DNA of 32,427 nucleotides from Salegentibacter agarivorans. GTDB lineage: Bacteria > Bacteroidota > Bacteroidia > Flavobacteriales > Flavobacteriaceae. Both the position numbers and the translations under genes were made by a program. Below, in pieces: positions 1 through 32,427 of the stretch. Location of the stretch: contig NZ_FOOH01000035.1 in assembly GCF_900113135.1 (NCBI RefSeq), positions 1 to 32,427 on the forward strand. Reading direction: 5' to 3'. Position 1 is the stretch's first letter. The number at the start of each line of letters is the position of its first letter. The notes below the pieces were generated by a model that saw only the letters and a program-made list of their open reading frames with translations, had not been told where the DNA came from and ran no database searches.

Positions 1-741
1 GGTGGTATCCTCGCAAGTCGGCTGTTGAGAAGCACTAGCTTCTGGTTGTGCAGGACTTCCTTCATTTTCTTCAATCACAATTGCTTCAGAAATCGCTTCG
101 CAATCTCCATTGCTGGCTTGTACAAAATAAGTTCCAGCAGTTAAATCAAGGAATTCCGCATTTTCAATAGAGCTATTTAATTCATTTTGATTTTCATCTA
201 AAAGAGTATAAGTAATTCCGTCATCAGTAATTACTGAAACCGTTCCTGTAATATCTTTGCAAGTTGGTTGCTGAGAAACAATGGTTTCTGGTTGCGCGGG
301 ATTTCCTTTGTTTTCTTCGATAATTATATCCTTAGAGGGCTGGGAGATACACTCATCTTCATTTTGAGCATATATCACGTAAGTTCCAGGAGAAAGCTCT
401 TCAAAAATGTTTGACTCCTGAAAAATTTCGCCATCCAGACTGTACATATATCCCTCAGTAGCATTTACCGTAATCTTTCCCGTTTCAAGATTACAGGTGG
501 GTTGAGTTACTACTATGGTTTCAGGAGTTTCTGCTATGGCTGGTGCAGGTAGAACTTCAAAACTATTGGTTGTAAAAACACATTCATTTAAAGCAACTGA
601 TAGGGTATAAACCCCTGGAGATAATGAACTAGTAGCATTCTTTAACTCAAGATTGCCTGTAGTTGAATTCAGTTCATATATATAATCTGTATTAAAATTG
701 GTGATTGTCAATACTCCATTTTCATTCTCACAGGTGGGATC
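1..741 (-). repeat. Tandem ~240-bp coding repeats (SprB-like modules)
   Basis: Inside the large secreted protein gene, a Pro-Thr-Cys opening recurs with its motif codons beginning at 741, 504, 270 and 24 on the minus strand, giving periods of 237, 234 and 246 bases (79, 78 and 82 residues). Each unit has the pattern PTC...TG.(I/V).V...Y......F..L..GTY.(V)....C. The link segments of the last units share NKGNPAQPE / NEGSPAQPE. The array continues out of the window, so the copy number is unknown. Confidence 0.8.
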
Positions 742-3201
742 TTTTTTAGTAAAAACAGGCTCCAGTTGTGTTTTAATATTTTCTAACGTAAGCGATTGTT
801 GAACATCTATATTTCCACATTCATAAGTAATTCTGAAGATTCGCTGATAAACCGCAGGAGATTGTTGTTGTAAAAAATCCTTATAGCTTATACTTTCAAT
901 CTCTTCAGTAAAAGAAATGCTTCCACCTAAATCTGTAAATACTTGCTGAGAAATAGTGGTAAATTCATTTGACAAGGCCGGAATGGAGTCGTCTGTAAAA
1001 TCGTTATCACAAGTTTGAATTGTTTGATTTTGTGGTGCGGTAATTTCCGGTTCTCCTATTACAGAAATCTTAATGGGAGCTCTGTTGGGACTTATACAGC
1101 TTGCCGATTCTCCTTCAGCAACGTAATAGATGAATTCACCAGACTGCGAAGTAGATGGAATAATTTGAATTTCGGGTGAAGTATCTTCTTCGCTGGTATA
1201 GTAATATAAATTGAAATCGGGATTACTGGGTACAGCTGTTAATGGATCGGCTTCATCGTTCAGACAATAAGTGATTGATTCAGTTTCAGGTACCGAAGCT
1301 ATAGTTGTAATTTCTATAGTAAAGGGTATTGCGCAATTCTCGGTTCCCGGGATTACCGCATAATATTCACCCGAATTATTTGGAATGGGATTATTGGTAG
1401 TATACTCGGTACTATTATTAGTTACCGGAGATTCGTTAAAGAATCTTGTTCCGTTAGGAAACCCAGAATTAATTTCAGCAATACCTATTGGTTCTTCTCT
1501 ATTACAATAAACAAATTTCCTGGCTTCATCTGAATTTTGGCAATTTTCAGCTCGAAAATTGGTAGCGTCTATGGCTACTTCAAAAGGAGTAGTAATAGGT
1601 TCACCCTGGCAGGTTCCTTCGGTTTCATATCCCTGAATAAGGTCTTTGTTTTGAAAAGTAGTACCGGTTATAGCTCCGCGACCACTAATATTTCCATTAA
1701 ATCTTATAAGATCAAAACCCGGGCAGATATTGGAAAGAATAGTACAATTCTTAGTTACCCCAAATTTTATAGTGAGATCGGCTAAAACATCATTGGTACT
1801 GTTGGCTAGCGGTAATTCATCTATTTCCCAAACTATAGATCCGGTTGCACCTAAAGTGGGATCAAAATATACTTCATTATTTTGCGGACTGGGAGAGAAA
1901 TAAAAATTGGTTGAAAGACCATTAGGAAGATAATCGGCGTTATATGGAACCGGAATTACCACTTTTACGTCTTCTACATTCTCGGTCCCTTTATTTTTTA
2001 ATTCAACCTTATAGCTTAATTCGTCACCGGGTACTGCATTATATGGTGGATTGCCCGCTATATTTCCATTTATTGCGCTTAAAGAGGAAATCCCTTCAAT
2101 TTCAGGAATGTAAGCGTCTACAGACATGGCAATTGAAAAAATGGAATAGGTGTCCTGGGTAGAACCATACCTAAAGGTGGTACTGGTTTGGTTATTATCT
2201 ATAACTGAATTCCCCGCATTTGGAATATTGAACATGCTAATGTCTATTCCGGTATTATTAGTATAATTTGGTGTTCTTGAAGAACCATTATTTTGAATAG
2301 AAGAATTGAAGAAATTATTAGTAGTGTTTTGTTCGTGAGAAAGACTTAACCAGGCATTATTACTATTCTTTTTTATCTGAAAATAATCTCCTGAAATTCC
2401 TACATCACCCTCGCCGGCCATTATTCCCATTTTCATATTTACGGGGCCAGATTGCGCGGTATTAAATCCCGAAACAGGAAGTTCATAATGTGCCACAACA
2501 TTCCCTTCAACATGAGCATAGCCATCAAAAACGGTAACATCCCTCCAATCCATTTGTGAATTTTCATAGATCACAATCATTCCCCATCCGCCGTAAAAAC
2601 CGGTAGTACCACCGTTACCTTCAGTTAGTTCCATATCGGCAACCCAATATTCCCCCGTACCATTATTTTTCACTAAATCGGTTACTTCTACATAAGCAGC
2701 ATACATATCTGATGGTCCAGGGAAAAGAATATCATTAACATTTGCGCTAATAGTTTGATAAGCGGAGTTATTTGGACCTTTTACTTTGATGTTTCTTTTA
2801 GCATTGGTCTTTCCAGAATTATTGGTACGCCCAGACCAATAAAGTCCGGCATAAATTATATTAGAGCACTCAGGATTTGCTCCATTTTCGTTTGAAAATT
2901 CAAGAACAGCTGCAGAAGAGTTTTTGGTGGAAGACTCGTTGTCTTCGTCTACAAATTGCATTAAATTGTTACTGTTATTTGTATTTTCCCCATAGGAAAA
3001 AAGGCTAAGATTGGTGTTGCCAATCATAGTGAAGTCTCCCTTAATATTATAGATCTTTTTTGATGTAGAATATTGGGAAGTTCGTTGCTTAAATTCCTTA
3101 TATACCTGTGCGTTAACAGCCGTATTGAAAAATAAAACGGTAAATGTTATCAACACGAATCTTATAGCGGTAAACTGATTTCTAAAGTAGTTTTTTTTCA
3201 T
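1..3201 (-). CDS. Giant secreted repeat protein, SprB/adhesin-like (partial, C-terminus outside window)
   Basis: An open frame of 1,067 codons runs from ATG at 3201 off the left edge, so the C-terminus is missing. Residues 1-31 form a signal peptide (basic start, hydrophobic core, cleavage near VNA|Q). Roughly the first 330 residues form an Asn/Gly/Thr-rich beta-type region. A DUF11-like repeat follows (around PGDELSYKVELKNKG), then several Cys-containing extracellular modules. From about residue 820 there are tandem ~80-residue repeats, each opening with P-T-C and carrying an L-x-x-G-x-Y motif. This architecture is typical of Bacteroidota surface proteins exported by the type IX system and often linked to gliding or adhesion. 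A C-terminal sorting domain is expected beyond the window but not seen. A small secreted protein is encoded 26 bases upstream on the same strand, probably co-transcribed. The class is fairly sure; the exact function and ligand are unknown. Confidence 0.85.
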   Translation of the reverse strand, partial: MKKNYFRNQFTAIRFVLITFTVLFFNTAVNAQVYKEFKQRTSQYSTSKKIYNIKGDFTMIGNTNLSLFSYGENTNNSNNLMQFVDEDNESSTKNSSAAVLEFSNENGANPECSNIIYAGLYWSGRTNNSGKTNAKRNIKVKGPNNSAYQTISANVNDILFPGPSDMYAAYVEVTDLVKNNGTGEYWVADMELTEGNGGTTGFYGGWGMIVIYENSQMDWRDVTVFDGYAHVEGNVVAHYELPVSGFNTAQSGPVNMKMGIMAGEGDVGISGDYFQIKKNSNNAWLSLSHEQNTTNNFFNSSIQNNGSSRTPNYTNNTGIDISMFNIPNAGNSVIDNNQTSTTFRYGSTQDTYSIFSIAMSVDAYIPEIEGISSLSAINGNIAGNPPYNAVPGDELSYKVELKNKGTENVEDVKVVIPVPYNADYLPNGLSTNFYFSPSPQNNEVYFDPTLGATGSIVWEIDELPLANSTNDVLADLTIKFGVTKNCTILSNICPGFDLIRFNGNISGRGAITGTTFQNKDLIQGYETEGTCQGEPITTPFEVAIDATNFRAENCQNSDEARKFVYCNREEPIGIAEINSGFPNGTRFFNESPVTNNSTEYTTNNPIPNNSGEYYAVIPGTENCAIPFTIEITTIASVPETESITYCLNDEADPLTAVPSNPDFNLYYYTSEEDTSPEIQIIPSTSQSGEFIYYVAEGESASCISPNRAPIKISVIGEPEITAPQNQTIQTCDNDFTDDSIPALSNEFTTISQQVFTDLGGSISFTEEIESISYKDFLQQQSPAVYQRIFRITYECGNIDVQQSLTLENIKTQLEPVFTKKDPTCENENGVLTITNFNTDYIYELNSTTGNLELKNATSSLSPGVYTLSVALNECVFTTNSFEVLPAPAIAETPETIVVTQPTCNLETGKITVNATEGYMYSLDGEIFQESNIFEELSPGTYVIYAQNEDECISQPSKDIIIEENKGNPAQPETIVSQQPTCKDITGTVSVITDDGITYTLLDENQNELNSSIENAEFLDLTAGTYFVQASNGDCEAISEAIVIEENEGSPAQPEASASQQPTCEDTT

Positions 3202-3227
3202 ATTCCTGAAATTTATGAGGGCAATAT

Positions 3228-3734
3228 TTATTGCTCTGTAGTAGTTCTGTAAAGAACTTTTACGTTAGAAGTATTTTTTAGCATATCCTGAATATTAGAT
3301 ACACTACATTCAAAATCACATTCAATTAAAACATATTTTAAAGCAGTACTTTTAATAGAACTTAGATCTAAACTTGTATATAAATTGTTTGAGGAATGCT
3401 TAATTAGAATTAAAACAACACTTTGCAATTCGGTTTTAATCTTGGAGATATTTGATAAATAATTAGAGGGTACAATTACCAGTTTTGGCGCTCCATCTCC
3501 CATTTTGGCGTGCTCATTTTCCTGAACAACTATTAGCGGATTTAATTCGAAAACTAGATTCTTAAGATTTTCTATTTCCCCAGAGTCAAAATTTTGTTGA
3601 TTTCGGGTTGGAGTAGATTGTTCTCCTATTAATTGGTCAAAATTGGTAATCGAGTAATTTTCCTGCGCATTGCCAATAAAAGTATTAGCAAACAATACAA
3701 GGATTAGGAGTTTAAAGAGTGAATTCATTTTCAT
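3228..3734 (-). CDS. Small secreted protein of unknown function
   Basis: The open frame extends upstream to a TTG at 3824, but ATG at 3734 is preferred because it gives a clean signal peptide: MKMN, a hydrophobic run of Leu/Ile/Val/Phe, then FIGNAQ with cleavage before Gln. The preferred protein is 168 residues. The mature part has no recognised domain. It is rich in Leu, Ile, Asn and Ser, and near the C-terminus has two Cys in the segment IECDFECSV. The stop lies 26 bases before the start of the giant secreted protein, so the two are probably one transcript and this product may be an accessory factor. That link is inference from position only. ATG at 3728 is a near-equivalent start. Confidence 0.65.
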   Translation of the reverse strand: MKMNSLFKLLILVLFANTFIGNAQENYSITNFDQLIGEQSTPTRNQQNFDSGEIENLKNLVFELNPLIVVQENEHAKMGDGAPKLVIVPSNYLSNISKIKTELQSVVLILIKHSSNNLYTSLDLSSIKSTALKYVLIECDFECSVSNIQDMLKNTSNVKVLYRTTTEQ

Positions 3735-3749
3735 AATTCTATAGTTCTG

Positions 3750-3833
3750 TTTCCCGTTTTTCAAGGGAAAAATTATTTTAAATTTTGGCATAAAAAGGTC
3801 ACTGATCCTTAGGGGAAGGATCAAACAAGGGTA
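3750..3833 (-). promoter_or_regulatory. Structured leader and possible promoter of the secreted-protein operon
   Basis: Two hairpins stand between the likely start at 3734 and a possible -7 element. One pairs TTTCCC (3750-3755) with GGGAAA (3765-3770). The other pairs GATCCTT (3804-3810) with AAGGATC (3816-3822). On the minus strand TACCCTTG (3826-3833) differs from the TAnnTTTG consensus at one position and would place the transcript start just before the outer hairpin. No TTG is seen at the expected -33 distance. The hairpins are direct observation; a regulatory role is inference. Confidence 0.35.
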
Positions 3834-4130
3834 GTTTTTTAAAATATTTAAGAATGTGAGATTTACATTTTGAAAACTTTTGGGGTAAGTTTTAATAGGA
3901 AAGTATGGGGGATGACCTATTTTAAATGTTAATCTTAGGATAAAATTACAGTGAATAATCTTTAAAAGACCAAATTGTCTTTTTTTTTAGATTAAAACCT
4001 ATTTATTTTCGGTGAATGGTAATATTGAAGTAAAAAATACGGGAAATCAGGTGGTTAATATTTCAAATAAACGTTTTTAGCCATTGTTTAAAAGAATTTA
4101 CAACTGCAGAAAAACCTTAGGTTTAAACAT
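3834..4130. other. Intergenic stretch without a supported gene
   Basis: About 300 AT-rich bases between the secreted-protein operon and the terminator of the upstream lipoprotein gene. No convincing reading frame, RNA gene or repeat was found on either strand. It includes a T9 run near 3980 and the 10-mer GGTGGTTAAT (about 4052), which recurs in the terminator arm at 4149 and is probably coincidence. Confidence 0.5.
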
Positions 4131-4155
4131 AAAAAAACCACCGAATAAGGTGGTT
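4131..4155 (-). terminator. Rho-independent terminator of the lipoprotein gene
   Basis: Read on the minus strand, AACCACC (4155-4149) and GGTGGTT (4142-4136) form a 7-bp stem with a 6-base loop, followed at once by a T run (4137-4131). It lies 28 bases after the lipoprotein stop at 4183. Confidence 0.8.
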
Positions 4156-4182
4156 AATTATATAAAAAGTTGAGGTAATTAA

Positions 4183-4665
4183 TTAGTTTTGTTCATACAT
4201 TAAAATTCTATGTTGTTCCCCTTCTATTAAAGGGTGTTCTTGCAGGTCTATTTCATAGATAAAACCTTCTTCTATAGTTGTAAAAATATCATATTCGTCC
4301 TGTACCGTATAACCTAATTCCTGCCTTGCATAATCTATCCAGGTTTGGTAAGTAGGGACATCCATTTTATTTTTATTAGAGATAACCGTTAAAAAGTCGT
4401 CTTGAATTTCTATAGTATAACGAGCACTTTTACCGTTTTTACTGGTTTTTTGATCTATCCAATTCCCTTCATCCATTTTTGAAATTTGAAGTTCACTTAA
4501 ATTTTGAGGGTTAAAATCTACAGCATAAACTACGTGATTTCTGGTATAGCTATCTGGATTTGTCATTCCAGCGGTACAGCTTCCTAAACTTATAGCAAGA
4601 ATAATAAGAGAAGCCTTAGTGAGTATTTGATTTTTAAATTGGAAAAAATTCTTATAAAAATTCAT
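4183..4665 (-). CDS. Putative lipoprotein, unknown function
   Basis: The frame can be opened at a TTG (4671), but ATG at 4665 is the better start and gives 160 residues. A lipoprotein signal is clear: Lys-containing N-region, hydrophobic LIILAISLGSC with lipobox LGSC and the modified Cys at residue 30, so the product should be anchored in a membrane by lipid. The mature part is acidic and Tyr-rich, without a recognised domain. It contains a stretch of beta type (RYTIEIQDDFLTVIS) and ends EGEQHRILMYEQN. It is a single-gene unit with its own terminator and is divergent from pdxH. Its role is unknown. Confidence 0.7.
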   Translation of the reverse strand: MNFYKNFFQFKNQILTKASLIILAISLGSCTAGMTNPDSYTRNHVVYAVDFNPQNLSELQISKMDEGNWIDQKTSKNGKSARYTIEIQDDFLTVISNKNKMDVPTYQTWIDYARQELGYTVQDEYDIFTTIEEGFIYEIDLQEHPLIEGEQHRILMYEQN

Positions 4666-4671
4666 TTGCAA

Positions 4672-4979
4672 TTTAATTTTAGTTCAATTTAATAATGGCG
4701 ATTAGTTAAATGTTTTGAACAAAATTAAGCGATATCACTCTTTATATGTATTATTATTAATGTTTTTAGTTATATCGCATTATTATTAGATAAAATGTAA
4801 TGGAATGCATTTCGTCGGTGTTTTTGGTCGAACTTATTTGCAGAACATAGAAATGAGTGCAGTTCGTCTATATTTAGTTCTTTTTTCTATTTGCATTTCA
4901 ACTATAAAAAGCAGAATCTTATCTCAAAATTTTTCCGGCTTCAGCCTAAAACTTGTAAATTGCAGCAAAGCAAAACACA
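4672..4979. other. Divergent intergenic region between lipoprotein gene and pdxH
   Basis: About 308 AT-rich bases that must hold the promoters of two divergent genes. An imperfectly placed inverted repeat, GCGATAT (4729-4735) with ATATCGC (4772-4778), spans a 36-base spacer with repeated ATTATTATTA tracts and could bind a regulator. Just before pdxH, GTAAATTGCAG (about 4955) resembles a degenerate -7 element. A 63-codon frame at 4805-4996 overlaps pdxH and has no coding character, so it is not annotated. Confidence 0.4.
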
Positions 4980-5627
4980 ATGCAAAAGAGCCTTGATGAT
5001 TACCGAAAAAGCTATGGAAAAAGCGAACTTTTAGAAGATAATGTCCCGTCTTTTCCACTGCCGCTTTTTACCGCCTGGTTTGAGGAGGCGGAAGAGCATC
5101 CTGAAATAGCAGAAGTAAATGCTATGAGTCTCGCCACCTGTGGAATAGAAGGATTTCCAAAAAATCGTATAGTACTTTTAAAGTCTTTTGGTGAAATGGG
5201 TTTCAGTTTTTATACTAATTATAATTCTGAAAAAGCCCGGGATATTGAAGAAAATCCAAGAGTTTGTTTATCCTTTTTCTGGCCACCATTAGAACGGCAG
5301 GTAATTATTAAAGGTGTTGCAATGAAAACTACCGAAGAAGAATCTGCAGCTTATTTTGGTTCCAGACCCCGGGGAAGTCAATTAGGCGCCTGGGCTTCTA
5401 ACCAAAGTAATGTTTTAAGCTCCCGCGAAGAACTGGAAGAACAGTTAAAAGAAATTGAAGAAAGATATCAAAATAAAGATGTAGATAAACCACCTCACTG
5501 GGGCGGTTATCTGGTAACCCCCAGAAGTTTTGAATTCTGGCAGGGTAGAAATAACCGTTTGCACGATAGGATAATCTATGAATTTATAGAACAGGATACC
5601 TGGGAACGTAACCGTTTAGCACCTTAA
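4980..5627 (+). CDS. pdxH: Pyridoxamine 5'-phosphate oxidase
   Basis: The product is a 215-residue FMN-dependent oxidase that converts pyridoxamine- or pyridoxine-phosphate to pyridoxal 5'-phosphate, the last step of vitamin B6 synthesis and salvage in the cytoplasm. Family motifs are all present and in order: an N-terminal helix region, RIVLLKSF, FYTNYNSEKA, LSFFWPPLERQVIIKG, SQLGAWASNQS, PPHWGGYLVTP, EFWQGRNNRLHDR, and the terminal ERNRLAP that ends this family. Length is normal. The ATG at 4980 begins the typical MQKSLDDYRKSYGK N-terminus. It leads a co-directional run pdxH-sixA-ppk1-ppx with an 10-base gap to the next gene. Confidence 0.97.
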   Translation: MQKSLDDYRKSYGKSELLEDNVPSFPLPLFTAWFEEAEEHPEIAEVNAMSLATCGIEGFPKNRIVLLKSFGEMGFSFYTNYNSEKARDIEENPRVCLSFFWPPLERQVIIKGVAMKTTEEESAAYFGSRPRGSQLGAWASNQSNVLSSREELEEQLKEIEERYQNKDVDKPPHWGGYLVTPRSFEFWQGRNNRLHDRIIYEFIEQDTWERNRLAP

Positions 5628-5637
5628 AATTGAAATT

Positions 5638-6123
5638 ATGAAACGATTAATTCTAGTGAGACACGGCAAATCGTCCTGGGGAAATAATTTACCAGATGAA
5701 AAAAGACCGCTTAAGAAACGTGCTTATAACGATGCTGAGGTAGTTTTGAAAACCTTTAAGGAATTTCAAAGTGGAAATTTAACTTTATGGAGCAGTCACG
5801 CAGTTAGGGCAAACACCACGGCAAATCTTTTTAAAGACGAAATGGAAATACCCGATGATAGATTCACCGTAAAAAAAGAACTTTATACGTTTGATGAAAG
5901 TCAATTACTCTCTGTAATTAAAACCTGCCCCGATAATGTAGAAATACTCATGGTATTTGGGCATAATCCCGCAATGACGGGTTTGGTTAATCGGTTAGGC
6001 GATAAACCTATAGACAATTTACCTACTACAGGACTTTGTGTAATAGATTTTGATTTAAATTCCTGGAAAGACATTGAAACCGGTAAAACTTTACTACAAT
6101 TATTCCCCAAAAACTTACGCTAA
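5638..6123 (+). CDS. SixA-type histidine phosphatase family protein
   Basis: The 161-residue product belongs to the histidine phosphatase (phosphoglycerate-mutase-like) superfamily, SixA-sized branch. The N-terminal LILVRHGKSSW contains the catalytic RHG triad (His9). A second arginine lies in SSHAVRANTTA and the second catalytic His in VFGHNPAMTGLVNRL. SixA of E. coli dephosphorylates a phosphohistidine on a phosphotransferase protein; the substrate here is not known. It lies 10 bases after pdxH and only three bases before ppk1, so it is almost surely translated with ppk1. That suggests, but does not prove, a role linked to phosphate or polyphosphate metabolism. Confidence 0.9.
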   Translation: MKRLILVRHGKSSWGNNLPDEKRPLKKRAYNDAEVVLKTFKEFQSGNLTLWSSHAVRANTTANLFKDEMEIPDDRFTVKKELYTFDESQLLSVIKTCPDNVEILMVFGHNPAMTGLVNRLGDKPIDNLPTTGLCVIDFDLNSWKDIETGKTLLQLFPKNLR

Positions 6124-6126
6124 TTT

Positions 6127-8250
6127 ATGCCGCAAAGAAAATATTTAAACAGGGAACTCAGCTGGTTACAATTTAATGCCCGGGTTTTACAGGAAGCCGA
6201 AGATGAAACTGTTCCACTTATAGAACGATTAAGATTTCTGGGAATTTTCTCTAATAATTTAGACGAATTTTTTAAAGTAAGGTATGCTACCGTAAAAAGA
6301 ATTGACCTGGCAGGAAAAGCAGGAAAAAGCGTTCTGGGCGGAATTAAAGCCAGCAAACTACTTGAAGAAATTACCCAAATAGTAATTGAACAACAAGCCG
6401 AAAGCCTTAAGATTTTAGACGATATTCAGCATCAGTTAAAAGATTATAATATTCATATTATTAATGAGAAACAGGTTTCTGCTACGCAGCAAAAATTCAT
6501 TAAAAACTTTTTCCTTTCCAAAGTAAGTCCGGCCCTTGTAACTATAATTCTTAATGATCTTCCTGAAATTCCAAGTTTAAAAGACAGTGCAGCCTATTTA
6601 GCCGTAAAGATGGTGATGAAAGAGGAAAAGCCTCAAAAAGGAATTTCAAAAGTGCTGGATAAAACCGAAAAAGACCGCAAATATGTTCTAATTGAAATTC
6701 CTCGAAGCATAGAACGCTTCGTAGTGCTTCCAGAAGAAAATGGGAAGCAGTATATAATCCTGTTAGACGATTTAATTCGATATAACCTGGGTACAATTTT
6801 TAATATTTTTGAATACGAAAGTATTTCGGCACATATGATAAAGATTACTCGGGATGCCGAGTTGGACATAGACAGTGACCTGAGTAAAAGTTTTATTGAA
6901 AAGATTTCCAGTAGTGTAAAAGATAGAATTAAGGGGGAGCCGGTAAGATTTGTTTACGATATGAACATTGCCGATGATACTTTGTCTTATTTAATGAATA
7001 AAATGGGCATAGAATCTACCGATAGTATTATTCCCGGTGGGCGTTACCATAATAGGCGTGATTATATGAATTTTCCCAGTCTTGGCCGTGAAGATTTACT
7101 TTATAAACCTATAGAGCCTTTGCCAATTCCTGGGCTTATATTACAAACCAGTTTGTTTGGAAGTATTGCCAGGAAAGATTATCTATTGTATGCACCATAC
7201 CAAAGTTTTGCCTATACTGTTAAGTTTTTAAGGGAAGCCGCCTTAGATCCAAAGGTGAAAACTATAAAAATCACTATTTACAGATTGGCAAAAATATCTC
7301 ATATTGCCAGCTCTTTGATTAATGCTGTAAAAAATGGCAAAAAGGTAATTGTGCAAATTGAATTACGCGCTCGTTTTGATGAAGTTGCCAATATTCGCTA
7401 TGCTGAACAAATGCAAGCAGAAGGGGTTCAGCTTATTTTTGGCGTGCCGGGTTTAAAAGTTCATTGTAAAGCCTGTGTAATAGAGCGGGAAGAAGAAGGT
7501 AAAACAAAGCGCTATGGCTTTATTAGTACCGGTAATTTTAACGAATCTACTTCTCGCATCTATACCGATTATACCTTATTCACCGCTCATCCCGAAATTT
7601 TGAAAGAAGTGAATAAAGTTTTCGACTTCTTTGAGATCAATTATAAAGTAAATAAATACAAACATTTAATAGTTTCTCCGCATTACAGCAGAAATACTTT
7701 TGTAGGCCTTATTCAAAAGGAGATTGAAAATGCCCGCGAAGGGAAACCTTCCGGCATTGCGCTTAAGCTTAATAGTCTTTCAGATTATCCTATGATAGAT
7801 AAACTGTACCAGGCAAGCCAGGCCGGTGTGAAGATCAAGCTTATTGTACGTGGGGTTTGTTGTCTTATTCCCGGTGTAGAAGGTTTAAGCGAAAATATTG
7901 AAGCGATAAGTATTGTAGATAAATTCCTGGAGCATCCGCGGGTATTTATATTCAAAAATGGGGGAAATTCCAAGGTTTACATTTCTTCAGCAGATTGGAT
8001 GACCAGAAACCTTGACCTTCGTGTGGAGATTTCCTGCCCAATTTATGATGAAGAAATTAAACAGGAAATTATTGAAACTTTTGATATTAGCTGGAACGAT
8101 AATGTAAAAGCAAGGACAATTACCTCTAAGCACGATAATGCCTATAGAAACTGCAGTACAAAAAAACTGCGTTCCCAGTTTGAACTTTACGATTATTATT
8201 TAAAAAAATTACCCGGCACCAAACCGGAAAAGAATAAAAAAAATAGATAA
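6127..8250 (+). CDS. ppk1: Polyphosphate kinase 1
   Basis: The 707-residue product reversibly polymerises the gamma-phosphate of ATP into inorganic polyphosphate. The N-terminal domain opens with LNRELSWLQFNARVL and FLGIFSNNLDEFFKVR, both hallmarks of PPK1. The catalytic half has YRLAK...I, QIELRARFDE and VPGLKVHCKACVIER; His446 in this last motif is the expected autophosphorylated histidine. STGNFNESTSRIYTDYTLFT and HPRVFIFKNGGNSKVYISSADWMTRNLD complete the two phospholipase-D-like active-site halves. Length is normal. It follows the SixA-like gene by three bases and is followed by ppx after 62 bases, placing synthesis and breakdown of polyphosphate in one transcription block. Confidence 0.97.
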   Translation: MPQRKYLNRELSWLQFNARVLQEAEDETVPLIERLRFLGIFSNNLDEFFKVRYATVKRIDLAGKAGKSVLGGIKASKLLEEITQIVIEQQAESLKILDDIQHQLKDYNIHIINEKQVSATQQKFIKNFFLSKVSPALVTIILNDLPEIPSLKDSAAYLAVKMVMKEEKPQKGISKVLDKTEKDRKYVLIEIPRSIERFVVLPEENGKQYIILLDDLIRYNLGTIFNIFEYESISAHMIKITRDAELDIDSDLSKSFIEKISSSVKDRIKGEPVRFVYDMNIADDTLSYLMNKMGIESTDSIIPGGRYHNRRDYMNFPSLGREDLLYKPIEPLPIPGLILQTSLFGSIARKDYLLYAPYQSFAYTVKFLREAALDPKVKTIKITIYRLAKISHIASSLINAVKNGKKVIVQIELRARFDEVANIRYAEQMQAEGVQLIFGVPGLKVHCKACVIEREEEGKTKRYGFISTGNFNESTSRIYTDYTLFTAHPEILKEVNKVFDFFEINYKVNKYKHLIVSPHYSRNTFVGLIQKEIENAREGKPSGIALKLNSLSDYPMIDKLYQASQAGVKIKLIVRGVCCLIPGVEGLSENIEAISIVDKFLEHPRVFIFKNGGNSKVYISSADWMTRNLDLRVEISCPIYDEEIKQEIIETFDISWNDNVKARTITSKHDNAYRNCSTKKLRSQFELYDYYLKKLPGTKPEKNKKNR

Positions 8251-8312
8251 TTGGCCTCAACCTCAAATCTTTATAAACCTCACCTGGTGAGAAAATAGAA
8301 AAATTTTATCTC

Positions 8313-9209
8313 GTGATTACACAAAAAAACTACGCAGCTATAGATATAGGTTCCAACGCCGTAAGGCTGCTGGTTTCTACCATTACAGAACAAAAAGGTA
8401 GGGAAGAAACCGATTTTAGGAAAACCTCCCTGGTGAGGGTTCCTATTAGACTTGGAGAAGATGTATTTAAAGAAAGTATTATTTCTGAGAAGAATATAGA
8501 ACGAATGGTAGATACCATGCAAGCTTTTAATCTTCTAATGAAATCTCACGGAATTGAAAAATATAAAGCCTGTGCTACCTCGGCTATGCGGGAAGCTAAA
8601 AATGGAGCAGAGGTTGTTGAAAAAATTAAAGCAAAAACAGGGGTAGAAATTGAAATTATAGACGGTAACCACGAAGCTGCAATAATTGCTGCTACAGATT
8701 TGCATGAACTTATTAAAAACGATTGTAATTATTTATATGTTGATGTTGGGGGCGGGAGCACTGAATATACTCTCTATAGTGGCGGAAAAACCGTGGCGTC
8801 AAGATCTTTTAAAATTGGTACTGTACGCCTTTTAAATAATTTAGTTGAAGATGGCACCTGGGAAGAGATGGAAAAATGGGTTAGGGAAACCACAAAGCCT
8901 TATAAGGATATAGATCTTATTGGTTCTGGTGGGAACATTAATAATATTTTTAAAACCAGCGGAAAAAAAGAAGGAAAACCCTTAAGCCTGGCATATATTA
9001 AAAAATACAATGAATTGCTAAATTCTTTAAGCTACGAGGAACGTGTTATGGACCTTAAACTAAAAAGTGACCGTGCAGATGTGATTATCCCGGCTTCTAA
9101 GATTTATTTAAGTTCTATGAAGTGGGCCAGAGCCGATAATATTTTCGTACCAAAAATAGGACTGGCCGATGGGATTATAAAATCACTTTACAACGGTAAT
9201 AATAACTAA
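8313..9209 (+). CDS. ppx: Exopolyphosphatase, Ppx/GppA family
   Basis: The 298-residue product is an actin/hsp70-fold phosphatase that removes terminal phosphates from polyphosphate or acts on pppGpp. Phosphate-1 motif AAIDIGSNAVRLLVS (residues 8-22), CATSAMREAKNG, and phosphate-2 motif LYVDVGGGSTEYTLY are clear, as is the late SGGNINNIF segment. It is the short form of about 300 residues without the C-terminal HD domain of E. coli Ppx. The start is GTG at 8313, since no in-frame ATG is near upstream and the motif-bearing N-terminus begins right after it. The adjacent ppk1 argues for polyphosphate as the substrate. A strong terminator follows. Confidence 0.93.
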   Translation: MITQKNYAAIDIGSNAVRLLVSTITEQKGREETDFRKTSLVRVPIRLGEDVFKESIISEKNIERMVDTMQAFNLLMKSHGIEKYKACATSAMREAKNGAEVVEKIKAKTGVEIEIIDGNHEAAIIAATDLHELIKNDCNYLYVDVGGGSTEYTLYSGGKTVASRSFKIGTVRLLNNLVEDGTWEEMEKWVRETTKPYKDIDLIGSGGNINNIFKTSGKKEGKPLSLAYIKKYNELLNSLSYEERVMDLKLKSDRADVIIPASKIYLSSMKWARADNIFVPKIGLADGIIKSLYNGNNN

Positions 9210-9220
9210 ATACCAAAATT

Positions 9221-9260
9221 AAAACCCGGATAAATCTTTACTTATCCGGGTTTTTTATTT
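9221..9260 (+). terminator. Bidirectional rho-independent terminator, ppx / miaE
   Basis: AAAACCCGGATAA (9221-9233) pairs perfectly over 13 bp with TTATCCGGGTTTT (9242-9254) around an 8-base loop and runs into a long T tract on the plus strand. It lies 11 bases after the ppx stop and 12 before the miaE stop. On the minus strand the arm ends in TTTTAATTTTGG, so it can serve the convergent dnaX-miaE transcript too. Confidence 0.93.
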
Positions 9261-9266
9261 TTTCAA

Positions 9267-9848
9267 TTAACCGTGAATGGTTTTATCTTTACTGAGGTCT
9301 TTCATTATTTCAGCTTCAAAATCGAGTAATTCTTCCCATTTTTTATCTACTTCTGCTCGCTCCCCATATTTTCTGGCAAACTTTAAAAACATTGTATAAT
9401 GGTTGGCTTCACTAATCATTAATTTATGATAAAATTCAGCGAGTTCCTCATCTTTTAATTCTTCTGAAAGCAACCTGAAACGTTCACAGCTTCTGGCTTC
9501 AATTAATCCTGCGATTAAAAGCCTGTGAATTAACTGCGTGGTTCTGCTACCGCCTTTTGGAAAAAAACTAAGTAGTTTAATTACATATTCATCTTTTCTA
9601 TCTCTTCCTAAAACAAATCCGCGTTTTAGCAACTGCTCGTGTACCATTTTAAAATGGCCCATTTCTTCCCTGGATAAAGCGATCATTTCATCTACCAATT
9701 CGGTATATTCTGGGAAAGAAACAATTAAGGAAATTGCTGTTGAAGCTGCTTTTTGTTCGCAATAAGCATGGTCTACAAGAATATCTTCAATATTTTTTTC
9801 GGCTATATTTGCCCAGCGCGGGTCTGTGGGAAGTTTTAGTCCTAGCAT
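9267..9848 (-). CDS. miaE: tRNA-(ms2io6A)-hydroxylase MiaE
   Basis: The 193-residue product is a ferritin-like di-iron monooxygenase that hydroxylates the isopentenyl group of ms2i6A at position 37 of tRNAs. The metal ligand pattern is complete: Glu31 in DHAYCEQKAAS, E62-x-x-H65 in REEMGHFKMVHE, Glu117 in IEARSCERF, and E147-x-x-H150 in SEANHY. Length is normal for the family. It starts two bases after the dnaX stop, so dnaX and miaE form one transcript with dnaX first, and both end at the shared hairpin at 9221-9254. Confidence 0.95.
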   Translation of the reverse strand: MLGLKLPTDPRWANIAEKNIEDILVDHAYCEQKAASTAISLIVSFPEYTELVDEMIALSREEMGHFKMVHEQLLKRGFVLGRDRKDEYVIKLLSFFPKGGSRTTQLIHRLLIAGLIEARSCERFRLLSEELKDEELAEFYHKLMISEANHYTMFLKFARKYGERAEVDKKWEELLDFEAEIMKDLSKDKTIHG

Positions 9849-9850
9849 AT

Positions 9851-11677
9851 CTATACGTCTAAATCAAATGTACTTCTAAGTTTATCTATTAAAGGATTTT
9901 TCTCCTTTAGTTTATTGTATTTTTCAATAGGAGTGAAGGCATATTTTTTTGCCGACTGCTCATTAACGTTAATTACCAACCTTATTTCGGTATTCTGAAG
10001 TTTTTGCTTCAGGTAAGACATCAATTTGTTTTGTTCCCGCTCCAGGTTAATCTTCATCGTTTCGTTGGGTAATTCTATAACAATTTGATTGTCTTCCTTG
10101 AGCTTGGGTAAATCGGTTTCAAGAATTGATGCGAGAATTTTCGAGCCCTGTTTTTTTATTCGTTTTACATAGTCATTCCAGGTGGCCTGCAATTGCGTTT
10201 CGCTGAATTCATTATTGAGCACCACGTTTTTTGTTGGAGCAGCTTCCTGTTGCCGCGCTTCTATTTCCCTTTTTTTCTGAATACTTTTTAAAGAAAGTCC
10301 TGAAACCTTTTCCTTTTTTATTTTAGGATCGGTTACCGGTTTTGGCTCTGGGGAAGGTGTAGCCGGTTTTTCCTGCTCTTCTTTGGCCTTTGGCACCATT
10401 GTCTCATCTGAATGATAATTGTCCTCTTTATCATCGGCACAGTGGCTATCTGGAGTTTTATTTTCTCCTGTAGGTAACTGACTTTCCTTTGGGGCTTCAG
10501 TTGCAGTTTCTCCGTGTTCATTCTCGCGCACTATACTTTTTTCTTCTGAAGAAAGCGCGTTAGGTTGTTTTTCAAAAACCGAAGCGGGAATTATTGACTG
10601 ATCAAACTTTTTTTTTTCTCCATCAAAAGTGATAGAGGCAAGCTGCATTAGAGAAAGTTCAACCAATAAACGTTGGTTTTGGCTTGTTTTATATTTGAGA
10701 TCGCACTCATTGGCCAGATCTATCGCTTTAATTAAAAATTGATGATCGGTTTTGGAAGCCTGCTCAAAATAGCGGGCTTTAGTTTGCTCTCCAACTTCTA
10801 AAAGCTGTATTGTTTTTTGATCCTTGCAGACTAAAAGATCCCTGAAATGCGAAGCCAAACCGCTAATAAAATGGTGACCGTCAAATCCGCTGGAAAGGAT
10901 CTCATTGTAACTCAGTAGCAATTGCGGAATATTATTACTTAAAATAAGATCGGTAACCTTAATATAAGTATCGTAGTCGAGAACATTCAGGTTTTCTGTA
11001 ACTGCCTGCCGGGTTAGATCTTTTCCGCTAAAACTAACAACCCTGTCGTAAATAGAAAGAGCATCCCGCATAGCACCATCGGCTTTTTGCGCAATAATAT
11101 TTAATGCATCTTCCTCGGCATTTACACCTTCCTGTTGCGCTATATATCCCAAATAATTTTTAGCATCGCTTACCGTGATTCTTTTAAAATCGAAGATCTG
11201 GCACCGAGAAAGTATGGTGGGGATTATTTTATGTTTTTCAGTAGTAGCCAGAATAAAAATAGCGTGCTGGGGCGGTTCTTCTAAAGTTTTCAGAAAAGCA
11301 TTAAAGGCTGACTGAGAGAGCATGTGCACCTCATCAATAATATATACTTTATACTTCCCAACTTGCGGCGGAATCCTAACCTGGTCTATCAAATTTCTGA
11401 TATCGTCTACCGAGTTGTTAGAAGCGGCATCGAGTTCAAAAATATTAAAAGCAAAATCCTCATCGGGGCTTTGAGTACCATCGTGGTTAATCATTTTTGC
11501 CAGGATACGGGCGCAGGTGGTTTTTCCCACACCACGAGGTCCTGTAAATAGAAGGGCCTGGGCGAGGTGATTGTGTTCAATGGCGTTTTTTAAGGTATTT
11601 GTGATGGCTTGTTGCCCTACCACATCTTTAAAAGTTTGTGGGCGGTACTTACGAGCTGATACTATAAAATGTTCCAT
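9851..11677 (-). CDS. dnaX: DNA polymerase III subunit gamma/tau
   Basis: The 608-residue product is the clamp-loader ATPase of the replicase. It has Walker A GPRGVGKTT (46-54), Walker B with DEVH (115-118), LEEPP, ATTEKHK and the SRC motif near 157-159, followed by the collar domain to about residue 350. The four-Cys zinc module normally found between Walker A and ELDAASNNSVDDIR is absent; only about 20 residues stand there, which I recall as normal in this family. After residue 352 a ten-A run (10617-10608) encodes EKKK. Slipping into either other frame meets a stop at once, so a short gamma form of about 358 residues is likely. A charged, low-complexity linker (about 370-470) then leads to the tau-specific C-terminal domain. 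ATG at 11677; miaE follows. Confidence 0.97.
   Translation of the reverse strand: MEHFIVSARKYRPQTFKDVVGQQAITNTLKNAIEHNHLAQALLFTGPRGVGKTTCARILAKMINHDGTQSPDEDFAFNIFELDAASNNSVDDIRNLIDQVRIPPQVGKYKVYIIDEVHMLSQSAFNAFLKTLEEPPQHAIFILATTEKHKIIPTILSRCQIFDFKRITVSDAKNYLGYIAQQEGVNAEEDALNIIAQKADGAMRDALSIYDRVVSFSGKDLTRQAVTENLNVLDYDTYIKVTDLILSNNIPQLLLSYNEILSSGFDGHHFISGLASHFRDLLVCKDQKTIQLLEVGEQTKARYFEQASKTDHQFLIKAIDLANECDLKYKTSQNQRLLVELSLMQLASITFDGEKKKFDQSIIPASVFEKQPNALSSEEKSIVRENEHGETATEAPKESQLPTGENKTPDSHCADDKEDNYHSDETMVPKAKEEQEKPATPSPEPKPVTDPKIKKEKVSGLSLKSIQKKREIEARQQEAAPTKNVVLNNEFSETQLQATWNDYVKRIKKQGSKILASILETDLPKLKEDNQIVIELPNETMKINLEREQNKLMSYLKQKLQNTEIRLVINVNEQSAKKYAFTPIEKYNKLKEKNPLIDKLRSTFDLDV
10607..10618 (-). 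promoter_or_regulatory. Candidate slippage site in dnaX (A10 run)
   Basis: On the coding strand the codons for residues 354-357 read GAA AAA AAA AAG, giving ten consecutive A (10617-10608). A minus-one shift yields AAA GTT TGA, stopping after one extra residue. A plus-one shift yields AGT TTG ATC AGT CAA TAA. The site lies exactly at the end of the clamp-loader core. Homopolymer slippage in dnaX to make gamma is established in Thermus (nine A), and ribosomal frameshifting in E. coli. Its use here is inference. Confidence 0.6.
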
Positions 11678-11694
11678 TGAAATTTATTGAACTA

Positions 11695-11702
11695 CAAATA
11701 TA
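11695..11702 (-). promoter_or_regulatory. dnaX-miaE promoter, -7 element
   Basis: The minus strand reads TATATTTG, a perfect TAnnTTTG match, 17 bases before the dnaX ATG. A TTA stands 20 bases further upstream where TTG would be expected. The predicted 5' leader is very short. Confidence 0.6.
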
Positions 11703-11800
11703 AAAATAGCCTCCATAAGTTCTAAGGCAATCGCTTATATTTTTAAACAATTAAAGCTAAGAAATCAACATTTTTTTAATCACGAAACTTTCTAAAAAAC

Positions 11801-11808
11801 TACCTTTG
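11801..11808 (+). promoter_or_regulatory. rnpB promoter, -7 element
   Basis: TACCTTTG matches TAnnTTTG and ends five bases before the base-paired 5' end of the RNase P RNA, which is the right spacing for transcription to begin at the mature end. No clear TTG is visible at the -33 position. Confidence 0.65.
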
Positions 11809-11812
11809 CACC

Positions 11813-12144
11813 AAGCAGGCCGCCTTATCGCCAACGAATTTATTCGATGGAGGAAATTCCGGACACCAAAGGGCGGCATAGTGGGTAACACCCATCGGTT
11901 CCGTTTCGGTTTTCCGAGGCGGGATCAGGACTAGTGCAACAGAAAGAATGTACAGGTAATGCTGTAGTGAAATCAGGTAAACTCTATGCGGTGCAATGCC
12001 ATGTAAACCGGTGTTTGCAAGCGGCTCGCTTGCTACCGGAGGGTAGGCAGCTAAAGGTTTTTGGCAACAAAAACCGGAGATAAATGATAAGGGGAACCCC
12101 GGTTAACGGGAGGAACAGAATCCGGATTACAGGCCTGCTTTTTT
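11813..12144 (+). ncRNA. rnpB: RNase P RNA (bacterial class A)
   Basis: About 330 bases make up the catalytic RNA of ribonuclease P, which trims tRNA 5' leaders. The ends pair as helix P1: AAGCAGGCC (11813-11821) with GGCCTGCTT (12132-12140). The universal core strand GGAGGAAATTCCGGACACC-like segment begins near 11849 and its P4 partner ACAGAATCCGG lies at 12115-12125, just before the 3' arm. GGGTAACACCC-type and other hairpins fill the middle. The P1 3' arm runs straight into T6 (12139-12144), so P1 likely doubles as the terminator hairpin. The T run overlaps the stop codon of the convergent gene. Confidence 0.96.
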
Positions 12145-12514
12145 ATAATAATGTCTTTGCCCACGCCCGGGCTTCGTCCATATGGGAAAAGATATCAAAA
12201 GGAACCGGAGAAAATTGTTTTTCAAAATTAGCCACCTGTAAGGCTTCATATCGCTGACTTACTATAGCTATTCCCAATAAATTTTTCACGTCTTTTAATT
12301 CAAAATAAATCGTTGGATTTACATTGTAATTATTCTTCCGGTCTGATACATAAACAAAATCTGCACCTTCATAAACCTCATTGCATATTTTTAGAATTTG
12401 TTCTACGTGTTCAATTTCAAAAACTACATCGTCTTTTACTTCAGAAATAACTATCCCTTCATAAAAATTTAAAATAATATCAACAAGCTCAATCCTTTTT
12501 ATCCTATCCGTCAT
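12143..12514 (-). CDS. SpoIIAA/STAS-like small protein
   Basis: The 123-residue product has an alternating beta/alpha pattern. It begins RIELVDIILNFYEGIVISEVKDDVVFEIEHVEQIL, has a central beta strand DFVYVSDRKNNYNVNP, then GIAIVSQRYEALQVANFEKQF and ends with the amphipathic HMDEARAWAKTLL. This shape and the C-terminal EARAWAKTLL-type helix resemble SpoIIAA-like (STAS-related) proteins that are common in Flavobacteriaceae. Their role is unknown; STAS domains act as signalling or ligand-binding switches. The stop codon overlaps the rnpB T run at 12143-12144. It lies 47 bases after rsmD on the same strand, with a small hairpin (AGCCC/GGGCT near 12531-12544) between. Confidence 0.6.
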   Translation of the reverse strand: MTDRIKRIELVDIILNFYEGIVISEVKDDVVFEIEHVEQILKICNEVYEGADFVYVSDRKNNYNVNPTIYFELKDVKNLLGIAIVSQRYEALQVANFEKQFSPVPFDIFSHMDEARAWAKTLL

Positions 12515-12561
12515 ACCATCAAATTTCTAAGCCCAACAGGGCTGTAATTCTTCAGCAGAAA

Positions 12562-13104
12562 TTATTCTGCATTCTCAAAAAAACTAAAAACTGAACCTCC
12601 ATAGCGACGCCCTTCTTTAAAGTTGGGAAGATCGGAAAGATCGGTGTGTTTAGAGTGTTCAATAATTAATTGACCATTTGGATTAAGTAGGTTTTTGTCG
12701 AAAACTAGTTCTGGAATTTTCAGGAATTTTTCTTTTTCAAAATCATAAGGTGGGTCGGCAAAAATAATATCTGCCTTTACAAAAGCTTTTTCAAGAAATT
12801 TAAAGACATCACTTTTAATAGTTGTAATATTTAAATCTAATTCCTGGGCTGTTTTTTTTATGAATTTCACGCAGTCAAAATTAGCATCAACAGCGGTTAC
12901 TTCCTTGCTTCCGCGTGAAGCAAATTCATAGGCAATATTACCAGTTCCCGAAAAAAGATCAAGGATGCTTAATTGTGAAAACTGAAAATTATTATTCAGG
13001 ATATTGAAAAGGGCTTCCTTAGACATATCGGTAGTAGGGCGTACTGGTAGCTTTTTTGGAGCCATCAATCTTTTTCCTTTATGTGTTCCTGAAATTATTC
13101 TCAT
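12562..13104 (-). CDS. rsmD: 16S rRNA (guanine(966)-N(2))-methyltransferase RsmD
   Basis: The 180-residue product is an AdoMet-dependent methyltransferase that modifies G966 of 16S rRNA in the small subunit. The N-terminal MRIISGTHKGKRL and VRPTTDMSKEALFNIL are family signatures. DLFSGTGN (49-56) is the AdoMet-binding motif I, AVDAN follows as motif II, and ADPPYDF (DPPY at 117-120) is the catalytic N6/N2-methylase motif. The start codon overlaps the stop of the DUF3822 gene as ATGA, so translation is coupled. Confidence 0.95.
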   Translation of the reverse strand: MRIISGTHKGKRLMAPKKLPVRPTTDMSKEALFNILNNNFQFSQLSILDLFSGTGNIAYEFASRGSKEVTAVDANFDCVKFIKKTAQELDLNITTIKSDVFKFLEKAFVKADIIFADPPYDFEKEKFLKIPELVFDKNLLNPNGQLIIEHSKHTDLSDLPNFKEGRRYGGSVFSFFENAE

Positions 13105-13919
13105 TTAAATGACTTTAGTAATACATATTCTTCCAGCTGATTTAAGCCGGTAAGTTCTTTTTCCAGATTTAAGCTGAAATCGGTTTCCAAAAGTTCCACG
13201 TGCTTAATATAATCAAACGCGATTTTAAACAAAGGAGAAGCTTTGCTAATAGCTCCCAGCAATATCAGCCTGAATTTTTCCGGGTCTAAATTAAGTTGTT
13301 CAGCAGTGAAGAGAATATAATATAAAAAATCTTCTTTTTCGGTAAAACTGAAAGAATTACACAACAGGAGTTCACCATTTTCTATCAAAACCAGCTCAAA
13401 CTGCTTATTTTTTATATGTGCAAACATTTGAGGACGCTCAGCTTTTGGTAATTTTAGCAAATTTTCGACTAAAACCGTGTTGAGATGCTGGTATTCAAAT
13501 TCTCCAAATTTCTCAAAAAAGAAATTAATGATATTAGTATATGGAATATAAACATTAATAATCCCTGTATCCACAATTTCCTCGTGGGCAATGAAATCGG
13601 TTTTAAGAATTTTGGTGTTGAATTTTAAATAATCTGAAGCATTTTCTTCTTTAAATAAAGTTGCAGGAACCAAAGTGGCAAGTGCATTATCAAAAATAAG
13701 TTTTACTTGTGTGGCTTCAGCAATGCTTTTTTCTTCAGCATATATTTTTTGAATTTCTTCAAGCAGTTTCACAGGATCTACCTGTTGCGAAAAACGGATT
13801 TTCTTGAATTGTACCACTTTATTTTCAGCAGAATTTAGGGTACAAAAAGAAAGTCCATCCAGGGAAACCTGAATGGACAGTTCTAAATTTAATTGTTTTT
13901 TGCTATTATTCGTCGCCAT
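13101..13919 (-). CDS. DUF3822 family protein
   Basis: The frame can be opened at a TTG (13967), but ATG at 13919 gives the natural MATNNSKKQLNLELSIQ start and a 272-residue protein. The start overlaps the end of the upstream gene by 14 bases. The sequence matches the DUF3822 type known only from Bacteroidota: LSIQVSLDGLSFCTLNS near the N-terminus, a VPATLF segment, YIPYTNIINFFFEKFGEFEYQH in the middle and a LYYILFTAEQLNLDP segment. The fold is thought to be related to actin-like ATPases such as pilus assembly proteins, which I regard as uncertain. It sits in a membrane-protein/DUF3822/rsmD operon; function unknown. Confidence 0.85.
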   Translation of the reverse strand: MATNNSKKQLNLELSIQVSLDGLSFCTLNSAENKVVQFKKIRFSQQVDPVKLLEEIQKIYAEEKSIAEATQVKLIFDNALATLVPATLFKEENASDYLKFNTKILKTDFIAHEEIVDTGIINVYIPYTNIINFFFEKFGEFEYQHLNTVLVENLLKLPKAERPQMFAHIKNKQFELVLIENGELLLCNSFSFTEKEDFLYYILFTAEQLNLDPEKFRLILLGAISKASPLFKIAFDYIKHVELLETDFSLNLEKELTGLNQLEEYVLLKSFK

Positions 13920-14556
13920 ATTGGGTTGGCCAGTTTCCTTTTGTGTTAACCTCTTCCAGAGAGCCAACGTTAATGTAACGACCGTTAATATCGTCTACAG
14001 ATTGTACCTGGTTTTGTTGCAAAATAAGCTCTTTATCTAAACCTTGCAATACAACACTTTTAGCTACTCTTGCTCTAAAAACCGGAATTTCTGAATTTCC
14101 TTTTGTAATTGTACCTGCATCCAGCTCAAATTTAGCATCTACATCATCAACCGGTACATTAATCATATTGGTATAACGCTCTTTATTTCCTTTAAATAAT
14201 GAATCTTTAACAGAAACAAAACCAAGCGTATCAACAATTACTTTTTCAATATATTCGTCTACACCATACTGTTTTCTGTATTCCTCATCTAATACAGTAG
14301 TATCACGACGTTGGGTAATTGCAAATTCTGCAGTATCTAAAAATCCTACTAATTTATCAAAATCATCCTGGAAAGTCCCCACAATTTCTTTGTGAGCTAA
14401 TTCTGCATTACGAATATCCTTTAAGTTTTCAACTACTTTGGCATAACGCTTTTCTTTAATTTTATTAAACTGAATTGGTTCGTAAACAGCATTAAAGGTA
14501 AGGTAGGCTAAACCAATAATAACCACCCAAAGAAGTAATTGAATTGCAAGTCTCAT
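13906..14556 (-). CDS. Membrane-anchored protein of unknown function
   Basis: The 216-residue product has one N-terminal membrane helix (about residues 3-23, LAIQLLLWVVIIGLAYLTFNAVY), followed by a large, charged, probably periplasmic domain. That domain starts with a helical, coiled-coil-like part (KIKEKRYAKVVENLKDIRNAELAHKEIVGTF), an arrangement seen in pilin-like and inner-membrane assembly proteins. No enzyme motif is visible. It is the first gene of a four-gene minus-strand run, and its 3' end overlaps DUF3822 by 14 bases, so the two products may work together. Conserved in flavobacteria as far as I can judge. Confidence 0.75.
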   Translation of the reverse strand: MRLAIQLLLWVVIIGLAYLTFNAVYEPIQFNKIKEKRYAKVVENLKDIRNAELAHKEIVGTFQDDFDKLVGFLDTAEFAITQRRDTTVLDEEYRKQYGVDEYIEKVIVDTLGFVSVKDSLFKGNKERYTNMINVPVDDVDAKFELDAGTITKGNSEIPVFRARVAKSVVLQGLDKELILQQNQVQSVDDINGRYINVGSLEEVNTKGNWPTQYGDE

Positions 14557-14596
14557 GCTTTCTAAATTTTGTTTTAAAATTACTAGTGTTTCACGA

Positions 14597-14604
14597 CAAA
14601 TCTA
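14597..14604 (-). promoter_or_regulatory. Promoter -7 element for the membrane protein-DUF3822-rsmD operon
   Basis: The minus strand reads TAGATTTG, a TAnnTTTG match, about 40 bases before the ATG at 14556. No exact TTG lies at the -33 distance. A divergent match for the helicase gene lies 50 bases away. Confidence 0.5.
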
Positions 14605-14650
14605 CAATTTTTTTTTATTCGTAAAAGTTTCTTCCGTAAAAATCCATTCC

Positions 14651-14658
14651 TATCTTTG
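14651..14658 (+). promoter_or_regulatory. Promoter -7 element for the helicase gene
   Basis: TATCTTTG matches TAnnTTTG and ends 18 bases before ATG at 14677. It overlaps an upstream in-frame TTG at 14656, which argues strongly against that TTG as the translation start. Confidence 0.55.
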
Positions 14659-14676
14659 ATTTTTGATAAATCTTCT

Positions 14677-16113
14677 ATGGAAAATCTTGATGCTTCCAAA
14701 TTTTATAAACTTCTTTTAAGCGATCTGGGTTTTACGGCTAAAGCAGGGCAGGATCTTGCTTTACAACAACTTTCCCGGTTTGTTTTAAACAATAATAAAG
14801 ATGAACTTTTTGTGCTGAAAGGCTTTGCCGGAACTGGTAAAACCACGATTATCAGTACCCTGGTGAAAAATCTCTGGCAAATTAAAAAATCTGGAGTTTT
14901 ATTGGCACCTACGGGAAGAGCGGCGAAAGTGATTTCTAATTATTCTAAAAAAGAAGCTTTTACCATTCACAAAAAGATCTATTTTCCGAAGAAAAGTGGC
15001 GGGAGCGGAGTACAATTTGTGCTTCAACCCAATAAACACAAAAACAGTATTTTTATTGTAGATGAAGCTTCAATGATCTCTGATACGCCTACAAATTCCA
15101 AATTAATGGAAAATGGAAGCTTGTTAGACGATCTTATTCAGTTTGTATATTCAGGGCATAATTGCCAGCTTATCTTAATTGGGGATACCGCACAGCTTCC
15201 ACCGGTAAAGATGGAAATTAGCCCGGCACTGGAAGCTGAAAAACTTCAGTTTTCCTATAATAAAGAAGTGCATCATATTGAGTTAGACGAAGTGGTGAGG
15301 CAGGCTGAAGAAAGCGATATTTTGCTAAATGCCACTAAAATTAGGCAAAGCTTACAAGACGGTTTTTATGATAGTTTTCAGTTTGAAATCACTCCAAAAG
15401 CAGATGTAGTTAGATTACAGGATGGTTACGAAATTATGAATGCCATCGAGGAAAGTTATAATGAATTGGGAAACGAGGAAACCAGTCTTATTGTAAGATC
15501 TAATAAAAGGGCGAATTTGTATAACCAACAAATAAGGTCTAGAATTTTGTTCCAGGAAGAAGAAATTTCAGCCGGAGATTATCTTATGGTGGTAAAAAAT
15601 AATTATTTCTGGATAAAGCCAAATTCTGAAGCCGGGTTCATAGCTAACGGAGATATTGTAAAAGTCCTGGAAATTTTCGGAATAAAAGAGCTTTACGGGT
15701 TCCGGTTTGCCGAAGTACAGGTGCAAATGGTAGATTATCCTAAAATGCGTCCTTTTGAAACCGTAGTGATGTTAGATACACTTACCAGCAATACGCCGTC
15801 ACTTTCTTATGAAGAATCTAACCAACTGTACCAGGAAGTAATGAAAGATTATGAAGATGAAACTTCTAAATACAAGAAGTTTATGAAGGTGAAGAACAAT
15901 AAGTTTTTTAATGCCTTACAAATAAAGTTTTCTTACGCGATGACTTGTCATAAATCTCAAGGTGGGCAATGGAACACCGTTTTTATAGAACAACCTTACC
16001 TGCCAGAGGGCGTTGGCAAAGAATATTTAAGATGGCTTTATACTGCTGTAACAAGAGCAACCAATAAACTTTACCTCATAGGATTTAAAGATGATTTTTT
16101 CGTAAATAAATAA
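14677..16113 (+). CDS. RecD-like superfamily 1 DNA helicase
   Basis: The product (478 residues from ATG 14677) is an ATP-driven DNA helicase of the RecD/Dda (AAA_30 plus UvrD_C_2) type. Motif I is VLKGFAGTGKTTII, motif Ia LLAPTGRAAKVIS, motif II FIVDEASMIS, motif III LILIGDTAQLPPV. The C-terminal motifs V/VI read FSYAMTCHKSQGGQWNTVFIE and RWLYTAVTRATNKLYLIG. It is shorter than RecD proper and lacks RecBC neighbours, so it is probably a stand-alone helicase used in replication or repair. The ATG is chosen over TTG 14656 because a promoter element covers the TTG. kdsB follows after 66 bases. Confidence 0.92.
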   Translation: MENLDASKFYKLLLSDLGFTAKAGQDLALQQLSRFVLNNNKDELFVLKGFAGTGKTTIISTLVKNLWQIKKSGVLLAPTGRAAKVISNYSKKEAFTIHKKIYFPKKSGGSGVQFVLQPNKHKNSIFIVDEASMISDTPTNSKLMENGSLLDDLIQFVYSGHNCQLILIGDTAQLPPVKMEISPALEAEKLQFSYNKEVHHIELDEVVRQAEESDILLNATKIRQSLQDGFYDSFQFEITPKADVVRLQDGYEIMNAIEESYNELGNEETSLIVRSNKRANLYNQQIRSRILFQEEEISAGDYLMVVKNNYFWIKPNSEAGFIANGDIVKVLEIFGIKELYGFRFAEVQVQMVDYPKMRPFETVVMLDTLTSNTPSLSYEESNQLYQEVMKDYEDETSKYKKFMKVKNNKFFNALQIKFSYAMTCHKSQGGQWNTVFIEQPYLPEGVGKEYLRWLYTAVTRATNKLYLIGFKDDFFVNK

Positions 16114-16179
16114 CTTTTTCACTTGCGTTAATTCAAATTTTAAAACTTAAATTTAACCTCCAAAAATTAATAATTTCCA

Positions 16180-16923
16180 ATGAATAATCCGCTTAAAATA
16201 ATCGCTATGATTCCCGCCCGTTATGAGGCCTCTCGGTTCCCGGGGAAACTTTTAAAAGACCTAAACGGAAAAACGGTAATCACCAGAACATACGAAGCTG
16301 CAAAAAAGACCGGACTTTTTGACGAAGTTTATGTGGTAACCGATAGCGATAAAATTTATGCTGAAATTAATAAAAACGGGGGCAATGCGATAAAAAGTAA
16401 GAAAGAACATGAATGCGGAAGCGACCGTATTGCTGAAGCAGTGCAGGATATGGATGTAGATATTGTTGTAAATGTACAGGGAGATGAACCATTTATAGAT
16501 AAAGATAGTTTGGCTAAATTGCTAATTGTTTTTCGGGAAGATGATGCTTCTGCCATAGATCTTGCTTCATTAAAAACTGCCCTTTCAGAAAGTGATGAGA
16601 TTACCAATGCCAATAATGTAAAGGTAATTACCAATAAGAATGATTTCGCGATGTATTTTTCAAGGTTTCCAATTCCTTATCCAAGAAATACCGATGCCCA
16701 CGTCACTTATTTTAAGCATATAGGGATTTATGCTTTTAGAAAACAAGCAATTATAGATTTTTATAATTTACCAATGCTTTCCTTGGAATCTGCTGAAAAG
16801 ATTGAGGCAATTCGATTCCTGGAATATGGGAAAAACATAAAAATGGTTGAAACTGAAATGCAAACCATTGGTATAGATACTCCTGAAGATCTTGAAAAAG
16901 CCAGGAAGATCTGGAACAATTAA
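16180..16923 (+). CDS. kdsB: 3-deoxy-manno-octulosonate cytidylyltransferase
   Basis: The 247-residue cytoplasmic enzyme joins Kdo to CMP, activating it for lipopolysaccharide core synthesis. Signature motifs are [21 protein letters not shown] (CTP-binding loop), [29 protein letters not shown] (metal-binding aspartate), [18 protein letters not shown] and the C-terminal [13 protein letters not shown]. Length is typical. It follows the helicase gene on the same strand and is convergent with the photolyase gene, leaving only four bases between the two stop codons. Confidence 0.97.
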
Positions 16924-16927
16924 ATAA

Positions 16928-18232
16928 TTAGCTTACGGCATCTTTATAAACTTTTAGAGCCCGTTCGCGGGCTTCTTTATGATCTACCATTTTTTCAGGA
17001 TAATCATCAGTCTCAAATTCTTCCACCCATTTTTTGATATATTTTTTATCCTTATCAAATTTATCAATCTGTGTAGTTGGGTTAAAAATTCTAAAGTAAG
17101 GAGCTGCATCTACACCACTTCCAGCAACCCATTGCCAGTTGCCAACATTCGAAGACATCTCATAATCCAGTAGTTTTTCAGCAAAATAAGCTTCGCCCCA
17201 GCGCCAATCAATGAGTAAATGTTTGCAAAGAAAACTTCCTACCAGCATTCTTACCCGATTATGCATAAAACCAGTTTTGTTTAATTGGCGCATTCCTGCG
17301 TCTACCAGTGGATAACCTGTGTTTCCTGTTTTCCACTTTTCAAATTCCTCTTCGTTATTGCGCCATTCAATACGGTCGTATTTCTTTTTAAAAGATTCAG
17401 TGGCAGTGTCTGGGTTGTGATACAAAACCTGCATAAAAAACTCCCTCCAGATCAATTCATTTAAAAAGGTTTTATTTGTTTCGGCATTAGCTTTTTTTAC
17501 CATTTTTCTAGTACTTACAGTACCAAACCTAAGATGGGCGCCTAATCTAGAGGTACCATCTTTTCCGGGAATATTTCTGGTATTTTCATATTGCTGAATT
17601 AAAGTAGGCGTAACATCATAATCCGGTACTTTAATTTCTGAAGTTTTGAATCCAATATCACTTAAGCTTAAATTAGGCAACCTGGTATTTTGAATAAGAT
17701 TATCCAGATATTGACTGGTATAATGAATTTTAAGATCCAGGGATTTGAAGTGCTCTTTCCAGGCCCTCATATAAGGGGTGTATACCACATAAGGATCGCC
17801 ATCTTTCTTAAGCACTTCATCTTTTTCAAAGATAACCTGGTCCTTAAAAGTGTGAAATTCAATATTATTTTCAGAAAGCAGCTCGGCTATTTCCTTGTCT
17901 CTTTGGGTTGCGTAAGGTTCATAATCATGATTAGTGAATACATCAGCAATTTGATATTCCTTAATTAACTGCTGAAAAATTTCTTCTGGTTTGCCGTGAT
18001 ACATCGCGATAGAGCTGCTAAAATCATTTTGCAGTTCTTTTCGCATTTCTTGAAGCTGCTCGTGTATAAAAGTTACACGCGCATCATTTTTAGGTAATTT
18101 ATCAAGGATTTCTGTATCAAAAATAAAAATTGGTAAAACCGGTTTATCAGATTTTAAAGCTTCGAGAAAACCTACGTTATCATCTAATCTCAAATCACGT
18201 CTAAACCAGAAAATATTCACTTCTTTACTCAT
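16928..18232 (-). CDS. phrB: Deoxyribodipyrimidine photolyase / cryptochrome family protein
   Basis: The 434-residue product has the N-terminal antenna-binding alpha/beta domain (MSKEVNIFWFRRDLRLDDN) and the C-terminal FAD domain. Characteristic FAD and DNA contacts are SRLGAHLRFGTVSTR, LIWREFFMQVLYHNPD, GYPLVDAGMRQLNKTGFMHNR, MLVGSFLCKHLLIDWRWGE, and NVGNWQWVAGSGVDAAPYFRIFNP. A class I cyclobutane pyrimidine dimer photolyase that repairs UV lesions with blue light is the best call; a photosensory cryptochrome cannot be ruled out. It is the last gene of an SRPBCC-SDR-photolyase run, with the SDR stop directly abutting its ATG. Confidence 0.93.
   Translation of the reverse strand: MSKEVNIFWFRRDLRLDDNVGFLEALKSDKPVLPIFIFDTEILDKLPKNDARVTFIHEQLQEMRKELQNDFSSSIAMYHGKPEEIFQQLIKEYQIADVFTNHDYEPYATQRDKEIAELLSENNIEFHTFKDQVIFEKDEVLKKDGDPYVVYTPYMRAWKEHFKSLDLKIHYTSQYLDNLIQNTRLPNLSLSDIGFKTSEIKVPDYDVTPTLIQQYENTRNIPGKDGTSRLGAHLRFGTVSTRKMVKKANAETNKTFLNELIWREFFMQVLYHNPDTATESFKKKYDRIEWRNNEEEFEKWKTGNTGYPLVDAGMRQLNKTGFMHNRVRMLVGSFLCKHLLIDWRWGEAYFAEKLLDYEMSSNVGNWQWVAGSGVDAAPYFRIFNPTTQIDKFDKDKKYIKKWVEEFETDDYPEKMVDHKEARERALKVYKDAVS
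16958..16980 (+). terminator. Candidate kdsB terminator inside the photolyase 3' end
   Basis: AGCCCG (16958-16963) and CGGGCT (16968-16973) form a perfect 6-bp stem closed by a TTCG tetraloop, followed by TCTTTA. It lies 35 bases after the kdsB stop, within the antisense of photolyase codons. The weak T run makes the call tentative. Confidence 0.35.
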
Positions 18233-18928
18233 TTACGAAATATTTAAAGTTGAAAGTCCGCCGTCTACCCCAATAATTTGTCCCGTGATCCAGCTGTTTT
18301 TATCGCTTAATAAAAAGGTAGCCGCGTTGGCGATATCTTTAGCGTTTCCAACCCTTTTAAGAGGATGCCTTTCACTCATTTTCTCTTTCTTAGAATCATT
18401 AGACAATAATTTTTCAGCTAGCGGAGTATCAGTTAAAGATGGAGCGATCACATTTACGCGAAGGCTGGGAGCATACTCTGCTCCCAGGGATTTTGCAAAA
18501 CCTTCAATCGCACCTTTTGCCGCGGCAACGCTGGTATGGAAGGGCATTCCAACTTTAACGGCCACGGTACTAAAAAATACCAAACTTGCATTTTCGGCTT
18601 TCTTTAATTTCGGCATTACTCCCTGAACCACTTTAACTAAACTTAAGAAATTTAAGTTCATTTCTTTCTCAAAATCTTTATGCTTTAGCATTTTAAAAGG
18701 TTTCAGGTTAATGCTTCCGGGGCAATAAACCAGGCCGTGTATTTCTTCCGGCAACTCAAGATCTTCAATATTATCTTTTAAAACATCGAATTCTAAATGT
18801 TTAATATCATCGTTTAATTTACCTTTATTTCTAGAGGCAACAATTACATTATTTTCAGTAACCAGTTGATTGGCAATTTCAAGTCCGATTCCTGTAGAAC
18901 CACCAATTAGTAAAATATTCTTTTTCAT
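18233..18928 (-). CDS. Atypical short-chain dehydrogenase/reductase (catalytic Tyr missing)
   Basis: The 231-residue product has a Rossmann fold with the glycine-rich cofactor site LIGGSTGIGLEIA (8-20) and the usual NVIAPSLTDTPLAEKLL after the active site. The tetrad is altered: Ser120 is present in FFSTVAV and Lys138 in VAAAK, but the position normally held by Tyr in YxxxK is Val134 (HTSVAAAKGAIEGF). I recall that a subfamily with H-(A/T)-S-(I/V)-AAAKGA occurs widely, so this is probably not a mutation. It may bind NAD(P) without typical reductase chemistry. It sits between an SRPBCC protein and photolyase, with its stop codon directly abutting the photolyase ATG. Confidence 0.9.
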   Translation of the reverse strand: MKKNILLIGGSTGIGLEIANQLVTENNVIVASRNKGKLNDDIKHLEFDVLKDNIEDLELPEEIHGLVYCPGSINLKPFKMLKHKDFEKEMNLNFLSLVKVVQGVMPKLKKAENASLVFFSTVAVKVGMPFHTSVAAAKGAIEGFAKSLGAEYAPSLRVNVIAPSLTDTPLAEKLLSNDSKKEKMSERHPLKRVGNAKDIANAATFLLSDKNSWITGQIIGVDGGLSTLNIS

Positions 18929-18945
18929 AATTTATTTTTTTGGGA

Positions 18946-19455
18946 TTACGCTAAAATGTCCTGTTTGAGAGTGGAATTTTTGGTTTTACTTTCATCAAAT
19001 TCACCAAAAAGTTCTACGAGTTTTTTCTGTCTGTAACCAAAAATTTCTTTCAGTTTAGGAGCTACGAGGAAGGGATGAGCCATTTGACCCAGAATTCCAA
19101 AGGGTAATTTATAATCTACAATATCTTCCATTTCTACACCGCCGGGAATTTCTTCTAAGAAATGCTTGTGGTGCCAGAGGGCGTAAGGCCCAAAACGCTG
19201 TTCATCTACAAAGTATTCTTTGTCTTTTACGTGAGTGATTTCGGTTACCCATTTGGTTTTAATTCCCGCAATTGGAGTTACAATATATTGAATAATTTGT
19301 CCCGGGTACATTGCGCGATCGGCTCCCGAGAGAATATTAAATCCCATATAATCTGGTGTTATTGTCTTTAGATTTCCGGGATTGGAGAGAAATTCCCAGG
19401 CCTTTTCCAGACTGATAGGAAGTTTTTGAACCGATTTCTTGGTGTAGATTTTCAT
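18946..19455 (-). CDS. SRPBCC (START-like) ligand-binding protein
   Basis: The 169-residue product fits the SRPBCC helix-grip fold: KSVQKLPISLEKAWEFLSNPGNLKTITPDYMGF at the N-terminus, GQIIQYIVTPIAGIKTKWVTEITHV, a beta segment YFVDEQRFGPYALWHHKHFLEE, then MEDIVDYKLPFGILG and a C-terminal helix. Members bind hydrophobic ligands in a deep cavity. No catalytic residue can be named. It is first in the SRPBCC-SDR-photolyase operon; similar sets are known to me from light-responsive clusters, sometimes near carotenoid genes. A 10-bp inverted repeat lies 34 bases upstream of the start. The specific ligand is unknown. Confidence 0.85.
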   Translation of the reverse strand: MKIYTKKSVQKLPISLEKAWEFLSNPGNLKTITPDYMGFNILSGADRAMYPGQIIQYIVTPIAGIKTKWVTEITHVKDKEYFVDEQRFGPYALWHHKHFLEEIPGGVEMEDIVDYKLPFGILGQMAHPFLVAPKLKEIFGYRQKKLVELFGEFDESKTKNSTLKQDILA

Positions 19456-19488
19456 TCTAGTTGTATTTGAATGTAAAATTAAGAGTAG

Positions 19489-19524
19489 TTTTGTTTAAAA
19501 TAAAATTATTATAGTTAAACAAAA
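19489..19524 (-). promoter_or_regulatory. Palindromic operator candidate upstream of the SRPBCC-SDR-photolyase operon
   Basis: TTTTGTTTAA (19489-19498) and TTAAACAAAA (19515-19524) are perfect 10-base inverted arms around a 16-base AT spacer, about 34 bases before the operon start. The arms are about 26 bases apart centre to centre, so they could be bound by a dimer or tetramer on one face of the helix. A light-responsive MerR-type (CarH/LitR-like) regulator is a plausible binder, given the photolyase below, but no such gene is in the window. Confidence 0.5.
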
Positions 19525-19570
19525 TATAAATGAAGTTGCTTCTTATCTAAATTCGTAATCAATTTCTCGG

Positions 19571-19578
19571 TATATTTG
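19571..19578 (+). promoter_or_regulatory. Promoter -7 element for the DUF2911 gene
   Basis: TATATTTG is a perfect TAnnTTTG match, ending 24 bases before ATG at 19603. The -33 position has ATT rather than TTG. The intact promoter suggests that the broken reading frame below it is still transcribed. Confidence 0.6.
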
Positions 19579-19602
19579 ATCAAACTAAAAACAAACTAAA
19601 TA

Positions 19603-20448
19603 ATGAATAAACTACTTTTATTTTTATGTACAGCAGGGCTTATGAGTGCTGCCCAGGCACAGGTACAGGCGCCTCAACCTAGCCCATTTACTAAAGTTGA
19701 ACAAAAAGTTGGACTTACCGATGTTACGCTCGAATATTCCCGCCCCGGAATGAGAGATCGCGAGATTTTTGGCGATCTGGTACCTTATGGGGAAGTATGG
19801 CGTACCGGAGCTAACGAAAATACCAAAATCACTTTTAGTGACGATGTTACTGTTCAGGGTAAAGAATTAAAAGCGGGAACTTATGCTATTTACACAATTC
19901 CGAAGGAAAAAGAATGAGAAGTAATGTTCTATAACGATGCTTCAAACTGGGGAAATCCTGCTGAATGGAGGGAGGAGAAAGTAGCCTTAAAAGCAACTGC
20001 CGAAGTGATGGAACTTCCTTTTGAAATGGAAACTTTTATCATTATGATAGATGAGCTGAAGAATGATTCTGCTGCTCTTAATATTATTTGGGAAAATACC
20101 GTAGCAAGCTTAAGATTTGAAGTGCCTACTGAAGAAAAAGCAATGGCCAGTATTGAAAAAACGATGAATGGCCCAGGGGCAGGAGATTATTTTGCGGCCG
20201 CAACTTATTATCACGATGCCAAAAAAGATTTGGAACAGGCTTACGAATGGGTAAATAAATCCCTTGAAATGGGTAACCCAAATGCCTTTTGGATCTTAAG
20301 AAGAAAATCGCTTATCGCAGCCGATCTTGGTAAAAAAGAAGAAGCAATTGCAGCTGCCAAAAAATCTTTAGCCGAAGCTGAAAAAGCCGGAAACCAGGAT
20401 TACGTAAAAATGAACAAAGATTCTCTAAAAGAATGGGGAGTTATGTAG
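19603..20448 (+). pseudogene. DUF2911 family secreted protein, interrupted by one in-frame TGA
   Basis: Two frames, 19603-19917 and 19924-20448, are in the same phase and together make one 281-codon gene. The first part has a signal peptide (MNKLLLFLCTAGLMSAAQAQ) and the DUF2911 signatures LEYSRPGMRDREIFGDLVPYGEVWRTGANENTKI and LKAGTYAIYTIPKEKE. The stop at codon 105 (TGA, 19915-19917) falls where relatives have a Trp (E-W before a beta strand), so a TGG-to-TGA change explains it. The downstream part continues the domain without further damage and ends in TPR-like helices (DLEQAYEWVNKSLEMGNPNAFWILRRKSLIAADLGKKEEAIAAAKKSL). This may be a recent pseudogene, a stop read through at low level, or a sequencing error. 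Confidence 0.9.
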
Positions 20449-20467
20449 TCTGAATTTTAAGAATAAG

Positions 20468-20605
20468 AAAAAGGCTGTTTTGTAAACGTCCTGTTTTCGT
20501 CAAGCTGAACTTGTTTCAGCTTCTAACATGTTTTGAAAATCTAACAAGTTAAACCCTGAAATAAATTCAGGGTGACGTTCTTCAGACTTTCCAGACAGCC
20601 TTTTT
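20468..20605. terminator. Bidirectional terminator stem enclosing a palindromic repeat
   Basis: AAAAAGGCTGT (20468-20478) pairs perfectly with ACAGCCTTTTT (20595-20605), leaving T5 on either strand. It sits between the convergent DUF2911 gene and nrdA, so it probably ends both transcripts. The unusually long 116-base loop is mostly filled by the repeat at 20498-20577. Confidence 0.7.
20498..20577. repeat. REP/MITE-like palindromic intergenic repeat
   Basis: The left module CGTCAAGCTGAACTTGTTTC (from 20498) forms AAGCTGAA/TTTCAGCTT. The right module has CCCTGAA-ATAAA-TTCAGGG and ends TGACG at 20577. The right end, reverse complemented, reads CGTCACCCTGAATTTATTTC, a diverged copy of the left end, so the element has imperfect terminal inverted repeats that are each hairpins. 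I recall similar sequences as dispersed repeats in flavobacterial genomes. No second copy is in this window. Confidence 0.7.
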
Positions 20606-20627
20606 ACTTTTAAATGAATTTCAGAAC

Positions 20628-22304
20628 CTAAGCCTCACAACTAGCACAATTCACCATATTAGCTATAAATTCTTTAGAAACACTTTGGCTTCTTTGATAG
20701 TAAAGGGTTTTAACTCCCAGTTGCCAGGCTTCTATCATTAACTTATTTACTTCCCGAACCGGAAGATCTGATGGAATATTTAAATTTAAACTTTGCGCCT
20801 GGTCTATATATTTTTGCCTAACTGAAGCCTGTTGTATAATCTCTAGCTGACTTATCTCTTTAAAGGTTTTAAAGATCATTCGCTCTTCATCACTCAATTC
20901 TTTTAAATGCTGTACGCTTCCGTGGTTTAGCATGATGCTTCGCCAGGTTTCTTCGGTATCTAATCCTTTTTCCTGGAGCAATTCCTTTAAATATTTATTC
21001 TTCCGCATAAAATTCCCTTTTGCCAATCCGGCTTTATAGTAATTACTGCTAAAAGGTTCAATTCCCGGTGATGCCTGTCCCAAAATTGCAGAAGAAGAGG
21101 TAGTAGGCGCAACGGCCATTAAAGTAGTATTTCTTAATCCGTAGCCTTTTAAAACCTCGGGTTCGCCATAAATATTAGCTAATTCCTTACTTGCTTTTGT
21201 AGCTTTCTCATTAATTTCTTTAAAAATGGAATTCGTTAAGCCTTTTGCTTTTAAGCCTTCAAAAGGAATTCTATTTTTCTGAAGATAAGAATGCCAACCC
21301 ATAACGCCCAATCCCAGTGCCCTATGTCTTTTTGCAAATTTATTAGCAGGAGTGAGGTAATAATTATCCTCGGTTTTGGCGATAAATTCCTGTAAAACAG
21401 CATCAAGAAAATAGATAGCCAGTTTTACGGCTTCAGTATCTTTCCATTCGTCATACAGCTCCAAATTCATAGAAGAGAGACAGCAAATAAAGGACTCTTC
21501 CTCGGTTGAGGGCAGTGCGATTTCTGAACACAAATTACTGGAATTTATAACGTAGTTTTTATCCTTATAAACTTGTGGCTTAAATCGGTTAATATTGTCT
21601 TTAAAGAAAATATATGGCAAACCTTTTTGCTGCCTGCTTTCTAACACTTTAGCCCAGATTTCTCGTTTTTCCCGGTCTCCATCTATCATTTCCTGCATCC
21701 AGTAATCGGGCACACTTACGCCATAAAATAAATTCTGAATAGGATTTCCTATATTTTTTATCTCTAGAAACTCCTTAATATCGGGGTGGTCAATATCCAG
21801 GTAAGCAGCAAAAGCTCCGCGGCGTACTCCACCTTGTGAAATAGTATCCATAGCGGTATCAAAAAGCTTCATAAAACTCGTAGCTCCGCTGCTTTTGCCA
21901 TTATCGGTAACTGCACTCCCACGACCTCTTAGCTCCCCAAAATAGCCTGAAGTTCCGCCACCAATCTTGGTTTGCATAATTACCTCGCCCAGTTTGTGGG
22001 TAATTCCTTCAATATTATCGGGTACATAAACATTAAAACAGGAAATAGGTAATCCGCGTTCGGTACCCATATTGGCCCAAATTGGCGAACTTAAACTCAT
22101 CCAGCCACGCTCTATCATTTCTATAAAAGCTTCTGCCAGTTCTGGTTTGTAGAGCCTTTTTGCAGCTGCATTTGCAACTCTTTCTATAGCAGATTTTGTG
22201 GTTTCTCCTTTTAATAAGTAGCCGCGGTTAAGTATTTGCTGGCTTTCTTCATTAAGCCACCATAGGCGTTCCTGTTGCGTTTCTTTATTTATTGTTTCGG
22301 GCAT
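20628..22304 (-). CDS. nrdA: Class I ribonucleotide reductase, alpha subunit (compact, no ATP-cone)
   Basis: The 558-residue catalytic subunit reduces ribonucleoside diphosphates to deoxy forms. Active-site residues are in place: Cys89 (ISCFNVYV) and Cys274/275 region (FICCLSSMN) for the redox pair, and N257-L-C259-S-E261 (NLCSEIALPSTEE) for radical chemistry. Tyr535-Tyr536 (TLYYQRSQS) serve radical transfer, and C553-A-S-C556 at the C-terminus passes electrons. It starts directly in the catalytic fold and lacks the N-terminal ATP-cone, so it cannot show the usual dATP overall switch. This minimal form fits the class Id enzymes described from Flavobacterium johnsoniae. It follows nrdB by 41 bases on one transcript under the cobalamin riboswitch. 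Confidence 0.96.
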   Translation of the reverse strand: MPETINKETQQERLWWLNEESQQILNRGYLLKGETTKSAIERVANAAAKRLYKPELAEAFIEMIERGWMSLSSPIWANMGTERGLPISCFNVYVPDNIEGITHKLGEVIMQTKIGGGTSGYFGELRGRGSAVTDNGKSSGATSFMKLFDTAMDTISQGGVRRGAFAAYLDIDHPDIKEFLEIKNIGNPIQNLFYGVSVPDYWMQEMIDGDREKREIWAKVLESRQQKGLPYIFFKDNINRFKPQVYKDKNYVINSSNLCSEIALPSTEEESFICCLSSMNLELYDEWKDTEAVKLAIYFLDAVLQEFIAKTEDNYYLTPANKFAKRHRALGLGVMGWHSYLQKNRIPFEGLKAKGLTNSIFKEINEKATKASKELANIYGEPEVLKGYGLRNTTLMAVAPTTSSSAILGQASPGIEPFSSNYYKAGLAKGNFMRKNKYLKELLQEKGLDTEETWRSIMLNHGSVQHLKELSDEERMIFKTFKEISQLEIIQQASVRQKYIDQAQSLNLNIPSDLPVREVNKLMIEAWQLGVKTLYYQRSQSVSKEFIANMVNCASCEA

Positions 22305-22345
22305 TTTGCTGGATTTTAAGTTGAAATATTGCTGCGGAATATTGT

Positions 22346-23320
22346 TTAAAAAAGATCATCGGCGGTGATGCTCTTATCGTGTTTGGTATAATCTACCGGG
22401 CGCTTGGCAAAAAAGTCGTCTAAACTATTGGCGAAAACTTCTTCTTCAAACCATAACATAGCTTTGTAATCATACTCTGAAACAAAGTAGATTTTTTCCA
22501 AACCAATTTTTTCAAGGCTATCGTCTACCCGATATTTCATAAAATTCAGAAGGTCTTCTTTTTTGCATTGTTCCAAAGCGCCATCAGCAAAAATCCAGTC
22601 CAGGATTTCAGATTCTACTTCCATAGAGTGAGCAATGATTTCCCTAATTTGAGTTTTGGTTTCCTCGTTGAAGAATTCTGGAAATTCATTTTTGATCTGG
22701 TTTACAATATAAATCCCGGCGTTAGCATGAATTTGTTCGTCTACCGATGTCCAGGCAATAATATTACTCACATTTTTCATCACGCCTTTAAAGCGACTAA
22801 ACGAAAGAATAATAGCAAATTGACTAAAGAGGGATACGTTTTCAATTAAAATAGAGAATAAAATAAGGGAAAACACGTATTTCTTTTCATCTGAAGATTT
22901 TGTATTTGCTAAAGCTTCAGAAAGATAAGCTACCCTTTTTTTGATAACAGGAGTTTCTATCAATTTCTCGAACTCGTTGTTATAACCTAAAACTTCGAGC
23001 AAACGGGAGTAAGCTTCAGAATGTCTAAATTCACATTCAGCAAAAGTACTTCCCAGGCCGTTAAATTCCGGTTTTGGGAGGTGCTCATATAAATCGCCCC
23101 AAAAGGATTTAACGGCTACTTCAATTTGTGCGATGGCAAGCAAACTCTTTTTAATTACCTGTTTTTCATTTTCACTAAGATGGGAATGAAAATCCTGTAC
23201 ATCGGCGGTGAAGTCTACTTCAGAATGTACCCAGAAAGAACGATTTATTGCTTCGGTAAACTGAAGAATTTCGGGATAATCGAAAGGTTTGTAATTTACC
23301 CGTTTTTCAAAAATACTCAT
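22346..23320 (-). CDS. nrdB: Class I ribonucleotide reductase, beta (radical) subunit
   Basis: The 324-residue subunit carries the dimetal site that generates the radical used by NrdA. The ligand set is visible as Glu67 (AIAQIEVAVKSFW), E97-x-x-H100 (AECEFRHSEAY), Glu160 (ILIENVSLF) and E195-x-x-H198 (VDEQIHANAG). Tyr104 stands at the E+7 place of the classic radical tyrosine. The first ligand is Glu rather than the Asp of class Ia. Together with the alpha subunit lacking an ATP-cone, this fits the class Id (dimanganese) type; the metal cannot be proven from sequence. No ATP-cone is fused at its N-terminus either. It is the first gene after the riboswitch. Confidence 0.96.
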   Translation of the reverse strand: MSIFEKRVNYKPFDYPEILQFTEAINRSFWVHSEVDFTADVQDFHSHLSENEKQVIKKSLLAIAQIEVAVKSFWGDLYEHLPKPEFNGLGSTFAECEFRHSEAYSRLLEVLGYNNEFEKLIETPVIKKRVAYLSEALANTKSSDEKKYVFSLILFSILIENVSLFSQFAIILSFSRFKGVMKNVSNIIAWTSVDEQIHANAGIYIVNQIKNEFPEFFNEETKTQIREIIAHSMEVESEILDWIFADGALEQCKKEDLLNFMKYRVDDSLEKIGLEKIYFVSEYDYKAMLWFEEEVFANSLDDFFAKRPVDYTKHDKSITADDLF

Positions 23321-23399
23321 ATCACTTTTGTTTTAGTTTTAAAATCAAAAGCATAAAAGCAAATAGGTGTCTTTGGAAAAGAGAAGAGCGGGAAGGCCG

Positions 23400-23407
23400 C
23401 AAATATA
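23400..23407 (-). promoter_or_regulatory. Possible internal promoter between riboswitch and nrdB
   Basis: The minus strand reads TATATTTG followed by CGGCC, a perfect TAnnTTTG match about 80 bases before the nrdB start and downstream of the aptamer. No TTG lies at the -33 distance. It could give B12-independent nrd transcription, or may be chance in the expression platform. Confidence 0.35.
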
Positions 23408-23422
23408 TTATCCTGGACATTT

Positions 23423-23563
23423 ACTTTATATGCGAAAGCAAAAGTCAGCCCGGTTGGGAAGGTAATCTGGCTTGTAGAAAAGTCTACTTTACAGTTGCGC
23501 AACAGCTCATGATTCTCACATGATTCCCCTTGTTTATTACAAAATGTAATACCCGCCGGTATG
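23423..23563 (-). promoter_or_regulatory. Cobalamin (B12) riboswitch upstream of nrdB-nrdA
   Basis: Read on the minus strand, the conserved aptamer core is present: GGGGAATC, GTGAGAATC, then GAGCTGTTGCGCAACTGTAA (core spans about 23531-23487). The B12-box equivalent AAGCCAGATTACC lies at 23473-23461. A closing stem pairs CCGG-C-GGG (from 23559) with CCC-AA-CCGG (to 23450). A further hairpin, ACTTT/AAAGT around 23423-23446, follows as expected for the pseudoknot partner arm. The leader to nrdB continues about 100 bases and includes GCGG-CCTTC-CCGC followed by a T-rich stretch, a possible off-switch. Adenosyl- or other cobalamin should repress nrdBA; ligand type and mechanism are inference. Confidence 0.9.
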
Positions 23564-23569
23564 ATTTTA

Positions 23570-23577
23570 CAAAAGTA
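23570..23577 (-). promoter_or_regulatory. Promoter -7 element for the riboswitch-nrdBA transcript
   Basis: The minus strand reads TACTTTTG, a TAnnTTTG match, ending about 11 bases before the aptamer closing stem begins. Transcription would start at about 23563. The -33 position lacks TTG. Confidence 0.5.
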
Positions 23578-23753
23578 AAGTTATAAGGAATTTGCGGTGG
23601 TTTTATAAAAACAGCTTTGAGTTATAAACATAGTTTTTCACAAGTTAAAGTTTCGGTAAAAAGAAGAGATCAAAGAAAATAGTGAGGTTGCAGGCATAGT
23701 CTTTGCCTAGTAAAGGATGCAGTATTTGCTAATCAATCGAAAAAAATGTAAAA

Positions 23754-23978
23754 ATGAGACTTATAAATTTACAGCGCACCGATGATGCATATGTTGCGAA
23801 AGCTGAAATTACTTTAAAAGCTTTTGGAGTCGCTTTGGGGCAGAAATCTAAGATTTATATCAAGAAACAATCTGAAAACGAATGGAGAGAGAAAAAAACA
23901 AATAAAAAAGTCTCTTCCAGGGAAGCCACTCATTTAAATAAATGGCTAAGCGACCACCAAAAATTTGTAGAGCATTAA
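23754..23978 (+). CDS. Small basic protein of unknown function
   Basis: The 74-residue product begins MRLINLQRTDDAYVAKAEITLKAFGVALGQKSKIYI and is rich in Lys and polar residues (KKQSENEWREKKTNKKVSSREATHLNKWLSDH). No signal peptide, membrane segment or known domain is visible. The N-terminal half looks like beta strands and the C-terminal half like a helix. It starts with ATG after a short A-rich leader; GGCA-TAGTCT-TGCC just upstream could form a small hairpin. The protein composition looks real rather than random, but without homology evidence the call is moderate. Confidence 0.55.
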   Translation: MRLINLQRTDDAYVAKAEITLKAFGVALGQKSKIYIKKQSENEWREKKTNKKVSSREATHLNKWLSDHQKFVEH

Positions 23979-24155
23979 TCTTTTTGCCTTTTCAAAAGGT
24001 CTTCTATCTTAAAAAAATCAGTTTTCTTTATTTTGAAATTAAAAATCAAACAAGCGCTTTATTGAGTTTGCTTCTAATTTTTATACAAAAATTTCTATTC
24101 TATTAAACTTCCCGTAAAAACTTCAAAAAGCCCAATATTAACGGGATTTGGGTAT

Positions 24156-24183
24156 TTGGTTTCCGAAGGTTTTTATAAATTGC
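24156..24183 (+). promoter_or_regulatory. Possible acs promoter
   Basis: TTG (24156-24158) is followed after 17 bases by TAAATTGC (24176-24183), a degenerate form of the TAnnTTTG -7 element, about 64 bases before the acs ATG. The rest of the 268-base gap from 23979 to 24246 is AT-rich with a CCTTTT/AAAAGG palindrome near 23990 and nothing else recognisable. Confidence 0.3.
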
Positions 24184-24246
24184 AGAAAAGATATTTTATA
24201 TTTTTCATTATTAACCCACATAACCATCAACATATTTATTTAAGTT

Positions 24247-26154
24247 ATGAGTAATTATCATATTAAGAATTTAGAGGAATATTTTCAAGTTTATAGAAAA
24301 TCGGTAAGAGATCCACAAAACTTCTGGGAAGAGATAGCTGAAGAACATTTTTCCTGGCAGAAAAAATGGGATAATGTGCTAAGCTGGGATTTTAATAAAC
24401 CTGAAGTAAAATGGTTTGAAAATGCTAAACTTAACATTACCGAAAATTGCATAGATCGTTACCTCTTTAATAGGTCTGACAAAACGGCAATTATTTGGGA
24501 GCCTAACGATCCTGAAGAAGAAGCGCAACATATCTCTTATGGAGAACTTCACAAAAAAGTAAACAAGTTTGCAAATGTTTTAAAAGCTAAAGGAATTGAA
24601 AAAGGCGATAGGGTTTGTATTTACTTACCAATGATTCCTGAACTTGCCATAGCAATGCTGGCTTGCGCAAGAATTGGCGCGATACACTCTGTAGTCTTTG
24701 CCGGTTTTTCTTCAAAAGCTCTCGCTACCAGAACCAATGATGCAGATTGTAAAATGCTAATTACTTCTGATGGTTCTTACCGTGGCAACAAAACAATAGA
24801 TCTTAAAGGAATTGTAGATAAAGCCCTGGAAGAATGCCCCGGTGTTGAAAATGTGCTAGTAGCTAAACGCCTGGATTCTGATATAGAAATGAAAGAAGGG
24901 CGTGATGAATGGCTTCAACCCTTATTAGATGAAGCTTCAGAGGAATGTGAAGCAGAAACTATGGATGCTGAAGATCCTTTATTTATTCTATACACTTCTG
25001 GCTCTACAGGGAAACCAAAGGGAATGTTACATACCACAGCCGGTTATATGGTTTATACGGCTTATACTTTCAAAAATGTTTTTCAGTATAAAGAAGACGA
25101 TGTTTACTGGTGTACGGCAGATATTGGCTGGATTACCGGTCATTCCTATATTTTATATGGTCCACTCGCGAACGGCGCAACTACCGTAATGTTCGAAGGT
25201 GTTCCTTCTTATCCAGATGCCGGAAGATTTTGGGATGTGGTAGAGAAACATAAGGTGAATCAATTTTACACTGCACCAACAGCAATTAGATCTTTAGCCA
25301 AAAGAAATATTGAATTTGTAGAAAGCCACGATCTTTCATCTTTAAAAGTGCTTGGAACTGTTGGGGAACCTATTAATGAGGAAGCCTGGCACTGGTATAA
25401 TGATAATGTAGGAAAAAATAAAAGCCCTATTGTAGATACCTGGTGGCAAACCGAGACCGGCGGAATTATGATTACCCCAATTCCTTATGTAACTCCGGTA
25501 AAACCAACTTATGCAACTTTGCCTTTTCCGGGAGTTCAACCGGCTTTAATGGATGAAAACGGAAATGAATTAAAAGGAAATCAGGTAGACGGAAGATTAT
25601 GTATTAAGTATCCGTGGCCAGGGATGGCCAGAACAGTTTGGAGAGATCATGAACGTTATAAGACAACTTATTTCTCTACGTTTGAAAATATGTATTTTAC
25701 CGGTGATGGTGCTTTAAGGGATGAAGTTGGTTATTATAGAATTACCGGTAGAGTAGACGATGTTATTATAGTTTCAGGACATAATTTAGGTACTGCTCCT
25801 ATTGAAGATGCTATAGACGAGCATCCAGCGGTAGCTGAAACTGCTGTGGTTGGGTTCCCACACGAAGTAAAAGGAAACGCACTTTATGCATTTGTTACTT
25901 TAAAAGAGGTAGGAGAGTCCAGGAATCAGGATAACCTTAGAAAAGAAATTCTTCAACAAATAGTAGATAAGGTTGGCCCAATTGCCAAACCTGAAAAAAT
26001 ACAGTTTGTAAGCGGACTACCAAAAACTCGTAGTGGGAAAATTATGAGAAGAATTCTAAGAAAAATCGCGTCTAAACAAACCGAAGATCTAGGAGATACT
26101 TCAACATTATTAAACCCAGAAGTTGTAGAGAAAATTATGAATAATTCTTTATAA
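24247..26154 (+). CDS. acs: Acetyl-CoA synthetase (acetate-CoA ligase)
   Basis: The 635-residue cytoplasmic enzyme activates acetate with ATP and CoA to acetyl-CoA, via acetyl-AMP. Motifs are the N-terminal KWFENAKLNITENCIDRYL, the P-loop-like LFILYTSGSTGKPKGMLHTTAGY, VYWCTADIGWITGHSY, VDTWWQTETGGIMITP, YFTGDGALRDEVGYYRITGRVDDVI and the C-terminal LPKTRSGKIMRRILRK. Lys598 in SGKIMR is the catalytic lysine that is controlled by acetylation in homologues. Length is normal. It ends at a terminator and faces the exonuclease/CBS-nucleotidyltransferase pair, genes often found with acs or the acetate permease in other bacteria. Confidence 0.97.
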   Translation: MSNYHIKNLEEYFQVYRKSVRDPQNFWEEIAEEHFSWQKKWDNVLSWDFNKPEVKWFENAKLNITENCIDRYLFNRSDKTAIIWEPNDPEEEAQHISYGELHKKVNKFANVLKAKGIEKGDRVCIYLPMIPELAIAMLACARIGAIHSVVFAGFSSKALATRTNDADCKMLITSDGSYRGNKTIDLKGIVDKALEECPGVENVLVAKRLDSDIEMKEGRDEWLQPLLDEASEECEAETMDAEDPLFILYTSGSTGKPKGMLHTTAGYMVYTAYTFKNVFQYKEDDVYWCTADIGWITGHSYILYGPLANGATTVMFEGVPSYPDAGRFWDVVEKHKVNQFYTAPTAIRSLAKRNIEFVESHDLSSLKVLGTVGEPINEEAWHWYNDNVGKNKSPIVDTWWQTETGGIMITPIPYVTPVKPTYATLPFPGVQPALMDENGNELKGNQVDGRLCIKYPWPGMARTVWRDHERYKTTYFSTFENMYFTGDGALRDEVGYYRITGRVDDVIIVSGHNLGTAPIEDAIDEHPAVAETAVVGFPHEVKGNALYAFVTLKEVGESRNQDNLRKEILQQIVDKVGPIAKPEKIQFVSGLPKTRSGKIMRRILRKIASKQTEDLGDTSTLLNPEVVEKIMNNSL

Positions 26155-26194
26155 GAATTATTCTCAAATTTCATGAATATTTAAAAATTCCAGG

Positions 26195-26228
26195 CCTCAC
26201 AGGTTTTCAAATCTGTGAGGTTTTTTTT
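26195..26228 (+). terminator. Rho-independent terminator of acs
   Basis: CCTCACAG (26195-26202) pairs perfectly over 8 bp with CTGTGAGG (26213-26220) and is followed by T8 (26221-26228). It lies 40 bases after the acs stop and two bases before the stop of the convergent exonuclease gene. Confidence 0.92.
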
Positions 26229-26229
26229 C

Positions 26230-26892
26230 TTAAATCCGGAATAATTTTTTAAGATTCAGTTTTCTATCGGTATTTAATTTACCAAGTATAGTAAGAAAAG
26301 CAAGGGCTGTAATAAAAGCATCACCGGCCGCGGTGTGACGGTCTTTAGTGTCTATATTGTATGTTTCAGCAATTTCGTCTAACGAATAACTTTTTTCACG
26401 GTTAATAAGATTTGAAATTATTCGGGTTCCGCGATATAAATTTACCGTATCCAAAACCTTATTTTTCAGCCTGGGTAATCCCATTCGGGATAAAGCTTCA
26501 TTAACCACCCCCACATCAAAACCTGCGTGATGAGCCACCAGAACCGAATTCCCAATATATTTTAAAAATGCTTTCACCGCTTCTTCTTCTGAAAGTGTTT
26601 TAATTCTTTCATTTTGAATAATTCCATGAATTTTCACCGTTTTAGGATTAAAAGTTTCCTGTAAAATATACTCTTCAAATCCGTCAGCAATATTTATAGA
26701 TTTATTTTCAATACCCACAGCACCAATAGAGAGCATTCTGTCTTTTTTTATATCGAAGCCAGTGGTTTCAGTGTCAAAAACAACAAATCTAGTCTCGGAA
26801 ATTTCTTCTGGAAGTTTTTCCTGAAATTTTGCTTCATAGTCCTTCCAAAAATCTGGAAGATTATCAGGTTTCTTTTTTAAAAAATCCAACAT
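26230..26892 (-). CDS. DEDDh 3'-5' exonuclease (DnaQ-like)
   Basis: The 220-residue product has an exonuclease fold with all four motif parts: D40-x-E42 in FVVFDTETTGFD, a metal-site aspartate in VAHHAGFDVGVVN, and the closing His/Asp pair in DRHTAAGDAFITALAF. The N-terminal 35 residues are extra and charged. DnaQ-type enzymes proofread or trim nucleic acids; this one is fused to no polymerase and stands with a cNMP/CBS/nucleotidyltransferase protein. The ATG overlaps the stop of that gene by one base (TAATG), so the two are translationally coupled. Its substrate is unknown. Confidence 0.9.
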   Translation of the reverse strand: MLDFLKKKPDNLPDFWKDYEAKFQEKLPEEISETRFVVFDTETTGFDIKKDRMLSIGAVGIENKSINIADGFEEYILQETFNPKTVKIHGIIQNERIKTLSEEEAVKAFLKYIGNSVLVAHHAGFDVGVVNEALSRMGLPRLKNKVLDTVNLYRGTRIISNLINREKSYSLDEIAETYNIDTKDRHTAAGDAFITALAFLTILGKLNTDRKLNLKKLFRI

Positions 26893-28820
26893 TAGATATA
26901 AGGAGTTACTTCAAAACGGTATTTTATTAATTCCTGCACCTGCCTAATACTTTTAAAACAACGTTTCAGTTTAATTTTTTCTTCTTTACTTAAATTTTCC
27001 AAATCAATAAATCTCCCGCTATTTCTATTTTCCAAACCGTGCTGGGTTCTAAATTTTAGTAAAACCTTAGAAGCATAAGCACAAGCCAGGAAAAGCTCTT
27101 TGTTATTAGGTTCCAGCTGTGCCAGTTTTTCAAAGCGTTCTGCCGTATTGCTAATATTTTTAACCTGGTGATATAAAATAAGGAGTCTGCCAGCATCAGT
27201 CAAGGGCGTAATACCTCGTTTTTTAATATCAAAGAAATCTTTATTTTCCCCGTCTTCTTCTAATAAAAACTGCCTGAAAAAACCAAGGGGGGAAGGATTT
27301 CTTAAAGTTGTAGCTCCCATTACCGCATAAAACTTCCTATTGTCTTTGGTAAGGCTAAAAATATGATCGGCCAGCGCATTAGATAAATATACATTTCCGT
27401 AAGAAATATCAAAATCGAAAAATATTGAGCAAAGTAAAATTTCGTCGTTTCCCGGGTCTATAATCCAATTGGTAAACTGGTCTTTCCATTCACTTAAACT
27501 AAGGCAATATTTTGGGTTTTTCGCCATCATTTCAGCAGTGCAAAATTCGTAACCTATTATGTTTAGCCGCTTGTTAACTTTTCTTGACAGTTCCAGAAAA
27601 TAAGCCCTGGTTTCTTCCAGTTTTTCTTGCGGAACATCTTCAAAAATAAGCGCATTGTCCTGGTCGGTTTGTAATAGTTGTTCCTTTCGTCCCTGGCTTC
27701 CTAGAGAAATCCACGTAAAATCGCAGGGCGGGGGAGTAGGTAGTTTTTTAATACAACGTTCAATGATGCGTTTTATGGTTGCATCATTCAGTTCAAATAT
27801 AATTTTTGAAATATGGTTTAGCGGAATATTAGCAGCAAGAAACCCACGCAACAATAAAGTAATTTTATGTCGAATTTTCTTTAATTCGTTTGTGCTACTG
27901 CTTCGTTGAATCGCTTTCATTAAAACCGAAGGATTATGACCTTCTGAAACCATAATATCATGTTCCGAAAGGATTCCTACTACTTTGGTATTCGGCGTTC
28001 CATCTTCGGTAATGCAAATATGATTAATATGGTGTTTCATCATGGTGAGCTGCGCCTGGGCGATGGTTAATCCCTGCGGATAACAAATTACCGGAGATGC
28101 CATAATCCTTGAAACTGGAGTATCAATTCCAAATGCGCCCGTAGCCACCATATCTCTAAAATCTTCATCGGTAACAATGCCTTTGGGAATATTTTCTTCA
28201 ACCACTAATACCGATCCAACTTTCTTTTTGCTCATAAGTTGTGCGGCTTTTTTAATAGTGGTTTCAGGTGAGGTCATGACCACTTTTCGGGTAACCGGAG
28301 CAGGCTGAAGTTCAAAAAGATTATTGTTTGGTTTATACTGATTTTCTACCGGTTCTTTATCTGAAATTAATTTCCCTTTATGAGCTTCAGCATAAGGGTT
28401 ACGGGTGTTGGAAGCAAAGCTCTGAATCAGGAAGTTCCCAACTTCTTTATTTTCTTCTGTAAGCGGTTTAAATTTCTTTATGGGGATTGCGTAAAGAATG
28501 GTTTCTTCTTCTGCAATAGCATTAATAAGATAGTTTTCTTTAGCAAATAGGGGCCTGAGGCCAAAAATATCACCTTCGTCACATTTATCTATGGTTTCTC
28601 TTTTTCCTTCATTATCCCGTTCTAAAGAAATTGCTCCTTTATTTACTACATAAAAACGTTTGTGCCCAATATCGCCTTCAGCAAAAAGTAATTTTCCTTT
28701 TTCAAGATATTTTACTTTTACCTGTTGTGAGATCATTAATAAATCTTCCTTTTTTAAAAGGTTGAATGGCGGATAGTTTTTAAGGAAATCTGCTATTCGG
28801 GAAGCAATGGTGTTCTTCAT
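26892..28820 (-). CDS. cNMP-binding / CBS / DUF294 nucleotidyltransferase-like regulator
   Basis: The 642-residue product has four parts. Residues about 15-130 form a cyclic-nucleotide-binding beta barrel (GKLLFAEGDIGHKRFYVVNKGAISLER). Residues about 178-300 hold a CBS pair (MTSPETTIKKAAQLM and VSRIMASPVICYPQGLTIAQAQ). Residues about 365-500 are a nucleotidyltransferase-like domain with GSQGRKE (374-380) and D386-Q-D388. The last 130 residues are the helical DUF294 C-terminal domain. Related proteins are annotated as signal-transduction proteins next to acetate genes; PII-uridylyltransferase-like chemistry is suggested by the fold only. It precedes and overlaps the exonuclease gene by one base. 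Target and nucleotide ligand are unknown. Confidence 0.92.
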   Translation of the reverse strand: MKNTIASRIADFLKNYPPFNLLKKEDLLMISQQVKVKYLEKGKLLFAEGDIGHKRFYVVNKGAISLERDNEGKRETIDKCDEGDIFGLRPLFAKENYLINAIAEEETILYAIPIKKFKPLTEENKEVGNFLIQSFASNTRNPYAEAHKGKLISDKEPVENQYKPNNNLFELQPAPVTRKVVMTSPETTIKKAAQLMSKKKVGSVLVVEENIPKGIVTDEDFRDMVATGAFGIDTPVSRIMASPVICYPQGLTIAQAQLTMMKHHINHICITEDGTPNTKVVGILSEHDIMVSEGHNPSVLMKAIQRSSSTNELKKIRHKITLLLRGFLAANIPLNHISKIIFELNDATIKRIIERCIKKLPTPPPCDFTWISLGSQGRKEQLLQTDQDNALIFEDVPQEKLEETRAYFLELSRKVNKRLNIIGYEFCTAEMMAKNPKYCLSLSEWKDQFTNWIIDPGNDEILLCSIFFDFDISYGNVYLSNALADHIFSLTKDNRKFYAVMGATTLRNPSPLGFFRQFLLEEDGENKDFFDIKKRGITPLTDAGRLLILYHQVKNISNTAERFEKLAQLEPNNKELFLACAYASKVLLKFRTQHGLENRNSGRFIDLENLSKEEKIKLKRCFKSIRQVQELIKYRFEVTPYI

Positions 28821-28864
28821 ACCGCTAATTTAAAGAAAAATGAATAGCTGTTTTTCTTTGAATT

Positions 28865-29941
28865 TTAAATATTTACTTCGTAATCTTTAATCATATTGAG
28901 AATAACTTTTTCAGTTTCCGAAAGGGAAATATAATCTTGCTTTTCTTCAGCTTTAATTTTATCAAAATAAGGCGCAATTTCCCCGGTTTCATAAGAATTT
29001 ATAATCTTTGGGTGTACATAATAACTTCTACAAACGGCACGGGTATTTCCCAAACCTTTTGCCGAAGCATCAAAAGCCTGGAGCAGGTTCTTTTTATTCT
29101 GTTTTTCTTCTTCGATATAGCCAAGTTCACGCAGTGTTTCAAAAAAAATCTTGGTAGCGCTCCAGGTTCTAAAATCTTTAGCTGAAAAGAGATCGCCGCT
29201 AATTTCGTGAATATATTCATTAATCATCCCGCTATCTATTGCGTGCTTATCGCCATTTTCGTCGTAGAATTTAAAAAGTTCCCAACCCGGAATTTCCTCA
29301 CATTGGTTTACAAGCTTTATTAGCTTTTTATTTTTTACGGTCACCGCATGTTCTTTACCTTTTTTACCTATAAATTCAAATTTTATCCTGTTTTTATAAG
29401 TTTTTACGTGCCGGGTTCTAAAAGTTGAAAGTCCGTAGGTTTTATTTTTCCTGGCATAATAATGATTTCCGATTCTAATATGGGTTTCTTCCATAAGACG
29501 AAGAATAAGGGCCAGTACTTTTTTACGACTCATTTCAGGTAAATCCAGGTCTTTATCTACTTGTTTTCTTATTTTAGGCAGGTTTTCTCCAAAGGCCGCC
29601 ATTTTAAAGAATTTGGTTTCATTTCTTAATTTGCTCCAGGTAGGGTGGTAAATATATTGTTTCCGGTTTTTTTCATCGCGGCCCACAACCTGTAAATGGC
29701 CATTTTTTAAATGTGTAATTCTAACTTCTTTCCAACCCGGCGGAATTACTAAACTTTTTATTCGTTCTAGTGTTTTTTTATCTTTTACACGTTCTCCTTT
29801 ATAAAAATATGAAAATCCCCGGCCTACTTTTTTTCGGTTAATAGAAAGGTGTTCTTCAGAAACGTAAATTAGGTTGGCAAAATCTATAGCCTGGTATGGA
29901 TCTGAAATAAAATTATTTATTTCTTCCGGAGAAATGGTCAT
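28865..29941 (-). CDS. DNA topoisomerase IB (poxvirus type)
   Basis: The 358-residue enzyme relaxes DNA supercoils by a 3'-phosphotyrosyl single-strand break without ATP. The N-terminal part has YFYKGERVKDKKTLERIKSLVIPPGW and HLQVVGRDEKNRKQYIYHPTW; the catalytic domain has HIRIGNHYYARKNKTYGLSTFRTRHV, FIGKKGKEH, FSAKDFRTWSAT and the active-site tyrosine in CRSYYVHPKI (Tyr307 or 308; the second is the likely nucleophile). Length is as usual for bacterial TopIB of the Deinococcus/vaccinia type. It lies 44 bases upstream of the CBS regulator on the same strand; no functional link is evident. Confidence 0.95.
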   Translation of the reverse strand: MTISPEEINNFISDPYQAIDFANLIYVSEEHLSINRKKVGRGFSYFYKGERVKDKKTLERIKSLVIPPGWKEVRITHLKNGHLQVVGRDEKNRKQYIYHPTWSKLRNETKFFKMAAFGENLPKIRKQVDKDLDLPEMSRKKVLALILRLMEETHIRIGNHYYARKNKTYGLSTFRTRHVKTYKNRIKFEFIGKKGKEHAVTVKNKKLIKLVNQCEEIPGWELFKFYDENGDKHAIDSGMINEYIHEISGDLFSAKDFRTWSATKIFFETLRELGYIEEEKQNKKNLLQAFDASAKGLGNTRAVCRSYYVHPKIINSYETGEIAPYFDKIKAEEKQDYISLSETEKVILNMIKDYEVNI

Positions 29942-30020
29942 TTTTCTTTTTCACTAAATATAATTGGAAAAAAGGCCGGGCTATAATAAAGAATTGTGAA
30001 AGTATCTATAATTAAATGAC

Positions 30021-30057
30021 AAAGCCCTTTTCGGAATTTCTTCTGAAAAGGGCTTTT
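30021..30057 (-). terminator. Terminator-like hairpin after the M42 peptidase gene
   Basis: AAAGCCCTTTTC (30021-30032) pairs perfectly over 12 bp with GAAAAGGGCTTT (30045-30056). It lies 25 bases after the peptidase stop. On the minus strand it is followed by GTCATTTAA, a poor T tract, but the stem itself ends in TTT, so it is probably a working terminator. Confidence 0.7.
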
Positions 30058-30081
30058 CTCAATATAAAGGAGACTAATTAT

Positions 30082-31170
30082 TTAATCAAAATAACTAAAA
30101 CTATCTCCATCCTTTATTTTTAGAACACTTTCGTAAATTAATTTAATAACATTTTCTACATCGGTTTTATGTACCATTTCCACTGTAGTATGCATATATC
30201 TTAATGGAAGCGAAATTAAAGCTGAAGGAACCCCGCCGTTACTGTAAGCAAAAGCATCAGTATCGGTTCCAGTAAACCTTGAATTCGCCATACGCTGAAA
30301 CGGAATTTCTTTTTCCTGGGCGGTGTCAATAAGTAATTCCCTTAATTTATTTTGAACCGCAGGAGCGTGGGCAATAACAGGGCCGTGACCAATTTTAGTA
30401 TCGCCGGTTTTCTTTTTATTTATCATTGGCGTATTGGTATCGTGAGTAACATCGGTAACAATAGCTACGTTTGGCTTAATACGGTGGGTGATCATTTCTG
30501 CTCCCCTAAGTCCAATTTCTTCCTGTACCGAGTTGGTGATATAAAGTCCGAAAGGCAATTTTTTACCATTCTCCTTTAGTAATTTTGCAACCTGTGCGAT
30601 CATAAATCCGCCCATACGGTTATCCAGGGCCCGGCAAACAAATTTATTTTCATTAAGTATAAAAAATTCATCAGGGTAGGTAATTACACAACCAACGTGT
30701 ACGCCCAATTCTTCAACTTCATCTTTACTTGTACACCCAACATCTATACAAATATTATCTATTTTTGGAGACTGCTCTTCATCTTTATCACGAGTGTGAA
30801 TTGCCGGCCAGCCAAAAACACCTTTTACTATTCCTTTTTTAGTATGTATGTTAACACGTTTTGATGGCGCTATTTGGTGATCGCTACCTCCGTTTCTTAC
30901 CACGTAAATAAAACCCTCATCGGTTATATAATTTACGTACCACGAAATTTCATCAGCGTGTCCTTCTATTACAACTTTATATTCGGCTTCAGGATTTATA
31001 ACACCAACCGCGGTCCCGTAGCTATCTGTGAAGAAATCATCTACATAAGGTTTTAAATAATCCATCCATAATTTCTGCCCTTCAGATTCGTAACCCGTTG
31101 GTGCCGCATTGTTAAGGTATTTTTCCAGGAAATCTATAGATTCCTTATCAAGTATACTGTCTTTGCTCAT
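30082..31170 (-). CDS. M42 family metallo-aminopeptidase
   Basis: The 362-residue product fits the M42 glutamyl-aminopeptidase/TET family, usually large cytoplasmic assemblies that trim peptides. Metal ligands appear in order: His71 in VIEGHADEISW, an Asp in CRALDNRMGG, the Glu pair in NSVQEEIGLRGAE (base and ligand), an Asp in IVTDVTHDTN and His in LRYMHTTVE. The GTDTDAFAY and SLPLRYMHT blocks match the family well. Annotations such as endoglucanase for this family are historic and unlikely to be right. It is divergent from the DUF4294 gene. Confidence 0.94.
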   Translation of the reverse strand: MSKDSILDKESIDFLEKYLNNAAPTGYESEGQKLWMDYLKPYVDDFFTDSYGTAVGVINPEAEYKVVIEGHADEISWYVNYITDEGFIYVVRNGGSDHQIAPSKRVNIHTKKGIVKGVFGWPAIHTRDKDEEQSPKIDNICIDVGCTSKDEVEELGVHVGCVITYPDEFFILNENKFVCRALDNRMGGFMIAQVAKLLKENGKKLPFGLYITNSVQEEIGLRGAEMITHRIKPNVAIVTDVTHDTNTPMINKKKTGDTKIGHGPVIAHAPAVQNKLRELLIDTAQEKEIPFQRMANSRFTGTDTDAFAYSNGGVPSALISLPLRYMHTTVEMVHKTDVENVIKLIYESVLKIKDGDSFSYFD

Positions 31171-31185
31171 AGTTTTGAATTTTCA

Positions 31186-31215
31186 CGAATTTAATAAGAA
31201 TTAAATGTATGGCAA
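31186..31215 (-). promoter_or_regulatory. M42 peptidase promoter candidate
   Basis: On the minus strand TTG (31215-31213) is followed after 19 bases by TAAATTCG (31193-31186), one mismatch from TAnnTTTG, ending 15 bases before the ATG at 31170. Confidence 0.45.
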
Positions 31216-31227
31216 CTCATTATTGAT

Positions 31228-31235
31228 TAATTTTG
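31228..31235 (+). promoter_or_regulatory. DUF4294 gene promoter, -7 element
   Basis: TAATTTTG matches TAnnTTTG exactly, 40 bases before ATG at 31276. No TTG at a standard distance is visible. Confidence 0.45.
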
Positions 31236-31275
31236 GAATGATTTTAGTAAGATAGGATAGGTAAATAATGAGCAA

Positions 31276-31968
31276 ATGCTTAGAAAGTTTTTTTTAATAA
31301 TATTCTTTATAGCCTTTAGTCTTTCCGGACTTTTTGCACAGGAAAATTTTCCTGCTGAAGATACTTTGCAAAAAAAATACATGATTATTGCCGGTGATAC
31401 GGTGCCAAGGGAGAGTATAGATCTTAATGAAGTAGTAATTTTAAAAAAGCTTCATTTTAATAGTCTTGCTGAAAGAAAGCAATACCTTATATTAAGGAGA
31501 AAAACCCGGAAGGTTTATCCTTATGCCAAATTGGCTTCAGAAAGATTAATAGCACTTAATTCCAGACTGGAGGAAATTGATTCCCGATCTGCGCAAAGAA
31601 AATATACAAAGATTGTTCAGGACTATATAGAGGATGAATTTTCTGCGGAATTAAAAAAGCTTACCCATACCGAGGGACAGATTTTGGTAAAGTTAGTACA
31701 TAGACAAACCGGTACCACTGCTTTTAACCTTATTAAAAATTTAAAAAGTGGTTGGCGGGCTTTCTGGTACAATACCACGGCTAGTTTATTTGAAATATCT
31801 TTAAAGGAAGAATTTGATCCCAGAAATAATCATGAAGATTATTTAATTGAAGATATTTTGCAGCGTTCTTTTGTGAATGATATATTAGAACCACAGGCTA
31901 CTGCTTTAGATTTTGAATACGTAGAACTCACCGATAAATGGAGTAAAAGACCTGGTAGGTTAAATTAA
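31276..31968 (+). CDS. DUF4294 family secreted protein
   Basis: The 230-residue product starts with a signal peptide (MLRKFFLIIFFIAFSLSGLFAQ, cleaved before Gln22 or nearby) and continues with the DUF4294 pattern: IDLNEVVILKKLHFNS, RRKTRKVYPYAKLASERL, a helical region, and the well-marked THTEGQILVKLVHRQTGTTAFNLIKNLKSGWRAFWYNTTASLFEISLKEEFDP. This family is found in Bacteroidota and its function is unknown. A location in the periplasm or at the outer membrane follows from the signal. It is the last gene before the tandem promoters at the window end. Confidence 0.88.
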   Translation: MLRKFFLIIFFIAFSLSGLFAQENFPAEDTLQKKYMIIAGDTVPRESIDLNEVVILKKLHFNSLAERKQYLILRRKTRKVYPYAKLASERLIALNSRLEEIDSRSAQRKYTKIVQDYIEDEFSAELKKLTHTEGQILVKLVHRQTGTTAFNLIKNLKSGWRAFWYNTTASLFEISLKEEFDPRNNHEDYLIEDILQRSFVNDILEPQATALDFEYVELTDKWSKRPGRLN

Positions 31969-32075
31969 CTTTTGTCTCCCCAATATTTCTTTAAATTTTT
32001 TATCTTACAAGTTCCTTTTATTGAGAAGTTTAGGAATTGGTTTTAAGATTTCTTTAAAAAATTATTATTTGGAGC
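31969..32075. other. AT-rich spacer after the DUF4294 gene
   Basis: Part of a 459-base stretch without a gene that runs to the window end. This first section shows no clear terminator hairpin, RNA gene or reading frame; the rest is occupied by the tandem promoters listed separately. Confidence 0.4.
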
Positions 32076-32105
32076 TTGCGGGGGAATAAAACAGCAGTAT
32101 ATTTG
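32076..32105 (+). promoter_or_regulatory. Tandem promoter P1
   Basis: TTG (32076-32078), a 19-base spacer and TATATTTG (32098-32105) form a perfect Bacteroidota promoter, followed by CACCCGCTTT. Confidence 0.85.
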
Positions 32106-32231
32106 CACCCGCTTTGGGACACAACGAGGGTTGGGAAGTAAAGTGGGAAGTTCATTACATATTGGGATACGGTGATTTTTTAAGGAAATAAAAGCTTAAA
32201 AAAATAAAAGTAAAAAAACTTATTTTTTTAC

Positions 32232-32261
32232 TTGCCAGAATCAAAAGAGGGTGTATATTTG
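32232..32261 (+). promoter_or_regulatory. Tandem promoter P2
   Basis: TTG (32232-32234), again 19 bases, then TATATTTG (32254-32261) followed by CAGCCGC. It is preceded by A/T-tract DNA of the UP-element kind. Confidence 0.85.
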
Positions 32262-32368
32262 CAGCCGCAAAAACAGCGAAGGTTTTTAAAGAAAACGGGA
32301 GTTGTTTTTAAAGTTCTTTTGAGAATGGAAAGCTTTAAAAAAAAGTCAAAAATTTTTCTAAAAAAGAT

Positions 32369-32400
32369 TTGGCGGGTAAAGAAAAAGCATTGTATATTTG
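32369..32400 (+). promoter_or_regulatory. Tandem promoter P3
   Basis: TTG (32369-32371), a 21-base spacer and TATATTTG (32393-32400), followed by the same CAGCCGC as P2 and a small CCGC-TTACA-GCGG hairpin. The A-rich stretch before it resembles an UP element. The transcript leaves the window; three stacked strong promoters suit an rRNA operon. Confidence 0.85.
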
Positions 32401-32427
32401 CAGCCGCTTACAGCGGAAACAAGTTCC

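Follow-up and report, generated by a model that had tools for sequence, protein, structure and literature searches.

The window analysed here, a 32,427-nt stretch of Salegentibacter agarivorans DNA, contains a cobalamin riboswitch followed by the genes of a class I ribonucleotide reductase (RNR). The Rfam cobalamin riboswitch model RF00174 matches positions 23438–23572 of the minus strand over its full length (model positions 1–189) with 35.6 bits (E 1.1e-5; gathering cut-off 31.5 bits), and the match lies 117 nt upstream of nrdB, whose start codon is at 23320. The genes and RNA elements, including those proposed to make up the expression platform (segments B, C and D), are arranged as follows; R1 is a covariance model that we built from 12 nrdB leaders, the window included.

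20628..22304, minus strand: nrdA (nrdE-prime), class I large subunit, 558 aa; TIGR02510 734.7 bits (cut-off 602), PRK09102 770.4 (cut-off 620)
22346..23320, minus strand: nrdB, class I small (R2) subunit, 324 aa; PF00268 235.8 bits
23318..23351, minus strand: segment D, including the start codon; hairpin CUUUUG (23346–23351) : CAAAAG (23325–23330) beside the AUG, predicted by folding
23350..23378, minus strand: segment C, proposed partner of B, with core TATTTGCTTTTATGC at 23351–23365; duplex −16.4 kcal/mol, shuffle p 0.023
23411..23434, minus strand: segment B, 3′ part of L13 and P13, proposed anti-sequestering strand; B:C complementarity
23416..23446, minus strand: P13 hairpin GACUUUUGCUUUCGCAUAUAAAGUAAAUGUC; L13 motif UUUCGC at 23432–23437
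23416..23535, minus strand: compact core P3-P5-P6-P7 plus P13 hairpin; model R1, pairing and covariation beyond shuffles
23438..23572, minus strand: cobalamin riboswitch aptamer; RF00174 match described above
23461..23473, minus strand: B12 box (J6/3), AAGCCAGATTACC; commonest elsewhere, CAGGAGACC
23474..23487, minus strand: P7, short hairpin GUAGA-CUUU-UCUAC, the sole P6 accessory element (no P8–P12); RF00174 and subtype alignments
23512..23518, minus strand: L5 (UGAGAAU), candidate kissing-loop partner of L13; complementary, nearly invariant
23535..23551, minus strand: P2 hairpin UAUUAC-loop-GUAAUA; RF00174 alignment
23570..23577, minus strand: putative promoter element TACTTTTG; fits TAnnTTTG

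The Rfam search, which the original prediction had named as its check, confirms a genuine cobalamin riboswitch before class I ribonucleotide reductase genes. The aptamer motifs quoted there are all present, and the span given, 23423..23577, covers the aptamer, though the unit described here continues as far as the start codon of nrdB. Allowing up to two mismatches, a scan of the window gives a single match to the core CTGTTGCGCAACTGTAA, and none of 100 shuffles contains one. Hairpins at the P2 position were also seen by eye in several other leaders. At the upstream end, TACTTTTG fits TAnnTTTG, the consensus of the −7 promoter element of Bacteroidota, and is a putative element of this kind; at the downstream end no Shine–Dalgarno site was seen by eye in the nrdB start region (segment D). 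A kinship with the env8 class IIa aptamer by way of the stretch CAGAUUAC was considered and dropped, since in env8 the similar stretch lies after P5.

The assignment of the downstream genes to class I, also part of the original prediction, is given by PF00268 for the R2 chain and by TIGR02510 and PRK09102 for the large chain; the best NCBIfam beta-subunit matches of NrdB fall under all listed cut-offs (158.5 of 237). NrdB orthologues at 96–98% identity are present in eight Salegentibacter species. In a further genome of the genus (G031), no NrdB of the window type was found at E ≤ 1e-60, and this organism may depend on another reductase. The class II gene nrdJ, which had been expected in the genome, is there (C20; 578 bits, cut-off 400), as is a corrinoid adenosyltransferase (PF01923, 218 bits). 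The expectation of B12 uptake is borne out in part: a second cobalamin riboswitch (RF00174, 81.6 bits) lies upstream of a TonB receptor gene, and the receptor itself scores 116 bits with TIGR01779 (cut-off 600), making it B12-receptor-like only. A third RF00174 match in the genome (C22, 16.6 bits) falls inside a CusA-like efflux ORF and was taken as chance. Elsewhere in the window, a bacterial class A RNase P RNA is located at 11812–12145 of the plus strand (192.5 bits), and a DUF2911 domain is split over adjacent plus-strand ORFs at 19603–19917 and 19924–20448 (profile positions 1–78, then 82–144), reflecting either a broken gene or a sequencing error.

From their alignment, the nrdB-linked switches are described as a compact cobalamin riboswitch subtype with strong covariation. 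The alignment holds 24 compact switches, 23 of them before NrdB of the window type and one (L065) before a different R2 gene; 12 of the 24 were used to build R1. In this alignment, which was fitted to R1 in a way that favours pairing and covariation figures, standard pairs make up 96.1% of base-pair cells, and both sides have changed in 18 of 27 pairs, with covariation in both aptamer and P13. Neither value was reached in any of 500 shuffles, and sliding the pairing partners lowers pairing to 34–48%. The junction core P3–P6 is conserved with compensatory changes, P6 itself hardly varying. The stretch from P6 to the B12 box spans 14–29 nt in the 24 rows (16 in the window), and therefore the P8–P12 extension of P6 that characterizes class I is absent from the switch in the window and from the subtype as a whole. 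Most rows allow L5 to pair with L13 (UGARA with UUUCG), and the near invariance of these pairs means that covariation cannot support the contact; by their complementarity the two loops are candidate kissing-loop partners.

The B12 box had been described as diverged, and this is real: the window reads CAGATTACC where GGAGACC is usual. The divergence, which might alter ligand selectivity, is not peculiar to this locus and is common to the nrdB-linked compact subtype, with GGAGACC in none of the 24 switches. At 29 other cobalamin riboswitch loci, the box was found by pattern in 27, of which 23 read CAGGAGACC, the pattern having misplaced the box in at least one (L050, printed sequence GGAGACT). 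Class IIb switches are distinguished by GGAA in J3/4 and UCU in J6/3 (PMC11260477). Inspection by eye places GGAA in J3/4 of the window's switch (GGGGAATC) and finds GATTA, not UCU, in J6/3; the switch thus resembles class IIb in its J3/4 and in the absence of P8–P12, and departs from it in J6/3.

The compact switch is closely tied to nrdB. In a search of 395 genomes of the class, the eight best R1 matches (84–147 bits, the window among them) all lie directly upstream of nrdB. NrdB at ≥60% identity occurs in 12 of these genomes; eight have the switch, and all eight have nrdJ, which is present in one of the four in which no switch was found (nrdJ of G150 and G330 was counted by E-values of 2.6e-144 and 1.2e-143). 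Of 22 genomes taken from the search for NrdB orthologues, 12 carry the switch, all of them together with nrdJ, and nrdJ is present in 4 of the 10 others. RF00174 scores above gathering were also obtained in seven of eight Salegentibacter relatives, in L021 and in L032, whose switch is full-size (93 bits with RF00174, 22 bits with R1); in L013, L023 and L024 the element is present with an RF00174 score under gathering. At the level of the order, there are 92 further genomes with NrdB at ≥58% identity, of which 78 were tested, the other 14 all belonging to one genus (g152) of family f2. Five of the 78 have the switch, three of them with nrdJ, and nrdJ is found in 20 of the 73 in which no switch was found.

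Taken together, nrdJ is present in 22 of 24 genomes with a switch before nrdB versus 24 of 86 nrdB genomes without a switch found, a group that may still include genomes with weak switches, as these can be lost under the stricter filters used in searches of more than 40 genomes. Known duplicates, recognized by identical nrdJ coordinates, are removed from these totals (G911, the same as L018, and G906, the same as L026). The counts indicate that the switch goes with nrdJ, yet nrdJ does not require the switch; we attach no p-value to the co-occurrence because the genomes are related. The two switch-bearing genomes in which no nrdJ was found, G833 (76% complete) and G841 (53% complete), share a genus with a switch genome that has it.

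A compact switch also occurs in genome G513 of family f12, where it precedes another type of class I R2 gene by 89 nt (L065:438–1412, minus strand; PF00268 395 bits, 22% identity to the window NrdB); its box, CAGATTACC, is identical to the one in the window. A tree of 68 NrdB proteins does not recover a single origin of the switch: the 26 switch-bearing rows need seven gains or losses, at least three of them forced by well-supported branches; bootstrap values for this tree are not settled, L065 sits on a very long branch and L104 was omitted as broken. A search of a viral collection with a 17-base core pattern returned four contigs, one of which (L127) matches R1 with 99.1 bits. Over positions 1–5502 this contig has the switch, nrdB (73%) and nrdA (90%) beside a tyrosine integrase-like gene and a UmuC-like fragment, both identified by eye; it may represent a mobile cassette, or be bacterial DNA filed among viral contigs.

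Downstream of the aptamer, the 3′ strand of P13 (segment B) has two pairing options: it can fold back to form P13, or it can pair with segment C, which otherwise pairs over the start region in segment D. Segment C ends 25–30 nt before the ATG in 17 of the 24 leaders; it ends 35 and 40 nt before it in L089 and L074, and the longest unbroken B:C helix of L070 ends at 26 nt. Compared with dinucleotide shuffles, the B:C duplex reaches p < 0.05 in 14 of the 24 leaders and, when each lineage is represented by one leader, in 7 of 12 lineages (Fisher over the 12, p = 1.1e-7), with 0.023 in the window and 0.003 in L021, L018 and L073. Pairing no better than in shuffles was found in L105, L107 and L116 (p 0.71, 0.11 and 0.69) and in L032 (0.51), the leaders of family f87 and L032 being without the B:C pattern; values in L071 (0.23) and in L079, L070, L080, L016 and L020 (0.11–0.06) are also not below 0.05. 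Compensatory changes between B and C are seen at several positions, for example GCAUAAGG:CCUUAUGC versus GCACAAGG:CCUUGUGC between two congeneric genomes, and an A-U pair replaced by C-G in L070. When partners are swapped, a leader's own duplex outperforms the average of the other lineages in 13 of 14 cases, and in only 5 of the 14 does it outperform all of them. The L127 leader, which lies outside the set used to build R1, has the same layout (p 0.013, C ending 27 nt before the ATG).

Folding connects these pairings to the start region. In the window, the unpaired fraction of positions −15 to +6 is 0.13 with B locked away and 0.50 with B:C forced. Forcing B:C makes the start region more accessible in 20 of 24 leaders, three of these gaining 0.07 or less, and has no such effect in L020, L105, L107 and L032; for the AUG considered by itself, 14 leaders show opening and 7 show closing. 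The mean gain in 14 leaders is 0.23, compared with 0.04 in shuffles, and was reached by none of 60 replicates; taken singly, it has p < 0.05 in 7 of the 14. In L070 the AUG itself lies within the C:D stem. By our own reading, unconstrained folds of 12 leaders contain P13 in seven and B:C in five, and either fold may prevail. The B:C platform thus has support from shuffles, compensatory changes and one further contig, with single leaders giving mixed results.

These observations suggest a mechanism that we consider likely: a cobalamin riboswitch of the compact nrdB-linked subtype would shut off the B12-independent class I reductase by occluding its start region through segments B, C and D. Without ligand, P13 would open and its 3′ strand (B) would pair with C, leaving the A-rich region before the AUG (D) single-stranded and nrdB translated. 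With ligand, the L5–L13 kissing loop would keep P13 closed, and the freed segment C would cover D and the start region by pairing and so block initiation. At plentiful cobalamin cofactor, class I NrdBA would accordingly be off and class II NrdJ would take over. Bacteroidetes lack Shine–Dalgarno signals, and their initiation is tuned partly by structure near the start codon (PMC6847099; PMC9976891); for this reason a translational switch in this phylum must cover the start region. The position of the C:D hairpin over that region makes repression by cobalamin the best-supported model, and we infer from it a translational level of control.

The same riboswitch could instead act by premature transcription termination, intrinsic or Rho-dependent. 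Precedents exist in the metE switch of Priestia megaterium, where an antiterminator arises from alternative pairing of the 3′ side of P13 (PMC10653944), and in RNA-seq data from 15 Gram-negative taxa, which indicate transcriptional action of cobalamin switches in 10 of them (PMC12121620). At this locus, however, no intrinsic terminator was found in 23280–23700 (0.3 expected in shuffles), and the second hairpin sits at the AUG without a U-run, the AUG of L070 being inside its stem, so that we regard termination as rather unlikely. Activation of nrdB in the presence of B12 is very unlikely. One activating corrinoid riboswitch has been reported (PMC10653944), but repression is what one would expect for a B12-independent enzyme that coexists with NrdJ, and the closed P13 is predicted to favour start-site occlusion.

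Alternative views of the aptamer concern its ligand and its integrity. Owing to the altered J6/3 and the missing P6 extension, it might sense a form other than adenosylcobalamin (methyl- or hydroxo-) or be promiscuous. The lack of GGAGACC and of P8–P12 throughout the subtype fits this idea, as does the AdoCbl-II model RF01689, which scores 31.2 bits on the nrdB element and has no match at E ≤ 10 on the receptor-linked riboswitch; class IIa switches prefer methyl or hydroxo forms (PMC11260477). That RF01689 score is nevertheless below the gathering cut-off of 36.5, the GGAA in J3/4 is as in class IIb, said to bind adenosylcobalamin (PMC11260477), and NrdJ needs adenosylcobalamin, which is therefore the sensible signal. 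We consider a different or broader ligand possible though somewhat unlikely. A decayed riboswitch without function would account for the low Rfam score and the diverged B12 box; given the strong compensatory evolution across families and the recurrent linkage to nrdB, it is extremely unlikely. Beyond start-region occlusion by cobalamin, which remains our preferred mechanism, we tentatively propose a broader picture that is possible but on balance doubtful. In it, the nrdB-linked switches would constitute a separate compact subclass that travels with nrdBA among Bacteroidota, the altered J6/3 would read another cobalamin form than the receptor-linked switch of the same cell, and the four-segment platform would cover the start codon to gate initiation without a Shine–Dalgarno sequence.

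Several of these features have counterparts in known systems: B12 riboswitches before B12-independent RNRs, among them the class III enzyme NrdDG, were already described, as were switching by the P13 3′ strand and the masking logic. In Streptomyces coelicolor, whose genome likewise contains class II nrdJ, an adenosylcobalamin riboswitch precedes the class Ia operon nrdABS (Borovok 2006, as cited in PMC4991794). That system belongs to another phylum and is reported to act transcriptionally, and the gene order here is nrdB–nrdA; the likeness is one of gene context. A B12-element before nrdDG in delta-proteobacteria with nrdJ is likewise predicted to repress a B12-independent RNR where NrdJ exists, the enzyme there being NrdDG and here class I (PMC545781). 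The Mycobacterium tuberculosis metE switch has a translational OFF model in which the anti-sequestering segment overlaps L13 and the sequestering segment lies ~60 nt away, and ppe2 resembles the present aptamer in lacking P8–P12 and UCU in J6/3 and in having GGAA in J3/4; unlike here, the masked start region has a Shine–Dalgarno motif and uORFs are involved (PMC11260477). In the P. megaterium metE corrinoid switch, the P13 3′ side also pairs alternatively with a downstream segment and a kissing loop stabilizes P13, but the downstream hairpin is a transcription terminator, whereas here it covers the start region (PMC10653944).

Against this background, the compact RNA and the start-hiding four-segment platform look like a new variant. 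A literature search with partial coverage returned no recognized report of a cobalamin switch before a class I RNR in Bacteroidota, which argues only weakly that none exists. Cobamide synthesis is predicted for only 0.6% of Bacteroidetes, and 96% have cobamide-dependent enzymes (PMC6461909). If the proposed mechanism is correct, some Bacteroidetes would let scavenged B12 decide which of two ribonucleotide reductases supplies their DNA precursors, and the platform would offer a testable answer to how riboswitches act in a phylum whose ribosomes ignore Shine–Dalgarno sites. The same isozyme logic is seen in genome G388 (L060:1–1436, minus strand), where a cobalamin switch precedes the gene for a cobalamin-independent methionine synthase (PF08267).
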